Below, piece after piece: positions 1-64,000 of a stretch of DNA of 64,000 nt. The stretch lies in the IMG/VR virus record IMGVR_UViG_3300023202_000068, positions 62,001-126,000 of that record. The stretch is one strand, 5' to 3'. The stretch comes from a virus. The notes below the pieces were generated by a model that had not been told where the DNA came from, made no database searches, and saw only the letters and a list, made by a program, of their open reading frames with translations. The position numbers and the translations under genes were made by a program. Each line of letters begins with the position of its first letter. Positions within the stretch are counted from its first letter, which is position 1.

Positions 1-1
1 G

Positions 2-40
2 CGCGTGTTCGGTATCTATGAATGGGTGGAAGAGTCGTGA
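2..40 (+). CDS. 3' end of a gene that begins before the window
   Basis: Thirteen codons are open from the window edge to a TGA at 38-40 and encode RVFGIYEWVEES. The TGA overlaps the GTG of the next gene in a GTGA arrangement, which is the usual junction in this genome. The function cannot be told from so few residues. It could be a chance open frame, but the overlap supports a real gene end. Confidence 0.45.
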   Translation, partial: RVFGIYEWVEES

Positions 41-336
41 GTGATTCAAAGATAGATTTTGCAAAACTTAAGGAGTTGCAAGCGTCTGTACCTAAATACA
101 GGACGTTTATCGTTTTTGATGGTGACCCGATTGAAACAACTGCAAACACAAAAAGGTGTTTAGAACTCCCAAAAGGGGAGAGTCTTACCCCACCTAAGGA
201 TGGATTTTTAGTTGTAGAAAAGTCAGCTTATAATAAACTGTTAATAGCACTACAAGAAATAGCCAACACCAGACCACACAAAGAAGCAGCACTTGAGATG
301 AAAAATAAAGCTAAGAAAGTTTTGGAGGAAGCGTGA
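37..336 (+). CDS. small hypothetical protein with a C-terminal Ser-Ala-Tyr helical module
   Basis: A 99-residue protein of no recognised family. I chose GTG at 37 over the in-frame ATG at 22 because GTG overlaps the upstream stop (GTGA) and has a purine-rich site (GGAAGAG) just before it. The middle carries FIVFDGDPIE. The C-terminal half (FLVVEKSAYNKLLIALQEIA) resembles the region around EYSAYDNLKKQMAEVL in the gene at 2052, so the two may be distant paralogues. It is the first of a run of tiny translationally coupled genes, typical of phage early regions. Confidence 0.7.
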   Translation: MSDSKIDFAKLKELQASVPKYRTFIVFDGDPIETTANTKRCLELPKGESLTPPKDGFLVVEKSAYNKLLIALQEIANTRPHKEAALEMKNKAKKVLEEA

Positions 337-500
337 AATACTTACAGCCTTTTGATTTTATCGTTCCATACCTGCCGTTTGTGGCTGCAGGCTGGATTTA
401 CGACTATTTTTTCCCTAGCGTTACACTTACAGAGACAATTTGGTTAATAGCAGCGTGGGTGATTGCAGAAAAAGCAAGCGAATACTTGAGGGGCGAGTAG
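333..500 (+). CDS. small predicted inner-membrane protein
   Basis: A 55-residue product starting at GTG 333, which overlaps the previous stop (GTGA). Two hydrophobic stretches (FIVPYLPFVAAGWIYDYFF and IWLIAAWVIA) separated by a short polar turn suggest a two-helix membrane hairpin. It ends in a charged tail. It is followed with a TAGTG overlap by another membrane protein, so the pair may act together at the membrane. No family recognised. Confidence 0.6.
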   Translation: MKYLQPFDFIVPYLPFVAAGWIYDYFFPSVTLTETIWLIAAWVIAEKASEYLRGE

Positions 501-745
501 TGGAGACTGTAAAGTTTATATTAAAGTGTTTGTTTAACAAAAGCCTTGGACCTTTTCTATTTATGATTATAATAGGTTTAAACACACAGGCAGTTCAAGA
601 CTTTAAAGTTCGCGTTGCCATACTGATGATTGGAATGTTTATAGGTATTGCATTCAGTGATTGGTTAGATAAAGCTGTAGAAATTTCAGAACAAGAAAAA
701 AAGAAAGCACAGGAAGAGTTGGATGAAAAAAGGCGACAAAGTTAA
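500..745 (+). CDS. small membrane protein with charged C-terminal helix
   Basis: An 81-residue protein. GTG at 500 shares a base with the preceding TAG and has GAGGGGCGAG before it; an upstream in-frame ATG at 440 would lie inside the previous gene. Hydrophobic segments FLFMIIIGLN and VAILMIGMFIGIAF look like two membrane helices. The last about 25 residues are a highly charged Lys/Glu helix (EQEKKKAQEELDEKRRQS), likely cytoplasmic. Function unknown. Confidence 0.6.
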   Translation: METVKFILKCLFNKSLGPFLFMIIIGLNTQAVQDFKVRVAILMIGMFIGIAFSDWLDKAVEISEQEKKKAQEELDEKRRQS

Positions 746-890
746 GGACCTTAAAACAGGAGAAGTGGCGACAATAGTAGGTGTCAGGGGAGGGCTAATA
801 TATGTTATGCCTGACTCAGCTTCACACTTTGCAACGCCAGAATGTTGGTATTACAAATGGGTAAAAAAGCTGGAAGGAGCTGGGGAATAG
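723..890 (+). CDS. small hypothetical, SH3-like beta barrel candidate
   Basis: A 55-residue protein (MKKGDKVKDLKTGEVATIVG...). The pattern of a polar turn, DKVKDLKTGEVATIVGV, then GGLIYVMPDS, is typical of small SH3-like or KOW-like barrels found in many phage and bacterial proteins. It overlaps the previous gene by 23 bases in another frame and has AGGAAG about 8 bases before ATG. It is the last gene before a repeat-rich non-coding stretch. No specific role can be assigned. Confidence 0.55.
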   Translation: MKKGDKVKDLKTGEVATIVGVRGGLIYVMPDSASHFATPECWYYKWVKKLEGAGE

Positions 891-1024
891 TTTGCGCTTT
901 ACAAATTGTAAACTTAATTGTAAACTGAGGTTAGTTTTAATTGTAAATTATTCCGTATTGTGATTAGTATATATACGAATAATTTACAAAAAAAATTAGT
1001 ATATATACGAAGAAAGGATTTTAA
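891..1024 (+). promoter_or_regulatory. repeat-rich AT leader: operator or promoter array
   Basis: This 134-base gap is about four-fifths A+T and full of short repeats. AATTGTAAA occurs at 904, 916 and 939. TTGTAAATT at 941-949 is inverted at 981-989 (AATTTACAA). The 17-mer ATTAGTATATATACGAA occurs twice, at 963-979 and 995-1011, 32 bases apart, and each copy holds a TATATA core. AGAAAGGA just before the ATG at 1025 is the ribosome site. The layout suggests tandem promoters with operator sites driving the cassette at 1025-2055. Confidence 0.55.
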
Positions 1025-1297
1025 ATGAAAACAGTAAGAGCTATAGAAGAAAAAGAAAATGAAGGCATGATGGCTCTAATGGGAAAGCGGGTATTAATAA
1101 TGACCGCTGGCTATTTTTACGAGGGCGAGCTTGTCGGTGTAAACGATACCTGTGTAAAGCTTAGTGACCCAAGTATTGTCTACGAGACGGGAAAGTTTTC
1201 TGACAAAACATATGACGATATTCAAAAACTGCACACAAATATCTGGTACGTGCAGACAGGCTTGATTGAGTCATTTGGAGTTTCTAAAAATGATTAA
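1025..1297 (+). CDS. Sm/SH3-like small protein of an uncharacterised family
   Basis: A 90-residue protein. The core ALMGKRVLIMTAGYFYEGEL, then a LVGVNDTCVKLSD and IVYETG stretch, is the beta-strand pattern of an Sm-like or SH3-like barrel and matches a widespread uncharacterised family that I recall as typical of mobile and phage DNA. It is followed by WYVQTGLIESFG. ATG 1025 has AGAAAGG upstream. It is the first gene behind the repeat-rich leader and overlaps a 29-codon Ser-dipeptide ORF at its 3' end. An RNA-binding role would fit the fold but is not shown. Confidence 0.6.
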   Translation: MKTVRAIEEKENEGMMALMGKRVLIMTAGYFYEGELVGVNDTCVKLSDPSIVYETGKFSDKTYDDIQKLHTNIWYVQTGLIESFGVSKND

Positions 1298-1379
1298 TCA
1301 AAAGTCAATTAGATTGCGATATTGGTCAGAGTCAGGGTCATGGTCAGGGTCAAGGTCATGGTCAAGGTCAAGGTCATGA
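1290..1379 (+). CDS. 29-residue Trp/Gly/Arg-Ser dipeptide-repeat peptide
   Basis: ATG 1290 overlaps the stop of the previous gene (1295-1297), has GGAG 10 bases upstream and runs to TGA at 1377-1379. After ten ordinary residues (MINQKSIRLR) the product is a run of X-Ser dipeptides (YWSESGSWSGSRSWSRSRS). The run is created by nine tandem hexamers of the form GGTCAN, in which the TCA stays Ser and the other codon varies between TGG, GGG, AGG and GAG. The ORF is short and could be chance, but position, start context and repeat frame agree with a real peptide. Confidence 0.45.
   Translation: MINQKSIRLRYWSESGSWSGSRSWSRSRS
1324..1377 (+). repeat. hexanucleotide tandem repeat (GGTCAN)9
   Basis: Nine direct copies of a 6-base unit with GGTCA constant (second copy AGTCA) and the sixth base G, T or A. 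Because the unit is six bases, copy-number change would keep the reading frame of the overlapping 29-codon ORF. The array lies between the Sm-like gene and the Ala-rich gene. It lacks the spacers of a CRISPR array. Confidence 0.85.
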
Positions 1380-1407
1380 GTTTAAATATGCGAAGGAAGG
1401 GTGAGAG

Positions 1408-2055
1408 ATGAAAGCATTTCATAACGACACAGAAGTTAAGAAGAAATATTTAAGTAGAGTTGAGCATCACATCAAGGTAGATAACCTCATTAGAGGCAAA
1501 GGTTGGGATGGTTCGAAAGGCTGTGCTGTCGGTTGTACATTAGAAAAGTATGATCATAAAGCTTATGAGACTGAGCTTGGTATACCGGAGTGGCTTGCAA
1601 GAGTTGAGGACGCGCTTTTTGAGGGCATGAACTTAGAGAAATCTAAGACTTTTCCTAAAGAGTTTTTAGAATCTATAAATCCAGGTTCTGACTTAGATAA
1701 AATTAAAGCACCGTTTTTAATTATGGTTCTTAGAAGAAGTTTAGAGCATTTTGATCATGAAAAGTATCCTGATATATACCAAGCGGTCCAATCGGTGATT
1801 GATTTATACGAAATTGGAGAAGCGCCTCCCAATCAATTCCAGGCAGCAGAGGCAGCAGCAGAGGCAGCATGGGCAGCAGAGGCAGCAGAGGCAGCAAGGG
1901 CAGAGTCGGTATGGGCAGCAGGGGCAGCAGCAGAGGCAGCAGCAGGGGCAGCAGCAAGGGCAGCAGCAGAGGCAGCAGCAGGGGCAGCAGCAAGGGCAGC
2001 AGAGTATGATTACTTTGCGGATGAGTTGTTGAAACTTTTGGAGGGTGAGCTATGA
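1408..2055 (+). CDS. KAFHND-type protein with long Ala-rich repeat tail
   Basis: A 215-residue protein. Residues 1-140 form a conserved domain (MKAFHNDTEVKKKYLSRVEHH; GWDGSKGCAVGCTLEKYDH; YETELGIPEWLARVEDALFE; KTFPKEFLESINPGSDL). I recall this as an uncharacterised family found in phages and other bacteria, often ending in Ala-rich low-complexity tails. Residues about 147-200 are almost only Ala with Glu, Gly, Arg and Trp, encoded by GCAGCAGAG-type triplets. GAAGGAAGGGTGAGAG precedes ATG. Paired Cys/His residues could bind metal. Function unknown. Confidence 0.7.
   Translation: MKAFHNDTEVKKKYLSRVEHHIKVDNLIRGKGWDGSKGCAVGCTLEKYDHKAYETELGIPEWLARVEDALFEGMNLEKSKTFPKEFLESINPGSDLDKIKAPFLIMVLRRSLEHFDHEKYPDIYQAVQSVIDLYEIGEAPPNQFQAAEAAAEAAWAAEAAEAARAESVWAAGAAAEAAAGAAARAAAEAAAGAAARAAEYDYFADELLKLLEGEL
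1843..2004 (+). repeat. Ala-codon triplet repeat block
   Basis: About 160 bases built almost entirely from GCA plus GAG, GGG or AGG codons; larger units such as GGCAGCAGCAGAGGCAGCA recur. It encodes the Ala-rich tail of the gene at 1408. The same triplets leave long open frames in other frames (Gln/Arg and, on the other strand, Leu/Pro), which are artefacts of the repeat. Confidence 0.85.
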
Positions 2056-2321
2056 AACAGAAACCGCGAGAGTTTTGGATAAAGGATGGCGATGCTCATG
2101 AAGTCGAGCATGAGGACATGAAGCCTTATGAGTATCATGTTATAGAATACTCCGCCTACGATAACCTTAAAAAGCAGATGGCTGAAGTGTTAAATCGAAT
2201 TGCCGTTAACGAAAAAGATTATGGGAATGTGGGAACTGATAAAGAGTTTTTTAAATTGGAGCAAGTCGAAGCTTTCGCTAGACAAGCACTAGCAAAACTG
2301 GAGGGCGTTGGGGATGAGTAA
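2052..2321 (+). CDS. small hypothetical protein
   Basis: An 89-residue protein beginning at an ATGA overlap with the previous gene. It has a charged N-terminus (KQKPREFWIKDGDAHEVEHED) and a helical C-terminal half (EYSAYDNLKKQMAEVLNRIA ... ALAKLEGVG) similar in pattern to the gene at 37. This modular form is common in phage early regions. No function recognised. Confidence 0.65.
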   Translation: MKQKPREFWIKDGDAHEVEHEDMKPYEYHVIEYSAYDNLKKQMAEVLNRIAVNEKDYGNVGTDKEFFKLEQVEAFARQALAKLEGVGDE

Positions 2322-2523
2322 TGTCAAATTATATACCTTTTGTGTAAAACAATATGGAGAAATTAAATTTAAAGTTAACCTTTATTCAGATCATCCCCAT
2401 GAATCAGACTTTATAAGAATGGCTCGTAGGGGCATCGCTGAGATTTATGAAATAGAGGAAGACGATGTAATTCTTGATGTATCTACCGCTGCTTCTGAAT
2501 CAGCAAAAAGGTTTACGCAATGA
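2314..2523 (+). CDS. small hypothetical protein
   Basis: A 69-residue product. ATG 2314 overlaps the previous stop (2319-2321) and has GAGGGCG upstream, so it is preferred to the in-frame TTG at 2308. Sequence MSNVKLYTFCVKQYGEIKFKVNL followed by a region predicted to alternate strands and one helix. Its stop overlaps the next ATG (CAATGA). No family recognised. Confidence 0.6.
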   Translation: MSNVKLYTFCVKQYGEIKFKVNLYSDHPHESDFIRMARRGIAEIYEIEEDDVILDVSTAASESAKRFTQ

Positions 2524-2711
2524 ATGAAGAGATTTGGTATAACTCCGAACACAACTTGATTGGAATAGTTTGTGCGTCTATCAGATTTCCATCAGATAAA
2601 AAAATAGTATACAACGTCCCGTTTAGCTTAGATGAACAATGTATGTTCTTAGAAAGACGGTGGAGAACAGAGCTAAAGAAGTGCGGATGGGAAAGGATTG
2701 GCGAGCTATGA
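2520..2711 (+). CDS. small hypothetical protein
   Basis: A 63-residue protein coupled on both sides by ATGA overlaps (2520-2523 and 2708-2711). It begins MNEEIWYNSEHNLIGIV and has a Trp/Arg-rich end (ERRWRTELKKCGWERIG). No recognised domain. Confidence 0.55.
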   Translation: MNEEIWYNSEHNLIGIVCASIRFPSDKKIVYNVPFSLDEQCMFLERRWRTELKKCGWERIGEL

Positions 2712-3073
2712 GCAATGACTTACAAAAAGAAATAGCAAGGCTGCGTGAGGTTTGTGATGCGGCTTCGGATGGACCTTGGACTGCGTATGAAAACGGTCCA
2801 TGGGGTAGTCAAGGTTTTGGTGTTGTAACTTTTTGTGACGACAAAGTCCACAGAGCTTTTAACACTCATCCTCACGATAACAGCAAAGAGTCAGCTAAAG
2901 ATGCGCTATTCATAGCCGAATCCCGAACCGCTCTCCCTAAGCTGCTCGATGCGCTCGAAGTGGCCTTAGAAGAGTTAGGTGTTATTGAAAAATCAGACTC
3001 TAATATTCCTGCGCATATAATAGCTAGGTCGGCATTAAAAGAAATCGAAACCATAATAAAAGGCGGCGAGTAA
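2708..3073 (+). CDS. Ea22-like phage early protein
   Basis: A 121-residue protein. The N-terminus NDLQKEIARLREVCDAASDGPW, then ALFIAESRTALPKLLDALE, matches a common phage and bacterial pattern in which an EAT/ASxGPW block is followed by FI..aR...P.Ll..l. These belong with Ea22-like or similar accessory proteins whose role is unknown. I start it at ATG 2708, which overlaps the previous stop, not at 2639. A C-terminal helix follows (HIIARSALKEIETII). Confidence 0.65.
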   Translation: MSNDLQKEIARLREVCDAASDGPWTAYENGPWGSQGFGVVTFCDDKVHRAFNTHPHDNSKESAKDALFIAESRTALPKLLDALEVALEELGVIEKSDSNIPAHIIARSALKEIETIIKGGE

Positions 3074-3300
3074 TGTTTGGATACAGCATTGTGAAAACTG
3101 ATCGATTGCAATATCTAGAAAAATGCACAGTAAAATTTGAAAAAGTCCATCAACTATATCGTTGGTTTTCAGGATGGCAGGATTTAGATATTATATGGAA
3201 CTACATAAGATCAGAAACTTATTTCGGAGGTATTGACGAAGCCAGGAAAAAATACGCAAAAGCCAGAGGCACAAATGTTTACGGAGGCGAGAGTGATTAA
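3073..3300 (+). CDS. small hypothetical protein
   Basis: A 75-residue protein starting in a TAATG overlap. It is rich in aromatic residues (QLYRWFSGWQDLDIIWNYI) and ends in a Lys/Arg helix. GGCGGCGAG before the ATG is the ribosome site. No recognised family. Confidence 0.55.
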   Translation: MFGYSIVKTDRLQYLEKCTVKFEKVHQLYRWFSGWQDLDIIWNYIRSETYFGGIDEARKKYAKARGTNVYGGESD

Positions 3301-3535
3301 ATACGATATAGAAAATTTTTATAATCTATTTTCTGAAATTGGCTATGCATTTGAGCCTCAGTATCCGCCTAGAAAGCAAACAGTTGATGAGTTAGAAGTT
3401 ATCACGTTTTACAAACTAAGCTTAAGATCCGACGGACAGGCTCAGTACAAAGCTGAGACATATACTTTTAATCCAAAACTGTGGAGCAAGGTTGAGGCTT
3501 TGTATAAACTACTGGAGGGCGAGAGTGAATCTTGA
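3293..3535 (+). CDS. small hypothetical protein
   Basis: An 80-residue product. GTG 3293 lies 3 bases after GGAGGCGAGA and overlaps the previous stop, so it is preferred to the upstream in-frame start at 3233 that would bury 60 bases in the neighbour. Sequence IKYDIENFYNLFSEIGYAFE, then a strand-rich middle and a C-terminal amphipathic helix (KLWSKVEALYKLLEGE). Function unknown. Confidence 0.55.
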   Translation: MIKYDIENFYNLFSEIGYAFEPQYPPRKQTVDELEVITFYKLSLRSDGQAQYKAETYTFNPKLWSKVEALYKLLEGESES

Positions 3536-3570
3536 TGAAAAGATAAGATTCCATATTATGGATGTGGATT

Positions 3571-3753
3571 ATGACAAAAATTAAATTAGGACAAAAAACA
3601 CTAGATGATGTAGCAAAGAATGAAGACGCTGACGCTATTCGTCATGAGCTGGATAATATTGGCTTGTACAGTATGAAAGATCAGTATATCAACCTACACT
3701 TTCCTTGGGAAAAAGAGGTTGGAAGAAATATAGAGAGGTATCTGGGTGAATAA
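3571..3753 (+). CDS. small hypothetical protein
   Basis: A 60-residue product (MTKIKLGQKTLDDVAKNEDA...). ATG 3562 is an alternative start adding three residues. A 19-codon GTG frame at 3525-3584 bridges this gene to the previous one and may only serve translational coupling. The stop overlaps the GTG of the next gene. Confidence 0.5.
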   Translation: MTKIKLGQKTLDDVAKNEDADAIRHELDNIGLYSMKDQYINLHFPWEKEVGRNIERYLGE

Positions 3754-4024
3754 ACTAACAGACGAAGAGATTCAAAAGTATATCGACAAAATCGACTTCC
3801 CTAGTCCTATTGTAGGGTTTACACTATTTGGTATCACATTCTTTATGTGGAGCAGACCGGAGTTTTACTTTGAGCTTATCGAGACAGAACCTTACGCACT
3901 TGACGGCTCTATGCCTAGCATAATGGTCCACCTAGCTTGGTTTGAGTTTATATTTGAAAGTAAGACTTTGTATAGGTTTTTCTACAAGAGAAAGTATGGC
4001 GAAGAGCCAGCAGGTATGGAGTGA
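3746..4024 (+). CDS. predicted membrane protein
   Basis: A 92-residue protein starting at GTG 3746 in an overlap with the previous gene. It has a hydrophobic stretch (PIVGFTLFGITFFMW) and a second one (MVHLAWFEFIF), then a basic tail (LYRFFYKRKYGEE), so it may cross the membrane twice with the tail in the cytoplasm. No family recognised. Confidence 0.55.
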   Translation: MNKLTDEEIQKYIDKIDFPSPIVGFTLFGITFFMWSRPEFYFELIETEPYALDGSMPSIMVHLAWFEFIFESKTLYRFFYKRKYGEEPAGME

Positions 4025-4986
4025 AAACAATAGTTAAGATGAAGTTTGGCTCACACCTTTATGGGCTTAACACACCTGAGTCAGACACAGACTATAAGGG
4101 TATTTACATTCCTGACCTTAAAGACATTGTACTCCAGCGAGTACCAAAGACTTCCATTAACATGTCTACGGGCTCTGCAGATGGTAAGAATACCAAGGAA
4201 GACGTTGATACTGAAATGTTTACACTGCAGGGCTTTATCAAGATGTGTGCGCAGGGACAGACGGCTGCAGTTGATATGTTGTTTGCACCTGAAGAGATGA
4301 TTATAGAAAGCTCATTCGAGTGGCGCAGGATTCAAGAGCAAAGAGATAAGTTAATTACAGGTAAGGCAGCAGCCTTTGTAGGCTATTGTTATCAACAGGC
4401 TAATAAGTATGGCATCAAGGGGAGTAGGATTAATGCTATAGACACAGTCTTGGCTTTCTTGAGCAAAAAAGACCCAGACATGAAGCTATATATTCCATAC
4501 CACTCTATGTCTCAGGCTTTGGATGGAGTTAAGCATGTGGAGTTTATTAAACTTCCAGTCAAGAAGGGTTCAGATAAAAAAGTAAACGCTGTGGAAGTGT
4601 GTGGTCGTAAGTTTGATGTGTCTGTTAAAATTTCATACATGATCAATGCTTTGGAGAAGATCAAGGATAACTACGGAGATAGAGCCCAACTTGCAAAGAA
4701 AAATAAGGGTATTGATTGGAAGGCTATTTCTCACGCGATGCGCGTATGTATGGAGGCTGAAGAGTTGCTAACTACTGGTCGTGTAACTTTTCCATTCACA
4801 GGTAGAAAAAAGAACTACCTTCTTAATATTAAAAAAGGTGTTTTGGAGTATGACTCTGTTGCACACTCTCTTGAAGAGTATATGCAGCTAATACGGCAGC
4901 TTGAAGAAACTACAACTCTACCTAGGCAGATCGACGTTGACTATTGGGATAACTTTATCTACAATGTCTATACGAGGTCTAGATGA
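4021..4986 (+). CDS. rlaP: RlaP-type nucleotidyltransferase (DNA polymerase beta superfamily)
   Basis: A 321-residue protein. The N-terminus carries the nucleotidyltransferase signature: G10-S11, then D22 and D24 within TPESDTDYKG, the usual GS...DxD metal-binding pattern. This matches the RNA repair pathway polymerase-beta family (RlaP, PF10127), found with RNA ligases in bacteria and phages. It would transfer nucleotides to an RNA or protein end; the true substrate is unknown. GTG 4021 overlaps the preceding stop (GAGTGA). The genome also encodes polynucleotide kinase (27044) and RNA ligase (29882), which fits an RNA repair role. Family call good, role inferred. Confidence 0.8.
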   Translation: MKTIVKMKFGSHLYGLNTPESDTDYKGIYIPDLKDIVLQRVPKTSINMSTGSADGKNTKEDVDTEMFTLQGFIKMCAQGQTAAVDMLFAPEEMIIESSFEWRRIQEQRDKLITGKAAAFVGYCYQQANKYGIKGSRINAIDTVLAFLSKKDPDMKLYIPYHSMSQALDGVKHVEFIKLPVKKGSDKKVNAVEVCGRKFDVSVKISYMINALEKIKDNYGDRAQLAKKNKGIDWKAISHAMRVCMEAEELLTTGRVTFPFTGRKKNYLLNIKKGVLEYDSVAHSLEEYMQLIRQLEETTTLPRQIDVDYWDNFIYNVYTRSR

Positions 4987-5279
4987 TTCAGTGGTTTAAA
5001 GATATATTTACAAGTAAGAAGCCTAAGTTTGAAGTGCGGATATTAAATGAAGTGCTCGACACTATAATAGAGCACCAAGAAGAGCTTGAAATGACCGTAA
5101 GCACAACTAGGGAAGTGATGGAAAAGCCAGGTCTATTCACACATCTTGGAGCTAAAACCAAAGGTAAAGTGTGGGCACTTAACTTCGGGCTACACGTTTT
5201 TTATTACTTAATTGTAGATGATAAGTACGTAATCGTGGAGATTGTTGTACCTAAAAAATTGGGAGACATGTATGGCTAA
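4983..5279 (+). CDS. hypothetical protein
   Basis: A 98-residue protein that overlaps its neighbours at both ends (ATGA at 4983; last 8 bases shared with the next gene). N-terminal MIQWFKDIFTSKKPKFEV, then a helical middle and a strand-rich hydrophobic end (FGLHVFYYLIVDDKYVIVEI). No family recognised; the tight coupling places it with the RlaP and DUF3445 genes. Confidence 0.55.
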   Translation: MIQWFKDIFTSKKPKFEVRILNEVLDTIIEHQEELEMTVSTTREVMEKPGLFTHLGAKTKGKVWALNFGLHVFYYLIVDDKYVIVEIVVPKKLGDMYG

Positions 5280-6231
5280 ACTGGGACACTCAGACCCACA
5301 CAACTATTTTGAACAAGCTATTGGTGACGGCACCATTAAGCCTTCTACACCACGTATGAGTATGATACCTAGTAAAAAGTACGAAAACCCAGTTAAGAAC
5401 AAGATCTTTCAGATAGACCCAGAATATTTTCACATTTACCGCAATACTAAACTCAAAGCACGTGAAGAACGACTTAGTAAATATTACCAACGCACTGAGT
5501 CAGACAATGAAAGGGTAATTGAATTTATCGTAGATAAGCTAGTTGAGGAATACCCAGACTTGTTTGAGTATTGGTACTACGAAGATAATGTTTGGCTACC
5601 ACACCACTTGAGGTGCCACTTGACTGGTGACAATCTAATGTTTGATCAAAATTGGAAGTTGACCGCACATAAAGTTTACATTGACTCTTTTGATGCCCTG
5701 GCTATGCAAGTTCCTGAAGACCTAGTGATTCACTACTCTAATAGTGACAGAGACTACGCCGGATACATACACTTGTGTCACGCTAACGGCTGGAATGCAG
5801 AGTGGGCAATAGATAAAGACTTCCAATGGGTACATAAAGAGGTAGAGAATATTGACAAGATGATACCAAGACCTAAAGCACTGGTTGACGGCATTATTAA
5901 GTCTGGTAGAACTACAGAGCGTGTTGGTGCAATTAGCTTTAGAACCAATACAGAGTTGAATAGGCATCCTGATGATGAACCAGAAGATGCCAATAAGTTT
6001 AACGCAGAAAATCCAGAGCTGTATATGAGAGTGGAAAGGCAGACTATCAATCCTTTTCCCGATGAAGGCTGTTTCTTGTTTACGATCAAAACTTACTTTG
6101 TAAACTGCGACCACCCAGAGGCAGATAAGAGAGATAAGATCATCAAGGCTTTTGAAAAAGATACAACTAAAGTATATTCACACTGGTTCTTCGATAAGTA
6201 CAAGGATCAAGTATTGGAGTGGTTGAAATGA
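5272..6231 (+). CDS. DUF3445 / heme-dependent oxidative N-demethylase-like protein
   Basis: A 319-residue protein. The start at ATG 5272 is 6-7 bases from GGGAGA and overlaps the previous stop; the in-frame start at 5242 is inside the neighbour. The motif MRVERQTINPFPDEGCFLFT (residues about 251-270) is the family hallmark of DUF3445 (PF11927, HODM alpha-subunit-like); the block DALAMQVPEDLVIHY corresponds to the conserved VQEDL region. Family members are bacterial and fungal heme proteins linked to oxidative demethylation of amines. Length fits the family. No reductase partner gene is seen nearby. Family call is from motif memory; activity in a phage is unproven. Confidence 0.72.
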   Translation: MAKLGHSDPHNYFEQAIGDGTIKPSTPRMSMIPSKKYENPVKNKIFQIDPEYFHIYRNTKLKAREERLSKYYQRTESDNERVIEFIVDKLVEEYPDLFEYWYYEDNVWLPHHLRCHLTGDNLMFDQNWKLTAHKVYIDSFDALAMQVPEDLVIHYSNSDRDYAGYIHLCHANGWNAEWAIDKDFQWVHKEVENIDKMIPRPKALVDGIIKSGRTTERVGAISFRTNTELNRHPDDEPEDANKFNAENPELYMRVERQTINPFPDEGCFLFTIKTYFVNCDHPEADKRDKIIKAFEKDTTKVYSHWFFDKYKDQVLEWLK

Positions 6232-6344
6232 ATCTAGAAGACGCCGTGTATATGCTATTACTTATGCTTGCAACTAACCTTCATATCTATGTGGTCCACT
6301 TAAAGATTGAAGATGTAAGAAAGAAGATGGGAAAGAAGCGATGA
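6228..6344 (+). CDS. 38-residue single-span membrane protein
   Basis: ATG 6228 overlaps the stop of the previous gene and the stop overlaps the next ATG (ATGA at both ends). One hydrophobic helix (AVYMLLLMLATNLHIYVVHL) is followed by a basic tail (KIEDVRKKMGKKR), so the C-terminus is probably cytoplasmic. Function unknown. Confidence 0.55.
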   Translation: MNLEDAVYMLLLMLATNLHIYVVHLKIEDVRKKMGKKR

Positions 6345-6643
6345 GTGAAAGTACTACATTGCGCTATCTATTTTTTGGCTACTTCTTTGTTTTTTTCACA
6401 GCTCTTGTTGGTCCTGCCCTAGTAGGATGTACAGAAGACAGGCCTACCACGTATATTAAAGAGGCGAAGCCATCAGAGAAGGAAGATAAGATATTGTTTC
6501 AGGTTCAGCATTTTCTGGGGAGTGAGTACGAAGTCTTAGGCTATGAGGTTATAGATAGAAACTACACTCAAGCCGTTGAGATTAAGCTTAGAACTAAAGA
6601 TCAAGGCAGGACCATGGATATCCGCTTAGAGTGGGAGATGTAG
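6341..6643 (+). CDS. small lipoprotein
   Basis: A 100-residue product. A hydrophobic signal (LFFGYFFVFFTALVGPA) ends in the lipobox LVGC, so Cys would be lipidated after cleavage by signal peptidase II. The mature part is short and strand-rich with a repeated VEIKL pattern (IDRNYTQAVEIKL). It is the first of a three-gene export cluster (lipoprotein, Tat protein, HExxH lipoprotein). No family recognised. Confidence 0.65.
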   Translation: MSESTTLRYLFFGYFFVFFTALVGPALVGCTEDRPTTYIKEAKPSEKEDKILFQVQHFLGSEYEVLGYEVIDRNYTQAVEIKLRTKDQGRTMDIRLEWEM

Positions 6644-6645
6644 TA

Positions 6646-6972
6646 GTGGTTAAGTTAAACAGAAGAAAGTTTTTACAAATCATGGGTTCAGTAGCTGCTG
6701 CTGCAGTCTTGCCAGGACACTTTCCAAAACCAGAGCCTGAAAAGATTTCTGTAGATGAAGTAGAGCCGGTAGTACTAATAAACACCGATGGTGGAGAACT
6801 TACACTTGAAAAGATTGAGGAAGCAGCAATTATGGCTGCTCAGCAACATGGTCAACCAGACATGCTCTTGATACCAGAGGAAAGTTTCAAAGCCCTTTTG
6901 GAGATTACTGAAGAAGAATATTGTGAGATACTTAGAGTTAATCCAAGAGTATCGGAGTGCATCGTTGCGTAA
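6646..6972 (+). CDS. small protein with a twin-arginine (Tat) signal
   Basis: A 108-residue product. GTG 6646 follows the previous stop by two bases and has GGGAG upstream; an in-frame GTG at 6631 would overlap the neighbour. The N-terminus NRRKFLQIMGSVAAAAVLPG is a textbook Tat signal: twin Arg, Phe-Leu, then a moderately hydrophobic helix. The mature part is acidic (PEPEKISVDEVEPVVLINTD). Tat passengers are normally folded or cofactor-bound; no cofactor motif is seen here. Tat signals are rare on phage proteins. Confidence 0.6.
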   Translation: MVKLNRRKFLQIMGSVAAAAVLPGHFPKPEPEKISVDEVEPVVLINTDGGELTLEKIEEAAIMAAQQHGQPDMLLIPEESFKALLEITEEEYCEILRVNPRVSECIVA

Positions 6973-7378
6973 CCTGAGCTATATACGTTTTCTAGGGTTT
7001 ATCATAATCGCAATGTATCTTACAGCGTGCTCTTCAACCTATGTTCACCGCGACATGCGCAAGTACGTAGATAGGTATAAAATATACAAAAAAGACTACC
7101 TTGGGACTGATGAGCTATATTACCCCATTCATTTTGTGATCGAGCCGATAGACGACGGTGATGCCGTAGGAACTTGTGATCAGCGCATATTGAGTAGGAA
7201 TGGGGAGAAGGCTAGAGTTGTAACTGTTGACATTCACTGGTGGGCAAGGGTTACAGATTCAGACCGTGAGGTAATGATCTTACACGAGCTTGGACACTGT
7301 GACCTAGATATACACGAACACACAGTAATGAAGCTGCAGAGAGCGGCTTTTGAAAACAAGGAGACAAGAGATGTCTAA
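6965..7378 (+). CDS. lipoprotein with HExxH zinc-peptidase motif
   Basis: A 137-residue product. TTG 6965 is placed 6 bases after GGAG; an ATG at 6923 in frame adds 14 residues. The signal ends in LTAC, a lipobox. Residues HELGHCDLDIHEH hold an HExxH motif with further His residues that could complete a zinc site, followed by a Met (TVMKL) where related peptidases have a Met-turn. The same layout recurs in the gene at 19440 (YVEYK..YLGTD and HELGHCDL), so the two are paralogues. Likely an envelope-anchored zinc peptidase or a scaffold derived from one. Confidence 0.65.
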   Translation: MRNLSYIRFLGFIIIAMYLTACSSTYVHRDMRKYVDRYKIYKKDYLGTDELYYPIHFVIEPIDDGDAVGTCDQRILSRNGEKARVVTVDIHWWARVTDSDREVMILHELGHCDLDIHEHTVMKLQRAAFENKETRDV

Positions 7379-8444
7379 AGAGTATAAATACGCCGTATTT
7401 ATCGGCAGATTCCAACCCTTCCATAGTTCACACTATGACGTAGCCCTCCAAGGGCTTGAAATTGCAGAAGAATTAATATTCGTAATCGGTTCTGCAAACT
7501 CAGCTAGAAATGTAAAAAATCCATTCACATCACAAGAGCGCAAAGCCATGATATTGTCGGCTTTTGAACCTCATGAGACAAAGAACCTACATTTTATTGA
7601 CGCACGAGACTATCACTACAATGACTTGTTGTGGGTGACGCAAATCCAAAACAGCATTAACCAGATTGTTGAAAACGGTGACCCTGTTGTTCTAATCGGT
7701 AACGTGAAGGATCAGAGTTCTTACTACGTCAAGTATTTTCCACAGTATGACTTCATGCCTATTCGCACAGGCAATGTCATGCAGGATGCTACGGATATTC
7801 GTAATAAGATGTTTGATGTTGAGTTAAAAAGTGCATGGACTGACAGCGGTGTAGGTAAAGTTGACACGACCCATACTATAAATCTTACAAACGAAGTTCC
7901 ACAAGGCGTTAACGACATGATCAATGGCTTCATGGCAACAGACGAGTATAAAGATCTTGTGAAAGAGTTTGAGTTTTTAAAAGACTATAAGTCTAAATGG
8001 GATTCAGCTCCTTATCCTCCGACTTTTATTACGGCTGATGCTGTTGTAACTTGTTCAGGTCATGTATTGGTTGTAAGGCGCGGTTTCAATCCAGGTAAAG
8101 GCCAACTTGCAATGCCAGGAGGGTTTGTCCGACCAACAGAGAAAATCAAAGACGCAGCACTTAGAGAGTTAAAGGAAGAGACTAGGATTAGACTTGACAA
8201 GCTTGTGCTTGATAACGCTATAATACATTCTAAGGTGTTTGACCATCCAGGTAGATCACTGCGTGGTCGCACGGTTACACACGCATATCATATTAAGTTG
8301 AAAGACGGCAGACTTCCTGAGGTAAAAGCAGGTGACGATGCTGATAAGGCATATTGGGTGCCGTTTGCAGACGTTTACAAGCAAGAGACAGATTTTTTTG
8401 AGGACCATTTTCATATTGTAAGTTATTTTTTAAACCAAAGGTAA
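7371..8444 (+). CDS. nadM: bifunctional NMN adenylyltransferase (NadM type) / Nudix hydrolase
   Basis: A 357-residue two-domain protein. Start ATG 7371 follows AAGGAG by 6 bases. The N-terminal domain has GRFQPFHSSH (residues 12-21), the nucleotide-binding HxxH motif of NadM-type adenylyltransferases, which make NAD+ from NMN and ATP. The C-terminal domain has a full Nudix box starting with GGFVRPTE near residue 249 and continuing AALRELKEET. The same fusion is known from Synechocystis and from vibriophage KVP40 (natV). It lies directly before NadV, giving nicotinamide to NMN to NAD+. The Nudix half may remove ADP-ribose or other damaged nucleotides. Confidence 0.93.
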   Translation: MSKEYKYAVFIGRFQPFHSSHYDVALQGLEIAEELIFVIGSANSARNVKNPFTSQERKAMILSAFEPHETKNLHFIDARDYHYNDLLWVTQIQNSINQIVENGDPVVLIGNVKDQSSYYVKYFPQYDFMPIRTGNVMQDATDIRNKMFDVELKSAWTDSGVGKVDTTHTINLTNEVPQGVNDMINGFMATDEYKDLVKEFEFLKDYKSKWDSAPYPPTFITADAVVTCSGHVLVVRRGFNPGKGQLAMPGGFVRPTEKIKDAALRELKEETRIRLDKLVLDNAIIHSKVFDHPGRSLRGRTVTHAYHIKLKDGRLPEVKAGDDADKAYWVPFADVYKQETDFFEDHFHIVSYFLNQR

Positions 8445-8480
8445 GACAGAGAGTTTTACCGGAAAACAAGGAGATCAAAA

Positions 8481-9848
8481 ATGATCACAGATAACATAAT
8501 TCTACTAACAGATAGTTACAAAGTAACCCACTGGAAACAGTATAAACCTGGAACATCAAATGTGTATTCGTACTTCGAGTCACGTGGTGGATTATTCCCC
8601 GAAGTCGTATTTTTTGGGCTTCAGTATTATTTACAAGAGTATTTGTCAAAACCAGTGACAATGGAAATGATTGATGAAGCTGAAAGCTACTTCACAGGTC
8701 ACTTCGGAGACAAGTCACTATTTAACCGTGAGGCTTGGGAGTATATTGTAACTGAGCACGATGGTAAACTACCTATTAGAATCAAAGCTGTACCGGAAGG
8801 TACTGTTGTAAAAGTTAGCAACACCATGATGTCTGTTGAAGCCACTGACCCTAAGTGTTACTGGCTAACAAACTATATGGAAACAGTCTTATCACAAGTT
8901 TGGTATGGCTCTACAGTTGCTACATACTCACGTGAAATAAAGAAAGTTATTAATCAATATTTAGAAAAGACTGGAGATACAAGTGGTATTAATTTCAAAC
9001 TTCACGATTTTGGTTTTCGCGGAGTATCTTCTGTGGAGTCTTCAGGTGTTGGCGGTGCTGCTCACCTTGTTAACTTCATGGGAACTGATACGCTCTCCGC
9101 ACTGGTCGTTGCTAGAAAAAATTATTCCTCTGACATTGCTGGGTTCTCTATCCCTGCTTCTGAGCATAGCACTATGACAAGTTGGGGAGGACAGTACTCT
9201 GAGGTTGATGCGATGAGAAACATGATTAAACAGTATGGATCTTCTCCAATCTTCGCGTGCGTGTCTGACTCATATGATGTATACAGAGCTTGCAAAGAGT
9301 ATTGGGGTAAGCAGTTAAAAGACGATCTTATGGAAGTTGACGGGACTTTGGTTGTAAGGCCTGATTCTGGAACGCCGCACAAGGTAACGCTAGAGTGCAT
9401 TGAGCTATTGGGTGAAGCTTTTGGTTACAGCGTTAATGAAAAAAGTTACAAAGTCCTAGACCCTAAAGTTAGGCTCATTTGGGGTGACGGTATTGACTAC
9501 GACGGTGTAAGAAAGATCTTGTCTACCCTTGAGCAGAATGGCTGGAGCGCAGATAATATTGCTTTTGGAATGGGTGGAGGCTTGCTTCAAAAGCTTAACC
9601 GAGACACACAAAAGTTCGCGTTCAAATGCTCTAGTATGACTGACGAAAGAGGTAATGAGCACGATGTGTACAAAGCCCCTATCACCGATGGAGGTAAGAC
9701 CTCTAAGAAGGGTAGGATGAGTCTGGTAGAAGGCAAGACTGTCAAAAAGGACAATCACCCTGAAGATATGCTCAAAGTGGTATATGAGAATGGTGAGGTT
9801 AAGCTTACCACGACACTTGATGAGATTAGAGACAGAGCTAAGTTGTAA
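8481..9848 (+). CDS. nadV: nicotinamide phosphoribosyltransferase (NadV)
   Basis: A 455-residue protein of typical NAMPT length. It begins with NIILLTDSYKVTHWKQY, the family's N-terminal signature, followed by the YFESRGG block; the phosphoribosyl-binding and active-site regions are recognisable (FKLHDFGFRGVSSVES; VVRPDSGTP; FGMGGGLLQKLNRDTQKFA). It joins nicotinamide and PRPP to give NMN. AAGGAGATC precedes ATG. With the NadM-Nudix gene it forms a complete salvage route from nicotinamide to NAD+, the arrangement reported in phages as a counter to NAD-depleting defences. A strong terminator follows. Confidence 0.95.
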   Translation: MITDNIILLTDSYKVTHWKQYKPGTSNVYSYFESRGGLFPEVVFFGLQYYLQEYLSKPVTMEMIDEAESYFTGHFGDKSLFNREAWEYIVTEHDGKLPIRIKAVPEGTVVKVSNTMMSVEATDPKCYWLTNYMETVLSQVWYGSTVATYSREIKKVINQYLEKTGDTSGINFKLHDFGFRGVSSVESSGVGGAAHLVNFMGTDTLSALVVARKNYSSDIAGFSIPASEHSTMTSWGGQYSEVDAMRNMIKQYGSSPIFACVSDSYDVYRACKEYWGKQLKDDLMEVDGTLVVRPDSGTPHKVTLECIELLGEAFGYSVNEKSYKVLDPKVRLIWGDGIDYDGVRKILSTLEQNGWSADNIAFGMGGGLLQKLNRDTQKFAFKCSSMTDERGNEHDVYKAPITDGGKTSKKGRMSLVEGKTVKKDNHPEDMLKVVYENGEVKLTTTLDEIRDRAKL

Positions 9849-9861
9849 TTATTACTAATAA

Positions 9862-9904
9862 ACACCGTCATTAGTATAAAAAACGTACTAATGACGGTGT
9901 ATTG
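9862..9904 (+). terminator. strong hairpin after nadV
   Basis: A perfect 15-bp stem (9862-9876 with 9886-9900, ACACCGTCATTAGTA) around a 9-base loop. The T tract that follows is interrupted (ATTGCGTTTT), and the loop side is A-rich, so it may also stop transcription from the other side. It separates the metabolic operon from the tail operon. Confidence 0.85.
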
Positions 9905-9924
9905 CGTTTTCCAGTCCCTGCCGC

Positions 9925-9938
9925 AATCTTTAATCTAT
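9925..9938 (+). promoter_or_regulatory. late-promoter-like motif upstream of the tape measure
   Basis: AATCTTTAATCTAT fits the shared pattern AATCTTTA-N3-TAT. It lies 46 bases before the ATG of the tape measure gene, directly after the nadV terminator, exactly where a new transcript must start. Other copies: 34799, 37401, 48391, 51887. Confidence 0.6.
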
Positions 9939-9984
9939 ATAGTGTACCCAAACACTTCCTATCAAGGCTAGGGTTATTTTTTCT

Positions 9985-12501
9985 ATGGCAGAAGACAAAA
10001 AAGCAACATTTTCTATAAGACCTGGTATCGACACCTCTGAGTTCGACAAGGGCATGGCTGATATTCAGCGTAAACTGCGTAATTTACAGCAAGAATCGCG
10101 TAGAGCTGAAAATATTACAAAAACACTAGGCGCTGACCCAGTATTAGGCCCTGCTGCGAAAAAATACTTCGACCCACAAGCGGAGCTTCAAAGTCTCAGG
10201 CAAAAAGATCAAGAACTTACGAAAGAATTTCAAAAAGAACAAAACAGGCTCAACCAGAAGATGGCTCGTGTTAAAGAGCTGGTAGGACTAGAGGGTGAGC
10301 TTTCCAAGAAACAACAAGAAAGACTAGATCAGCTTAAGGCAGAAACTGCAGAGATAGAAAAGCAACAAAAATTGAGAGTTGCTGAAGCTGGTGGTGTAAG
10401 ACAAGCCCGAATGGATATGGGAGACACTACTGTCCCAGGAATGCCAGAACAACCTGGTAAACCTGGTGTGGGCTCTACTATCATGGGTGTCGGACGTAGT
10501 ATGCTTGGCGGTATCGGAGCAGCCGGTTTAGTTCAAGGTATTAGTAATGCAATTGTTACTGGTATTGGCGACATCATCTCAAGAGATCGAGTCATATCTC
10601 AAGCAAGAGGCGGCGCACTTAGAGGCGGAGTCAACCAAGACATTAGAGCACAATATCAAGGTCGGGGTTCAGAAGCTTTCTTCTTTGCAGAAGAGCGTGC
10701 GCAAGCTATGCGTATGGCACAGAGTGAGGCGGAAGGCGAGAGAGTCAAGACAGGAGTTGGAACTCTTGGTTCTATAGGTGCTGGTATGGCAGGAGGAGCC
10801 GTTGCCGGTTCTTTCTTTGGTGGTATCGGTGCAATCCCAGGCGCTGTAATTGGTGGTGGATTAGCTCTTGGAGCTAGAATGGTAGGAAGTAGTCGGGCAA
10901 GAAATCAAATATTTGACCCAACACGTTTTGGCGCTGAACTAAACGAAGAGGCTATGCAGAGGTACAATGCCAACCTTGGTGCCCTTAAAGAACAAAATAT
11001 TAACAAAACATTAGCTGGAGAAGAGTTCTTTGGTAGAACTAGACAAATGTCTCAGCTTGAAAGAAGTTTAGGGATTAACACTAGAACATTAGTTGGCGAT
11101 GCTGAACAACAGTTCGACGCTTCATCAATTATGAATCTACCTGCAGGTCAGTCTATGTACGGTGGAGGCAAAAGCTTTAGCGAGTTGCAAAGAGAAGGTC
11201 AAGCTAGAGTAGAGCAGGCAAACGCCGGTAGACAGCGTGGATTACTACAGACTCAAATGGACGTAGGTTTGAGAATGGGAGGTCTAGCGTTTGAAGAAGA
11301 TGTTGTACAAGAAAGAATGCAAGGAATACTTGGTGCTGGTGGAACCACTTCTGCGGCGCGTGGTCTTGCAGGTGTTTCAGAAGGAATGCGCAGGCAGTTT
11401 GATTTAGGAAATGCAGATCAACTCGTAGGAAGAATTACAGGTCAAGCAGGAATGGAAGCCGGACAGACAGAAGACCAGATGAAGCGTTTTTTAGCCGAGG
11501 CACAAGCGGCTGGTATTGAACTATCTGGAATGCCGAAAGAACTTGAAAGATTTACCGAGATGTCCTCTAAACTTATCACTGCAGGTGGTGGTGTTGCAAG
11601 CGGTGCAGGAGAACTTGCAGCAGCAGCCCTAATAGGAACTGATGCCTCAGCAATATCTGCAGCAGGCGGTGCTACACAGAGATTTATGCGAAGAGGAAAA
11701 CAAGCAGGTGGTTTTGAAGGCCAAATGGGTATGGGTTTCTTACAAGGTGACCTGTCTGAGTTTGGCTTTAAAGGAAAACTCGACTCCGATCAAATCAACC
11801 TACTAAACCAAACCTCATATGGCGAGGCTCGTGACGAAGACTTTTTAGCAATCGGTGAAAGTTTAGATATTTCTCCAGAACAAGCGGAAGACCTACTAAG
11901 ACAAAAAGATCTGTTTAAGCAAACCAGAACGGGTAGAGAGCGTGACGCTATTGGTGAGCTAGGTTCTTTTATGAAGGAACAAGGGTTTACTTCAGTAGAA
12001 GAAGCGGAAAATGCCGAAGGCGATATAGGTAAGCGTTCTAGAGAATTGCTGATGAAAGTCAGGGAAACAAGAGCGGCTTCAATGGGTACGCAGTTCACCG
12101 GAATGAGTGGTGACGAACAGCGTGCAGATATAAATCAATTGGCTAGGTTGTCGGCAGGCTTTGAGGTTCCAAAAGAATTAGATATGTCTGGTGTAAACGC
12201 ACAACTTCAAGCTCCAGGCTCTACATCAGAGCAAGACAGAGGTGCGAGGGCAGAGAGTGACAAGGTAAGACTAGATAATTTAGCCAACAACCTAGACTCA
12301 CTTGCTGAGGCAGCCAAGAAACACGCTGAAGAGGCAGATATCTTTACCCTACAGATGCAAAAGTTTAATGAAGCCCTATCTAAAGCCAACGACTCCGGTG
12401 CACTTAGTACTTTAGCCGATGACTTAGAATCTATTCGAGACAGTATTCAGCGAAACAGACAGTCTGGCGGAAACATACCTTCAGGCGCACCAGGAGATTA
12501 A
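9985..12501 (+). CDS. tail tape measure-like protein
   Basis: An 838-residue protein. Residues about 45-140 are a charged coiled coil rich in Gln, Lys and Glu. Gly/Ala hydrophobic segments follow near 155-200 (GVGRSMLGGIGAAGLVQGI) and 255-300 (GSIGAGMAGGAVAGSFFGGI), as in tape measure proteins, which sit in the tail lumen and set tail length. By the usual 0.15 nm per residue this would give a tail of about 125 nm. It is the first gene after a terminator and a motif shared by structural genes, and the hub and spike genes follow. The C-terminal half is helical with no peptidase domain that I recognise. Confidence 0.75.
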   Translation: MAEDKKATFSIRPGIDTSEFDKGMADIQRKLRNLQQESRRAENITKTLGADPVLGPAAKKYFDPQAELQSLRQKDQELTKEFQKEQNRLNQKMARVKELVGLEGELSKKQQERLDQLKAETAEIEKQQKLRVAEAGGVRQARMDMGDTTVPGMPEQPGKPGVGSTIMGVGRSMLGGIGAAGLVQGISNAIVTGIGDIISRDRVISQARGGALRGGVNQDIRAQYQGRGSEAFFFAEERAQAMRMAQSEAEGERVKTGVGTLGSIGAGMAGGAVAGSFFGGIGAIPGAVIGGGLALGARMVGSSRARNQIFDPTRFGAELNEEAMQRYNANLGALKEQNINKTLAGEEFFGRTRQMSQLERSLGINTRTLVGDAEQQFDASSIMNLPAGQSMYGGGKSFSELQREGQARVEQANAGRQRGLLQTQMDVGLRMGGLAFEEDVVQERMQGILGAGGTTSAARGLAGVSEGMRRQFDLGNADQLVGRITGQAGMEAGQTEDQMKRFLAEAQAAGIELSGMPKELERFTEMSSKLITAGGGVASGAGELAAAALIGTDASAISAAGGATQRFMRRGKQAGGFEGQMGMGFLQGDLSEFGFKGKLDSDQINLLNQTSYGEARDEDFLAIGESLDISPEQAEDLLRQKDLFKQTRTGRERDAIGELGSFMKEQGFTSVEEAENAEGDIGKRSRELLMKVRETRAASMGTQFTGMSGDEQRADINQLARLSAGFEVPKELDMSGVNAQLQAPGSTSEQDRGARAESDKVRLDNLANNLDSLAEAAKKHAEEADIFTLQMQKFNEALSKANDSGALSTLADDLESIRDSIQRNRQSGGNIPSGAPGD

Positions 12502-12503
12502 GA

Positions 12504-14372
12504 TTGGGATATGTAAAGGATATTAGGCAAAACGCTTTTGATTCACAACAGACTTCTCCAGCTTACGTCGTTACCTTCGTGCGATGGTCTAATAGAGACA
12601 CATATAACTATGACAACAACGGACCTCTTGACACTAGAGCGCCACTGGTCGTTGTTAACGATGCTTTAGATATAAATATTTCAAATACAAAACAAGGAAT
12701 GTCCCCGACCTGCTCTATTCAATTAAAAGGTGGAGACCTTAACTACGCAACTGCAGTACATCCAGGCGACTTTGTGATGGTTAATATGTTGAATTGGCCT
12801 AAAGACGCTATGAGAGTTAGACAAAATGCGCTAGCTCGAAAAGCTATAAACAAGGTAGGTGACGGATTTAAGGGTATGTTTAAGATACAAAGTGTTGTAA
12901 AAAATGTAACAACTCAGAAAAACGGAATGAAGACACTCACCTACTCTATTACTGCTGCAGGCTTTACAGAGTTCAACAATACTATTTATTATAACCCAGC
13001 AATTGCCGCTGCTTTTTCAGACAGGGGTACAAACCTATATCAAATACTAATTGGTGAGTTTTACCAGGACAAGTTAAAGACAAATTCTGAAGTTCAAATT
13101 ATCATGAAGGATTTGTTTAAGATATTGTTGGGAAAGTCTAGTAAAGATAGAGATGTGAAGATAAAGAACTTTGGAAATAAGCACTTTAAGGTCCCAACAC
13201 TTCTAGGTCAGCTTTTAGGTAAAAATAAAGCCCAGTATGCAAATGAGATTTATAATTATATCCTAGGTATCTGGACTAACGATACTCAGGCTAATACTAA
13301 TGATTCAAATATAGCTCTAGGCTTTAACCCAAAAATAGAACCAGACCCAGAAGGTAACTTCTTTAGAACACCAAACTCTATCTTGGGTAACAAAGAAGTG
13401 TTTATAGAGAACTGGAATAATTCTACGGCTTGGTCAATATTACAACAAAATCTAAACTCAGTATTAAATGAAATGTATACAACTTACCGTGTAGCTCCAG
13501 ATGGCTCTGTTCAACCCACTGTGGTAGTTAGACAAAAGCCGTTTACTACGAAACATTTTTACAATCAGCGATCTAAGTTAGTACCTAACTATCAACTTAC
13601 TTTATTTGAAGAGCTTCCTAGATGGAAAATATCAGCTAACCTCATGCTACAACAGCAAACAAGTAAGAACGACGCGGCTAGATTTAATTTTGTACAAGTT
13701 TACACAAGATCATTGGCTGATGTTGCTGAGCAAGATATGGCTCAACAGATTTCACAAAACAACTTTGTAGAAGACCCAGGTGATATACAAAGAAATGGAT
13801 TAAGACCATATGTGGTTAGATCTAACTTTGATTTTCCTACGAAGGACCGGAATAAGCGAATTAGGGCACCAGAGTGGGCTAAAATTGTCAGCGACTGGAT
13901 TATTGATGGTCACTTAAAAGAGTCTGGTACTTTTGTATTCTATGGTATTCAAGATCCTATCTCTGTTGGTGACAATATTGAGTTTGATGACATAGTTTAT
14001 CAAATTGAAACTATAAATCACAAGATGAACATAGCTCCTAACGGAACGAAGACTTGGAGAACTACAGTAAATGTTTCATACGGTATGAGTAAAGGATCTT
14101 CTGTTAAAGGCCCTGTTTATGCCAACATGGAACATACGGATGCATACACAGAGCGAATTGAAGACTTTGAAAATGAAAGAATTCTACCAGGTATAGGTGA
14201 TACCCAAGACCTACCAGGTCGATCTTTGGGTGAAGAAACTAAAGAGACTAGGCAAGGTAGCTTCACACCTCCAGATTTAAGAAAGACTAGGCAGAAGACG
14301 CAGGAATCTAATACAGGACAAGACTCAAACTTTCAACAAAATGAAGATGGAAAGTCTAGGAAGAAAACATGA
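12504..14372 (+). CDS. probable tail hub protein (gp27 / gpD-like)
   Basis: A 622-residue protein starting at TTG 12504, two bases after the previous stop. The N-terminal half has hub-like features: a block with VHPGDFVMVNML, then FKGMFKIQSVVKNVTTQ and LTYSITAAGFTEF, resembling the strand pattern of gp27, gpD and XkdQ hubs. The C-terminal part has GDNIEFDDIVYQIETINHK, a second beta-barrel signature. Position between tape measure and spike supports a hub role. The last about 60 residues are low-complexity (Gln, Arg, Thr). Confidence 0.65.
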   Translation: MGYVKDIRQNAFDSQQTSPAYVVTFVRWSNRDTYNYDNNGPLDTRAPLVVVNDALDINISNTKQGMSPTCSIQLKGGDLNYATAVHPGDFVMVNMLNWPKDAMRVRQNALARKAINKVGDGFKGMFKIQSVVKNVTTQKNGMKTLTYSITAAGFTEFNNTIYYNPAIAAAFSDRGTNLYQILIGEFYQDKLKTNSEVQIIMKDLFKILLGKSSKDRDVKIKNFGNKHFKVPTLLGQLLGKNKAQYANEIYNYILGIWTNDTQANTNDSNIALGFNPKIEPDPEGNFFRTPNSILGNKEVFIENWNNSTAWSILQQNLNSVLNEMYTTYRVAPDGSVQPTVVVRQKPFTTKHFYNQRSKLVPNYQLTLFEELPRWKISANLMLQQQTSKNDAARFNFVQVYTRSLADVAEQDMAQQISQNNFVEDPGDIQRNGLRPYVVRSNFDFPTKDRNKRIRAPEWAKIVSDWIIDGHLKESGTFVFYGIQDPISVGDNIEFDDIVYQIETINHKMNIAPNGTKTWRTTVNVSYGMSKGSSVKGPVYANMEHTDAYTERIEDFENERILPGIGDTQDLPGRSLGEETKETRQGSFTPPDLRKTRQKTQESNTGQDSNFQQNEDGKSRKKT

Positions 14373-15418
14373 GTATAAACTACAAACCAATTCTACCAGC
14401 AGGACTTGTTAGGTCTCGAAACAACGAGACAGAGGCAAACTTTGGATTGCGTGTTAAGAATAACATGTCTTTAAAGAACGGTGTGGTTTTAGAGGTATTA
14501 GAAACCAGCGATGAAAAGAACCAATCCAAGCTAGTCCCTGAATACAACGTCATGGTAATTGAGGACGGCAACACAGCTATATATAAGAACATTATTGCAG
14601 TAGACGGTTTTGGTGGTAACGCCGACTACATGCAAAAGAAGTATAGAGCCCCGAAAGACCCTAAGAAGGTTCAACAGTCTGGTTCATTCAAAGATCAAGA
14701 CGGATCAATTGTACTACTACTATGTCTTGACGGTAATGCTGAAAAAGCTGTAATACTTTCATCAATATCCCACCCTAGTAAGATAGAAGACGACATAGTT
14801 CTTTCAAAAGAAAAAGGGCATCACCTAGAGGGTGAGTTCAACGGTCTTTTCTGGTCAATTGATAAGGAAGGTGCGCTGCGCATTGAGTTTAAGTCGGCTA
14901 CAGAGGTTGATGGAACTCCGAAGGACGAAGAAGCAGGCGGAACCTTTTTAACCATAGAAAAAGACGGCTCTGTACAGATTAATACAGGCGAAGACGGCGA
15001 AGTCATTAGAATAGATAAGACTACAAAAGACATCTCCATAACTGCTGGGAATAACGTATCAGCTAAAGCCGAGACAGATGTTAATATTGAGTCTGGAGCT
15101 AACACTGGTGTTACAGTAGGTGCTGACTTAGCGGCAAGTATAAGCGGAAGTGCTGCTATTACTATCGGCTCTAGTCTAGAACTTAAAGCTGAGAGTGATG
15201 TAAAAGTTATATCACCAACTATCGAGATCACAGCAGATACCTTGTTTAAGGTGCAGTCTCAACAAATTAACTTAATGGGTGAAACAGTTTTAGTAGGTGG
15301 AGCAGGCGCTCCTGCGTTAGTACTAAGCACTCAATTTTTAGGTACGGGTAATTTAGGTGCTCCGGTCATCTCACAGGCGATTGGACCATTTAGTAGTAAG
15401 GTGCTAATCGCTACATAG
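14369..15418 (+). CDS. baseplate spike protein (gpV / gp5-like)
   Basis: A 349-residue protein that starts in an overlap with the hub gene. Residues about 25-140 look like an OB-fold. From about residue 200 it changes to short repeating strands (ISITAGNNVSAKAETDVNIE; ISGSAAITIGSSLELKAESD; SPTIEITADTLFKVQSQQIN), the pattern of the triangular beta-prism of membrane-piercing spikes. The end is hydrophobic and Gly-rich, as in a spike tip or a site for a tip protein. It likely forms a trimer on the hub. Confidence 0.78.
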   Translation: MSINYKPILPAGLVRSRNNETEANFGLRVKNNMSLKNGVVLEVLETSDEKNQSKLVPEYNVMVIEDGNTAIYKNIIAVDGFGGNADYMQKKYRAPKDPKKVQQSGSFKDQDGSIVLLLCLDGNAEKAVILSSISHPSKIEDDIVLSKEKGHHLEGEFNGLFWSIDKEGALRIEFKSATEVDGTPKDEEAGGTFLTIEKDGSVQINTGEDGEVIRIDKTTKDISITAGNNVSAKAETDVNIESGANTGVTVGADLAASISGSAAITIGSSLELKAESDVKVISPTIEITADTLFKVQSQQINLMGETVLVGGAGAPALVLSTQFLGTGNLGAPVISQAIGPFSSKVLIAT

Positions 15419-15427
15419 GAGGGGAAA

Positions 15428-15568
15428 GTGAATGAAGCCATACAAAAAAAGACACCATCAATGGAAAATGAATTACGACAAGAAGCCGATGGGCAAAGAA
15501 AGAAGATTTGTGGAGAAAAGTGTGCGTGCCAGTGCAAAACAAGAGATAAAAAGAGAGATGAAAAATGA
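15428..15568 (+). CDS. small Cys/Lys-rich protein (start and frame uncertain)
   Basis: A 46-residue frame from GTG 15428 (GGAGGGG 3 bases upstream) to a TGA that overlaps the next ATG (ATGA at 15565). It contains KICGEKCACQCK, a possible metal site. A second frame from ATG 15432 (67 residues, very basic) uses the same ribosome site but runs 70 bases into the next gene. I favour the GTG frame because its end matches the coupling rule seen throughout. Confidence 0.45.
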   Translation: MNEAIQKKTPSMENELRQEADGQRKKICGEKCACQCKTRDKKRDEK

Positions 15569-16071
15569 TGACCTATATGATAATAGGGATGCTGATGGTC
15601 GCAGCGTTTCGAATATTCGACAAAAAGACCGTTAGAGTTGAGTGGCAGGCTATTGGAGGCTTTCTTGGCTTCATGGCTGTTGTAACTTTTTTAAGAATAT
15701 CAATGTACGATTACGTACACATGGCAGACCCAGACTTTATACCAAAAATGCACGGGGCTTTACTTGAAATGCCCAAGATCATGTTTTCACTGGTTTGGTG
15801 GGAGGATGGTTTTTACGTACTCCCTATTGTATTGGCGTTTAGATATCTGCCAAAGAAGATTGCTATAGCTTTCGCAATTTTTATGTCTGCTTGGTTTGGT
15901 ACAGGACACCTTTACCAAGGTATCAGTGGTGTATTTATTACATCATTATATCCATACTTAGTAGCCTATCGCTTTGGAAAGAAGTATGGTTACGGCACGG
16001 TTATGGTCGGTCACGTTCTTTATGACTATATTACATACTACACAGTTATCGTTGCACCACTCTTGCTTTAG
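15565..16071 (+). CDS. CPBP (CAAX/Abi)-like intramembrane protease
   Basis: A 168-residue polytopic membrane protein. Three spaced motifs fit the CPBP family: E80-D81 in WWEDGFYVL, F111-x3-H115 in FGTGHLYQG, and H150-x3-D154 in VGHVLYDY. In known members these Glu and His residues sit in membrane helices and bind the catalytic metal. The usual first motif is EExxxR; here it is ED with no Arg at the expected place, so activity is uncertain. It lies after the spike gene and before a terminator, so it may be expressed late. Possible roles: processing an envelope protein, or protection against colicin-like attack. Confidence 0.5.
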   Translation: MMTYMIIGMLMVAAFRIFDKKTVRVEWQAIGGFLGFMAVVTFLRISMYDYVHMADPDFIPKMHGALLEMPKIMFSLVWWEDGFYVLPIVLAFRYLPKKIAIAFAIFMSAWFGTGHLYQGISGVFITSLYPYLVAYRFGKKYGYGTVMVGHVLYDYITYYTVIVAPLLL

Positions 16072-16120
16072 TGGTATATTATAAATAAGACTGGCTTTTT
16101 TCATCTAGTCTCCTTTGGGT

Positions 16121-16156
16121 AACCCCTGTCGATTTAATGTTGACAGGGGTTTTTTT
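16121..16156 (+). terminator. Rho-independent terminator after the CPBP-like gene
   Basis: A 10-bp perfect stem AACCCCTGTC (16121-16130) with GACAGGGGTT (16142-16151) and an 11-base loop, followed by a run of T to 16156. It closes the tail-spike operon. Confidence 0.9.
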
Positions 16157-16217
16157 ATTAGATACGATAGAAATGATGGTATCTAACAATAACAAACATA
16201 TATAAAGGAGAAATTAT

Positions 16218-17165
16218 ATGAAAAAATTACTATTACTGTGTATTACAGTAATGGCAGCAGGTTGTGCTAAAGATGGTACAGTGCGATTGCCAGACCTTGG
16301 TCCTGAAGTAAAACTACTTCAAGCCAATGATGAACTTCAAGACATGAGACTCGATAGTCTTGAAATTAGAGTAACAGATCTTGAGTCGAGAATGTCAGAT
16401 GCAGAAGACGCTATTGACGCTAACGAAGAGAAAATCTCTGAGCTTTGTGATTCTGTTGCAGATCTAGAGGAAGACCTTGACGCATTGAGATCAGAACTTC
16501 GATCAGAAGTTAGAAGTCTTCGTCGTGCCGATAGACAACAGAGACGCACACTACGTAGAAAAGTACGTAAATTGCGCATGAAGTTGTTGGCAGAAATGCG
16601 GTCTCGACAATCTGCAGATCAAGCATTGCAGAGAGAAATCGATAGTTTAGAGCGCACAGTTCGTCGTAACACTGCTATTCAGTCTCTAATCAACGGCTTC
16701 CTAGCATACGGTCTATATCAGACTAATCAGCGTATCGATCAGTTGCAATCTAGAATCGCTAGAGCCCTTTCTGATCTAAATAGTCGTGTTGGAGTTTTAG
16801 AGAGCGAAGTTACTGATATCCAAAATAACATCACAAGAATTGCTTCAGCTATTAGAGGTATTTACACTAGAGTTGGCGAATTGGAAAGCAGCATGATCAG
16901 TGTTGATGAGCAATGTGACGGTAGCTACCTACTCAATACTCCAGACGGTACTTTCGGTATTGGCTATGAAACTCGTGAAGTTACGGAAAACTTTAGCATT
17001 GGCGACACAGTTCAATACTTTGATTGCGAACTTACAGTTCGTGGAAGGTGTTTTAAAGGACAAAATCGATCACTTACTATTAGTGACAGCGGTAGCGTTA
17101 CTTTTGACGTAATCGACGACGTAATGCTTATGGAAATTCCAGCACCTACTTGTGAGGGGGAATAA
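16218..17165 (+). CDS. coiled-coil lipoprotein
   Basis: A 315-residue product with AAAGGAG before ATG. The signal MKKLLLLCITVMAAGC ends in a lipobox. Residues about 30-150 and 180-225 are long charged heptad coiled coils (LESRMSDAEDAIDANEEKIS; LRSELRSEVRSLRRADRQQR), split by a short hydrophobic hinge (IQSLINGFLAYGLYQTN). The last 85 residues form a strand-rich Cys-containing domain (FGIGYETREVTENFSIGDTV). A lipid-anchored coiled coil could reach across the periplasm. It stands alone behind a terminator and pairs with the secreted protein that follows. Function unknown. Confidence 0.7.
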   Translation: MKKLLLLCITVMAAGCAKDGTVRLPDLGPEVKLLQANDELQDMRLDSLEIRVTDLESRMSDAEDAIDANEEKISELCDSVADLEEDLDALRSELRSEVRSLRRADRQQRRTLRRKVRKLRMKLLAEMRSRQSADQALQREIDSLERTVRRNTAIQSLINGFLAYGLYQTNQRIDQLQSRIARALSDLNSRVGVLESEVTDIQNNITRIASAIRGIYTRVGELESSMISVDEQCDGSYLLNTPDGTFGIGYETREVTENFSIGDTVQYFDCELTVRGRCFKGQNRSLTISDSGSVTFDVIDDVMLMEIPAPTCEGE

Positions 17166-17167
17166 TC

Positions 17168-17587
17168 ATGAAAGCACTATTTTTAGCACTCACACTAATG
17201 GTAACTCCAGCTTTTGGGTTTGAAGTACCTAAAGATGCGGTTATTAAGGTTTACGATAAGAGCGGAAAGCAAATTGGTGAAATGAAGCGGTCTGAGTATA
17301 AAGTAGTAAAACTAGGTACATCAAAAGTAAAGATTGTTGAGAAAAGAGTTGAAGTACCTGTTCAAAAGATTCGCAAAGTTAAACACCACAAGTCTGTAAT
17401 TGTACACGCAGGCGCAGGACCAAACGGACTTAGGGCAAGAAATAACGGAGAAGAGTTTGTAGTAAGAGAAAGACAGAGACCAGTCGGAGGATTGACTGGA
17501 TGTGTGTCTGAAAATGGTACTGGTATTTGTGCTAGCGCATTTACTAACGAGACGCTAACTCTCGGTATCAAATTTGATTTTGATTAA
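17168..17587 (+). CDS. secreted protein, paralogue of the one at 20478
   Basis: A 139-residue product. The signal peptide (MKALFLALTLMVTPAFG) is followed by a basic strand-rich part (EYKVVKLGTSKVKIVEKRVE), a HAGAGPNGL block and a C-terminus LTLGIKFDFD. The gene at 20478 has the same order (KYMIVRRGAKKKK, GSDPNDL, and an aromatic end MGGIGVSF). A terminal Phe-rich strand is typical of proteins that insert in or attach to the outer membrane, but no barrel is seen. It is the last coding gene before the tRNA. Confidence 0.6.
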   Translation: MKALFLALTLMVTPAFGFEVPKDAVIKVYDKSGKQIGEMKRSEYKVVKLGTSKVKIVEKRVEVPVQKIRKVKHHKSVIVHAGAGPNGLRARNNGEEFVVRERQRPVGGLTGCVSENGTGICASAFTNETLTLGIKFDFD

Positions 17588-17594
17588 TAAACAT

Positions 17595-17667
17595 GATGCT
17601 GTAGCTCAGTTGGTAGAGCAATGGATTGATAAACCATAGGACGGGGGTTCAAGTCCCTCCAGCATTG
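17595..17667 (+). tRNA. trnI: tRNA-Ile (anticodon GAT)
   Basis: A full 73-base cloverleaf: acceptor GATGCTG/CAGCATT, D stem GCTC/GAGC, anticodon loop TTGATAA with GAT at 17628-17630, T arm GGGGG/CCCTC around TTCAAGT. The lowest anticodon-stem pair is an A-A mismatch and the discriminator base is G, both unusual for Ile. CCA is not encoded. It reads AUC/AUU, common codons in this AT-rich genome. Confidence 0.88.
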
Positions 17668-17770
17668 GTTCTGCCGTTGGCAATTATCTAGGATACTGTA
17701 TTGCTGCAGCCTAGTGAGCCGCAGGTAGTTTAGCCGAACCCATAGGTACAGACAGCAATTGAACTATGGG
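17668..17770 (+). ncRNA. candidate structured RNA with complementary hairpin loops
   Basis: No convincing ORF in this 103-base stretch between the tRNA and a terminator. Two hairpins can be drawn: A, CTAGG 17688-17692 with CCTAG 17710-17714; and B, CCCATAG 17739-17745 with CTATGGG 17764-17770. The loop of A contains ATTGCTG (17700-17706) and the loop of B contains CAGCAAT (17753-17759), which are perfectly complementary, so the loops could kiss. It is probably co-transcribed with the tRNA. The identity of the RNA is unknown. Confidence 0.45.
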
Positions 17771-17818
17771 GCTGTGATGTGTTAGGCTTGTAAAAACACC
17801 ATCACAGCACTTTTTTTT
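17771..17818 (+). terminator. Rho-independent terminator after the tRNA/RNA unit
   Basis: A long stem, GCTGTGATG-TGTT (17771-17783) with AACACCATCACAGC (17795-17808) and one bulge, is followed by eight T (17811-17818). It ends the tRNA plus structured RNA transcript. Confidence 0.9.
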
Positions 17819-17828
17819 AGGAGGAATA

Positions 17829-18113
17829 ATGTATTCAGAATATGGATTAAAAAGCACCGACGAGGTCTTGGAATATATCGAGCGGTACAAGAAAAGACTT
17901 GCCAAGAGAATGACTAGACATAAGGAGTTGTTGAACGATTCGACTCAAGAAAGATTTAAAGACATGCATATGAGGGCTGTTCTGAGTATCAACGCAGAGC
18001 AAACTGCCCTAACTAACGTCAAAAACAAGATTACAGGTGAGTGGAAAAAACTACAAGAAGACTATAAAAAGATACTGGAGGAAGCTGGTGATAATAATAC
18101 GAGGTGTGACTAG
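17829..18113 (+). CDS. small helical hypothetical protein
   Basis: A 94-residue, highly charged, almost all-helical protein (LEYIERYKKRLAKRMTRHKE ... GEWKKLQEDYKKILEEAG). AGGAGGAATA before ATG is a strong ribosome site directly after the terminator. First gene of the unit that leads to the 2OG oxygenase. No family recognised. Confidence 0.65.
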   Translation: MYSEYGLKSTDEVLEYIERYKKRLAKRMTRHKELLNDSTQERFKDMHMRAVLSINAEQTALTNVKNKITGEWKKLQEDYKKILEEAGDNNTRCD

Positions 18114-18288
18114 ACACGCATCAGTAGAGAACAACTTTGAAGATTCAGATGCTGTAAAAGCTGAAGAGTACCAGAACATGTTGCATGAGAATGATTGGGA
18201 TGATGTTAGGTGGATTCACATACCTGGAATGACCTATGAGCAGTACATAAAAGAATATATGAAGAGAATGAACGGAGTGTTTGAATGA
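18088..18288 (+). CDS. small hypothetical protein
   Basis: A 66-residue product. GTG 18088 overlaps the end of the previous gene and has AGGAAG close upstream; the longer in-frame start at 18037 would lie deep inside the neighbour. Acidic middle (ENNFEDSDAVKAEEYQNML) and aromatic end (IPGMTYEQYIKEYMKRMNG). Its stop overlaps the ATG of the oxygenase gene. Confidence 0.55.
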   Translation: MIIIRGVTRHASVENNFEDSDAVKAEEYQNMLHENDWDDVRWIHIPGMTYEQYIKEYMKRMNGVFE

Positions 18289-19103
18289 AGATCGAAAAAG
18301 TAAGTATGGAAGATATAAACTTTGGCTTTACCCTCCTTAAGTCTTTTAGGGAAACTGGTTTTGCAATCATTACAGATCACGGTTTAGATAAAGAAACCCT
18401 TAACGAGTATTACGATAAGTGGTATAGGTATTTTTTAAGCGAAGATAAGCACGCAGATTTATCTGGAGAAGACCACTCAGGCTACTTTCCAATGAATAAG
18501 GAAAAAGCCAAAGGCGCTATCGTTGCAGACATGAAAGAGTTCTTCCACTACTACCCATCTCTAGTTAAAGACCCACTGTTCGGTCTTTCCGATATAGTAT
18601 ATAAACAACTTAATCAGATTGCAGAACTTACACTTACTCGCATTGAAGATCAGCTACCTTCACAGATTGCTCAAGGTCTATCAATGCCGCTGTCATGGAT
18701 GATTCAAAACTCAGAAAAAACGCTCCTTAGAGTGTTACACTACCCACCAGTTAAAGATATTCCACAAGGCGCAGTGAGAGCTGCAGAGCATGAGGATATC
18801 AATTTAATCACCATCTTACCTGGTGCTACTGAAATGGGGCTTGAGGTAAAGGCTGCAGACGGCTCCTGGCTTCCTGTAGAAGCCGGTACGGAAGACTTAG
18901 TAGTCAATGTCGGAGATATGCTGCAAGAGGCTACAGGCGGATATCTGAAGTCCACGCCGCACCGTGTAGTTAACGTCGGCATGGAGACATCTAGACTTTC
19001 TTCACCTTTATTTCTCCACCCACGTCCTGAAGTAGTTTTATCTGATAAATACACCGCAGAGTCGTATCTAGATGAAAGACTTAAGGAATTAGGTCTAAAA
19101 TAA
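18285..19103 (+). CDS. 2OG-Fe(II) oxygenase, isopenicillin N synthase-like
   Basis: A 272-residue protein. The N-terminus has the IPNS-family helix and strand (SFRETGFAIITDHGL). The metal facial triad is H169-x-D171 (HED) and H226 (TPHRVV), and R237-x-S239 would bind the 2-oxoglutarate carboxylate. The fold matches the DIOX_N plus 2OG-FeII_Oxy pair of plant and bacterial small-molecule oxygenases, at a slightly short length. Members hydroxylate or desaturate small molecules, so a metabolite or modified nucleotide is more likely as substrate than a protein. Coupled to the previous small gene by ATGA. Confidence 0.82.
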   Translation: MKIEKVSMEDINFGFTLLKSFRETGFAIITDHGLDKETLNEYYDKWYRYFLSEDKHADLSGEDHSGYFPMNKEKAKGAIVADMKEFFHYYPSLVKDPLFGLSDIVYKQLNQIAELTLTRIEDQLPSQIAQGLSMPLSWMIQNSEKTLLRVLHYPPVKDIPQGAVRAAEHEDINLITILPGATEMGLEVKAADGSWLPVEAGTEDLVVNVGDMLQEATGGYLKSTPHRVVNVGMETSRLSSPLFLHPRPEVVLSDKYTAESYLDERLKELGLK

Positions 19104-19106
19104 TTC

Positions 19107-19134
19107 TTGACTTTTTTACACCCTCTTGTATAAT
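19107..19134 (+). promoter_or_regulatory. sigma70-type promoter
   Basis: TTGACT (19107-19112) and TATAAT (19129-19134) with a 16-bp spacer, 21 bases before the ATG at 19156, which has AGGAGGG. This is close to the bacterial consensus and would be read by unmodified host RNA polymerase, unlike the motif in front of the structural genes. Confidence 0.75.
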
Positions 19135-19155
19135 ATACATAAACAGGAGGGTAAT

Positions 19156-19458
19156 ATGGAATTAAATGGCATATCTAATCTTAAGCTGCAAATCGACAAA
19201 CTCTTTGACGAGCTAGTTAATACAAAGCAAGATTCTCGTGAAATCAAAAAAACCTTAGGTGACATGCAAGACCAGCTAGACGTGCTGGAGCGATATATGG
19301 TATCGATTGCAGATTACCTCGACAAGGTAGATCAAAACGTATACACACGCCCATCCGATAAGCCAGAGAGACTTCCTTATTGGCACGAAGTCCGAGACGA
19401 GCGCGACAAGTATCCAACAAATAGCGAAAGACTAAAGTCATGTGGACTATTAAAGTAG
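19156..19458 (+). CDS. small coiled-coil protein
   Basis: A 100-residue protein. ATG 19156 follows AGGAGGGTAAT; an upstream in-frame ATG at 19126 lies inside the promoter and is rejected. Residues 5-60 are a coiled coil (LQIDKLFDELVNTKQDSREI; MQDQLDVLERYMVSIADYL), and the tail is charged (ERLPYWHEVRDERDKY). First gene of an operon of envelope proteins. Function unknown. Confidence 0.6.
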   Translation: MELNGISNLKLQIDKLFDELVNTKQDSREIKKTLGDMQDQLDVLERYMVSIADYLDKVDQNVYTRPSDKPERLPYWHEVRDERDKYPTNSERLKSCGLLK

Positions 19459-19949
19459 TCCAAATTAGCTTTTTATGTCTGTTTTGGACTACTATAGTAG
19501 CCTGCGGCAGGTTTGAAGCTGCAAAGCCAACTTTTGTTGACCCTGAGCTTCAGCCATACTTTGACAGGTATGTTGAGTACAAGCTTGAATACTTAGGTAC
19601 AGACAGAACCAGAGCAATTGACATATTCTTTGAGTCTTTGCCAGGTAATGCGATAGGCAAGTGTACACTTTACAGTTCTGGTGAGCGTGAGATTAGAATT
19701 GACCCAGACTTTTGGGCTTTTAATTCTGACGCCGATAGAGAACTACTTATGATGCACGAACTTGGGCACTGCGACTTAAACTTAGACCACTCCCCACCAA
19801 GATCAATTATGGAAGTATTCCATATTGGAGGGTATAACTATTCAAGATCATTAGATTATTATTTAAAACAATTTTTTAGCTTGCGTGTAACAATTTCACC
19901 TGTTACACTGGCTACTAAACATATTAACTGTAACCATAGGGAGAAATAA
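19440..19949 (+). CDS. lipoprotein with HExxH motif, paralogue of 6965
   Basis: A 169-residue product overlapping the previous gene by 19 bases. The signal (VVQISFLCLFWTTIVAC) ends in a lipobox. The mature part shares the order YFDRYVEYKLEYLGTD, then FW.. and MMHELGHCDLNLDH, with the gene at 6965. After the HExxH there is a distal His and SIMEV, where metzincin-like enzymes have a Met-turn, so a zinc peptidase is the best guess. The C-terminal 45 residues (YSRSLDYYLKQFF) have no counterpart in the paralogue. Confidence 0.65.
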   Translation: MWTIKVVQISFLCLFWTTIVACGRFEAAKPTFVDPELQPYFDRYVEYKLEYLGTDRTRAIDIFFESLPGNAIGKCTLYSSGEREIRIDPDFWAFNSDADRELLMMHELGHCDLNLDHSPPRSIMEVFHIGGYNYSRSLDYYLKQFFSLRVTISPVTLATKHINCNHREK

Positions 19950-19950
19950 A

Positions 19951-20478
19951 ATGAAACAGTTACTTTTTATATTGGCAGTTACTGCCTTAGTAGGATGCGG
20001 CGAACAAGAAGTTGCCTTTTCACCAGCAGACGGTGCAGACGGTACAGGATGTACTGTTGAGGAAGTTCCAGGTGGTGCAAACATCACTTGCGGCGAGGAA
20101 GTTACCTTTATTGCCGATGGAGAAGACGGTCAAGACGGCGCTACTGGACAGCCTGGTCAAGACGCAGCTACTCTTACAACTGTAGCTTTACCTGCAGGCG
20201 GCTGTTCACAAGTTGGTCCTGGTATCTGGGCTGAGAATGTGAGGAACGGTCAGTTGTTTGACGTATACCTTAACGCTAACTGTGAAGATCGAGATGGGGA
20301 GTATTGCGACAATGTAATTCCTTCATACGGTAGATCTGGACAACTCGATAGTGATGAGCATCCAGGTTCAGGTACGGTTTGTTGGGCTGGCGATTATCAA
20401 ATTAGCGGCTACAAAACAAGTAAGAACTCAAAAGATATCGTAATTAAAGTTTTAGATTTTAACCCAGGAGGAAACTAA
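19951..20478 (+). CDS. lipoprotein with short collagen-like Gly repeats
   Basis: A 175-residue product. Signal MKQLLFILAVTALVGC with lipobox. Residues about 55-72 read DGEDGQDGATGQPGQD, a short Gly-X-Y run as in collagen-like bacterial and phage proteins, which form triple helices. The C-terminal domain has four or more Cys (CSQVGPGIWAENV; CEDRDGEYCDNV; TVCWAGDY). It may be a trimer displayed on the host surface. It is coupled to the secreted protein at 20478. Confidence 0.65.
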   Translation: MKQLLFILAVTALVGCGEQEVAFSPADGADGTGCTVEEVPGGANITCGEEVTFIADGEDGQDGATGQPGQDAATLTTVALPAGGCSQVGPGIWAENVRNGQLFDVYLNANCEDRDGEYCDNVIPSYGRSGQLDSDEHPGSGTVCWAGDYQISGYKTSKNSKDIVIKVLDFNPGGN

Positions 20479-21023
20479 TGAATAATTTTACACAAACACT
20501 TTTTTACTTTGTACTAGCAATGCTAGGACTAATGGCACTAACCCTATTTCAATCAGCAGACGCTAGTGAAGTTGGTGAGAAGTTGAAGGTAGAGTTACGC
20601 GAAGAAGTAGATGCCTTACTAGACCAAGTTGAGAAAGAAGACGTTAGAGGCACTGCTTCTGAAGAAAAAGCACCTAAGCCATTTGAAGACTCGGATATCA
20701 AGAGAGAACTTAAAGACGGTAAGGTTCAAAAGTTCGATGGTAATAAGTACATGATTGTGCGCCGAGGTGCAAAAAAGAAAAAGCCCGTTACAAAGACGAT
20801 TACTGTTGTTAAGAAACAACCTCGTAAGAAGAATAGACTAACTCTGTATGTTGGTAGCGATCCAAACGATCTAGAAACCAACTCAACTAATGACAAGGTT
20901 ATTCTTGACAAAGATGGGCTTTGGGGTGTAGGCTATACACGTAACTTAAACGAAACAATACACCTAGACGCTGTTATTTTGACTAACGAGACGGTAATGG
21001 GTGGAATAGGTGTTAGTTTTTAA
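20478..21023 (+). CDS. secreted protein, paralogue of the one at 17168
   Basis: A 181-residue product. Hydrophobic signal (LFYFVLAMLGLMALTLF) with cleavage likely after SADA. An acidic helical linker (LREEVDALLDQVEKED) is followed by a basic strand-rich part (DGNKYMIVRRGAKKKKPVTK) and a C-terminal strand ending in GGIGVSF. Shared order with the gene at 17168 and location at the end of a parallel lipoprotein operon suggest a duplicated envelope module. Confidence 0.6.
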   Translation: MNNFTQTLFYFVLAMLGLMALTLFQSADASEVGEKLKVELREEVDALLDQVEKEDVRGTASEEKAPKPFEDSDIKRELKDGKVQKFDGNKYMIVRRGAKKKKPVTKTITVVKKQPRKKNRLTLYVGSDPNDLETNSTNDKVILDKDGLWGVGYTRNLNETIHLDAVILTNETVMGGIGVSF

Positions 21024-21289
21024 TGAATAAAGAACTTAGGCAAAAAATTACTAAGTGTTTAAAGGATTATTTGATAGGTCAAGGATGGCCAAATCTTTCA
21101 AACGATCAGATTATTCAGCTTCTGCCGCAAATGTGGAAGAAGATGGAAGCTCAGGGACTTACAAAAGAATTAGAAAGCCAGGGCTTTGGATACGCAAAAT
21201 TTGCACAGTCAGCAATAAGTGCTAAGCAACAGGCTGCAATGAAGGCGGCTTTTGAACAACGATTAAGAAACATGGGGATTAAATTCTAA
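21023..21289 (+). CDS. small hypothetical protein
   Basis: An 88-residue helical protein (MNKELRQKITKCLKDYLIGQ ... AKQQAAMKAAFEQRLRNMG) starting in a TAATG overlap with the previous gene. No signal peptide and no recognised family. Confidence 0.6.
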   Translation: MNKELRQKITKCLKDYLIGQGWPNLSNDQIIQLLPQMWKKMEAQGLTKELESQGFGYAKFAQSAISAKQQAAMKAAFEQRLRNMGIKF

Positions 21290-21579
21290 TGAAACTAGCA
21301 TCAATAAGACTTAACGCACTTGACTTCGCTAGCGAAATCGCTCGTGAATCAAAACAAACTTGCACGGCAATCCAAAATGATATTGACAAGCTCGATATGG
21401 AAATGAAGATGAATCTAATTGATCGTCAAGAGGCTCAGGATAAGATTCACCACCTTAAAGTTGAAAAACGTAATTACAGAATGGTCCATATTAAATATCT
21501 TAAGAAGAGATGGCAGGTTATGGAGTACATGAAAAAAAAGAACGCGCAAGCGGCTGAAAATTATTACACAGGAGAGTAG
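21289..21579 (+). CDS. small coiled-coil protein
   Basis: A 96-residue protein starting in a TAATG overlap. Two helices (DFASEIARESKQTCTAIQND and MNLIDRQEAQDKIHHLKVEK), each amphipathic, form a likely hairpin coiled coil. Basic C-terminus. Function unknown. Confidence 0.6.
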   Translation: MKLASIRLNALDFASEIARESKQTCTAIQNDIDKLDMEMKMNLIDRQEAQDKIHHLKVEKRNYRMVHIKYLKKRWQVMEYMKKKNAQAAENYYTGE

Positions 21580-21580
21580 T

Positions 21581-21835
21581 ATGACCGTAGGTCAGTTAAT
21601 TTCAATTTTACAAAAGTATAACGAAGATACACCTGTGGTCATGAAGAGCACGGGTAGTAGAAGGCACCTGGAAGACTACATCGATGTAGACGCCAGTAAG
21701 ATCCAAACAATGGTTGGTAAGCCTGTATTTAAAGACACGACACACGTAGATAGACAAGTTTATGATGCTACGGAAGTCATTGATGGTCGCGAAGTCCTTA
21801 GTCTAACAGGTGTTCCCTTAATTCAGGAGAAATAA
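21581..21835 (+). CDS. TVGQLI-type small conserved phage protein
   Basis: An 84-residue product. The start MTVGQLISILQKYNEDTPVV is a common opening of small phage proteins of unknown role (TVGEL/I...L.KYpxDtPVv). ACAGGAGAG precedes ATG. The stop overlaps the next ATG (TAATG). Confidence 0.65.
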   Translation: MTVGQLISILQKYNEDTPVVMKSTGSRRHLEDYIDVDASKIQTMVGKPVFKDTTHVDRQVYDATEVIDGREVLSLTGVPLIQEK

Positions 21836-22659
21836 TGCACAGAGATCAACTAGGTATAATAGGTCAGATTCAACCACCTGGATCTAAAATTAAAGTTGAG
21901 GGTGGTGACTCACTTGCGTGGCACTCCCACTGGATTTACCTTAATGACGGAAAAGACCCAGACGGTATCACGGTCAAAGATGCTGCAGACGTTTTTCAAT
22001 TTTTTTCTCCAGACTATCTTTTTGACGGGGCTTTACTCAGACACCCTATAGCTGAGTTTACTAACAATGGCTTTGGAGCGTACTACTCAAACCCATGGAG
22101 CGGCTGTGTTAGTAGAGATCAGATAACAAATGCTCTTGCACTGGCTATCCAAAGCGGTCGCAAAGATATAATGCTTAGGATTATTAAGCACAGCTCGAAG
22201 CGTTTGTTTTTGACCACGTACAATACGATTTTAAACGGCAGAAATCCTAATGAAACCAAGCTTAGCCTGTCAAAGTTCTTCAGTAATCCCAATAATGAAA
22301 ATTATTACAAGTTCCCAGACCCTACAGGTCCAGACATATGGGCTATGATGATTCGTGGCTTAGGAGTGTGGGCATATCTACTCTACCCTCTACTGTTTTT
22401 GTTTGATTTTCACATGGTGCTAAATGCGCTTTACAATAATTACTTAGATAAAGAAAACGATGATCAAATCAACCAAGTTACTAAACTGGTGGTTGGGCTA
22501 GAATATGTCCCTACACCTTTTAGCTGGCTTGCCTGGAAGATATCTGATAAGTCTTTACTTTTAGAGCAGCTTACGAGATACTGGAGTGGGTTTAGGGATT
22601 CACCAGAATACCTACCATTATATCGTAAGAAATTCAAGGAGCTTGGTTTTGAGTCCTAG
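21835..22659 (+). CDS. hypothetical protein with a central membrane segment
   Basis: A 274-residue protein. N-terminal strand-rich domain (GDSLAWHSHWIYLNDGKDPD), then a block NPWSGCVSRDQITNALALAI, and a hydrophobic pair near residues 175-205 (IRGLGVWAYLLYPLLFLFDF). The pattern suggests a membrane anchor with soluble domains on both sides. No family recognised. GGAGAAATA before ATG. Confidence 0.6.
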   Translation: MHRDQLGIIGQIQPPGSKIKVEGGDSLAWHSHWIYLNDGKDPDGITVKDAADVFQFFSPDYLFDGALLRHPIAEFTNNGFGAYYSNPWSGCVSRDQITNALALAIQSGRKDIMLRIIKHSSKRLFLTTYNTILNGRNPNETKLSLSKFFSNPNNENYYKFPDPTGPDIWAMMIRGLGVWAYLLYPLLFLFDFHMVLNALYNNYLDKENDDQINQVTKLVVGLEYVPTPFSWLAWKISDKSLLLEQLTRYWSGFRDSPEYLPLYRKKFKELGFES

Positions 22660-22660
22660 T

Positions 22661-22882
22661 ATGATAGAAGAGTTTTACTTCCACAAGTCTCAAGAAGAGA
22701 TAGATAGAACTCTTGAGTTAACAGGCTTAGCACTAGATGAACTTGAAGAGGTTGTAGAGGGTTACTTTCCAGAAGACCACCACTATCCAGGTCAATTAAA
22801 AGGTCGTGTAAATATAGGGTATGACGGTCGGATTGAAATTAGACACCATTTCTTAAGTAAAATTTTCTGGAGGTCAGAGTGA
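22661..22882 (+). CDS. small acidic hypothetical protein
   Basis: A 73-residue product (MIEEFYFHKSQEEIDRTLEL ...). ATG 22661 follows the previous stop by one base; TTG 22649 is an alternative start, closer to GGAG. Acidic helices, then a His-rich end. No family recognised. Confidence 0.5.
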   Translation: MIEEFYFHKSQEEIDRTLELTGLALDELEEVVEGYFPEDHHYPGQLKGRVNIGYDGRIEIRHHFLSKIFWRSE

Positions 22883-22995
22883 GTTTTTGGAAAGGTTTTA
22901 GTCAAGGTTGTGGGGTTGTAATCGGATTAATGTTTATGATTATTTTACTTCAACTATGTGCTTACGGATTGCATAAGCTAGGGGTATTTAACTGA
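22879..22995 (+). CDS. 38-residue single-span membrane protein
   Basis: GTG 22879 overlaps the previous stop (GTGA) and the TGA overlaps the next ATG. One hydrophobic helix (VVIGLMFMIILLQLCAYGL) fills most of the protein. Ribosome site GGAGGTCAGA. Function unknown. Confidence 0.55.
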   Translation: MSFWKGFSQGCGVVIGLMFMIILLQLCAYGLHKLGVFN

Positions 22996-23342
22996 TGTAC
23001 ACTTATAAAGCTCAGGTGGTTAAAGTAGTAGACGCAGACACTATGGATGTCAATATTGATCTAGGTTTTAATACGTGGCTCAATAACGTGCGCATTAGGC
23101 TGGCTCGCATCGATGCCTATGAGGTAAAGCTATATAAGGGCGTAAGTGAAGAAGAGAAAAAGCTAGGCTTACAGGCCAAAGAATATGTTGAAAATGAAAT
23201 GCATATGAATAAGGGTATTGTAAAGATTATAACTAAAAGCCAAGGTAGCTTTGGCAGATGGATTTCTGAAGTAGAGGTTAATGGTAAAAATCTAAATGAT
23301 AAGTTGGTAAGTTTAGGTTTAGCCGTTTACAAGACCTATTAA
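22995..23342 (+). CDS. thermonuclease (SNase-like) domain protein
   Basis: A 115-residue protein covering the SNase core: strands KAQVVKVVDADTMDVNIDLG, then NNVRIRLARIDAYEV (with the Asp of the active site), QAKEYVENEM, and SFGRWISEVEVNGKNLNDKL (the second Arg region). The first conserved Arg is present in RIRLARID. Staphylococcal nuclease cleaves DNA and RNA with Ca2+. It has no signal peptide, so it would act in the cytoplasm on host or foreign nucleic acid. Confidence 0.85.
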   Translation: MYTYKAQVVKVVDADTMDVNIDLGFNTWLNNVRIRLARIDAYEVKLYKGVSEEEKKLGLQAKEYVENEMHMNKGIVKIITKSQGSFGRWISEVEVNGKNLNDKLVSLGLAVYKTY

Positions 23343-23356
23343 TAAGGAAGTGTATA

Positions 23357-23635
23357 GTGAAAAACTTTTACCTATTGCGTCACGAAGATGTGCATGATAA
23401 TACGGGAGAAGGCGTGGTAGCAGAGGGAGTGATATTCGATAATGGTATGTGTGCCATGACGTGGCTGTCTAACGTAAAGACTGTTACGATTTTTCAAAGA
23501 ATTACAGAGGTAAAGAAAATACACAGTCATGGCGATAGGACTGAGGTTGTGATTGAGGGTAAGCACGATTCTTTTGATGAATGCAGAGCTGCGGTTAGAG
23601 TCTTAAGGACTCAGGAAAAGCGAGGGGATAAGTGA
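23357..23635 (+). CDS. small hypothetical protein
   Basis: A 92-residue product from GTG 23357 with AAGGAAG upstream. Sequence KNFYLLRHEDVHDNTGEGVV followed by FDNGMCAMTWLSNVKTVTIF, a strand-rich pattern. This LRHEDVHGNSG...G.F.dG.c...W.s....v..F layout recurs in phage genomes as an uncharacterised family. Confidence 0.6.
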   Translation: MKNFYLLRHEDVHDNTGEGVVAEGVIFDNGMCAMTWLSNVKTVTIFQRITEVKKIHSHGDRTEVVIEGKHDSFDECRAAVRVLRTQEKRGDK

Positions 23636-23829
23636 GATACTATAAGTGCGTAAACTGTGGATATCGTGGGGATTTTAAGTTTTATAGGTCACGAAATGTA
23701 AAATGTCAAAAGTGTGAATACGATCTATTGACAGAGTACGAAGAAGATGAGTATAATGAGTGGATGAGTAAGTTTGGACAATACCAGGAGGAGCCGGATG
23801 GGAAAAGTAAAGGAACAACTGATAAATGA
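23632..23829 (+). CDS. small zinc-ribbon protein
   Basis: A 65-residue product starting at GTG 23632 in a GTGA overlap. CVNCGYRG and CQKCEYD form a four-Cys zinc ribbon in the first 35 residues; the rest is acidic and low-complexity. Function unknown. Confidence 0.6.
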   Translation: MRYYKCVNCGYRGDFKFYRSRNVKCQKCEYDLLTEYEEDEYNEWMSKFGQYQEEPDGKSKGTTDK

Positions 23830-24046
23830 AGACGACTGGACTGATGCAATTCGCTATGCGCTAGGTTCACCTGGTTTTATTACTGATCTTGGAGCGGAAG
23901 AAGTAGGGGATTACAAAATACAAAGCCTTAGTGAACAAATTATGACAAGCAATAGCTGCTTTCACGTTTGGGAGGAGAGGCACTTGTTTACATCAAGCTA
24001 TGTGGCGTGTAAAAAATGCGGAGAGGAAAAAAATGCAGGGAATTAA
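23798..24046 (+). CDS. small hypothetical protein with a CxxC motif
   Basis: An 82-residue product. ATG 23798 has AGGAGGAG upstream; the longer start at 23774 is rejected. The C-terminus carries SCFHVWEERHLFTSSYVACK plus CGEEK, with Cys/His residues that may bind zinc. No family recognised. Confidence 0.55.
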   Translation: MGKVKEQLINEDDWTDAIRYALGSPGFITDLGAEEVGDYKIQSLSEQIMTSNSCFHVWEERHLFTSSYVACKKCGEEKNAGN

Positions 24047-24269
24047 GATTAATATGGACGAGCTTAAAATGGGTCTAACAGAGCTGATCTCTAGATGTAC
24101 TAGACAAGATAAGCTTGAGCTTAAAATTGACGGAAGAGACTTGACCTTGTCTGCTATCGACGATGACGACAATATTGTTGAGGTAGTTTTAAACCATGAA
24201 GGTAACATGCAGGCTAAGTTTAGACACACAGAGAGACTAATGAGTATGAAGAAGAAGGGTTCACTATGA
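24033..24269 (+). CDS. small hypothetical protein
   Basis: A 78-residue product. ATG 24033 follows GGAGAGG. Sequence MQGIKINMDELKMGLTELIS, then strands (KLELKIDGRDLTLSAIDDDD). No family recognised. Confidence 0.55.
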   Translation: MQGIKINMDELKMGLTELISRCTRQDKLELKIDGRDLTLSAIDDDDNIVEVVLNHEGNMQAKFRHTERLMSMKKKGSL

Positions 24270-24484
24270 GCGGTTCACACTTAATACCAGACGATGATGT
24301 TATTATAACACATGCCTTAGGAGAGTCTAATACCGCTATTAGAGTAGAGGGACTGAAGCAGTGGGTGAAAAACCTACACGTTATCGGTGAAACCCAGGCA
24401 TACCTGAAAGCGCAAGATAAAGAAACCGGAGAAATATTTTTAATTAAACAGGTTGTAGAAATTAAAACACCTGTGGTAGAATAA
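24266..24484 (+). CDS. small hypothetical protein
   Basis: A 72-residue product coupled to the previous gene by ATGA. N-terminal GSHLIPDDDVIITHALGESN, then a strand-rich remainder. Last gene before the terminator at 24525. Confidence 0.55.
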   Translation: MSGSHLIPDDDVIITHALGESNTAIRVEGLKQWVKNLHVIGETQAYLKAQDKETGEIFLIKQVVEIKTPVVE

Positions 24485-24524
24485 GTTAAGTCCACCCAGT
24501 GTCGCAAGGCACATCCCTCCCTGT

Positions 24525-24556
24525 ATGTGGGTGAGCGAAAGCTCACCTGCATTTTT
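24525..24556 (+). terminator. Rho-independent terminator with GAAA tetraloop
   Basis: A 12-bp stem (two G-T pairs) closes on a GAAA tetraloop: ATGTGGGTGAGC at 24525-24536 with GCTCACCTGCAT at 24541-24552, then a T tract. It ends the small-gene operon that begins at 19156 or later. Gap 24557-24598 before the next gene holds only a purine-rich leader. Confidence 0.9.
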
Positions 24557-24598
24557 TATAGAGGACTTAGGGGTGGTAAGGGAAGGATTTGAAAACTT

Positions 24599-25045
24599 AT
24601 GAACAACCCAAATTTTAAAATTGGTGATGTGGTTGATTACAAGGGAAGCACGGGAGCAATTACCCAGCTAGACGTGATCTGTAAAGACCAGAAGCTTGGC
24701 GCTACGGTAGAGTGGCAAGCTAACCTAACACCTCCACAATCCAATGTTCCATATGAGGACCTAGTTTTTGTTGGCTCTCCTGTAACCCTACAGAACAGTA
24801 ATAGTAAAGTTTACAAGCCTGGTCAGGACCCTTGGACCTATTCTCAAGCTTACAGTAACACTAAGACATCGAATATAAACACTCACTGCCCCGTATGTTC
24901 TTCAGAGTGGGAGGATAGAACACTGGTTTATTCAAGTTTTAAGTACTGTCCCAAATGTAAAGAAGAAAAAGATTTTTTGGTAGAACAAGCTGGTGTTGTA
25001 GGTATCGATGGTGGTAAAAACGTATATTCAGCAGGAGCTGACTAA
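24599..25045 (+). CDS. hypothetical protein with a zinc ribbon
   Basis: A 148-residue product. The N-terminal 60 residues look like a small barrel (FKIGDVVDYKGSTGAITQLD). CPVCSSEWEDR and CPKCKEEKD (residues about 98-125) form a zinc ribbon. GGAAGGA lies about 15 bases before ATG, a long spacing. First gene after the terminator. No function assigned. Confidence 0.6.
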   Translation: MNNPNFKIGDVVDYKGSTGAITQLDVICKDQKLGATVEWQANLTPPQSNVPYEDLVFVGSPVTLQNSNSKVYKPGQDPWTYSQAYSNTKTSNINTHCPVCSSEWEDRTLVYSSFKYCPKCKEEKDFLVEQAGVVGIDGGKNVYSAGAD

Positions 25046-25239
25046 TGAGATCTGCAGGGCAAATATTACTAGAAATGGAAGAGCTGAGGAATGAGCTTAT
25101 AGATGACCACGATATGCAGTGGGGAGATCTTTTTTATGAACTCCACGGCTGGCTGGAGATACATAGGCCAGATGCAAGAGAAGAATACGTAGACGGTGGA
25201 CATCCGGTATTTTCCTATAAACCCCCAGAAGAAGGTTAG
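25045..25239 (+). CDS. small hypothetical protein
   Basis: A 64-residue acidic product starting in a TAATG overlap (MRSAGQILLEMEELRNELID). Helical first half, then GGHPVFSYKPPEEG. No family recognised. Confidence 0.55.
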   Translation: MRSAGQILLEMEELRNELIDDHDMQWGDLFYELHGWLEIHRPDAREEYVDGGHPVFSYKPPEEG

Positions 25240-25241
25240 AA

Positions 25242-25415
25242 ATGGACAATTTAGAGATTAAAATGGCTTTTGCTGTAATTATTTCTGGACTTATCTTTTC
25301 TTTTATGCAATACTTACATAAGAAAAAGGTAGAAAGAGCAGAACGTGAATTCCAATTATTAATTAAGTCTATGGACGCAAAACATTGGAGGAATCGTGAA
25401 AGAAAAGATTTATAA
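25242..25415 (+). CDS. 57-residue single-span membrane protein
   Basis: ATG 25242 with GAAGG upstream. One hydrophobic helix (MAFAVIISGLIFSFMQYL) followed by a charged helix (KKKVERAEREFQLLIKSMD). It overlaps the next gene by 20 bases. Layout resembles one-span coiled-coil membrane anchors such as spanin subunits, but no partner is identified. Confidence 0.55.
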   Translation: MDNLEIKMAFAVIISGLIFSFMQYLHKKKVERAEREFQLLIKSMDAKHWRNRERKDL

Positions 25416-25662
25416 GGTTAAACTCAAGAAAATCAAGAGTAATCACAAGAATTTAAGAACTGAAGAAGTAGAGGGGCAGACGCTAACTCTACCTGAGGTT
25501 GGAAAAGCTTTTGTACTAGTTGGTGAAGCTCTAAACCCAGAAGCAGATTACAGATCAGTATACACTACTGAAATTAAGCACGTAGAAAAGATGGGTGAGT
25601 CTTACAGGTTTAATACACAAAATAGTATTTATCACTTAGATGTTTTAGGAGAGGTGGAATAA
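25396..25662 (+). CDS. small hypothetical protein
   Basis: An 88-residue strand-rich product from GTG 25396 with GGAGGAAT upstream. Basic N-terminus (KEKIYKVKLKKIKSNHKNLR), then EVEGQTLTLPEVGKAFVLVG. No family recognised. Confidence 0.6.
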   Translation: MKEKIYKVKLKKIKSNHKNLRTEEVEGQTLTLPEVGKAFVLVGEALNPEADYRSVYTTEIKHVEKMGESYRFNTQNSIYHLDVLGEVE

Positions 25663-25908
25663 ATGGTAATGGAAGGGATTGTTTCAGCGATGGTTTTTGG
25701 CTCAGTATGTTTGAGCCCTAGTGTTGATAATCACACGAAAGATTGGACTGATATTGATCGTCAAAGCTTTACCCGTGCACACAAGAGGTGTGGGGAGAAA
25801 TTTCCCAAGTCACCTTGTCTTGTAAAGTTTATAAAGAAAGACTTTCAGGTTTATAATGCAGTATGTGGTCAGCGAAGGTTTGTAGATGATAGTCTTCGTA
25901 GGCGATAA
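25663..25908 (+). CDS. small Cys-containing protein, possibly exported
   Basis: An 81-residue product. The first 18 residues are mildly hydrophobic (MVMEGIVSAMVFGSVCLSPS) and might be an export signal. The rest has RCGEKFPKSPCLVKFIKKDF and YNAVCG, spaced Cys residues that could form disulfides. It overlaps the next gene by 23 bases. Family unknown. Confidence 0.5.
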   Translation: MVMEGIVSAMVFGSVCLSPSVDNHTKDWTDIDRQSFTRAHKRCGEKFPKSPCLVKFIKKDFQVYNAVCGQRRFVDDSLRRR

Positions 25909-26266
25909 GCCTTCCTCTAAAAATATCAGCCCTTATATACCGTTTGTAGGAACCCAGTCTTACAAGAGACTGCTTGAGTGGATTTGGGAGATGGATATCG
26001 ATATTAGTCGTGTAAAACTTTGCAACAAAGACTTTATTGACGGGACTTACGAGGATTTCTATATAGCACTTGGTAATGAGGCGGAAAAAGCCATTAAGGA
26101 TACGGTTTTTTGTGTTTGGAATTGGAAGAAGGGCGTGGAGATGGAAATAAAGCCGTATTACTTTAAACTACCGCATCCATCGGGTTTGAATAGAAAGATA
26201 AACGACAAGAAATTTATTAAACAAGAACTAACTAAATGTAAGGAGTGGTTGAATGGCAAAAGATAA
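25886..26266 (+). CDS. uracil-DNA glycosylase superfamily-like protein
   Basis: A 126-residue protein. It begins MIVFVGDKPSSKN (the GE/GD-P-G-type first motif of family 4/5 glycosylases) and has LPHPSGLNR with H97, matching the HPSxxxR second motif. A PFVGTQSYKRLLEW block lies between. It is shorter than classical glycosylases (about 190-220) and lacks Fe-S cysteines. Phages use such proteins for uracil repair or nucleotide recognition; activity is not certain. Confidence 0.65.
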   Translation: MIVFVGDKPSSKNISPYIPFVGTQSYKRLLEWIWEMDIDISRVKLCNKDFIDGTYEDFYIALGNEAEKAIKDTVFCVWNWKKGVEMEIKPYYFKLPHPSGLNRKINDKKFIKQELTKCKEWLNGKR

Positions 26267-26456
26267 GGCAATTGTAAAAAATGGTAAGATTAAAGATAAC
26301 TCCAGAAAATCTGGGGCTGCTGCGATGAATAAAGAGCGCAAGCGCAGAGAGGCTGAAGAGCGTAATGCAGAATATCAAGCCTTGCCCTTAGAAGAAAAGA
26401 TGGCTCGCAACTCAACTAAGGTTAGAAATAAACTTACGGCTCAATTGGAGAGATAA
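26253..26456 (+). CDS. small basic hypothetical protein
   Basis: A 67-residue Lys/Arg/Glu-rich protein (MAKDKAIVKNGKIKDNSRKS ... NKERKRREAEERNAEYQALP), overlapping both neighbours. Charge pattern suggests a nucleic-acid-associated or unfolded helical protein. Confidence 0.55.
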   Translation: MAKDKAIVKNGKIKDNSRKSGAAAMNKERKRREAEERNAEYQALPLEEKMARNSTKVRNKLTAQLER

Positions 26457-27043
26457 TGTTAACAGCTATGGGTGACGTGATGCGTGAAGCCTACAAACGT
26501 GGGTGGATCACAACGCGAGATGGAAATATTTCAATACGCAGAGGCAATCGCTTTTACATAACACCTTCAGGCGTGCGCAAGACTATTATCCACCCTGAGA
26601 GTGTGATCAAACTACCTATTAAGCAAGGTCTTGCCCTAATGGAGGGTAACATTAAACCCTCTATTGAAATGGATATGCACACTCAAATACAAATGTCAGA
26701 CTCAAGAACAAAGGCTGTTGTACACCTTCACCCTACCTACACGATTGCTTTAATGCATAAAGCTTATCACGATTGGAAGGTTTTACAAACTGTAGCGCAA
26801 GACTTTCCAGAATTAAAGCGATATACTAAAGTGGGCTCTGTGGTTAAGTATCACGCACCTGGTTCCCAAGAGCTTGCAGACGCTGTATTTGAGGCTATTG
26901 CACCAAAGGGTAAGATAGAGTATGATATTGTAGGTATGCAGGGGCACGGTGTAACTGCTGTGGCAAAAAACCCTTGGGACGCCTTTGAGCACATTGAAAG
27001 GCTTGAACATATTTCACAAATTTATTTAGCATCAGGAGTTTAA
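26456..27043 (+). CDS. class II aldolase / adducin family protein
   Basis: A 195-residue protein. Family motifs in order: GWITTRDGNISIRRGNRFYI (Gly-Asn phosphate site), TPSGVRKTI, PSIEMDMHTQIQ (catalytic Glu), AVVHLHPTYTIA (the HxH zinc ligands), and GMQGHGVTAVAKNPWDAFEH (third His). Size and motifs match fuculose- and ribulose-phosphate aldolases, which cleave or rearrange phosphorylated sugars with Zn2+. Start overlaps the previous stop (TAATG). The natural substrate is not predictable. Metabolic cargo is unusual between UDG-like and polynucleotide kinase genes. Confidence 0.85.
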   Translation: MLTAMGDVMREAYKRGWITTRDGNISIRRGNRFYITPSGVRKTIIHPESVIKLPIKQGLALMEGNIKPSIEMDMHTQIQMSDSRTKAVVHLHPTYTIALMHKAYHDWKVLQTVAQDFPELKRYTKVGSVVKYHAPGSQELADAVFEAIAPKGKIEYDIVGMQGHGVTAVAKNPWDAFEHIERLEHISQIYLASGV

Positions 27044-27937
27044 ATGTCGAAAGATAAAATTAAAAATTTAATACTAATGGCTGGACCTCCTGGATCTGGT
27101 AAAACTACCGCTATTAAGCAACACCCTTTTCTTAGCAAACTAACTAGAATTAGCCAAGATGAAATGGGAAAAGAAGGTCACTTTGAAGCTTTTACAGAAG
27201 CTATTAAAAAAGGCGAAAACGTAGTAGTTGACAGAATGAATTTCAATAAGAAACAGCGAAGAAGATATATTGAGTCTGCTAAAAAAGCCGGATACAGAGT
27301 GGACATTGCAATTCAACACACTCCCAAGGAAGCTTGTTACTCAAGGTGCATAAAGCGTGAGGGGCACGAAACTATAAAGACTAAGGAAGATGCACAAAGC
27401 GCGATTGATTTTTTCTTTAAGAACTATGAAAGACCTGAGCCTGACGAAGCTGATTCTATTTCTAACCTAGGATGGTCTGACGGTCACACTATGTGTATTG
27501 TGTGTGATCTTGACGGTACACTGGCTAACGTAGATCATAGACGTAAATACGTTAGAGTGGAAAAGCCAGACAAGCCTAATTGGAAAAAGTTTTTTGATAA
27601 AATGGTAGATGACCCAGTCAATACTTGGTGTTCTGAACTTATTACAATGATGTCTGACAGATACCCAATTGTATATGCTACGGGAAGACCTGCAGACTAC
27701 GAGTTTGAAACCAAGGGCTGGCTGGAGAAGAACGGACTTATGCTAGGTGGGGCAAAACTATTCATGCGTGAAGCCGGAGATTATAGGTCAGATCGCATCG
27801 TTAAGCAAAACATATTGGATTTTGAAATCAAAACAAGGTATGATATATTGTTTGTAGTAGACGACAGGAAGCAAGTTGTCGATATGTGGCGCGATAATAG
27901 TTACACAGTACTACAGTGTGCGGAAGGGAATTTTTAA
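27044..27937 (+). CDS. pseT: polynucleotide 5'-kinase / 3'-phosphatase (T4 PseT-like)
   Basis: A 297-residue protein, close to T4 PseT (301). N-terminal kinase domain with P-loop GPPGSGKTT (14-22) and DRMNFNKKQRRRYI; C-terminal HAD phosphatase with DLDGTLANVDHR (near residue 155), YATGRPADYE and VVDDRKQVVDMW. It prepares broken RNA ends (5'-phosphate, 3'-OH) for the RNA ligase at 29882. T4 uses the pair to repair tRNA cut by host nucleases. Confidence 0.92.
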   Translation: MSKDKIKNLILMAGPPGSGKTTAIKQHPFLSKLTRISQDEMGKEGHFEAFTEAIKKGENVVVDRMNFNKKQRRRYIESAKKAGYRVDIAIQHTPKEACYSRCIKREGHETIKTKEDAQSAIDFFFKNYERPEPDEADSISNLGWSDGHTMCIVCDLDGTLANVDHRRKYVRVEKPDKPNWKKFFDKMVDDPVNTWCSELITMMSDRYPIVYATGRPADYEFETKGWLEKNGLMLGGAKLFMREAGDYRSDRIVKQNILDFEIKTRYDILFVVDDRKQVVDMWRDNSYTVLQCAEGNF

Positions 27938-28209
27938 TGAGTAAAAAAGATAACGAAGAATATTGGTATATAGATGAGACAGCAGGTGACGCTCGTAAAT
28001 TTTTAGAGTTCGCAAGAAAACAACTTAAAAATACAACTCACAGGGGTATTTTGTATATCGGGAGTAGCCAAGAAGAAAGTTCTTTCCTTAAAGAGGCAGC
28101 TCGTCACTTCGACAATATGACCAAGCCTAATTCTTACGAGATCTTTGACCTTGTACATGAACAAGACGGAACCGCAAAAGGAAAAACATGCGATACTTAC
28201 TACCTTTAA
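27937..28209 (+). CDS. small hypothetical protein
   Basis: A 90-residue protein starting in a TAATG overlap with the kinase gene. It reads EEYWYIDETAGDARKFLEFA, then GILYIGSSQEESSFLKEAAR, a helix-strand alternation like a small alpha/beta fold. Function unknown; coupling to the kinase gene suggests shared expression. Confidence 0.55.
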   Translation: MSKKDNEEYWYIDETAGDARKFLEFARKQLKNTTHRGILYIGSSQEESSFLKEAARHFDNMTKPNSYEIFDLVHEQDGTAKGKTCDTYYL

Positions 28210-28436
28210 TATTCTTACTAGCCGGATGCGATAAAGTTGCCACAATAGAGCCAGCTAGTGAAATGACAATAATCAGAGCTACGTGTGCTATGAACGACTT
28301 TGACGGATTTCCAAAGAAAGTTACAGGCATTGTGACACTACAGCTAAAGGGTTTTTTAACCATTAGGGTGGACAATGAAGATAATTCAGAGCACGTAGAA
28401 ATTACATTTCCTAAATCTAAATGCGGAGTTAAATAA
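28188..28436 (+). CDS. small lipoprotein
   Basis: An 82-residue product. Signal MRYLLPLIFLLAGC ends in a clear lipobox (LLAGC). The mature part has two Cys (ATCAMN and SKCGVK) that could pair. It overlaps the gene before by 22 bases. The next gene starts in a TAATG overlap. Confidence 0.65.
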   Translation: MRYLLPLIFLLAGCDKVATIEPASEMTIIRATCAMNDFDGFPKKVTGIVTLQLKGFLTIRVDNEDNSEHVEITFPKSKCGVK

Positions 28437-28759
28437 TGCAAAGCGAATTAATCGGAGCACTTCTAGAGACTATGGACTCAAAGATCTTTTCTTTGGTCCT
28501 ACAGCTTATCGTGGTTGGTGCTATCTTTATGTGGCTAAAGGATTTTAACGGTCGTGTGGTGAACTATTTTAAACTGAGAATGTCTGAGTTTGGAAGGGGA
28601 ACTAAGGTACGTATCGAGGGTATCGAAGGGTACGTAAGACATATTGGCTTCAACGAAGTTGAAATAGTTATTAACGAAAATGAAACCCTTTTAATGCCTG
28701 TTTCTAGATTTATGTCTATCAGTAAGGTAATTATAGTGCAAGGTCCAGTGAAGCCGTGA
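28436..28759 (+). CDS. membrane protein with MscS-like beta domain
   Basis: A 107-residue protein. One or two membrane helices (SLVLQLIVVGAIFMWL) are followed by RGTKVRIEGIEGYVRHIG and ETLLMPVSRF, which match the beta domain of MscS-type channels (GxxVxIxGxxGxVxxI ... vxiPNS). The usual TM3 pore helix pattern is hard to see, so this may be a channel fragment or an interfering subunit rather than a working channel. Confidence 0.5.
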   Translation: MQSELIGALLETMDSKIFSLVLQLIVVGAIFMWLKDFNGRVVNYFKLRMSEFGRGTKVRIEGIEGYVRHIGFNEVEIVINENETLLMPVSRFMSISKVIIVQGPVKP

Positions 28760-29100
28760 GATGGGAAAGGGGTAGGCAGGGTACAGGTTATTGGATATTT
28801 AAGATATTTAGTGTCTGGACCCTACATTGCGACTGTTATTTAATTTACTACCCCACTGGCAGCTACATCCCACCGCATAAAGACCCTGCAATTGACGGGT
28901 ATGAGCACCACAGAATTAACATTGTCTTGAGACAAGCTGATAAGGGCGGCTGGTTTTGGGTTAGACAGGGTTTTGGCGTAGGCACTACGGATCGCAGTAT
29001 CGTAAGGTTTAGACCAGACATACAAGAGCACAGTGTTGATAGAGTTTTAGAAGGGTCAAGGTTAGTATTTTCCTTTGGTTGGCTTAGAAAGGCAGTGTGA
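28756..29100 (+). CDS. small 2OG-Fe(II) oxygenase
   Basis: A 114-residue protein starting at GTG 28756. H41-x-D43 (PPHKDPA) and H92 (EHSVD) give the iron triad; R102 in EGSRLVFSFGWLR would bind 2-oxoglutarate. The protein is a minimal double-stranded beta-helix, as in many phage and bacterial 2OG oxygenases of the prolyl-hydroxylase type. The substrate may be a protein, DNA base or RNA. A second, unrelated 2OG enzyme lies at 18285. Confidence 0.72.
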   Translation: MRWERGRQGTGYWIFKIFSVWTLHCDCYLIYYPTGSYIPPHKDPAIDGYEHHRINIVLRQADKGGWFWVRQGFGVGTTDRSIVRFRPDIQEHSVDRVLEGSRLVFSFGWLRKAV

Positions 29101-29270
29101 TGTTTAAAAGCTACTGGTTAATTGGTGTCAACCCTTCAGGTTGTGAGCATTTTGAGATTATCAACACACTACACAGCTATGATGGTAACTTTACATACCG
29201 TAGATGGTCAAAAATCTTTGAACTGTTTGGTCGTGGCTTTTATTTAAGAGGAAGGTTGTTTCGTGAATAA
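29100..29270 (+). CDS. small hypothetical protein
   Basis: A 56-residue product from ATG 29100 (TGATG overlap) to TAA at 29268-29270. Sequence MFKSYWLIGVNPSGCEHFEI, rich in aromatic and basic residues, ending LRGRLFRE. The next gene starts inside it. No family recognised. Confidence 0.5.
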   Translation: MFKSYWLIGVNPSGCEHFEIINTLHSYDGNFTYRRWSKIFELFGRGFYLRGRLFRE

Positions 29271-29889
29271 AAATGTATTTTTTACTTCGGACTGGCACAT
29301 CGGGCACGATATGGTTATCAAGTATAGTAATCGTCCATTTAACGATTGTGAACATATGCACCGCGTACTTATTAACAACTATAACTCCACTGTAGGCAAG
29401 CACGATATTTGTTACTTCCTAGGTGATATCGGACTAGTTAACGGTGAGGTTATTAAAGAGGTGATATCTAAGCTCAACGGCACCAAGATATTAATTCAAG
29501 GCAATCACGATGCCAAGGGTAGACAGTTTTGGATGACTGCTGGGTTTGTCACGGTACTCCATTCAGCTTCCATCAGGGTAGCCAGAGAGACTGTTACGAT
29601 GTCTCACTGTCCACTCCAAGGCCTATATAGAGAGGACACGTCACAGATGCGTAATGGCGGTGAAAACTGGCATGGTGAGGCTAAACACATTAGGAATGGC
29701 TTTTCCCTACCAGATTTTGGCCAGTTCCACCTGCACGGTCACATACATAGTCCAAACGGCGGTAAGTCCAAGAGAATACTGGGAAAACAGTTTGATGTAG
29801 GCGTTGATGCAAATAAGTATAGACCCGTGTCGATTTCTGAGATAGAATCATGGGTAGCAAAGACAAAAAAGGGAGATAGGGTTGTATAA
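29263..29889 (+). CDS. calcineurin-like metallophosphoesterase
   Basis: A 208-residue protein. All five metallophosphoesterase motifs are present: SDWHIGH (D10, H12), LGDIG, GNHDAKG, SHCPL and HLHGHIHS. GTG 29263 has AGAGGAAG upstream. Members of this YfcE/Icc-like family hydrolyse phosphodiesters or phosphomonoesters using two metals. It is directly before the RNA ligase, which suggests a role in RNA end processing; a nucleotide phosphatase role is equally possible. Confidence 0.85.
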   Translation: MNKNVFFTSDWHIGHDMVIKYSNRPFNDCEHMHRVLINNYNSTVGKHDICYFLGDIGLVNGEVIKEVISKLNGTKILIQGNHDAKGRQFWMTAGFVTVLHSASIRVARETVTMSHCPLQGLYREDTSQMRNGGENWHGEAKHIRNGFSLPDFGQFHLHGHIHSPNGGKSKRILGKQFDVGVDANKYRPVSISEIESWVAKTKKGDRVV

Positions 29890-30970
29890 TCCAAACTTTG
29901 AAGCTTTAGATAGACTGCATGAGGAAGGATACTTACGTAAGTTTGTATCTAGCTGCGGTAGGCTTTTTGGTTACAACTACACAGACAAGTGTGTTTATGA
30001 CAGGCATTGGAATAAGCATACTTTGAATGCGCGTGGAACTGTTTATGAAAAAAGTACAGGAAAGGTTGTAGCCAGAGCATTTCCAAAGTTTTTTAACTTT
30101 GAAGAGCTGGCTGTTTCAAAGCAACGCGCTCTGTTAAAAGAAAAAGACTTCTATGCCTTTTGGAAAGAAGACGGTTCTCTAGGGGTTATGTATTTTTATG
30201 ACGGCGATTGGCACATTAATACTCGCGGATCATTTAACTCAGAGCAAGCGGTTGAAGCTGAAAAGATTATGGAAAAATATGACTTCCACAAGCTTGATCA
30301 AACTTACACTTATCTTGTAGAAATTGTATATCCAGAGAATAGAATTATTATGGATTATGGAGATACCAGACAGCTAGTAATGCTAACTGCGATTCACACT
30401 AGTACTGGTGTGGAAATGAAGCCTGGTGAGCTGCAGGTTTACGGCAACACCTTAAAGTTTCCAGTTTGCGACTCCCATCAGTTTGACAACATTGATCAAA
30501 TAATACAGCACCAGCAAGATATGGGGAAGTTAGAAGAAGGCTACGTGGTCTTATTCCAATCTGGTGAGCGTGTAAAGTTTAAGTCCAAAGAATATATGAA
30601 ACTAGCCGCTTTAATGTCGCACATGACACCTTTGCATTTTTGGAAGAATATGGTAGACGGTCGTTTTGACAAGGATTTTTTAGAGCAATTTCCAGAAGAA
30701 GTTAGACCAGAGGCTGATGAAATAGCTACTAAGTTAGTTCACAACTATCTATTTACTAAAAATGAAATAATTGAAGACTTCGTTGATTTAGATGAGGTTA
30801 ATGGCTTCTTTCTTAAGGAAAATTACGACGGTAGTATAAAAAAATATTTAGGTTTGAACTTAGACCGATTTCGACATCCTAATGCTTTATTTTTAATATT
30901 AGATAATAATGAAGAAAAATTAGATAAGTATATTATGAAGCGAATTAGACCTAAGGCGAATGAGCTGTAA
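29882..30970 (+). CDS. rnlA: RNA ligase, T4 Rnl1 family
   Basis: A 362-residue protein, close to T4 Rnl1 (374). The adenylated lysine motif KEDGS is at 95-99, preceded by the NARGTVYE and ARAFPKFFNFEE blocks and followed by FYDGDWHINTRGSF; motif IIIa/IV/V regions (TYLVEIVYPENR; EGYVVLF; VKFKS) are in order. It starts at TTG 29882 in an overlap with the phosphoesterase gene. It joins 3'-OH and 5'-phosphate RNA ends in an ATP-dependent reaction, repairing cut tRNA with the PseT-like kinase. Confidence 0.92.
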   Translation: MYNPNFEALDRLHEEGYLRKFVSSCGRLFGYNYTDKCVYDRHWNKHTLNARGTVYEKSTGKVVARAFPKFFNFEELAVSKQRALLKEKDFYAFWKEDGSLGVMYFYDGDWHINTRGSFNSEQAVEAEKIMEKYDFHKLDQTYTYLVEIVYPENRIIMDYGDTRQLVMLTAIHTSTGVEMKPGELQVYGNTLKFPVCDSHQFDNIDQIIQHQQDMGKLEEGYVVLFQSGERVKFKSKEYMKLAALMSHMTPLHFWKNMVDGRFDKDFLEQFPEEVRPEADEIATKLVHNYLFTKNEIIEDFVDLDEVNGFFLKENYDGSIKKYLGLNLDRFRHPNALFLILDNNEEKLDKYIMKRIRPKANEL

Positions 30971-30980
30971 GGAGAAGTTA

Positions 30981-31358
30981 ATGAGTTTAGATATTACACT
31001 TAAAGGTAAAGAAATACCCTGTCCTGAGTGCTCTAGGTGTTGGAGTTGTGATGGTACAGGCACAGTTAGAGAATCTTTATACGAAAGCAATATAACACAT
31101 AATCTAACCACCATGGCAGAGCAAGCTGGGCTTTATAAGTTTATTTGGAGACCAGAGGAAACTCACGTAACTCAAGCTGCTGACCTGATAAAGCCTTTAC
31201 AAAAAGGCTTGAAGCTTTTAAAATCAGATAGAGCCCGATTTGAGAAATTTAACCCAGAAAATGGGTGAGGTACATACGAGGGTTTAGTTGAATTTGTTGA
31301 GGCTTATTTAGCCGCATGTAAGGAAAACCCCAACACAACAATTCATGCGTGCGGATAG
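30981..31358 (+). pseudogene. small conserved phage protein with an in-frame TGA at a Trp codon
   Basis: The frame opens at ATG 30981 (AAGGAG upstream), reads NITHNLTTMAEQAGLYKF and IWRPEE, reaches FNPENG, meets TGA at 31266-31268, then continues GTYEGLVEFVEAYLAACKEN to TAG at 31356-31358 in the same frame. The known family reads FNPxNGWGxYexLvxFvxxYL, so the TGA sits exactly at the Trp. Either the gene is broken, TGA is read through, or one base is an error (TGG expected). TGA ends most genes here, so it is not globally recoded. A 95-residue short product, PCPECSRCWSC zinc ribbon included, would still be made. Confidence 0.8.
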
Positions 31359-31372
31359 ACTAGGAGATTAAG

Positions 31373-32143
31373 TTGATCATTATAGGCGATGTGCATGGAA
31401 ATTTTAAAACTATGGAAGCTTTGCTCCAAAAAATTCCAACTGAGGAATTAAAAAAGGGAGTGGTGTTCGTAGGAGATCTTATTGATCGTGGACCCATGTC
31501 TGCTGATGTGGTTGAGTTTGTAAGGACTACAGACTGGGCTCAAACTGTGCGTGGAAATCACGAGCAAATGATGATTGACGAGGGTTTAAAAGAAGCCGCG
31601 CATTTTATGAGAAACGGTACTTTCAATATGCATGTTAATCAATACGGTGTTTACAGTAGCTTGTGGTTGGTAAATGGCGGCAAGGAAACCCTAGAGTCTT
31701 ATGTCGATATTGATGAAGATACAAAAAGACCTGTATTTGATATGGATGTTTTTATAGACCACACTGAGTGGTTAAAAAACTTACCTCTTTACTTGGAGTT
31801 TAAAGATGTTAAAAATGACAAAGGAGAGCACCTACTGGTCTCTCATTCTTCTGCTGGCACAGTGTGGAAGTGGAGCCCTGAAAGACGCAAAACAAACGCT
31901 AAGCAATTTGCTGCTCACCTTACTTGGGGTAGGCCTCGTCAGTTCAAGCCAATTGATAATATTTACAATGTGTTTGGGCATACTCCTGTTCCAAACGGTC
32001 CTAGACTTAAAAGCTTCTATGCAAATGTAGACACCGGAGCTTTTTATAAAGAACAATCGGGATATTTTAAGTTGACAGCTTTACAATTTCCTGAGATGAT
32101 AGTCTACGAACAGGAAAATATAGATGATATTAGATACAGATAA
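31373..32143 (+). CDS. PPP-family protein phosphatase (lambda phosphatase-like)
   Basis: A 256-residue protein with the PPP signatures: IIIGDVHGNF (GDxHG), FVGDLIDRGP (GDxxDRG) and VRGNHEQM (GNHE), and later FGHTPVPNGP. It starts at TTG 31373 after AGGAGATTA. Such phage enzymes dephosphorylate Ser/Thr or Tyr proteins, or small phosphates, with two metals. Overlaps the CYTH gene that follows by 20 bases. Confidence 0.88.
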   Translation: MIIIGDVHGNFKTMEALLQKIPTEELKKGVVFVGDLIDRGPMSADVVEFVRTTDWAQTVRGNHEQMMIDEGLKEAAHFMRNGTFNMHVNQYGVYSSLWLVNGGKETLESYVDIDEDTKRPVFDMDVFIDHTEWLKNLPLYLEFKDVKNDKGEHLLVSHSSAGTVWKWSPERRKTNAKQFAAHLTWGRPRQFKPIDNIYNVFGHTPVPNGPRLKSFYANVDTGAFYKEQSGYFKLTALQFPEMIVYEQENIDDIRYR

Positions 32144-32750
32144 AAAGACATTAGAGTTTCATGAGTTTGAGGTCAAGTTTAGACTTGACGAATCTAAACT
32201 TAATGATTGGAAGCAACTCATAAGAGATTATGCTAATTCCGACGGTAGTGGATATAAAGACTTTGTCTACGTTGATTCTGACGACATATATTTTACTCGT
32301 GAATCTACTTCCGAAGATGTTGATTATGAATTTATCAGATATCGCTTTTCAGATGGAGAAAAGCGTGCAGAACTTACAACAAAAAGAAAGTTGAAAGACA
32401 GTAACAATATTATTCGCAAAGAGCAGAACGTGCGAGTAGACAATAATGATAGGGAAACAATACATGAATTTGTCACGGATGGTCTTGGCTTCGATTATAA
32501 TTTTCGTATTACTAAGTATGTCCAAATTTATATTTTTAAGGACGCTACACTCCCTTTTTATACGGTTGTGGACGAAAATAAAAAGCGCGACACTTTTGTC
32601 GAAATTGAAGTCGATGAGAAACTTTTACACAGCATAACTGAAGAAGAAGCTTGGGCTATTATTAATAAGTACGAAAAGCTTCTAGAGCCTTTGGGGATTA
32701 CACCTAGAAACAGACTTCGTAAGTCTTTGTTTGAGATGTATAAGCGATAA
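32124..32750 (+). CDS. CYTH-domain protein (triphosphate tunnel enzyme)
   Basis: A 208-residue protein. The signature HEFEVKFRL gives the ExExK motif at residues 15-19, and strands with alternating Arg, Lys and Glu follow (FIRYRFSDGEKRAELTTKRK; KKRDTFVEIEVDEKLL). CYTH enzymes bind triphosphates or make cAMP; phage members may act on RNA 5'-triphosphates or nucleotides. The overlap with the phosphatase gene points to joint expression. Exact substrate unknown. Confidence 0.75.
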   Translation: MILDTDKKTLEFHEFEVKFRLDESKLNDWKQLIRDYANSDGSGYKDFVYVDSDDIYFTRESTSEDVDYEFIRYRFSDGEKRAELTTKRKLKDSNNIIRKEQNVRVDNNDRETIHEFVTDGLGFDYNFRITKYVQIYIFKDATLPFYTVVDENKKRDTFVEIEVDEKLLHSITEEEAWAIINKYEKLLEPLGITPRNRLRKSLFEMYKR

Positions 32751-32853
32751 CATAGACTATATTGCACACTAAGATTTGTAAGTGACAGTGTATTGATTTT
32801 CATGGTAATTATTTTGAATCGATGAGTGCGGAAAAGTAGTAAAGATACGGACG

Positions 32854-33438
32854 ATGATGGTACAAAAACATATAGATAATATAGGTAAGTCCTATGGCTG
32901 GTTAACAATTTTAGGTGTCAGTCGCAATAAATATTACAAATATACGTGTATATGTGAGTGCGGTAATTTGTCACAGCCCAACGCACACGCTGTATTAAAT
33001 GGCTCGACAATTAGTTGTGGGTGTTATTGGGAATACAGTGTTCGTGGTGAAAAGAAAAATAAGCCTAGAAGTGATATAAAATATGGCAAAAAATCTTCTG
33101 CAGCCAATTATGTATTTCACACTTACAAGAGAAACGCTAGTAAAAGAGGTTTGATCTTTATGTTAAATAAAGATCAATTTGTTGATTTAATTGTTAAAGA
33201 CTGTTGTTATTGTGGATGTAGTCCCCAGCAGGCTTCTAGGTATTGGGGTAAGGATAAAAGCCCTAAATTTATTTACAATGGTGTGGACAGGGTGGATAAT
33301 AATCTAGGATACACGTTAGATAATTGCGTGGCTTGTTGTAATACCTGCAACAAAGCCAAGAGCGATAAGAGTTTAGAAGAATTCAAAGACTGGATTTGTA
33401 ATTTAATAAATTTTTATAAAGGAGCAAAAATTGAATAA
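32854..33438 (+). CDS. HNH homing-type endonuclease
   Basis: A 194-residue protein. An N-terminal DNA-binding part (IGKSYGWLTILGVSRNKYYK; CICECGN; STISCGCYW) is typical of phage HNH endonucleases. The C-terminal HNH core has DCCYCGCSPQQ, FIYNGVDRVDNNLGYTLDNC and CCNTCNKAKSD (zinc cysteines plus catalytic HNH-type residues). It is a free-standing gene set in the run CYTH-HNH-tmk with a 103-base non-coding gap upstream (32751-32853). Likely a mobile homing element. Confidence 0.85.
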   Translation: MMVQKHIDNIGKSYGWLTILGVSRNKYYKYTCICECGNLSQPNAHAVLNGSTISCGCYWEYSVRGEKKNKPRSDIKYGKKSSAANYVFHTYKRNASKRGLIFMLNKDQFVDLIVKDCCYCGCSPQQASRYWGKDKSPKFIYNGVDRVDNNLGYTLDNCVACCNTCNKAKSDKSLEEFKDWICNLINFYKGAKIE

Positions 33439-34078
33439 AAATAAAAAAACTATTCGCTTGGAAGTAGAAGGAACTGACGGTGCTGGAAAAACTACAGCGT
33501 TAAAATATGTTTTAGAAAAACTACAGCAAGCAGAGTCTAGGGTACTTGAGACTCGCGAGGTTGGGTCACCACTTATCCCAAGCTGTGTTGAACTTAGAAA
33601 ACTTGTATTGAATCCAGAGTCAAATCTATCAGGATCTGCAATGGAACTTATCTTTGCCGCCATGCGCGTTGAAAATGATCGTTTTTACGAAAAAGTTTCA
33701 AATCAGTATGACTTTATCTTGTCTGATCGAGGTTGGTTTTCTCACCTTGCTTACACTGACCATAATGTCAGCGAAGATTTTACAAAAGAGTTTTACGTAG
33801 ATTTTCTTGAAGACATCACAACACTTCCAGACGTTGTCCTTTACTTAAGAGTTGATGGTGAGACAGCACTTCAGAGAAGAATTCGCAGAGGTGAAGAGGC
33901 TGATGTGATTGAACTTAAAGGCCCTGAGTACCAAGAGCTTGTTAGAGGTTCTTTTGAGAAATACCTCAATCATTACAGTGACGTACAGATTATTGAAATT
34001 GACGCTACTCAAGATCTTGACAATGTAAAGAAACAGCTTGACAATGCTGTTGAGAAATTGTTACAATTAAAGTCATAG
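33431..34078 (+). CDS. tmk: thymidylate kinase
   Basis: A 215-residue protein. P-loop EGTDGAGKTT near residues 13-22, then REVGSPLIPS, DRGWFSHLAY (the DRx motif) and a LID region with RRIRRGEEADV. It converts dTMP to dTDP. TTG 33431 overlaps the HNH gene end; the sequence NKNKKTIRLEVEGTDGAGK starts where family members do. Works with the thymidylate synthase at 62527 and the MazG-like gene. Confidence 0.85.
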   Translation: MNKNKKTIRLEVEGTDGAGKTTALKYVLEKLQQAESRVLETREVGSPLIPSCVELRKLVLNPESNLSGSAMELIFAAMRVENDRFYEKVSNQYDFILSDRGWFSHLAYTDHNVSEDFTKEFYVDFLEDITTLPDVVLYLRVDGETALQRRIRRGEEADVIELKGPEYQELVRGSFEKYLNHYSDVQIIEIDATQDLDNVKKQLDNAVEKLLQLKS

Positions 34079-34088
34079 GAGGTGCCAT

Positions 34089-34406
34089 ATGGCCAAGGGG
34101 ATGACTGCAGCAGACATTGCTGATAAGATTATTGAGAAGAAACTTAAAGAGGAAAGATCAGCCTACGCAAGCCTGAGAGATCAGTGTGTCGCGGCGATTG
34201 ACGGGATGATTGACGAACTTGGCTCTGAGGTTGAAATAGAGCTTTCAGATCGTCACATGCTCGCTCTAACTAAAGTTACAGAAGAGATGCGAGACCTAGG
34301 GTATAAATTTGCCTTTATTGAGGTTCAAGACTCTAGTGGGAACATCAAAGGTCATAAACTTAGAATTTCTATCAAACATGCAATGGGAGCGGATCTTAAT
34401 GGATAA
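34089..34406 (+). CDS. hypothetical protein
   Basis: A 105-residue protein with a strong AGGAGGTG ribosome site. Helical N-terminus (MTAADIADKIIEKKLKEERS), acidic middle, and a strand-rich end (LRISIKHAMGADLNG). Overlaps the MazG gene start by 8 bases. Function unknown. Confidence 0.6.
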   Translation: MAKGMTAADIADKIIEKKLKEERSAYASLRDQCVAAIDGMIDELGSEVEIELSDRHMLALTKVTEEMRDLGYKFAFIEVQDSSGNIKGHKLRISIKHAMGADLNG

Positions 34407-34797
34407 TAAAACTTATTTAAAATCAGCATTGAGAACTAATAACCCAGATGAAGCTGGGATTCACAATAGACTTGTCGTTCCACAGGATATGTCTAAGAGG
34501 CAATCGCTTGACTTGTTGCACGCCTCTATGGGTTTAGTCACAGAAGCTGGTGAGTTCCAAGACATGTTGAAGAAGCACGTATATTACGGAAAAGAACTAG
34601 ATACTGTAAATTTAAAGGAAGAGATTGGAGATATACTTTGGTACTGCGCCATTGCTCTTAACGCTTTAGACAGTTCTTTTGAAGAAGTTATGGAGACTAA
34701 TATAAATAAGCTTAAAGCTAGATATCCTGAAAAATTTACATCAGATAAGGCAATAAACAGAGATCTAGCAAAAGAGCGCAAGATTCTCGAAGAGTAG
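34399..34797 (+). CDS. MazG-like nucleotide pyrophosphohydrolase
   Basis: A 132-residue protein; ATG 34399 overlaps the previous stop. The all-alpha NTP-PPase fold is marked by LLHASMGLVTEAGEFQDMLK, then NLKEEIGDILWYCAIALNAL, giving the ExxE ... ExxD metal site. MazG-type enzymes cleave NTPs or alarmone-type nucleotides to monophosphates and are common in phages. Last gene before the structural block. Confidence 0.85.
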   Translation: MDNKTYLKSALRTNNPDEAGIHNRLVVPQDMSKRQSLDLLHASMGLVTEAGEFQDMLKKHVYYGKELDTVNLKEEIGDILWYCAIALNALDSSFEEVMETNINKLKARYPEKFTSDKAINRDLAKERKILEE

Positions 34798-34798
34798 C

Positions 34799-34812
34799 AA
34801 TCTTTAAACTAT
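34799..34812 (+). promoter_or_regulatory. late-promoter-like motif overlapping a start codon
   Basis: AATCTTTAAACTAT fits AATCTTTA-N3-TAT. It overlaps the first two bases of the ATG at 34811, and no ribosome site is seen upstream of that ATG. If the motif is a -10-type element, the transcript could begin at or near the ATG (leaderless). It could also be a coincidence here. Confidence 0.45.
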
Positions 34813-36187
34813 GGCGCTTACTCAAGATGACAGGATCTCCATTTCTAAAAAGATCATTGATATTCCAAGGGAAAACGAGACAGCCGAAGGCTTGAAAGAC
34901 CAGCTCGAACTACAAAGGGTTGAGCTGGAAAAACAAGATAACGGCAACAAGTCCCTTCAAGATGATCAGACTGCACTGGTAAACGACTATCAGGCTGAGT
35001 TGTCGCGCTATGACGGCAACGGCAGGACTGAGGTGACAGAGCAAGACATGTTAGATTCTGCTAATCGCATTATCCAATGTCCATTTTTTCCAAACGATAA
35101 TCAGACCTCACTTCCATCAATACCAGACGGGGTGTGGAAGTCCTTTGTACCTTTTGCTGGCGGCTTAGGGATTGGTAGGGACTATTTAGAGGCCTTTAGT
35201 ACTGTTACTAGGGAACAAGACCTCATAGACGATATTAACGATCAGATAGTCATTGTGGAGGCTGAGAACGCTGCTACCAGAAGCACGGGAGATTCGTGTG
35301 TAGGAGGTGGAACTTGTAGCCTACCTATCTATACCAATCAAACAGACTGTCAAGACAATGGCGGTACGTGGACTCCAGGTGGTCCAGACTTTATCGGTCC
35401 AGACGCACAAATGCAGCAGGCTGCGACTGATTTAAAAAACGCCGTTCAAGCGTGGGAAGATTTTCTTAACGGCACTCTCGGTGTAATTCCTACAGACACA
35501 GACGCAGGCAGGCAAGTAGAAAACGATGCGTCAACCACTTCGGCTAACAGTGCAATATCTGATATTGACACTTGGCAAGCCCTTCAAGACTTTGACACTA
35601 CTACCTCTGTACCATCTACTTGTGCTAGCTTTAACTCAAAGCCTGCAGGCGATTTTACCCCAAGTAAGTTTAGAGCTGATGAGCTTCAGACAATTAAAGA
35701 CGCTATCGCAGCACGTGAGGCTTTCTTTCCAACACGTACAGGTCAAATAAATGGCCACTTGGGTACGGTTGTACAAGATAGTAGTTCTGGTGAGATTACA
35801 TCAGCAACTGGTTTTTACGGGACAAGGTTTAGATTTATTGATATGAGATTGAACGGTATGGCTGGTTCACTTTCTAAACTTAGAGGTTTGGAGCGCGGTC
35901 AAGACGCTCAGCAATCTTTGCAAAACTCCAACAACAGCGCAGGTATAGCTTTAACTACAGTCATGACTGCTAGTCAGTTTAGAGCACCTGCAACTAATAC
36001 TTCTACAATCCACGTGTTAGACGGATCTGGTTTTTCACCTGGCGACTCTGCATATGTAACGTCAAACTCTCAGGCAGAAATACCTGTGGTAATCCAGACA
36101 GTTAGTGGAAATAGAATTGTGTTGGATGTAAATATTCCAGAAAAATATAGGCACACTGAAGGTGCCAGACTATATAAAGTTCTTTAG
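34811..36187 (+). CDS. virion structural protein, likely baseplate or tail
   Basis: A 458-residue protein. Coiled coil at the N-terminus (residues 10-70), Cys-rich insert (CVGGGTCSLPIYTNQTDCQD), and a C-terminal beta domain (STIHVLDGSGFSPGDSAYVT ... EGARLYKV). That last domain resembles segments near residue 110 of the baseplate J protein and near residue 400 of the protein at 46305, so it is likely a shared tail module. It is the first gene of the main structural block. Its 3' end overlaps the minus-strand gene by 18 bases, tail to tail. Confidence 0.6.
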   Translation: MALTQDDRISISKKIIDIPRENETAEGLKDQLELQRVELEKQDNGNKSLQDDQTALVNDYQAELSRYDGNGRTEVTEQDMLDSANRIIQCPFFPNDNQTSLPSIPDGVWKSFVPFAGGLGIGRDYLEAFSTVTREQDLIDDINDQIVIVEAENAATRSTGDSCVGGGTCSLPIYTNQTDCQDNGGTWTPGGPDFIGPDAQMQQAATDLKNAVQAWEDFLNGTLGVIPTDTDAGRQVENDASTTSANSAISDIDTWQALQDFDTTTSVPSTCASFNSKPAGDFTPSKFRADELQTIKDAIAAREAFFPTRTGQINGHLGTVVQDSSSGEITSATGFYGTRFRFIDMRLNGMAGSLSKLRGLERGQDAQQSLQNSNNSAGIALTTVMTASQFRAPATNTSTIHVLDGSGFSPGDSAYVTSNSQAEIPVVIQTVSGNRIVLDVNIPEKYRHTEGARLYKVL

Positions 36188-36472
36188 ATCTTCTAGGTCT
36201 TCTATTGAGGTAGCGGCTAGGTCGTGTGTGATAAATAACATGTGAGCTTCTATTCGGTTGTGAGCCTTTTCATACTCTTCTTTCGATGCATCTTCACCAG
36301 CTACTATTGATTGTTTTTTTAGCCGACTAGATTCCATCTTGCGCTTTCTCATATATTCTCTTTCAATATACTTACGCATTGTGTCTTTCAATTCTTTACT
36401 AGACATCTCAGAGTAGAAACCTTCGATTTCTAACTTATCTATGACTCCATCGACAATTTCTAGAGCGTTCAT
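36170..36472 (-). CDS. small helical protein
   Basis: A 100-residue protein on the minus strand, last gene of a five-gene operon. Mostly helical and charged (LKDTMRKYIEREYMRKRKME; EEYEKAHNRIEAHMLFITHD). It starts in an ATGA overlap with the preceding gene, and its end overlaps the plus-strand gene at 34811. Function unknown. Confidence 0.6.
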   Translation of the reverse strand: MNALEIVDGVIDKLEIEGFYSEMSSKELKDTMRKYIEREYMRKRKMESSRLKKQSIVAGEDASKEEYEKAHNRIEAHMLFITHDLAATSIEDLEDLKNFI

Positions 36473-36630
36473 CTGTTAGTCTTCTTAATTATAGCAGCAC
36501 CGCACTTGTCACAGACAAAGTACTTACCCCTGTCTAGGAAGTTGTGTCCGGTAATACAGGGTTTACTTCTAAGTGCCATAAAAATGAAACTTGCAAGTAC
36601 TGCATAAAAAAACATCACTGATAATTCCAC
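36469..36630 (-). CDS. 53-residue membrane protein with C-terminal zinc knuckle
   Basis: GTG 36630 shares a base with the upstream stop (TAGTG). One hydrophobic helix (VMFFYAVLASFIFMALR) is followed by KPCITGHNFLDRGKYFVCDK and CGAAII, so Cys/His residues form a likely metal knuckle in the cytoplasm. Function unknown. Confidence 0.6.
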   Translation of the reverse strand: MELSVMFFYAVLASFIFMALRSKPCITGHNFLDRGKYFVCDKCGAAIIKKTNR

Positions 36631-37007
36631 TACGAATCCTCTACACCCTCGTGGTAATCCTTAAATAGAGTCTTATGCCCACATTCTTGGTTACTACAGG
36701 CTCTGTTGTATTTTACTTTATTTCTAAGAGGCCAAATGTTAATCTGCATAATACCGCTCGCACATTTGTGACATAGCCATTTTGCCTTAGCCTTCTCAGC
36801 TTTTCTCTTTTCTTTACTCTCATGGAGCTTTCGCTCTTGTCTTTGTTTTCTAACAAGCTCTTCTAAATGTTCAAATCTTCCAACATCTACCATCTTGTTA
36901 ATTTTCCTCAATTTTTTAAGTTCTTTTTTGAGGCTATCGTTTTCATGCTTCAGTTTTTCTAACAAATCATAGTCGCCACTGTGTCGGCGAGTTTTACTCT
37001 TAGCCAT
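36630..37007 (-). CDS. coiled-coil protein with Ogr/Delta-like zinc ribbon
   Basis: A 125-residue protein. Residues 15-75 form a basic coiled coil (LEKLKHENDSLKKELKKLRK; RKQRQERKLHESKEKRKAEK). The C-terminus holds C-x2-C, 21 residues, C-x4-C, then an aromatic FKDY end. P2 Ogr and P4 Delta have C-x2-C, 22 residues, C-x4-C and a similar aromatic end (FITYE). Those activate late promoters by contacting host RNA polymerase. The N-terminal coil is unlike Ogr. Late activation is an inference; a structural zinc protein is the alternative. Confidence 0.6.
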   Translation of the reverse strand: MAKSKTRRHSGDYDLLEKLKHENDSLKKELKKLRKINKMVDVGRFEHLEELVRKQRQERKLHESKEKRKAEKAKAKWLCHKCASGIMQINIWPLRNKVKYNRACSNQECGHKTLFKDYHEGVEDS

Positions 37008-37016
37008 AGTTGAGTC

Positions 37017-37184
37017 CTAAATTGCTTTTGTACCTCGAATTACCTTGAAGTTTCTTCTGCGTTCCTCTGCCTTTTTGTTTCTCTTTCTTCTACGGTAACT
37101 GATTATAAAATTTACAAAAATAATCCCAATTGGGATCAGCGAAAGTACTGTAAGTATTACAAATGCTGGACTACTCCCTTCCAT
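37017..37184 (-). CDS. 55-residue membrane protein with basic tail
   Basis: ATG 37184 overlaps the 3' end of the upstream gene. One hydrophobic helix (PAFVILTVLSLIPIGIIFVN) is followed by a strongly basic tail (SYRRRKRNKKAEERRRNFKV), so it should be oriented with the tail in the cytoplasm. Function unknown. Confidence 0.6.
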   Translation of the reverse strand: MEGSSPAFVILTVLSLIPIGIIFVNFIISYRRRKRNKKAEERRRNFKVIRGTKAI

Positions 37185-37368
37185 CTATTATAACTTTTTG
37201 GATAATTTTCTTATTTTCACTGCGATTGTATTCTTTTTTGGATTTAAAGGCGGTTCCGACTGGCGGCACGGGTATACGCATCTTAGGTTTGTCTAATGAT
37301 TTTAGTTGCTTAGAGAATTTTTTCTTAGCCTTAGAAGCTTTTCTGCGTCGGCTTGACATTTTACCCAT
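37171..37368 (-). CDS. 65-residue basic protein
   Basis: First gene of the minus-strand operon, with GGAGG six bases before ATG 37368. Highly basic (MSSRRRKASKAKKKFSKQLK), likely disordered and nucleic-acid binding. An AATCTTTA copy reads toward it at 37390-37383. Function unknown. Confidence 0.55.
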   Translation of the reverse strand: MGKMSSRRRKASKAKKKFSKQLKSLDKPKMRIPVPPVGTAFKSKKEYNRSENKKIIQKVIIDGRE

Positions 37369-37382
37369 ATTTGCCTCCGATT

Positions 37383-37390
37383 TAAAGATT
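37383..37390 (-). promoter_or_regulatory. minus-strand AATCTTTA, head to head with the plus-strand copy
   Basis: The minus strand reads AATCTTTAAATCGG, so the AATCTTTA half fits but TAT does not follow. The two opposed copies create a 9-base inverted repeat TAAAGATTG (37383-37391) / CAATCTTTA (37400-37408). This sits 15 bases before the minus-strand ATG. It could instead be one operator. Confidence 0.5.
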
Positions 37391-37400
37391 GCAGTGACAC

Positions 37401-37414
37401 AATCTTTATATTAT
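37401..37414 (+). promoter_or_regulatory. late-promoter-like motif before the baseplate block
   Basis: AATCTTTATATTAT, matching AATCTTTA-N3-TAT, 48 bases before ATG 37463. It is in the intergenic region that divides the divergent minus and plus operons, so a promoter is needed here in both directions. Confidence 0.65.
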
Positions 37415-37462
37415 ATACCAAGTCCCTCCCTTTTAAAATCCATAAATTTAGGTGTTTAACTA

Positions 37463-40312
37463 ATGGCTAGTCCTTTTATATCAGGTAATAATCCAAACTT
37501 CGTCGGAACAAATCGCAATGCCGATTTAGCCGCTACGGAAGAGGCACGGTTTGCTGAAGAGCAGGCACAGCGTGCGCGTGATGAGATTGCAGATAGAGAG
37601 TTAGAGCGAATTAAAAGGGAAGCTGCTCGGCGTAGAGAACTTAGAGAGCTTCTACAGCGCACAGAGCCCACTCCGACTCCAGAACCTGCATTTAGACCAC
37701 CCTGGAATGACGGTGACCAACCTAAGCAAATTCACTCTAATAAAAATGAAGTATTTTTTGCTCCTTTCTTTATAGACCCAGATCGTTGGAATAGGTTTTT
37801 TCCCTACAGGCTCTTGATTATAGATGTTACAGACAACAATAAAACTGTTGGTCCTGGCGGCATTGACTTTCAAGGTATTAACTCGTTTGAAGAAATTAAC
37901 AGCGAAGGTGGAATTGAATACGTAATTACTCAGCAAGCTAGAAATAAGTCTTGGGAGATGGTGTTACCCATTACTCCTCAGCAACTTCAGGTTACAGATC
38001 AATACTCCATCAACACCTCTGCTACAATGAGAGGAGTTATAGAGGAGCATAACGGTTTAAAGTTCAAGATGATCTCGGCTTCTGGTACTACAGGAATATG
38101 GCCTCTTAAGCCAACATTGGGTGACAAGGTTGAAAGACCTAGTGTTGCCGGTTCAGTTTTTGGAGGCACTATTGAGGCAGCCAATAACTTAGCTAACCAA
38201 GCTGGCTCTGTAAAATCTATAGCGACTGGTGAGCACCCTAGAAGACCTAGTAATGCTGAAAAACCAGGTGAGTCCAGTGTAGGTACAGAATTCAACACCG
38301 GATACTACCAGGCTCTTTACATGGGACAATTCCTTGAAAGATACGCTCAAGCTAAGAAAAACCCTGAATGGAAAAATTACAGATTAGCCTTCGACATGCC
38401 TAAGCAGAATCAGACTTTTGTTGTAACGCCTGTTTCTTTTTCCCTGAAGCAAGATCAACAAAGCCCAGGTGAGTACAAGTTCAACTTTCAATTCAAAGCA
38501 TGGAAGAGAGTTAAGCTAAACGAGACACCGTTTGTAGAGTCTACTCAGTTGCCAGACTTAGGCGACCCAAACATATATCAAAGAGCTGTAGGAACTATTG
38601 AGCAAACTAGGAGAACTCTTGGTTCAGCCCTCAACTTAGTTAGAGCAGTAAGAAGTGACGCACAGGCGGTATTTAATAACTTGAGAGAATTATCTTTGGT
38701 TGTTAAAGATGCTGCCGGACTTGTGTTCACAGCTATTGACTTGCCCAGGCAGATTGTTAATGACTTAAAGTCTACCATTGAAGACTCTATTGAAAATATT
38801 TCAAGCGCATTTACCCCACCTAGTGATCGGTTTAGAGACCAGCCAGGACTTCAAGGTTCAGTCAATAAAATTACTAATGTTGGAGGCCTATCTCCTCAAT
38901 CAAAAGCCGGTACAGTTGCCCAGTCAATCACTAACCAGAGAAGGGCAAATGAAGGTCTTTCAAGAGAAGCCGTACAAGCTGGAGCATTAGGGACAGACGC
39001 TGCACAAAGAACACAGGTAGATACACTTAATAATGTTTTTGAGAACCCAGAAGAAAACTTTGACTTCTTCAATACTATAAATGTTGACCAGCTTCAACTT
39101 ACGCCGGAGCAACAGATAGCTATTGAGGACGATCAGGAAAGAACTTCTTTAATTACAATTAATGACTTGAGAGAGACTAAGCAAGACTTACTTACCCTTT
39201 CTAATCAAATATCTAATAACTTTGGTGCCCTAGACAGCACTTACGCAAGTATCTTTGGACTACCAGAGCCTCAAGAGCGTTCCTTACCACTAACTGTTGA
39301 AGAAAATGAAGTTTTAGCTTCTATATTTGAAACCATACAGGTTATAGACATACTTACTTCTACAAAACAGTTCGATAGTTTAAACGAAGAGAGTTCTTTG
39401 GAATTTGTTGGAGGTATTGCTAACGAGGCTAACATTAACTTCAACACACCTCCTTCTAAACTATTAGCGCCTGTACCGTTTGGATCAAGTATCGAAGAGA
39501 TTTCAGCTAAATACTTAAGGGACGCAGATAGGTTTTTAGAAATTGCCACGTTAAACAACTTGAGATCACCTTACATTGATGAGGAAGGCTTCATCTACGA
39601 TTTACTTTCAAATGCAAGTGGTAGGCAGTTTAACGTAAACGATACGGAAGCACTTTTGTTTATCGGACAGAAAATTATTTTACAGTCTGACATAGTACCT
39701 CCGTTTTCTAGAAAAATTACAAACGTAGAGCAGATTGGCGACGGTAACTTTTTAGTAACTGTAGATGGACTTAATAACCTTGGAAATCTTACAACAGCAG
39801 ACGGAGCAAGAATGCAAACCTTTCTGCCTGGTACTGTAAATAGTCAAAATCAAATTTACATTCCAAGTGACGAACCATCTTCTGTAGAAGACGATCAGGT
39901 TTTTAACATACCTGGTGTTAGTGACAATCAACTTGCAAAACTTTCAAAGGTAGACTTCCTACTTACGGAAGAATTTGATATTGCAATTAACAGCGTAGGT
40001 GACTTTAGACTTGCCACGGGACTAACTAACTTAGTCCAGGCATTGAAAATGAAAATTAAAACACAGCGTGGAACACTTTTGAGACATTTAGATTACGGAT
40101 TGGGTCTTGAGTACGGTGTATCTGTAGCTGATATAAATAACGGACTTATTATTAATGAACTCAACAGACTTGTAACAGAGGACGAAAGATTTCAAGCGGT
40201 GACTCAGGTGTCACTAAGGTTGTCCGGTTCTACACTCGGTATTGACATGGTAGTTCAACTTGCCAATAATAACGGTGTTTTACCAGTAAACTTTGACTTG
40301 AAAGTTTCCTAA
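37463..40312 (+). CDS. baseplate protein with LysM-like and gp25-like domains
   Basis: A 949-residue protein. N-terminal charged helix (residues 20-70), then a large strand-rich part (FFAPFFIDPDRWNRFFPYRL). At about 665-705, VPFGSSIEEISAKYLRDADR and FLEIATLNNLRSPYID have the LysM layout. From about 830, LATGLTNLVQALKMKIKTQR and TLLRHLDYGLGLEYG resemble the GPW/gp25 wedge family. So it likely joins a tail-hub or peptidoglycan-binding module to a wedge subunit. It leads directly to the J protein. Confidence 0.65.
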   Translation: MASPFISGNNPNFVGTNRNADLAATEEARFAEEQAQRARDEIADRELERIKREAARRRELRELLQRTEPTPTPEPAFRPPWNDGDQPKQIHSNKNEVFFAPFFIDPDRWNRFFPYRLLIIDVTDNNKTVGPGGIDFQGINSFEEINSEGGIEYVITQQARNKSWEMVLPITPQQLQVTDQYSINTSATMRGVIEEHNGLKFKMISASGTTGIWPLKPTLGDKVERPSVAGSVFGGTIEAANNLANQAGSVKSIATGEHPRRPSNAEKPGESSVGTEFNTGYYQALYMGQFLERYAQAKKNPEWKNYRLAFDMPKQNQTFVVTPVSFSLKQDQQSPGEYKFNFQFKAWKRVKLNETPFVESTQLPDLGDPNIYQRAVGTIEQTRRTLGSALNLVRAVRSDAQAVFNNLRELSLVVKDAAGLVFTAIDLPRQIVNDLKSTIEDSIENISSAFTPPSDRFRDQPGLQGSVNKITNVGGLSPQSKAGTVAQSITNQRRANEGLSREAVQAGALGTDAAQRTQVDTLNNVFENPEENFDFFNTINVDQLQLTPEQQIAIEDDQERTSLITINDLRETKQDLLTLSNQISNNFGALDSTYASIFGLPEPQERSLPLTVEENEVLASIFETIQVIDILTSTKQFDSLNEESSLEFVGGIANEANINFNTPPSKLLAPVPFGSSIEEISAKYLRDADRFLEIATLNNLRSPYIDEEGFIYDLLSNASGRQFNVNDTEALLFIGQKIILQSDIVPPFSRKITNVEQIGDGNFLVTVDGLNNLGNLTTADGARMQTFLPGTVNSQNQIYIPSDEPSSVEDDQVFNIPGVSDNQLAKLSKVDFLLTEEFDIAINSVGDFRLATGLTNLVQALKMKIKTQRGTLLRHLDYGLGLEYGVSVADINNGLIINELNRLVTEDERFQAVTQVSLRLSGSTLGIDMVVQLANNNGVLPVNFDLKVS

Positions 40313-40313
40313 C

Positions 40314-40324
40314 TGTGGTATATG
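40314..40324 (+). promoter_or_regulatory. TGTGGTATATG motif upstream of gpJ
   Basis: TGTGGTATATG occurs here, 24 bases before ATG 40348, and again at 53709-53719, 18 bases before ATG 53737. The two copies share 11 identical bases. It could be a promoter element or a processing site within an operon. Confidence 0.35.
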
Positions 40325-40347
40325 TAGGGTAATAGGTAGGAGAAAAA

Positions 40348-43300
40348 ATGGCCAAATTACCAGTTCCAAAATCATACGAGCAAATATTAGGTGATATGCT
40401 TGCGACATACATCTCCAAAATTGGAGTGAATGATCTCAATGTAGGCTCATCTGTAACTTCTTTCTTTGAAGCTATGGCACAAGCAGTCTACAGATCTTCT
40501 GGAGACACCTTCTCTATTCTCAGAGGTTTCTCTGTGGATCGCGCTGAGGGTGAGTCTCTTAAGAGACTTGCCGAGGAAGAGCGTGTATTCCCGATACCTG
40601 CGCGTGTTGCGACTGGTCGTATAACTGTTACAGACTCAAGCTTTACAAAAATTTCTACAAAAATCTATGCAGGAACAACTCCACCAAATATCGGCTCAAC
40701 CACCATCAATGTATCTGATGCTTCTGAGTTTCCAGCGACTGGCTCTGTATTTTTAGGTAGAGGTACGCCTAATATTGAAGGACCTATTGCGTATTCAAGC
40801 GTTGATGACTTAGGTGGATTTTTTAGACTTAACCTTTCTTCTCCTACAACTAAATATCACAATAACTCTGAAACTGTAATTCTTTCACAAGGTGGGGTTA
40901 GAAACATACCTGTAGGTACTGCAGTGCAAACGGTAGGGGGCGGTTCGTCTCCACAGATAGTTTTTAGCACAACACAAGTTGCAACTATTCTTGACGGTGA
41001 AACACAGATCACAAACGTACCAGTAGCAGCACAGGAGCCTGGTATTGATGGGAACGTACCTAGAAATGCAATTACACAATTTGTAACAACACCGTTTACT
41101 GGTGCAACAGTTACAAACCCTAATCCATTTACTACAGGTCGAAACGAAGAGTCTGATGAAGAAATTAGAATTCGTATTAAAAAACAAAGAATATCTAGGG
41201 GACTTGGGACAGCCATTGCTATTGAGTCTGCTGTACAAGGAATTCAGGCAACTGATGAGAACGCAGTTGTTACATCAAACCAAATTCTTTCTACTGGCGA
41301 CAAAACTACGTTATTTATCGATAACGGACAGGGGTATGAAGAAGCCACAGCAGGTATTGGCTTAGAATTTATTGTAGACTCTGCTCTTGGCGGTGAACAG
41401 TTCTTCCAGTTAGCAACAGGTGGTAATCAAACCTCTGTAGCTAAGGCTTTTTTAGAAGGCACGAACACATCTCCATTTAACATAAATCCGAACAACAGAC
41501 TTGCTGTGCTAGTAGGTGGTATTCTAAGTGAACATGTTTTTGCAGAAGGTGACTTTGCCTCTAATGGCGCTGCGAATGCGTTTGAGGTTGTTGCGTCTAT
41601 CAATGCAAACTCTGATTTATCTTTTTCAGCCAGAACCATTGATAATGGAACTCGAATCACTCTTTCAGCAAAAGAAGAAACTGATGAGTTTATACAAAAG
41701 ACCATACCGACCATCGGTACAGATGCTGGTATTGCAATTGGTATTGCAGACAATGAAGTTGAAACTTTAAAGTTGTTTAAAAACAAGGTAGCTCTAAGCA
41801 GAAACGGTCGAAGTGCCGTGCTTGAGTCAGAAAACCAAAGTGACTGGTCTAACACAATCACAGACGGCGACACCTTAATTGTAGGTGTAGATAGTACACA
41901 AAGTATTACATATACTTTTTCTAACGCAGACTTTGTAGCAGAGGGCACTCACTCTACTGTATCTAAAAACAATACACTTCAATCTTGGGTTAACGTAATT
42001 AACTCTAAAGTTACAGGTATTACCGCTTCAATTAACGGTAACAGAATTGTCTTGAGGTCAAACCTGGGAACTAACTCTAGAGCAGCACTAAATATCGACC
42101 CAAGTTCTACTTTAGTGTCTAAGGGTGTATTTACAGTTGGTCAGGGACTATCTGCTTCTGGTAGAGAGGCTGACTTTACACTGTCTAGAAACACAGGGCA
42201 AATTAAGCTCACTGCACCTCTAGAGCCTGGTGACAGCTTAACTGCTGGTAGCGATGCAACTCAGGCATCTATTGAAAGCTCTCAAATCTTAGGTGGTAAC
42301 GTAGTATTACCTTCAGATGCAGATCTTTGGTATATGGTTGACAACTCTGCTGCTGCAATAATTCCAAATGGTGTATTGAGCGATAGCTTGATAACTATTA
42401 CCAAACAGCCAGCAAACGTATTGCGAGTTAGATCAAACCTTGAAAGTGCATTTGTTAACATACAGCCTGGGGACTATGTAGTTCTGTGGAGTGACGAGGT
42501 ACTACCTGTCAATAGAGTAGAAGGAAGGGTTCACGCTGTAGGGACAGAACTTGTTGCTAACGATTACTTCGAAATTAAACTAACTGTTCCTGAGTACAAC
42601 GCTACTGCTGCTGAAGGACCTGTTACCTTCCTTGAGGGACTTGCTTTTCTGAGAACTGAAGTTCCACCACAAAAAATAACAATATCTGCCGGTTCATATC
42701 AAATTAGTGAAGTTGCTGGGGAGATTAGAGATCAACTTATTGGTGTAGACACTGCTACAGAAAACGATGAAATTATAATTGTTTCAACAAAAACCAAAAG
42801 CATCTCAGGTCACCTTTTATTATTCACTTTTAACGATGCCGCTAAGAACTTAAACTTTACAGAGGGTGATTCTGCAGCTTCACAAACTTCATTGGTTGGT
42901 TTCAAATCTGGTCAAATAAAAGGTACGGACTTTCCACTATTTTTTCACTCAAACTTTACATCAGACCAGTTTGCCAGTCCTCCTGGTTCTTTTATAGCAC
43001 AGTATGATTCTGCGCTTGACCTAGATACGGCTGGTATTGACCCAGACGCTTTTGTTGCAATACAACATCCATACCTAAGTAATGGTTCTGAGATACTCGA
43101 TGCACAAGCTGCTGATGAGAGAGTTTTAATTGACAATATTTCTGGCAGCGCCATTGATGTTGACGACTCTAAGACTATAAGAAGAATTAGAATTGCAGAC
43201 AGGTATTACCTACTAAAGACTTTGGATCTTTCACACAATGACACAATTACTGTGATATTAGACAATGATGCTGCGAACAAAACCTTTCCAGTGCCGTTAT

Positions 43301-46300
43301 TCAGAAGAGCCACTACAAATACAACTATGCCTATCAACGCAGATCAGTTTAGAGCTTACGATGCTGATGCTGGAGCCAGTGCCTCTTTCACACAATTTTT
43401 TGGTACAGACTATCCTTTTAAAAACTACAAAGTCTCAATGCAGGCAAAGAATGCAATTGACCCAAGTGGTTCTGTAGACGAAGACGCTGTTTTATTTAGA
43501 TCAGTAGTGTGGGGAAAAGCTGGTGAAAAATACAGAGTTGGTTATTTCTACCCAACAGGTCCTGATCAGGGAATTGCCAGTTCAGTTTCAGTTGGTGGAA
43601 CTATTGATACAAGAATTAGCTTAAAGTCTGGTCCAGCAGTCACCAATAACATCGACGGGACTACAGAGTGGGATGTAACAATTACCCCTAACACTCCTGT
43701 TGCAGGTGTGGACGAAGTTACATACTCTTGGACCTCTACAGGTTCTAATCCTACAATGAGTACTTTGGCTCCTGGTGACTATGTATCTATTAATAATAGC
43801 GGTGAATTTGCAGCAGCAAACCAGGGTACTTTTAGAATATCCTCTGCCAACTCTACATCCTTTACGGTACGTAGACCGAACGGAATTGCTTCTGCACAAA
43901 CTGACGTGGCAACTCTTACAAATACAACAATATCTTTGTACGAAGACAGTGACACTACTGCGCAAGAAATTGTAGATCACGTAACTAGCGATCTTGGAGA
44001 GTTTTTAACAGCTTCTGTTCTAGAAGATAACGGAGTGACTGGTGCTGGTGTAATTAATAAAAGTACTTTTGAGGATAATGATTTTGCTGCCGACTCTAGC
44101 TATGTACAATTAGTAGACGGTTTAAACTGGATTGAAACAAGTGACTTAGACGCTGTAGCTCCTAACTTTCAGTTTGAGTTAAAACAAACTCTAGAGCTTT
44201 CAAGCTTTAGCACTAACACTCCAGATGCATACGCTTTTAACGACGGTGAAGATTTGCGAATTATACCTACCTCTGTACCACAAGTTTCAGACTTTATATC
44301 TGTACTAGCGGTAAGTGGAATAACAACCTTAGGTGAGGTTGAAACTACAAATAGAGAGCAGCAACTCCAACTTGCCACACAAGTATTAGGTTCTTCTGGA
44401 GCCATCCTTATATCTGGTGGTAATGGGAACCAGGCGCAGGCTTCTGTACTAGGTGTTACCCAGAGAGTTAATGGGACTGATTTTGCCAAAACTACTATAG
44501 CTAAGTCTGCTTCGGCTGGTTTTTCAGGTGACAGTTTTGTAAAATTAGAGGCTACGAATAGACAGAGGAAGCTTACAGGAATTAGTTTTACAACAAATGC
44601 CACGATTATCCCTAATCAACCAATAGCCTCTACATCTATAGTAGAACTTGGAAACCGCGATATAACTGACAGGTACTTTGGTGAACCTAGAAACTTCATA
44701 AGACTTCGAGATAGAGCTTTCCAGGTTGAAAAACAGGGTACACTAGTGTGTATCACTTGGGATGAGGTTACTGGTACAGACCCGACCTTCATTAAAACCG
44801 TAGAGACTAACGACTCAGGTGGTGGTGACATTACTGCAGTTTACAATGGAGACTTCAACGCTACAGAATACACAGTATCTACAGGTGATAGACGCTTTAA
44901 CGAAGTGGGCATTGGTGACACGGTTACTATAGCTACTTTTACTAACGCTGGTAATAACGGTACTTTTAAAGTATTAGGTGTTTCTGACGATGGATTGACG
45001 GTTTCTGTAAATAATACAGCAGGTGTTGCAGAGACGGCAGCAATCGGTGCTGGAGATATGTCTTTTTCTGCAGAAATTAAAGAAGGAGATAATGTTGAGA
45101 TTGGCGCTCCTTTTACAAACCTTAACCAGGGTACTTTTAGAGTAGTTCGAAGATTTAACAACAGCATCTATATAGAAAACGACTCTGCCGTTGAAGAAAG
45201 AGTTTTAATCACAGATAACTTGAGAAGCCTTGGTGGTGACGCAACAACTGAGTATGATGTGACTGTACCAGGCAACATGAGAATTGAATGGAACACAAAC
45301 GGAACTGCTCCTACCTTGGCTAACGCTAAGATGGGAGATATCGTTACAGTCGGGACGGCTTTTGCTGCAGCAAACCAAGGTACTTATATGGTAGCAAGCG
45401 CAGGCGATAACTTTATTGAAATTCAAAATTCTGCCGCTGTAGCTGAGACTGGGATTACAGTCACAGGAGTTGGCGGTGATGTGCTTGAGTCACAAATACC
45501 GGCAATGAAGTTCAGTGAGTATGAAGCAACTGCACCAGGAGATATATTTACAATTTCTGGCAATGTGCTTGGGGCTAACAACCAAGGTACTTACAATGTT
45601 ACTGAAGTTCTATCTAAGAATTCAATTGTAGTAGACGACATACTAACCTCTCAAACTAACGTACAGTTAAATGACTTGTTTGTACAGGTATTTATTCAAG
45701 AAGGAACTTCATACACTGGTGTTAAGCGCATCAGGACTTTTGCTTGTAACCCATCTAACAGTTTACAAACTTGCCTGATTTTTGATACAAACGATCAGTT
45801 TGAAAAAATCAATGAGACTGCAGGAATTACCATTTCCATGGCAAGTAAGTTGGAGTTCCCAGAGACTACGGTAACTGGTTTCGATTCATACAAGTACCAC
45901 ACAGGACTACTAGCTGAGGCTAATAGAACTGTATATGGTGATCCAAGGGATACAACTACATACCCAGGAGTCGCTGCTGCAGGTGCTGAGATCTTTATCG
46001 AACCACCATTAGTCAAGAGAATTCAGGTTTCTATAAACATTAGAGTTAACACAGGTGTTCCTTTCGCTAGAGTGACTGAAGAAGTTAGAAACGCAATTGC
46101 AGCTTTGATTAACTCAGCTCCTCTTGGAGAGTCTATTGCGATTTCAGACATCATTGCTAGTGTAAACTCAATACCAGGTGTGAAAGCTGTATCGATTAGC
46201 TCACCTGCTTATGATCAGAATAACGACGTTATTGTGGTGAACCCAGCAGAGAAGCCATCGGTACTAGACATTGTTAACGATATTACTGTAAGTAAGGTTG

Positions 46301-46305
46301 AATAA
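40348..46305 (+). CDS. giant baseplate J-like protein
   Basis: A 1985-residue protein, four to six times the usual size of gpJ. The N-terminal domain has the family pattern (VDRAEGESLKRLAEEERVFP; EPGIDGNVPRNAITQF; RNEESDEEIRIRIKKQRISR). The C-terminal domain also fits (IEPPLVKRIQVSINIRVNTG; EEVRNAIAALINSAPLGESI). Between them lie long inserts with a repeated module GDxVxI-F-NQGTF near residues 1142, 1522, 1578, 1661 and 1729. A beta module near residue 110 is shared with the genes at 34811 and 46305. gpJ forms the outer ring of the baseplate wedge. AGGTAGGAGA precedes ATG. Confidence 0.85.
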   Translation: MAKLPVPKSYEQILGDMLATYISKIGVNDLNVGSSVTSFFEAMAQAVYRSSGDTFSILRGFSVDRAEGESLKRLAEEERVFPIPARVATGRITVTDSSFTKISTKIYAGTTPPNIGSTTINVSDASEFPATGSVFLGRGTPNIEGPIAYSSVDDLGGFFRLNLSSPTTKYHNNSETVILSQGGVRNIPVGTAVQTVGGGSSPQIVFSTTQVATILDGETQITNVPVAAQEPGIDGNVPRNAITQFVTTPFTGATVTNPNPFTTGRNEESDEEIRIRIKKQRISRGLGTAIAIESAVQGIQATDENAVVTSNQILSTGDKTTLFIDNGQGYEEATAGIGLEFIVDSALGGEQFFQLATGGNQTSVAKAFLEGTNTSPFNINPNNRLAVLVGGILSEHVFAEGDFASNGAANAFEVVASINANSDLSFSARTIDNGTRITLSAKEETDEFIQKTIPTIGTDAGIAIGIADNEVETLKLFKNKVALSRNGRSAVLESENQSDWSNTITDGDTLIVGVDSTQSITYTFSNADFVAEGTHSTVSKNNTLQSWVNVINSKVTGITASINGNRIVLRSNLGTNSRAALNIDPSSTLVSKGVFTVGQGLSASGREADFTLSRNTGQIKLTAPLEPGDSLTAGSDATQASIESSQILGGNVVLPSDADLWYMVDNSAAAIIPNGVLSDSLITITKQPANVLRVRSNLESAFVNIQPGDYVVLWSDEVLPVNRVEGRVHAVGTELVANDYFEIKLTVPEYNATAAEGPVTFLEGLAFLRTEVPPQKITISAGSYQISEVAGEIRDQLIGVDTATENDEIIIVSTKTKSISGHLLLFTFNDAAKNLNFTEGDSAASQTSLVGFKSGQIKGTDFPLFFHSNFTSDQFASPPGSFIAQYDSALDLDTAGIDPDAFVAIQHPYLSNGSEILDAQAADERVLIDNISGSAIDVDDSKTIRRIRIADRYYLLKTLDLSHNDTITVILDNDAANKTFPVPLFRRATTNTTMPINADQFRAYDADAGASASFTQFFGTDYPFKNYKVSMQAKNAIDPSGSVDEDAVLFRSVVWGKAGEKYRVGYFYPTGPDQGIASSVSVGGTIDTRISLKSGPAVTNNIDGTTEWDVTITPNTPVAGVDEVTYSWTSTGSNPTMSTLAPGDYVSINNSGEFAAANQGTFRISSANSTSFTVRRPNGIASAQTDVATLTNTTISLYEDSDTTAQEIVDHVTSDLGEFLTASVLEDNGVTGAGVINKSTFEDNDFAADSSYVQLVDGLNWIETSDLDAVAPNFQFELKQTLELSSFSTNTPDAYAFNDGEDLRIIPTSVPQVSDFISVLAVSGITTLGEVETTNREQQLQLATQVLGSSGAILISGGNGNQAQASVLGVTQRVNGTDFAKTTIAKSASAGFSGDSFVKLEATNRQRKLTGISFTTNATIIPNQPIASTSIVELGNRDITDRYFGEPRNFIRLRDRAFQVEKQGTLVCITWDEVTGTDPTFIKTVETNDSGGGDITAVYNGDFNATEYTVSTGDRRFNEVGIGDTVTIATFTNAGNNGTFKVLGVSDDGLTVSVNNTAGVAETAAIGAGDMSFSAEIKEGDNVEIGAPFTNLNQGTFRVVRRFNNSIYIENDSAVEERVLITDNLRSLGGDATTEYDVTVPGNMRIEWNTNGTAPTLANAKMGDIVTVGTAFAAANQGTYMVASAGDNFIEIQNSAAVAETGITVTGVGGDVLESQIPAMKFSEYEATAPGDIFTISGNVLGANNQGTYNVTEVLSKNSIVVDDILTSQTNVQLNDLFVQVFIQEGTSYTGVKRIRTFACNPSNSLQTCLIFDTNDQFEKINETAGITISMASKLEFPETTVTGFDSYKYHTGLLAEANRTVYGDPRDTTTYPGVAAAGAEIFIEPPLVKRIQVSINIRVNTGVPFARVTEEVRNAIAALINSAPLGESIAISDIIASVNSIPGVKAVSISSPAYDQNNDVIVVNPAEKPSVLDIVNDITVSKVE

Positions 46306-47918
46306 TGGCTGACGATTTAGAACTTGCAAAAATTAGATTAAGAGCTTACTTGAACGCTAGTATTAGAGGACCTAATACAGATGCGGTTATTGAGGCTTTG
46401 TCTACAGGTGCCTGTCACTTGATAGATAATGCAGAGGCTGTTAATGATTCACTATACATTGTAACTGCACAACAGAGATATCTTGATCAAAGATTAGCAG
46501 ATAGGGATCTAACTAGACCGGACAATGTAGGGCTATCTGACGAAGTGTTTCGTGAGATCGGTATTGAAGTTTCTAACAGAAAACAAGTAAGAGACTTAAT
46601 ACTTAATCTACTTAGAATTGTGTACGGAGAAGAGTTTACAAGAGCTACTCTAAACTCAACTGAGTTTGAAACTTTTGCACTACAAGACGGTGACAACTTA
46701 ATTCTTCAGTTTGATGACCAAGACCCTGTTGAGATATTCTTTGCTACTGAGCAGTTTACCAATATCAATGCAGCTACAGCACAAGAGGTAGCTGACTCAA
46801 TTACAAGAGAGATTCGTAGGCTTGGAAGAACAGGCTCTGCAATCTCAAGAGATGACGGTGCTGGCGGCTTTGTACAATTAATTTCTGAAACAGACGGTCC
46901 CTCTTCTACTATTAGAGTTCTAGGTGGAAGAGCGCAAAATGAACTTAAGTTTGAAAGCATTAGACCTACGTCTGGTGTTGCAGCAACTCAGTGGACTATA
47001 GAACCTGTAGCTGGTGGAGCTGTAAGGGCACGCTGGACTGGTGGTCCAAACCCATCCATAGGTAAGGTTAAAGTTAACGATTATGTTAACATTTTCGGCT
47101 CAGCTTTTGACCCAGCCAACCAAGGTACATACACGATTACTGGTGTGCAGAGTGGATTGATTAATGATGCCTTTGTAGAGTTTGAAAACCCTAACGCTGT
47201 AGCAGAGACTCAGCTTCAAGGTACTTCTGATGGTGTGTTGTTCTTCAACCCTGTAAGATCTACCATTAACAGTAAGACAAACTTTGCAACACTCTATCAA
47301 GTGTCTGCGAGTGTTTTAGAAATATTCGTACCTGCAACTACTAGGGTTGTTCGGAGACAAAGACAAGGTGCGGCACACATACAAGACGGCGTAGCATCTA
47401 CAGAGGGCAATGAAGGTCCATATGTATACGATACTACTAAGGGCTTTACGATTGCAGAGCCTGAGGCAAATACCATTAACACTGTAGACTCAGGTAGCTC
47501 TAACATTATCCAAGTTGACGATGCCTCTGACGTACCTGATGAGACTGGTTTTTTAATATTTGGCTTCGGTACTTCAAGAGAAGAAGGTCCTGTACCTTAT
47601 ATTTCTAGACCATCCTCCAATACTTTAATTATCGACCCATCTTATACTTTTAAAAACGTGCATCCAGCAGGAACTAATATTTCACTGGTAGCTCAGAACT
47701 TTGCTGTGCAGATATCCAAGGATGGTCAAGACTACCCGTTTTACCTGACAGATGTGGTGTCTGGTCGAGTATATATGGAAGAGTTAATAGAACTTGTGGC
47801 TGCTACTGGTATTAATGTAGTTGTTACAATCCTGTATCCAAACGATGAAGGTTTAGGTAAATGGGGTGATGCAAATAATTCAGAGAAATTTTATGTCTGG
47901 GGTCCAGATCCATCTTAG
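46305..47918 (+). CDS. baseplate wedge / tail protein with shared gpJ modules
   Basis: A 537-residue protein coupled to gpJ by TAATG. The N-terminal helical part (YIVTAQQRYLDQRLADRDLT; FREIGIEVSNRKQVRDLILN) is gpI-like in position. Then a copy of the NQGT module (VNDYVNIFGSAFDPANQGTY) and the beta module IIQVDDASDVPDETGFLIFG ... EGPVPYI follow. It likely links gpJ to the fibres. Confidence 0.6.
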   Translation: MADDLELAKIRLRAYLNASIRGPNTDAVIEALSTGACHLIDNAEAVNDSLYIVTAQQRYLDQRLADRDLTRPDNVGLSDEVFREIGIEVSNRKQVRDLILNLLRIVYGEEFTRATLNSTEFETFALQDGDNLILQFDDQDPVEIFFATEQFTNINAATAQEVADSITREIRRLGRTGSAISRDDGAGGFVQLISETDGPSSTIRVLGGRAQNELKFESIRPTSGVAATQWTIEPVAGGAVRARWTGGPNPSIGKVKVNDYVNIFGSAFDPANQGTYTITGVQSGLINDAFVEFENPNAVAETQLQGTSDGVLFFNPVRSTINSKTNFATLYQVSASVLEIFVPATTRVVRRQRQGAAHIQDGVASTEGNEGPYVYDTTKGFTIAEPEANTINTVDSGSSNIIQVDDASDVPDETGFLIFGFGTSREEGPVPYISRPSSNTLIIDPSYTFKNVHPAGTNISLVAQNFAVQISKDGQDYPFYLTDVVSGRVYMEELIELVAATGINVVVTILYPNDEGLGKWGDANNSEKFYVWGPDPS

Positions 47919-47926
47919 GAGAGTAA

Positions 47927-48352
47927 ATGGCTAAATCAATTATGTTAACAGGCGCTCAGGTCAAGCTGTACATCGCCGGTAAGCTTTACCCAGAAGTTCA
48001 AAACTTGAGCTATACGATTGATTATGGTGAGCAGGAGATTTACGGTATTGACTCTATATTCCCTCAAGAGGTGCGTACTACGCGCATGTCCGTACAGGGA
48101 GCTGTATCAGGGGTTCGAGTGAAGTTCAGCGGTGGAACCCAAGGAGCCAACGCTAGACCTCGTATAAATGAGATCTTTAATTCTCCATACGTGGCTATCA
48201 GAGTTCAAGATAGATTTACACAACAAGATATAGTTTTTATACCACAGGCAAAAATTACAAGTGAGCAGGTGACTGTTCCGGCAAAAGGTGTTGTGAAATT
48301 GAATTTTAGTTTTAAAGGAATCATCCCATATCAAGAAATTGATATTAGCTAG
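47927..48352 (+). CDS. tail tube-like or baseplate tube-initiator protein
   Basis: A 141-residue strand-rich protein. The block VQNLSYTIDYGEQEIYGIDS, then RTTRMSVQGAVSGVRVKFSG and VRVQD (IRVQDRFTQQDIVFIPQAKI), is the order seen in small tube-type proteins next to phage baseplate genes. AGGAGAG precedes ATG. It may be the initiator ring of the tube, since the main tube gene would be expected near the sheath, outside this window. Confidence 0.55.
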   Translation: MAKSIMLTGAQVKLYIAGKLYPEVQNLSYTIDYGEQEIYGIDSIFPQEVRTTRMSVQGAVSGVRVKFSGGTQGANARPRINEIFNSPYVAIRVQDRFTQQDIVFIPQAKITSEQVTVPAKGVVKLNFSFKGIIPYQEIDIS

Positions 48353-48390
48353 TAATAACAAGGAGTTGTGTAGAAGTTGGGGTAAATTAT

Positions 48391-48404
48391 AATCTTTAAA
48401 GTAT
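48391..48404 (+). promoter_or_regulatory. late-promoter-like motif before the first fibre gene
   Basis: AATCTTTAAAGTAT, 41 bases before ATG 48446. The flank AAATTAT directly upstream is the same as at 51880-51886, so the identity with that site extends beyond the 14-base core. An inverted repeat (GGAGTTGTG at 48362-48370 with CACAATTCC at 48413-48421) brackets the motif. Confidence 0.65.
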
Positions 48405-48445
48405 CCCCCTTTCACAATTCCACTATATAATATGAAGGTAAACAA

Positions 48446-51214
48446 ATGGCTGTAAGACGCTCGCAAAATTGGCTGAATCAACAGAGGGTGGACGTACCAA
48501 ACCTACGCTCCATTGAGTCTGCTGTTCGCACCGACTTCGACGAGATGATTGGTGCCTTTGCCATAGGTGAAGGTAAATCCTACATAATTCGTGGTTTCGA
48601 CATTAACATGGTAGGGGCTGTAGGCTCATCTGCCAACAGTCTACAGATGATCGTAGACGGTGCATCTTTATTTCACGGTGCATCAGACCTTGCAGGTACT
48701 TTTTTTCAGGTACCTGAAGGTACGGTAAACGAGGTTTTAAGCTCTACAACCAACACTAGAGTTGAAGGTGCTTTTACTCCAAATGCCTTAAACTACGTAG
48801 GAATTGAGTTTACCAGAGAAGTTGACAACAACACTTCTTCTCAGATTTTTCTTTGGAACCCGACTAATAGAACGGAAATCTCAAAGACTGCCCCACTAGC
48901 TCAAACATTTGACTATAAAATTGTAATTAGTTCATCTGTGTGGGACTCAAACGTCCTACCTATTTCAATCGTAAATACAGATGTATCTAACAACGTATCG
49001 ACAGTTCAAGACAGCAGACCTATGCTCTTCAGACTTGGAACTGGCGGAGTAAACACTCCAAACCCATTTAACAGATATCCTTGGACAAACCACGCTGAAG
49101 GAAGAGAGGAAAACCCATTTGTAAGTGGATCTTCCACTTCACCTTTTAGAGGTGGAGATAAGCAGCTTCTACACTTTAAAGAGTGGGCTGATGCTGTAAT
49201 GTCTAGTCTACTTGAGGTTAAGGGTACTACATACTGGTATTCTGAAAACAAAGGTGGCTCCATTGTAAAACTTCGTGGTGATATTTCATTACTACAACTT
49301 ACAGGCTCTGGAAAGTTTTCACACAGTGCAAGTGTCCCTGGACAGATGAACTGGGATAACGACATATTCCTTAACTACATTGGCTCTAGGCTTAAGTATA
49401 AGATAAACGCTAATGAATTATCTACAGACGTAACACTTGCAGACAATGCCGTAGCCTACATCAACTTAGTTCGTGGTATTCAAATTACCCCTTCACTAGT
49501 TTTCACTAATGGTTCTCCGATAATCACATCGGTTGGAGCAGTTTCGTGGACTGGAGATGTTCAAGCTGGTGATTATATTAAAGTTGCTGCTGAAGATGAC
49601 ACAGAATACTTTGAAATTTTATCAGTAGATTCTGCATCACAAATTACTCTTGTTGAAAACTTTGACGGTGACTCAACAGGTTCTGCAGGAACCCTAGCTA
49701 CCTATGCTTTTGGTACCTACGAGGCAAATGCCGCACCTAGTACAGACAGACATATTAGAATTGTAGATAGGAAAGACGTACCTTTCGAAGAAGATGTTTA
49801 CTGGTTATTCTACAGAGATGACAACGGTGGTTCTGCAGCTAAGATCTACCTTCGTGGTTCAAACGGTGGTGAGTTAGAGCAGGGTGAGGACAGAGAGATA
49901 TCTGACAACACTACCCTTGACGTTCTAGACTACATGGGATCACAGTCAGAGACCGATACAACTCCAGACTACACAAACGCAATTGTCGTAGGTGTTGCTG
50001 AAGAAACTACAATCACAATGCCTGGAATTGGAGCTACATCTTCTGGTGATAGATTCCACTTGAACTCTGCAAACGACTTAAATCAGTTCTACGTATACGC
50101 AACTGTTGACGCAGCTCCTGCAGACCCTGCACCTGCTGACCTAACACCTATTGAAGTAGAAATACTAAGTACAGATACTAACTTACAACAGGCTGCTAAG
50201 TATGCAGCGGCTATTGACGCCATCGGGTTCTTTAACGCAGTAGATAATCTTGACGGTACAGTAACGATCACCAACTCACAGGTTGGAGACACTTCTGATG
50301 CTACAGACATCGATATGCCTGCAGGTTTCAGTATTAACATTGACACTCAAGGTATTGGGGCTTTTAACCAAGTACTAATCGATGATGAAAACCTTACACA
50401 AGGTTTGAAGAGAGTCGATGAAGCTATTAAGATATTAAACGCTTCAAACGATGTAGAGCCATACGAAGAGAGAATTGACTTAATTGCAGGTGCTCCTGCA
50501 AACGATAGAGAGTTGACAGCTCCTGTTGCAGCTACTACGCCGATTAAGATCCCTAGAAACACAAGAAACGGAGACATCCAAGAAAGCTACGTTATTAACG
50601 GTGCTGACCTGGTTCTGTTCCTAAATGGTCAAAGACTAGAGCTTGGTAAGGACTACGTTGAAGATACAGCGACTACTTTTAGTCTAACATTTGACCTTAT
50701 AGAGCTAGATACTTTAACCGTAACTAAAGCTGAAACTATCGGCGGTGGTTTAGGAAGTGGTGGTTCTTCAACTGGAGTTAATCTAGGTGCAGCCCAGTCT
50801 GCAGACGTTTTCAAGCAAACTGTTGGAAGTCAACTTCAGTTTAGAAGGCTGGCTGCTGGTTCTGGTATTACCATTACAGAGAACGCTGACAACATTACAC
50901 TAGCTTCAACTCCTGCGGTAGCCAATAGCACTATTAGAACTGTAACGGTCAATGATAGTGTTACAACTGCTGACGATGTTGTACTAGTTGCAAACTCAGG
51001 TTCTGACATAACACTCACCCTACCAGACGCAACAACTGCTCAGGGTAAGAAATTTGATATTAAGAAAATTGACGCTGGAAACACACTATTTATCAAGTCA
51101 GTCTCAGGACAGACTTTAGACGGTGTTAACATTGACGCGGCACCACAAGCGGTAACAGTTCAGTATGAAAATACAACTATTATCAGTAACGGTGCTAACT
51201 GGTTCGTATTGTAA
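48446..51214 (+). CDS. large tail fibre protein
   Basis: A 922-residue protein. The N-terminal about 200 residues (RRSQNWLNQQRVDVPNLRSI; KSYIIRGFDINMVGAVGSSA) look like the virion-attachment part of long fibres. The middle is strand-rich and repetitive with Thr, Asp and Ala. The end (LQFRRLAAGSGITITENADN; DVVLVANSGSDITLTLPDAT) is the beta-helical pattern seen at tips of many phage fibres. GAAGG precedes ATG. Confidence 0.75.
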   Translation: MAVRRSQNWLNQQRVDVPNLRSIESAVRTDFDEMIGAFAIGEGKSYIIRGFDINMVGAVGSSANSLQMIVDGASLFHGASDLAGTFFQVPEGTVNEVLSSTTNTRVEGAFTPNALNYVGIEFTREVDNNTSSQIFLWNPTNRTEISKTAPLAQTFDYKIVISSSVWDSNVLPISIVNTDVSNNVSTVQDSRPMLFRLGTGGVNTPNPFNRYPWTNHAEGREENPFVSGSSTSPFRGGDKQLLHFKEWADAVMSSLLEVKGTTYWYSENKGGSIVKLRGDISLLQLTGSGKFSHSASVPGQMNWDNDIFLNYIGSRLKYKINANELSTDVTLADNAVAYINLVRGIQITPSLVFTNGSPIITSVGAVSWTGDVQAGDYIKVAAEDDTEYFEILSVDSASQITLVENFDGDSTGSAGTLATYAFGTYEANAAPSTDRHIRIVDRKDVPFEEDVYWLFYRDDNGGSAAKIYLRGSNGGELEQGEDREISDNTTLDVLDYMGSQSETDTTPDYTNAIVVGVAEETTITMPGIGATSSGDRFHLNSANDLNQFYVYATVDAAPADPAPADLTPIEVEILSTDTNLQQAAKYAAAIDAIGFFNAVDNLDGTVTITNSQVGDTSDATDIDMPAGFSINIDTQGIGAFNQVLIDDENLTQGLKRVDEAIKILNASNDVEPYEERIDLIAGAPANDRELTAPVAATTPIKIPRNTRNGDIQESYVINGADLVLFLNGQRLELGKDYVEDTATTFSLTFDLIELDTLTVTKAETIGGGLGSGGSSTGVNLGAAQSADVFKQTVGSQLQFRRLAAGSGITITENADNITLASTPAVANSTIRTVTVNDSVTTADDVVLVANSGSDITLTLPDATTAQGKKFDIKKIDAGNTLFIKSVSGQTLDGVNIDAAPQAVTVQYENTTIISNGANWFVL

Positions 51215-51223
51215 GGGGTTACA

Positions 51224-51655
51224 GTGACTTTTAGACCATACAATCAACTTACAGCATCAGGTGTAACAGACACTAGACCTAACAACACTGGAGTTACCAT
51301 ACCAAAGGCAACGCCAGTTAGGATGAACTCTAGCGGTGAACTTGATTTTGTAAACGTATCTGTCGAGTCTGAGGTTTTTGGAATCTCTGGAGTAACTAAC
51401 TCTGATATAGCCAACGGTAGCTCTGGAAACTTAAACAGTGCAGGTAAGGTTAGTAACATAACAACTTCCGGTGCTTTTGGAGATCTTCTCTATATATCTA
51501 AGTCTGGAGGGTTGACAGAAGTGAAGCCAAGCATAGGTGTTGCTGGCTTTGTGGCTGGAGACTTCGTAGTTTCAATAGGAGTTATAGGTAAGAATGAGAG
51601 TGACCCATTGTTAAAAGATTTAATTGTTAACGTAGACATCAAAGGACAACTGTAG
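51224..51655 (+). CDS. small fibre-associated or head-decoration-like protein
   Basis: A 143-residue strand-rich protein from GTG 51224. The block GVTIPKATPVRMNSSGELDF, then VFGISGVTNSDIANGSSGNL and FGDLLYISKSGGLTEVKPS, matches the small barrel found in DUF2190-like decoration proteins and in fibre accessory proteins. Similar residues end the protein at 51925 (INVVKHGIITATAHGLAIGQ), so the same fold is probably used twice here. Confidence 0.5.
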   Translation: MTFRPYNQLTASGVTDTRPNNTGVTIPKATPVRMNSSGELDFVNVSVESEVFGISGVTNSDIANGSSGNLNSAGKVSNITTSGAFGDLLYISKSGGLTEVKPSIGVAGFVAGDFVVSIGVIGKNESDPLLKDLIVNVDIKGQL

Positions 51656-51888
51656 TGGCTGGTCGGCATAAAAGAAGAAAAAGAAGCGTTGATATAGAGT
51701 CTATGACTACAGATCAGCTCAAAAGGCTGGAAGAAGACATGGGTAAACAACTGGCTAAGATATTTGACAATGCTAATGTTGAGGCAAATAAGTTACTAAA
51801 TGTATATGGTCTTGAGACCAAAATTGCCTATGAAATTAGTAAGAAAAGTGAAAAAAGTACAAAAAACAAAGAAGTTAGAAAATTATAA
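51655..51888 (+). CDS. small basic helical protein
   Basis: A 77-residue protein starting at GTG 51655 in an overlap with the previous stop. Basic N-terminus (AGRHKRRKRSVDIESMTTDQ) and helical rest. It is located between fibre genes and may be a chaperone or connector. The stop is followed closely by the AATCTTTA motif at 51887. Confidence 0.5.
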   Translation: MAGRHKRRKRSVDIESMTTDQLKRLEEDMGKQLAKIFDNANVEANKLLNVYGLETKIAYEISKKSEKSTKNKEVRKL

Positions 51889-51900
51889 TCTTTAAAGTAT
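51887..51900 (+). promoter_or_regulatory. late-promoter-like motif before the second fibre gene
   Basis: AATCTTTAAAGTAT, the same core as at 48391, 24 bases before the TTG start at 51925, which has GTAGGGAG. It overlaps the last two bases of the previous stop. Confidence 0.65.
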
Positions 51901-51924
51901 AAGTTATCGTAGGGAGATTTTAAA

Positions 51925-53706
51925 TTGGCAGACATATCGATTTTAAGTAGGTTAATCAACGGGATACAAAGAAACGTAGATTTATCTGCAAACACTTTAG
52001 TAGTCCAGTCACTAAAACTAGGTACTTCAGAGCTTACAAAGACCCAATTGGATCTTTTGGTCCTGACCACTGACTCAGCCACGGCTGTTGACGCTAGTGC
52101 TCAACACAATCATGACGGTAGATATAGGACTCAATCAGAACTTAGTGCTACTGGTGGAGCGGCATTAATTGGCGCTGACGATACCGGATACACCAATGTT
52201 TCAGGCGCTACTATTCAGGCAATACTAGACTCAGTAGACTCAGCACTATCAACTGCTGGTGGAAACACTTTTACTGACGATGTATTTCGTATTCAAGACG
52301 ACGGCGACAATACAAAAGAAATTGCATTTCAAGCATCTGCAATAACGACTGCTACTACTAGAACTGTTACAATGCCTGACGCCGATGTTGACCTCGGTCA
52401 AATATCTACAAACGCTACAGATATTGGTAACTTAGAGTCTGCACTGGGGAATTCAAACCCTGCAAACATGGGCACTTACACCGGATCTGTTTTAAGTGAC
52501 GATCAAACGGCTAAGCAAAATTTACAAGAATTAGAAACATACGCAGAAAATACAAGATCTTTAATCAACAACTTTGAGTGGCAAGCATCTGCAGCAGACT
52601 ATATTGTCGATAACACCGTTGCACCTCCTACAGAAGTGTCTGGTGACAGGTATGTTTTATCTCATGACGGTGGAGCACCTAACGCAGATTGGGACGGAGC
52701 TTCCGCTGGTGATATTGTTGAGTTTGACGGCACTAGCTGGGTAGCTACTACACCTACCCTTGGTATGTTCATCTCTGTTGACGACGATCAATCTATCGTT
52801 TATCAGTGGGGTGGGACTTCTTGGGCTGACAAGGCTTTCGAGGCTACTACGGCTTCTACAGGTCTTACAAAATCTGGCTTTGACATTCAACTAGCAGATG
52901 CATCTGCAGCAAATGGTATTGCAGTTTCAAGTGGTGCGATTAGTGTTTCACTAGCTGCAGACCCAGGATTAGAGTTTTCTTCTGGAAGTTTACAAGTTCT
53001 TGTAGACCCTGCAGGTGCTCTTGAAAAAGTTGCAGCAGGATTAGACGTTGCAGACTTAGGAATTGATACGGCGAGATTAGCGGCTACTGCGGTAACTGCT
53101 GCCAAGTTAGGTTCTGATGTAGCTGGTGATGGCTTGCAAGGTGGAAACGGTTCTGCAATTGCAGTTGATGCTTCAGAAATTGCAGGTGATGGCCTAGAAG
53201 ACGATGGTTCTGAAAACTTAAGAATCGCTACTAGTGCTTACGACGGTGAAACCATTACTGGTGGAGGCGGATCTGCTGCGGCTGTACAACACGCTCCTGC
53301 AGTACAAGGTGTAGAAGTTGCAGGTGAGGCAATGGGTACAGGACTTATCGCTGTTAGATATGGAAATAGTACACTAGATACCCCTGAAACTGCAGGTAGA
53401 GTTTACTTGGCAGACCCAACAGAGTTGACGCTAGTTAAAGCTGGTGGAAACCAAGATGCATTTCACGCAATTGGGTTGGCTATCGCAGCTTCAGAAACTG
53501 CCGGTACAGACATTAATGTTGTTAAACATGGAATTATTACAGCTACAGCTCACGGCTTAGCAATTGGTCAACCTTGTTTTCTAGACGATGATGGTGCGGT
53601 TACTTCAACACCACCAAGTGCTAGCGGTGAAGCATCTGTAAAATTAGGTATACCTAGAGATGCAAATACGATTGATGTTAACATTCAAATCATGGGTGTC
53701 AACTAA
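51925..53706 (+). CDS. tail fibre protein
   Basis: A 593-residue protein, start TTG 51925 (GTAGGGAG upstream). N-terminal ISILSRLINGIQRNVDLSAN, then long strand-rich repeats with DGSENLRIATSAYDGETITG-type blocks, and a C-terminal small barrel (GVEVAGEAMGTGLIAVRYGN; ATAHGLAIGQPCFLDDDGAV) like that at 51224. Composition and place in the fibre block support a fibre or fibre-adaptor. Confidence 0.65.
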   Translation: MADISILSRLINGIQRNVDLSANTLVVQSLKLGTSELTKTQLDLLVLTTDSATAVDASAQHNHDGRYRTQSELSATGGAALIGADDTGYTNVSGATIQAILDSVDSALSTAGGNTFTDDVFRIQDDGDNTKEIAFQASAITTATTRTVTMPDADVDLGQISTNATDIGNLESALGNSNPANMGTYTGSVLSDDQTAKQNLQELETYAENTRSLINNFEWQASAADYIVDNTVAPPTEVSGDRYVLSHDGGAPNADWDGASAGDIVEFDGTSWVATTPTLGMFISVDDDQSIVYQWGGTSWADKAFEATTASTGLTKSGFDIQLADASAANGIAVSSGAISVSLAADPGLEFSSGSLQVLVDPAGALEKVAAGLDVADLGIDTARLAATAVTAAKLGSDVAGDGLQGGNGSAIAVDASEIAGDGLEDDGSENLRIATSAYDGETITGGGGSAAAVQHAPAVQGVEVAGEAMGTGLIAVRYGNSTLDTPETAGRVYLADPTELTLVKAGGNQDAFHAIGLAIAASETAGTDINVVKHGIITATAHGLAIGQPCFLDDDGAVTSTPPSASGEASVKLGIPRDANTIDVNIQIMGVN

Positions 53707-53708
53707 TT

Positions 53709-53719
53709 TGTGGTATATG
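53709..53719 (+). promoter_or_regulatory. second TGTGGTATATG motif
   Basis: An 11-base match to the motif at 40314-40324, 18 bases before ATG 53737. Its weight as a promoter is low with only two copies. Confidence 0.35.
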
Positions 53720-53736
53720 GGAAGTATGGAGAATAA

Positions 53737-54054
53737 ATGGCAAAACTAGAATTAATTGGAGGCATACCCAGGATGAGACCAGAGTCTGCCAATCCAGCCA
53801 TTTATGATGAAACCCTAGAGATTGTGGGTAGCGGCGCAGGTGCAGGTCAGTTGAACGGACCTATCAGCGCAGGAACTCCAATTACACTACCATCTTCTAA
53901 GACTTACACAGGTGACGAGCTTGAGGTATACTTGGAAAGCGATAGATTAATACCAATTTTTGATTATTCATATAGTTCAGCCACACAGATCGCCTTTACG
54001 TTTGAGATAAAGGTTGGAGACGTGATTAGGTTGAGAATAGATAGAGGCGCATAA
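53737..54054 (+). CDS. small structural protein
   Basis: A 105-residue strand-rich product (MAKLELIGGIPRMRPESANP). The C-terminal half (DELEVYLESDRLIPIFDYSY; FTFEIKVGDVIRLRIDRGA) is like a fragment of a fibre domain; a similar motif (FLNGQRLELGKDYVED) occurs in the gene at 48446. Likely a small fibre adaptor. GGAGAATAA precedes ATG. Confidence 0.55.
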   Translation: MAKLELIGGIPRMRPESANPAIYDETLEIVGSGAGAGQLNGPISAGTPITLPSSKTYTGDELEVYLESDRLIPIFDYSYSSATQIAFTFEIKVGDVIRLRIDRGA

Positions 54055-54056
54055 AC

Positions 54057-56069
54057 ATGGCTAGAACGATTACTGATTCAAGACAGATAGCTTTAAGAAG
54101 GTTCTTAGAGCAGCTTGGAAATCGCACACACCACGACGGCACTACAGATGCCAAACCTGCTGGTGTATCTGAGTTAGACAATCTATTAGACTCTATTGAC
54201 TTAGAGTTAACACCTCCACTAAAGCTTGACGCTTCAAACCCAGCAAATCTTACGATCAACGTAGGCGCTGCTATTGTAACTAACACAGAAACAAACAGAA
54301 ACAGAACAATCCCACACGTAGGAAGTTTACTTCCTAATGACTTTACATCGGGAACAGTTGTATTTCCATCCTCTAGTGGTGGAAATATTACCATTACACC
54401 TGGTAACGACTCTATATTAACAGTACCTAGTAATGAATATGTTAGTGTTTTACTTTATTTAGACCCAAATGGAGATCTAAATGTACTTGTAGGTGAGTCA
54501 AATGCTGTTGAGGCAGATGCAAGTGTACTTCCACCACCCACAAACACCCTTCCGATAGGGTACGTTACCCTTTTCAACAATGCCGGTACTATAGACAATG
54601 TTGAACAGACAAAGATATTCCAATTTGGAACTGGTGCTGGCGGCGGCGGTGGAGCTGGAGATTCTTTCAGCTTTGAAGATACGATAACAGATAGACTTTG
54701 TGATTCAATTTTTGAAGCAGCCACACCTTACATTGCTGAAAGAGAACAAGACGAGCTAATCGATGTTTCCAGTACAGGGGCATTTGATCTGGTGTCTAAC
54801 AGGTTTAAGTTAGAATCTATTGGAGAAACTCTAGTATCAGAGGCACTGTTGGATGATGATTTTTTAGCATCAGAACTTGCAATCGATAAAGCAGAAGTGT
54901 TGTTGAAGTTTGACAGTGAAGGACTTGATACGGCAGCAGTAGTTGAGCTGAGTCGTAACGGTGGTACTGAGTGGCAAGCTGTTACTATGGAAAGAATAGA
55001 TACCAGTAATGTATTTAGGGGGCTTTTAGAGTTTGAAGCTGAAGCTGCTAATCAGACAATAGTAGAATATGCCAGTTCAAACATTGATTCAACTGAAGTT
55101 TTAACAGATACACTAGAGCGCGTAGGTCAAATATTCACGTTAGCTAACACCACACAACTGAGAGATATAGAATTATACTTGGAAAAAACAGGTACACCAA
55201 TTGGTAACTACAGCGTAAGGGTTGTTAAGGATAATTCTGGAGACCCTAGTACAGACGCAAATGATCTTGTTTATGAAAGCGCACCACAAAATATAGAAGA
55301 CTTAACGGCAGGAAATAATACGATTAATGTAGGACTTGCATCGGTTTTACCAGCAGGTGACTATCACATTGTTATAGTTACAGATGCTACTTACAGACAG
55401 CTAAGTTACAACGCTGGTGTTGATGAGATTGCTGTGAGAACAGATGCTTCATCTCCTGGCATTACTGAAGCAAATACATATTCTGCATCTGCTTGGTCTG
55501 CCTTGACTGGAGAAGCTGTTCCTCATAAGATTGACGGCATTGAATTAGACTTAAGACTTAGGGTTACCAGTTCGGTTGTAGATGTTTTACTAGAGGGCTT
55601 TGGTGTCCTTTATGAACAAAATATAGGCAACTTAGCTACGGCATCTATAGTTGATGGTATTACAAAAGTAAGTTTTAAGGCAGTGGCTGACAATTCAAAT
55701 AGTTTTGCCCTACCATTTACTCCAAATCCAGATACATTAGTGGCTTATTTACTTGGGTCTGGAATGAGTTTTAGATATGGAGACTTTAGTGTTCAAGGCA
55801 ATACTGTAATTTTTGCACAAGACCAATTTAACAATGGTGGGTTAGAAAAGACTCAAACGGTTATATTCGATCAGCTTCGAGGCGGAGCTTTTGATAATAG
55901 TGATGTCAATAGATTATTAATTGCTGCCAACCACCTTGGTAATGAAGACGGTGGACCTAATGATTTAAGCGTTGCAGGTCGAGGATTGTTCCTTAGAAGC
56001 GCAGACGGAACCAAGTGGGAAGTGACGGTGTTAGACGATGGCAGTATTGAAACTGTGGAGGTAGTATAA
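54057..56069 (+). CDS. large tail fibre or baseplate-associated protein
   Basis: A 670-residue protein starting two bases after the previous stop. The N-terminus (LEQLGNRTHHDGTTDAKPAG) is typical of fibre-neck proteins. The middle is a beta-sandwich-like block (SNIDSTEVLTDTLERVGQIF; YSVRVVKDNSGDPSTDANDL). The end (GRGLFLRSADGTKWEVTVLD) matches common fibre termini. Function: host surface contact, inferred. Confidence 0.65.
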   Translation: MARTITDSRQIALRRFLEQLGNRTHHDGTTDAKPAGVSELDNLLDSIDLELTPPLKLDASNPANLTINVGAAIVTNTETNRNRTIPHVGSLLPNDFTSGTVVFPSSSGGNITITPGNDSILTVPSNEYVSVLLYLDPNGDLNVLVGESNAVEADASVLPPPTNTLPIGYVTLFNNAGTIDNVEQTKIFQFGTGAGGGGGAGDSFSFEDTITDRLCDSIFEAATPYIAEREQDELIDVSSTGAFDLVSNRFKLESIGETLVSEALLDDDFLASELAIDKAEVLLKFDSEGLDTAAVVELSRNGGTEWQAVTMERIDTSNVFRGLLEFEAEAANQTIVEYASSNIDSTEVLTDTLERVGQIFTLANTTQLRDIELYLEKTGTPIGNYSVRVVKDNSGDPSTDANDLVYESAPQNIEDLTAGNNTINVGLASVLPAGDYHIVIVTDATYRQLSYNAGVDEIAVRTDASSPGITEANTYSASAWSALTGEAVPHKIDGIELDLRLRVTSSVVDVLLEGFGVLYEQNIGNLATASIVDGITKVSFKAVADNSNSFALPFTPNPDTLVAYLLGSGMSFRYGDFSVQGNTVIFAQDQFNNGGLEKTQTVIFDQLRGGAFDNSDVNRLLIAANHLGNEDGGPNDLSVAGRGLFLRSADGTKWEVTVLDDGSIETVEVV

Positions 56070-57082
56070 TGGCTATCTTAAGAGATGATAGAAAAAATTA
56101 CATTATCAATGGGGCATTTGATTTTTTTCAAAGAGCTGTTTCTAATTCTGGATCTGGATCTTTAGCGTCTAATTATGAAACATATGTAGGACCTGATAGG
56201 TTTTCAGTCGTCAGAATTGGCCTTGGTGCCGCAGGCGATGAATTTCAAAGATCAAGTGCAGTTCCAAATGATAATTTTAGATACAGCTTAAATGCTTCAA
56301 GGGGTGTGAGTTCAGCTTCAGACTCTCTTTACATTGCTCAAAAAATAGAATCCGACAACGCAAAAGAGTTAGCAGGAAAAACGTGTTCTGTCTCTTTTTG
56401 GTGTTATGCAGGTACGAACGTAGATCAAATGACACTTAGACTAGGCTATCCAGCGAATATAGATGATTATCCAGGTACAACTACATTTGCAACTGTAGAT
56501 TTAAGTTCTCAAATAGTGAATGATTCTTGGGTGCTATATAAAGCTGAAAACATCAGCGTGGATGTATTATCTAGCAGAGGTATACAGGTAAGAATCCAGT
56601 TTGAAAATACAACTGGAACTGGTGACATTGGTATGAATATCACTGGAGTAATACTAAATGAAGGAGATGTTTGTTCACCATTTAAAACGGCAGGTAAAAA
56701 CACAGCAGAGGAATTATCATTCTGTCAAAGATATTACGAAAAAAGTTATAATATCGGCGTTTCTGAAGGTGCCACAACATCTACACGAGGAGCTTTTGCA
56801 GGCTATAAAGCTGACCTAAATAATCCTGGTGCAACACGCTTTTACTTAAATATAGATTTTTTATCTAGAAAAAGAGCGACACCCACTGTTTCATTTTGGG
56901 GCCATAGAAGTACGTATGCGTCTAACACAATCAATAGATACAATGCTAATGAGAATATAAGTGTCAATACTTCTAACACACTTGTAGCTGAAATTGGTGT
57001 CAGGGGCTATTTAGACGCCAGCCCTACAAGCTTGCAAGATAGCGCTTACTTAACTCACTGGGCAGCGGACGCGGAGCTATAA
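56069..57082 (+). CDS. receptor-binding-type fibre protein (family member 1)
   Basis: A 337-residue protein starting in a TAATG overlap. Near the N-terminus it has YIINGAFDFFQRAVSNS, then a lectin-like beta-sandwich block, and later AEELSFCQRYYEKSYNIGVS. The same landmarks occur in the genes at 59712 and 60825, so all three are paralogues. The pattern NGxFDxxQRG is common in phage carbohydrate-binding tail proteins. Confidence 0.7.
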   Translation: MAILRDDRKNYIINGAFDFFQRAVSNSGSGSLASNYETYVGPDRFSVVRIGLGAAGDEFQRSSAVPNDNFRYSLNASRGVSSASDSLYIAQKIESDNAKELAGKTCSVSFWCYAGTNVDQMTLRLGYPANIDDYPGTTTFATVDLSSQIVNDSWVLYKAENISVDVLSSRGIQVRIQFENTTGTGDIGMNITGVILNEGDVCSPFKTAGKNTAEELSFCQRYYEKSYNIGVSEGATTSTRGAFAGYKADLNNPGATRFYLNIDFLSRKRATPTVSFWGHRSTYASNTINRYNANENISVNTSNTLVAEIGVRGYLDASPTSLQDSAYLTHWAADAEL

Positions 57083-57864
57083 TGGGACAAAGATTTTTAG
57101 AAGACAAAATTACAGCATTATCTGAGAGTTCTGGAACTATAACTTTAGCTTCTGGGGCTAGACTTACAATTGGCGGTCAACAGTATGTTACTGCTGGAGC
57201 TTTGAATGTAGCTGCTGATTTAAGTAATGCCAATACTAGATATCAAATATATGCGGTTAGAAACGCAGGTGCCACAGAACTAGTAGTGAGTAGTAACGAG
57301 AATTCAGTTGGTCCTGCAGGACACAACGCCTGGAAATTAGTTGGTAGTTATTACTCTAACGGAGAATCAACTGTGGCTTTTGGTAGTTTTGTTAACATTG
57401 AAGGCTCTCCAACAACAAAAGGCGGTGTTGAATTTGAATTAGTACCCACTATTGGGACTCTTTCTTCCTCAGCAGTTATTGAGGCAGAATGGAGGCGTGA
57501 AGGGGATATATGTCAAATTATGATTAGTTTGGAAGATGCCTCTCCCACTGGAGCGTCTAATGGATCGGGAAATGTAACTTTTGAGGCACCATTTGATGCA
57601 GCCAGCATCTCTAGAAACACCTCTAATATTGGCCATGGTGTTATCACTTTTGATGATACTGCTTCAGCTAATGGGATGGCTTCTATGTTAGGGTCAAATG
57701 GGTTATGGGCAACATCTTGTTTTAAAGATAGTGGAAATGGAACTGCAGATTTTGTTGGAAATTTTAATAACAGTATTATTGATTTAACACAGTTAAATAG
57801 GTTGGGATATGAGTTGGAATATGCAGTAGATGGCTGGGACGCAACACCAATTAAGGACTTATAA
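57082..57864 (+). CDS. tail fibre protein
   Basis: A 260-residue protein starting at ATG 57082 that overlaps the previous stop. It begins MGQRFLEDKITALSESSGTI, with a beta-rich body (SGARLTIGGQQYVTAGALNV; YQIYAVRNAGATELVVSSNE) like small accessory fibres. It lies between paralogous receptor-binding genes and likely forms a branch of the same fibre. Confidence 0.6.
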   Translation: MGQRFLEDKITALSESSGTITLASGARLTIGGQQYVTAGALNVAADLSNANTRYQIYAVRNAGATELVVSSNENSVGPAGHNAWKLVGSYYSNGESTVAFGSFVNIEGSPTTKGGVEFELVPTIGTLSSSAVIEAEWRREGDICQIMISLEDASPTGASNGSGNVTFEAPFDAASISRNTSNIGHGVITFDDTASANGMASMLGSNGLWATSCFKDSGNGTADFVGNFNNSIIDLTQLNRLGYELEYAVDGWDATPIKDL

Positions 57865-59213
57865 TGAGTATTACAGGTAAGAATACAAAATCTATTAGAA
57901 AAAAAGATGTTAAGGAAAGCAAAAGTCTTTCAAGTGGCTTTGTTAAACTTACATTTGCACATGAGGCATCTGCTGGAGAAACTGGAATTAATCTAGGCTC
58001 ATTAGTAACACCTGCAAGCTGGACATCACAAGGAAACACACAACCATCCACACAAAGACTTCTTGAAGCCAAGCTTTTTCAATTCAAAGACAATTTAAAG
58101 ATAGTTTCCTCTCTTCGTGGTGAGTTGATGAAGATTTCATACAGAGTATCTTCTAACTCACAAATTACATTCAACGGATTTGCCGCTGAAGAAGGTGAGA
58201 TATTTGAAGGAACTATAGACTCAAACCCAGTCAGTGGTATCCAGGTAATTGATGCAAAACAGCCAGTTGCCGATGGTGATCTTGCAGATGGAGATACAGA
58301 CTTCCCGATTGGCTTCACAACTAGAACTAATGCAGATCAAATTGTAGTTTTTAGAAACGGACTAGAACAAAAGAGAAACTCAAACAATAGCTCAACCGTT
58401 ACAGACGGCAACTACTACGTTGTAGACAACGGCTCTGGATATGGGTCTCTTATTAGGTTTAACGTAGCTGCTTCTGGTTCTAACGACTATGTTAAAGTTA
58501 CAGCAATCGGTGGTGTTGTAGAAAGCCCCACTAATTCAACTTGGGATGAGCTTGAAAAAGTACAAGGTCAGATTGACGCAATTGTACCTACGGTATCTGC
58601 ACTCGCAGGTGTGCCTGAAACAGACTTTCAAGCCGCACCTAATAATGTTGACCTTAGACAGTTTGGTGCTGTTTTGAATGGGCTTCTAGATGTAAGAGTT
58701 CCTATTGTTTCAGATTGGGTTAGCTTTACACCAACTGGTACATGGACTAATACGACATACAGCGGAAGATGGAGACAGGTTTTAGATCACTACGAAATTG
58801 AGTATGAAATAGATATTACCGGAGCACCTGCTGGTGGAATTCAAGACCTATCAATCCCGGTAGGTGAAAACATTGACTTTACGGGTCTAGCTTATTCAGA
58901 TATAGGAATTAGTGTTGGTTGGGGCACCAGTACAGCAAATGCGCAGTCTTCAGGATTTAATATATATGGCTACATAAATTCAGGATTTGGTGATATTGTA
59001 AGGCTTAGAGCTGAAAGAATTGACGTGAATGGACCAAATGGTGAAGAAACCCCTAGGGAAGACAATTTAGGTAGCGGTGGATATGAAATGAACAGTGTAT
59101 CTAACAACTGGAATTCAAATGACAAGATAAGCCTAAAAGTGACTATACCTATACAAGGTCTCAATTCACACCAAACTCTTAAAGAGCACCTAGAAGATAA
59201 GGGGATTTTATAA
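57864..59213 (+). CDS. tail fibre protein
   Basis: A 449-residue protein starting in a TAATG overlap. N-terminal basic segment (SITGKNTKSIRKKDVKESKS), then repeated strand blocks (GSLVTPASWTSQGNTQPSTQ; IVVFRNGLEQKRNSNNSSTV) and a C-terminal beta domain (SFTPTGTWTNTTYSGRWRQV; HYEIEYEIDITGAPAGGIQD). Role as fibre or fibre tip inferred from context and composition. Confidence 0.6.
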   Translation: MSITGKNTKSIRKKDVKESKSLSSGFVKLTFAHEASAGETGINLGSLVTPASWTSQGNTQPSTQRLLEAKLFQFKDNLKIVSSLRGELMKISYRVSSNSQITFNGFAAEEGEIFEGTIDSNPVSGIQVIDAKQPVADGDLADGDTDFPIGFTTRTNADQIVVFRNGLEQKRNSNNSSTVTDGNYYVVDNGSGYGSLIRFNVAASGSNDYVKVTAIGGVVESPTNSTWDELEKVQGQIDAIVPTVSALAGVPETDFQAAPNNVDLRQFGAVLNGLLDVRVPIVSDWVSFTPTGTWTNTTYSGRWRQVLDHYEIEYEIDITGAPAGGIQDLSIPVGENIDFTGLAYSDIGISVGWGTSTANAQSSGFNIYGYINSGFGDIVRLRAERIDVNGPNGEETPREDNLGSGGYEMNSVSNNWNSNDKISLKVTIPIQGLNSHQTLKEHLEDKGIL

Positions 59214-59710
59214 TGGCTTTGATAAAAATACCGATAATTAATGAAGTAAAAATAGATGCAAGCCAAGTCGGTGACGTTGTAGAGTCTATGCTTACTGAAA
59301 CTCAGTTTCAAGCTATAAGAGGCAGCAACTGGGTATTAATGGATGGGAGAAATGTTGCAGGTACTACTTATGCAAATATCACAGGTAATAGCACAATTCC
59401 AGATGCTAGAGGTGTTGCACTAAGAGGTAAGAACAACGGCAGATCTAATTCTACTGGAAACCAAAGTGGCGATTTAGCATTAGGCACTTATCAAGCAGAT
59501 GAATTTGAATCACACGATCACATTATGAACGGTGAGTATTTTAACTCTACTGGGGCTGCTGCAGGAAACCAATACAATAATCCAAGTAAGGTATCAGGTG
59601 GGGCAGGTGCCACTAACTTTACTTTTAACAGGAATGCAATGGAATCTGAGGGCGGCAACGAAACCAGAATGCGTAACATTACCGTTAACATTTTTATAAA
59701 GGTAGACTAA
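59213..59710 (+). CDS. tail collar domain protein
   Basis: A 165-residue protein. It has VVESMLTETQFQAIRGSNWV, then STIPDARGVALRGKNNG, a His/Ser-containing strip (ESHDHIMNGEY) and an end GGNETRMRNITVNIFIK. This is the Phage_Collar (PF07484) pattern found in short fibres such as T4 gp12, where His residues of trimers bind metal at the tip. Good family match at the expected size. Confidence 0.8.
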   Translation: MALIKIPIINEVKIDASQVGDVVESMLTETQFQAIRGSNWVLMDGRNVAGTTYANITGNSTIPDARGVALRGKNNGRSNSTGNQSGDLALGTYQADEFESHDHIMNGEYFNSTGAAAGNQYNNPSKVSGGAGATNFTFNRNAMESEGGNETRMRNITVNIFIKVD

Positions 59711-59711
59711 T

Positions 59712-60815
59712 ATGAGCTTGACACCGAGACTGGATAAATTAGATCAAAACCTGCTAATTAATGGCAACTTCGCCTTTAATCAAAGAGGCGATGATACGAA
59801 TGTAGACGACAATAGGTATGTATTGGATCGCTGGATTATTCAAAGAGAGAGTGCAGCTTCAACTATTTTAGAGGTTACACAAGAAAGCGGTGATGTACCA
59901 TTAAATTCTAATAGTAGACATTCAATGAAAGTAAATGTTGGCACTGCATCTGGCGCACCGGCAATAGCAGCTAGAAGAGTTAAGCTTTCTCAATATGTTG
60001 AAGGACATATGATGCCTCAAGTAATAGGTAAAAGAGCTAAGTTAAGATTTTGGGTTAAGTCAAATCTAGCACAGACTTTTGCCTTCGGCATAAGGTCAAA
60101 CGGCTCTGGGGTGCACTATTTTTTAACAGAGTACACTATCAATGCAGCAGATACTTGGGAGTTGAAAGAAATATTACTTCCAGAGTTTGTTTCGTCTATT
60201 GATTGGCAGGCAAATACAAACAATAGAGCAGCACTTTTTGATTGGGCTTTAGATGTGGGTACAGATTTTCATGGCGCAACAAACACGGCTTTTCAACCAG
60301 GAACTGCTCAAGCTCCGACAGGCTATGACACTCAGTTCTGTGATACTTTAAATAACTACATGCAAATCGCAGATGTAGTAGTTATGCCATATGAGATTAA
60401 CTCACCGGCTCCAGGTATTGAAGGGTTTACATACGCTGGTAGAAACTATATGGAAGAATTTCAGCTTTGTCAAAGATATCTATATGTTCCGTATGATCCC
60501 GAAGTAGGGTCAATACAACACATCGGTCACGGTAGAAACTTTGCGAGCAATCAGGGTAATATATCTTTAGAGTTTCCAGTAAAAATGAGAGCTGTCCCAA
60601 CTTTGATTACAGGAGGAACAATTTCTGATTTTAAGGCCCATAATGGAACAGGTTCGGGTGACATTAGTATAACCAGTTTTACCCAAGGAAACACAGGGCC
60701 CTTAAGGTCGAATATAAATGTATTCGCTTCTCCAATGAATGCTGGAGGGGCCTGTACTACCAGAAGAATCCCCACAGGCACTCCAGGCTTTTTATACTTT
60801 GACGCAGAACTATAA
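59712..60815 (+). CDS. receptor-binding-type fibre protein (family member 2)
   Basis: A 367-residue protein with the landmarks LLINGNFAFNQRGDDTNVDD, YVLDRWIIQRESAASTILEV, and FQLCQRYLYVPYDPEVGSIQ. These match those of the genes at 56069 and 60825. The C-terminal 100 residues (LITGGTISDFKAHNGTGSGD) are its own and may set receptor specificity. The neighbours are also fibres, so a branched fibre with several tips is possible. Confidence 0.7.
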   Translation: MSLTPRLDKLDQNLLINGNFAFNQRGDDTNVDDNRYVLDRWIIQRESAASTILEVTQESGDVPLNSNSRHSMKVNVGTASGAPAIAARRVKLSQYVEGHMMPQVIGKRAKLRFWVKSNLAQTFAFGIRSNGSGVHYFLTEYTINAADTWELKEILLPEFVSSIDWQANTNNRAALFDWALDVGTDFHGATNTAFQPGTAQAPTGYDTQFCDTLNNYMQIADVVVMPYEINSPAPGIEGFTYAGRNYMEEFQLCQRYLYVPYDPEVGSIQHIGHGRNFASNQGNISLEFPVKMRAVPTLITGGTISDFKAHNGTGSGDISITSFTQGNTGPLRSNINVFASPMNAGGACTTRRIPTGTPGFLYFDAEL

Positions 60816-60824
60816 GGAATTATT

Positions 60825-61847
60825 ATGGCTAAAACACCAGAAATTGACTTAAGACAAGATTATCAAAGAAACTATATTATCAATGGTAATTTTGACTTTT
60901 GGCAAAGAGGAACAGGGCCTATTTCTGTATCCGGTGCGGCCAACCCTACCTATGCTGCTGATAGATTCTTTATAGCAGGTAATGGTGCTAGTGCTGTTGA
61001 AATGAATAGGTCTACAGACATACCTACAGAAGCTGAATCTAAATTTCAATCAAACTATTCCCTATTTGTAGATGTAACTACGGCAGACGCATCACCGACA
61101 TCGGGAGATCGCAGGTGGATGGGATACAGAGTTGAAGGTACTGACATGCAGGGGTTACTTGGCAAAAACATATCTGTATCTTTTTGGGTAAAGGCCACTA
61201 AGGCTGGGATTAATTCTTTGGCGTTTAGAAATCAATCTACAGATAGATCATACGTAGCCGAATACACCATCAACTCTCCAAATACTTGGGAAAATAAAGT
61301 TATAACTATCCCTTTCGTAAACTCAGGATCTTGGGATGTAGATAACACATTGGGGTTGGAAATAGCATGGCCATTAATGCCGGATGCTGCGCTTGAAACA
61401 TCAACCATTGGTGAGTGGCAAAGTGGGAACTTTTTAGCATCTTCAAATCAAGTAAATCACATGGACAGCACCGCTAACGAATTCAGAATCGCACAAGTTC
61501 AACTTATAGAAGGGTCTGAAGATCTTCCGTTTAGGAGAGCTGGTAGGAACATTGGTGAAGAATTTTCAATGTGCCAAAGATACTTTCAGAAAGTGGTAGG
61601 TCGTTGGTATGGAGTTGCTCCAAATACAGGTAGAACTAGAAACAATGTTACTTACGCTACCCAAATGAGGGCTATACCTACAGCAACAAAAGACGCAGCA
61701 CTATCAACAAATAGCACAAGGTATCCTGCTGGAAATTCTGAAGTAGCAAACATAGATGAATCTTCAGTCATGACTCGTTGGATTCCCAACAGTACTGGTG
61801 GAAATGATGGGTGGTCTTTATTTCTTGATTTAGAAGCAGAACTTTAA
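60825..61847 (+). CDS. receptor-binding-type fibre protein (family member 3)
   Basis: A 340-residue protein beginning AKTPEIDLRQDYQRNYIING, then NFDFWQRGTGPISVSGAANP and later EEFSMCQRYFQKVVGRWYGV. It is the third member of the family at 56069 and 59712. Duplicated receptor-binding genes in tandem often widen host range. Ribosome site AAGGAAT. Confidence 0.7.
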   Translation: MAKTPEIDLRQDYQRNYIINGNFDFWQRGTGPISVSGAANPTYAADRFFIAGNGASAVEMNRSTDIPTEAESKFQSNYSLFVDVTTADASPTSGDRRWMGYRVEGTDMQGLLGKNISVSFWVKATKAGINSLAFRNQSTDRSYVAEYTINSPNTWENKVITIPFVNSGSWDVDNTLGLEIAWPLMPDAALETSTIGEWQSGNFLASSNQVNHMDSTANEFRIAQVQLIEGSEDLPFRRAGRNIGEEFSMCQRYFQKVVGRWYGVAPNTGRTRNNVTYATQMRAIPTATKDAALSTNSTRYPAGNSEVANIDESSVMTRWIPNSTGGNDGWSLFLDLEAEL

Positions 61848-61895
61848 CCTTATACAAAATAAGTAAATGGCAAAATTAGCCAGAAGGAGAATAAA

Positions 61896-62525
61896 ATGGC
61901 AAGAATAGCAATTGTAATGAAAGTAACACAAGGACCTTGGACTGAAGGTCAAATCGCAACATGGTATGACGCAGAAGCACCTAATCAAAAAGGATATGGT
62001 GGACCATGGGGTAACGCCTCTATGTCTGAACACGTTCAACTAGGTGAAGGTCTAGATGAGAGAAAAGTTGTTTCAGAACTAGTTCCAGATACATGGACTA
62101 AAGAGGGTGAAAGCGATGTTACTGAAGACCCAAATGATCTAGAGTGGACATTTGTTCCAGAACATTATGCACTAGTAGAGGATGCGACTAAGGCTTCTGA
62201 AGTAGACGCTGCCGACGCAGACGCTGCCGTAAGAGGTGCTTTAAGATCAGCAATGGCTCTTGGCAATCAAATTATCGAAGACTTTGCAGCAGAGAATATT
62301 GTACTTGGAATTACTGCAGATGGAATGACTGGTGATGTTTTGACAGCTATGGCACCTGTAATGGATGCACTTAGAACTGGCTCACTTCACGAGGCAATTG
62401 CAAGAGCAAAGGCAATTCCAGCAGAAGATAAAGATGTAAAATATGTTACAGATGCAAGGTTACTTGAAGCTGTAAACAGAATGGAAGAGCACTTAGGAAT
62501 TGACCCTATCTCTGCAACTCTGTAG
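61896..62525 (+). CDS. C-terminal gene of the fibre operon, hypothetical
   Basis: A 209-residue protein with AGAAGGAG before ATG. N-terminus (MARIAIVMKVTQGPWTEGQI), acidic middle, helical C-terminal (MAPVMDALRTGSLHEAIARA; RLLEAVNRMEEHLGIDP). It may be a fibre assembly chaperone or a small tail protein. The stop lies one base from the 3' end of the minus-strand thymidylate synthase gene, with no clear terminator between. Confidence 0.6.
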   Translation: MARIAIVMKVTQGPWTEGQIATWYDAEAPNQKGYGGPWGNASMSEHVQLGEGLDERKVVSELVPDTWTKEGESDVTEDPNDLEWTFVPEHYALVEDATKASEVDAADADAAVRGALRSAMALGNQIIEDFAAENIVLGITADGMTGDVLTAMAPVMDALRTGSLHEAIARAKAIPAEDKDVKYVTDARLLEAVNRMEEHLGIDPISATL

Positions 62526-62526
62526 G

Positions 62527-63372
62527 TTACACTGTCATCTTAAGAGATTTTAAATATAAAGGTTTATACTTAATATCAAGGCTGAAATCATCAGCCTTGA
62601 ATTTTTTTGAGGTCGGCTTATATATAAGGTTAGGGATTTCGTAAGTACCTTTTTTAGGATTTAGCTTGTTTGCCATCTCCTTAACGTCAGGTTCGTGATT
62701 TGGGTACACATGACAGTCCCCACCAATCCATGTAAAAGTTCCAGGCTTTCTCCCAGACCGATGGGATAAATAAAGCATAAGAGCCCAGTACTGAATCCAA
62801 TTATGCGGTACACCGAGAACCATATCACAACTTCTTTGATACATAGTAAGGTGAACAGAGTCGTTGGACGGCTCTACAAAGGCTTGTATCACGGTACCAT
62901 GGCAATTTGTAATCGGAGTATTTGCATCCAACATGTCTGCAGTGTTCCACGTGGTAATTACGTTTCTGCGACTTCCAGGGTCATTGGTTAAAGTATCAAT
63001 CATATATTCAACTTGATCTACGCTGTTGCTAATGCCAAAGAAATTTCTGAGCTGTCTTGAGTAGTTATTTGGGATAAACCCGTCATTATCAGCCCAAGGC
63101 TTCCACCAGCTATGTACTTTCTTATCCAAGTCATTGATATTGTTACTGCCAGATAAAAACCACTCAAACTCTCTAAGTGCATTTTTCCAAGCAGTTCTTC
63201 TGACAGTTACAAGTGGAGTCTGGGTAAAAGTTACCATAGAGTTTAAAAGACGCTTTGTTGTTGCGTTTCTCGTTTGAACTTCAGAGCCAACTTTTACGAT
63301 TGAGTTCAGGTGGTGCATGAAGATCTGATCAACGGGGTTAGACCGTCTCATCGTAGAGTTAATACTACCCAT
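62527..63372 (-). CDS. thyA: thymidylate synthase family protein (ThyA-like)
   Basis: A 281-residue protein. Key residues align with ThyA: E68 in REFEWFLSG, the Tyr of NYSRQLR, R135-R136, the catalytic C157-H158, Q179-R180-S181 with D183, N191 in GVPHNWIQYW, and H221-V-Y223. N191 is where synthases keep Asn for dUMP; dCMP hydroxymethylases have Asp there, so dUMP is the expected pyrimidine. The C-terminus (LKMTV) resembles the usual MAV-type end. A dUMP hydroxymethylase cannot be excluded. It ends one base from the plus-strand fibre operon. Confidence 0.85.
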   Translation of the reverse strand: MGSINSTMRRSNPVDQIFMHHLNSIVKVGSEVQTRNATTKRLLNSMVTFTQTPLVTVRRTAWKNALREFEWFLSGSNNINDLDKKVHSWWKPWADNDGFIPNNYSRQLRNFFGISNSVDQVEYMIDTLTNDPGSRRNVITTWNTADMLDANTPITNCHGTVIQAFVEPSNDSVHLTMYQRSCDMVLGVPHNWIQYWALMLYLSHRSGRKPGTFTWIGGDCHVYPNHEPDVKEMANKLNPKKGTYEIPNLIYKPTSKKFKADDFSLDIKYKPLYLKSLKMTV

Positions 63373-63541
63373 TAGAAACCTCAGTCAAGTCGCCTTCTAA
63401 AGAAAAGCTGAAGTAAACACCTGCAGTTGTTTCGATAAACAAGGTGTCTTTTTCTTCATTGTCTAGCTCTTCGAAGTCGATCTCCGCTTTTTCCAGTAAA
63501 TTTCTAATAACCTCTAGGTCTGTAGATACTACTGCACTCAT
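63365..63541 (-). CDS. small acidic hypothetical protein
   Basis: A 58-residue product from ATG 63541 to TAG 63365 on the minus strand, overlapping the ATG of the thyA-like gene by 8 bases and the aminotransferase stop by 4 bases. Acidic (EKAEIDFEELDNEEKDTLFI), with an end YFSFSLEGDLTEVSNG. Function unknown; the coupling places all three genes in one operon. Confidence 0.6.
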   Translation of the reverse strand: MSAVVSTDLEVIRNLLEKAEIDFEELDNEEKDTLFIETTAGVYFSFSLEGDLTEVSNG

Positions 63542-64000
63542 ACCCTATCCTCCTTTAAAATAGATTGAATCGCCTCTTGCGTAACTTTTCTTGTTTGTCC
63601 TAAACTAATTCTAATAGTTTCATGATCTAACTGTGTATATATTACACCAGCATTCTTTAAAATATCAAGTGCTTTAGAGTCTGGCTTTACACACCAAAAC
63701 ATACCTACATTTGGTATCTCTTGACCATCGAATAAGTGCATAATTTCCTGCATATCTTCCTTGTTATCTGCCAAGGCGTAGTGTCCACGTCTGATAAACT
63801 GATCTAAGTCTATGGTGCTAAGAATATTCATCACTAAGAGCTGGCTAGGCTGCGATATGGTCACCGTATCGGCCCTTAAGACGGTGCTAACTTCACCGTA
63901 TAGGTTATCACTATTAGTGGCAAACCACCCAATACGAGCCCCAGGAATACCTAAGAGCTTGCTTGTAGAGCCTATCATGGCATCGTGCTTTGGATACTTG
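63538..64000 (-). CDS. PLP-dependent aminotransferase, C-terminal part (cut by window edge)
   Basis: The frame runs off the window, so the first part of the gene is missing. GSTSKLLGIPGARIGWFATN holds the PLP-binding Lys motif (SxSK...GxxGxRxGW) of class I/II aminotransferases. The C-terminal small domain follows (MFWCVKPDSKALDILKNAGV; ETIRISLGQTRKVTQEAI). Substrate unknown; HisC and CobD-like enzymes share this pattern. An aminotransferase in an operon with thymidylate synthase is unusual and may serve base hypermodification or amino-acid metabolism. Confidence 0.8.
   Translation of the reverse strand, partial: KYPKHDAMIGSTSKLLGIPGARIGWFATNSDNLYGEVSTVLRADTVTISQPSQLLVMNILSTIDLDQFIRRGHYALADNKEDMQEIMHLFDGQEIPNVGMFWCVKPDSKALDILKNAGVIYTQLDHETIRISLGQTRKVTQEAIQSILKEDRV

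Follow-up and report, generated by a model that had tools for sequence, protein, structure and literature searches.

What does a protein of a heme-dependent demethylase family do in a phage, and is demethylation its likely chemistry? The question is raised by one gene in a stretch of 64,000 nucleotides (the window), positions 62,001 to 126,000 of the IMG/VR record IMGVR_UViG_3300023202_000068, a virus record of 153,539 bases (153.5 kb). The record encodes portal, terminase, tail sheath and baseplate proteins together with a DNA polymerase and an RNR large subunit. These structural and replication genes bear out the phage context given to the gene in the first-pass annotation, and they identify the virus as a tailed phage whose tail is contractile. 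An aerobic NrdA-like PHROG is among the matches of the RNR large subunit, in keeping with a supply of O2. The possibility that the record is contaminated by bacterial DNA was considered and ruled out by a GC content of about 0.40 matching the surroundings, by the flanking phage genes and by the occurrence of the gene in four further IMG/VR phage lineages. The features discussed are collected in Table 1.

Table 1. Features at and around the HODM-like gene, in window positions (position 1 is the first letter of the window).
Feature	Position	Strand	Remark
RlaP-like nucleotidyltransferase (PF10127; phrog_388)	4021..4986	+	upstream of HODM-like gene
98-aa ORF, no family match	4983..5279	+	overlaps start of HODM-like gene by 8 bases
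GGGAG, ribosome-binding-site-like	5260..5264	+	about 7 nt before ATG 5272
PF11927 (HODM alpha-like) heme-PAS protein	5272..6231	+	319 aa
QWVHKEV codons (residues 185-191)	5824..5844	+	includes H188, candidate axial heme ligand; aligns with HODM H194
TERVGAISF codons (residues 215-223), phage-only strand	5914..5940	+	W-to-I/V change, one-residue insertion
RVERQT...LFT block codons (residues 253-271)	6028..6084	+	R253, E255 and F270 align with HODM R264, E266 and F281
Bifunctional NMN adenylyltransferase / NUDIX protein	7350..8444	+	domain matches
NAMPT/NAPRTase-family protein	8481..9848	+	NAMPT_N plus NAPRTase domains
Terminator-like hairpin directly after NAMPT	9862..9900	+	consensus match only

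The open reading frame starts with an ATG and has no internal stops, and a search across the entire record found a single copy of the gene. The first-pass annotation had called the product a DUF3445/heme N-demethylase-like protein with an intact RVERQT...LFT block, and had proposed a PF11927 HMM search as a check. That search gave a strong match (E 1.9e-25 and 90.2 bits, with the gathering score at 25 bits), which was the only Pfam match of the product; residues 43-313 cover positions 8-271 of the 273 positions in the profile, i.e. nearly its full length. The block is intact as claimed. The protein had no matches in PHROGs, NCBIfam or PADLOC, and searches of the literature and of PHROGs found neither a prior report nor a PHROG for this family in phages.

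An AlphaFold2 model of the protein (mean pLDDT 79.5, pTM 0.82) matched, along its full length, the HODM alpha subunit of Pseudomonas mendocina (5LTE, 5LTH, 5LTI), a protein with the same PF11927-type fold; the TM was 0.70, with 296 alignment columns against 5LTH/5LTE (5LTH E 1.7e-10). LOV/PAS sensors were far weaker matches (E about 1e-3), and none of the BFVD viral models matched below E 0.001. The family call of the first-pass annotation therefore stands on both the profile and the fold, and a chance occurrence of the motif is ruled out by the HMM, the fold and the tree described below. HODM is reportedly the earliest case of a PAS domain with proven enzyme activity. For the phage protein, 'N-demethylase' is a family name and not a demonstrated function, and the demethylation of an amine, a modified nucleotide or a methylated protein that the first-pass annotation suggested stays a conjecture.

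The phage protein is about 15-18% identical to HODM alpha, and the HODM residues D156, W180, H194, R224, R264, E266 and F281 are conserved in it. In phage numbering, the four phage rows of the alignment, HODM and all 61 bacterial rows without exception share D150, W174, H188, R217, R253 and E255; when a further phage sequence (L115) was added, D150, W174, H188, R253 and E255 held. The PAS region of HODM spans residues 155-290 (PMC8694187). H188 is likely to be the axial heme ligand, since it aligns with H194 inside this region, H194 itself being the presumed ligand in HODM. A loss of heme-ligand residues, which the first-pass annotation had named as evidence against its call, was not seen, as the candidate histidine is kept.

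The strand beside this conserved core is changed. The cellular 'RFAWG' or 'RLNW' is replaced by 'RVGAISF' or similar in phages, with one residue inserted. The tryptophan W227 of HODM, common to HODM and all 61 bacterial rows, gives way to I or V in each of the four phages compared by column (I in the protein studied here), and L115 carries the same changed motif (VGSVSF). W227 probably lines the HODM pocket. The phage proteins also lack a YK pair close to the C terminus, and with both this pair and the tryptophan lost the activity may be altered or absent. An altered pocket with a preserved heme site would be the simplest reading of the residue pattern.

A motif-based scan of genome contigs found at least 80 cellular PF11927 loci, and these fell into two groups in a full-length comparison. 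The near group scored 96-149 bits, plus one truncated copy, and comprises Bacteroidota and Gammaproteobacteria, with one member each from Cyanobacteriota, Latescibacterota and others. The far group scored 37-59 bits and is mainly from Alphaproteobacteria and Actinomycetota. In the tree the four phage proteins formed one clade (100/100) placed inside the near group (100/100), and a 100/100 branch separated them and the near group from HODM. One phage clade implies either a single phage lineage of the gene that spread among phages or a gene that is old in them. Judged from alignment and tree, the phage proteins branch off from a bacterial orphan subfamily as a group found in phages alone, outside the dimethylamine-demethylating HODM/Dmm clade.

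This orphan subfamily (L009-L017, L024, L025, L028, L029, L038, L040, L046, L056, L060, L070, L079 and L081; Bacteroidota, Gammaproteobacteria, Cyanobacteriota and others) consists of single genes with no conserved partner and shows 26-33% identity to the phage protein. Its members keep an RFAWG...NHHP motif and a C-terminal YKG, whereas the phages have lost both. One bench result was found for a DUF3445 protein and no other: the protein, from a metagenomic clone, conferred salt tolerance in E. coli (PMC5809485), which is at most a lead to function.

HODM has reductase (flavin / 2Fe-2S) and tetrahydrofolate-binding GcvT subunits, and Dmm is presumably the same enzyme type. DmmDABC of Ruegeria pomeroyi demethylates a secondary amine, a proven chemistry close to this family, and needs dmmABC together (PMC5520151), whereas the phage has one gene and no partner subunits. 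Dimethylamine is an unlikely substrate of the phage protein, because its clade differs from that of HODM and the strand beside the conserved core is changed. A true dimethylamine N-demethylase supplying carbon or nitrogen would agree with the family and the fold; with HODM in another clade, W227 replaced in the phages, and the reductase and tetrahydrofolate subunits missing from the record, we regard it as very improbable.

The remark in the first-pass annotation that no reductase partner is adjacent is true and extends to the whole record, in which the search for reductase genes that it had proposed found none of the searched families. The domains sought were FNR-type NAD-binding (PF00175), 2Fe-2S ferredoxin (PF00111), pyridine-nucleotide oxidoreductase (PF07992), flavodoxin (PF00258) and GcvT (PF01571, tetrahydrofolate-binding). 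None was found in the phage records searched, which may be incomplete, and the controls were positive. The remark is less telling than it seemed, because the scanned bacterial neighbours also show no conserved redox partner. These neighbour scans covered the 25 commonest Pfam families per alignment scan, so that a partner at a single locus could be missed. Among the neighbour families listed no redox partner recurs near far-group genes, and near-group genes have no neighbour family in common beyond close relatives. Bacterial gene neighbourhoods gave no lead on function, since the shared neighbours that were found track species relatedness (a PQQ dehydrogenase in three Flammeovirgaceae and a biotin ligase in three Gammaproteobacteria). 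If the phage protein has enzyme activity, its electrons have to come from the host.

The same observations bear on the main rival explanation, a heme-PAS sensor or binder without catalysis, responding to O2, NO or redox state, or holding a small signalling molecule, e.g. as a sponge against NAD-based defence. PAS domains are mostly sensors and the LOV/PAS matches of the model are in line with this, as are the remodelled strand and the lack of an encoded redox partner. However, no output domain is fused to the protein, and the residues kept are HODM's own (H194, R264, E266), which favours retained chemistry. We consider non-catalytic binding unlikely, although it is the strongest of the competing explanations.

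Relatives of the gene in other phages were sought in two collections. Among 50,697 GenBank phage records there were no DNA relatives of the first 25 kb and no protein relatives of the phage HODM-like protein (P0001; tblastn). IMG/VR pattern scans also missed the phage relatives, which were recovered by a subfamily alignment and a phage-only alignment. The subfamily alignment gave L089 (127 kb), L090 and L091 (64.6 and 48 kb, near-identical) and L092 (320 kb), and a phage-only fragment alignment added L114 and L115 (53.6 and 51.2 kb), which are one lineage related to L092. PF11927 scored above cut-off in all five distinct phage records tested.

Five phages were compared: the present one (G000), G001, G002 (the 64.6-kb record), G004 and the L114/L115 lineage. 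Apart from the HODM-like gene, NAMPT and a few more, there is little in common between G000, G001, G002 and the retrieved part of G004. Between G004 and L115 the HODM-like gene is 53% conserved against mostly 58-83% for most of the genes around it, which suggests that the gene evolves fast. The jumbo-phage relatives L092 and L115 have in common a block of NAMPT, an HxGH nucleotidyltransferase, the HODM-like gene, an RNA ligase, PTH2 and Ro60, after which comes a GroEL-like gene on the opposite strand.

On the same strand 3' of the HODM-like gene lie three small ORFs, then the adjacent NMN adenylyltransferase/NUDIX and NAMPT genes (1.1-3.6 kb downstream) and the hairpin. The only other + strand terminator-like site between 3900 and 10000 is a weak consensus match at 4371, inside the RlaP-like gene. 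Four of the five phages, of which three are otherwise largely dissimilar, have NAMPT near the HODM-like gene, with gaps of 2.3 kb in G000, 0.9 kb in G001, 5.9 kb in G004 and about 4.4 kb in the L114/L115 lineage; no NAMPT was found in the G002 record, which may be a fragment. Under random placement of both genes the combined chance of the proximity in G000, G001 and G004 is 0.004 (Fisher), a value that overstates the linkage because NAMPT is common in phages (a NAMPT-like gene is found in 1,913 of the 50,697 GenBank phage records) and accessory genes cluster anyway. That the gene repeatedly lies near genes for NAMPT and NMN adenylyltransferase is a weak sign of a link to nicotinamide/NAD metabolism.

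The pair at 7350-9848 is of the type used in phage counter-defence. In NARP1, phages reconstitute NAD+ by NAMPT plus an NMN adenylyltransferase (PMC12774641), and the corresponding NAMPT-family and NMNAT-NUDIX genes are present here. No such module is known to include an HODM-like gene, and PF11927 occurs in 0 of the 50,697 GenBank phage records. For a non-catalytic sensor or binder, the nearby NAD salvage genes and their counter-defence use in other phages (NARP1, PMC12774641) count in favour and the lack of a PADLOC match counts against.

A further proposal is that the protein N-demethylates 1-methylnicotinamide or trigonelline, giving nicotinamide or nicotinate for NAMPT and the NMN adenylyltransferase. 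N-demethylation, which a PDB title names, is the sole chemistry known to have been proven in the PF11927 family, and both NAMPT and an adenylyltransferase lie near the HODM-like gene in four of five phages. Set against this, the chemistry of quaternary pyridinium substrates differs from that of dimethylamine, the neighbours listed for the bacterial relatives include no recurring NAD gene, and the frequency of NAMPT in phages lowers the weight of its proximity. We find this specific reaction hard to credit, slightly more so than the role in RNA repair that the other flank brings up.

Such a role, oxidative demethylation or another modification of RNA or tRNA, is suggested by the RlaP-like nucleotidyltransferase one gene upstream in G000, by an RNA ligase that immediately neighbours the gene in G004 and is nearby in L114/L115, followed by PTH2 and Ro60, and by an RNA ligase about 4 kb upstream in G002. 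However, many large phages have RNA ligases; no RNA-binding domain was recognised in the phage protein, the HODM substrate is very small, and among the scanned L089 neighbours no RNA ligase was recognised. Action on RNA is in our judgement improbable.

The reading we prefer, with about even confidence, is a stand-alone heme-PAS oxidase or oxygenase, encoded by an auxiliary gene, that uses host electrons and is perhaps tied to NAD salvage. The phage would make a single-subunit, presumably heme-binding PAS-fold member of PF11927 with a putative O2-dependent heme oxidase or oxygenase activity. Its electron donor would be ferredoxin, flavodoxin or flavin of the host, and what it oxidises during infection would be a small molecule, perhaps an N-alkyl compound. 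The gene would then serve as an auxiliary metabolic or counter-defence gene, with a possible tie to NAD. A bolder version gives a phage heme-PAS oxygenase a place as the third component of phage NAD+ salvage and counter-defence, where it would either produce or unmask a precursor of the nicotinamide type or destroy a signal derived from NAD; this we consider improbable as well. If active, the protein would bring a heme oxidase into the auxiliary repertoire of phages, and the phage clade gives a concrete handle on the function of the large orphan part of PF11927.

Some further observations were made around these genes. SLOG-like proteins (GFTGTQxGMT) lie close to the HODM-like gene at L097 6992-7432 and L100 2017-2451; they are 47% identical, with a Pfam score below cut-off, and are common to the dissimilar phages G001 and G004. 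A 251-aa ORF (L104 7574-8329) overlapping the HODM-like start in G002 resembled a class II aminoacyl-tRNA synthetase by eye and was rejected, as Pfam and PDB gave no match. In the window, positions 6923-7378 hold a 151-aa lipoprotein-like ORF with a HELGHC zinc-metallopeptidase motif (PF18894 match weak, below cut-off). A 215-aa ORF at 1408-2055, without a Pfam or PHROG match, has an alanine-rich repeat (AAAEAAAGAA-like) in its C-terminal third. A tRNA-Ile (GAT) at 17594-17668 is the only tRNA found in the window.
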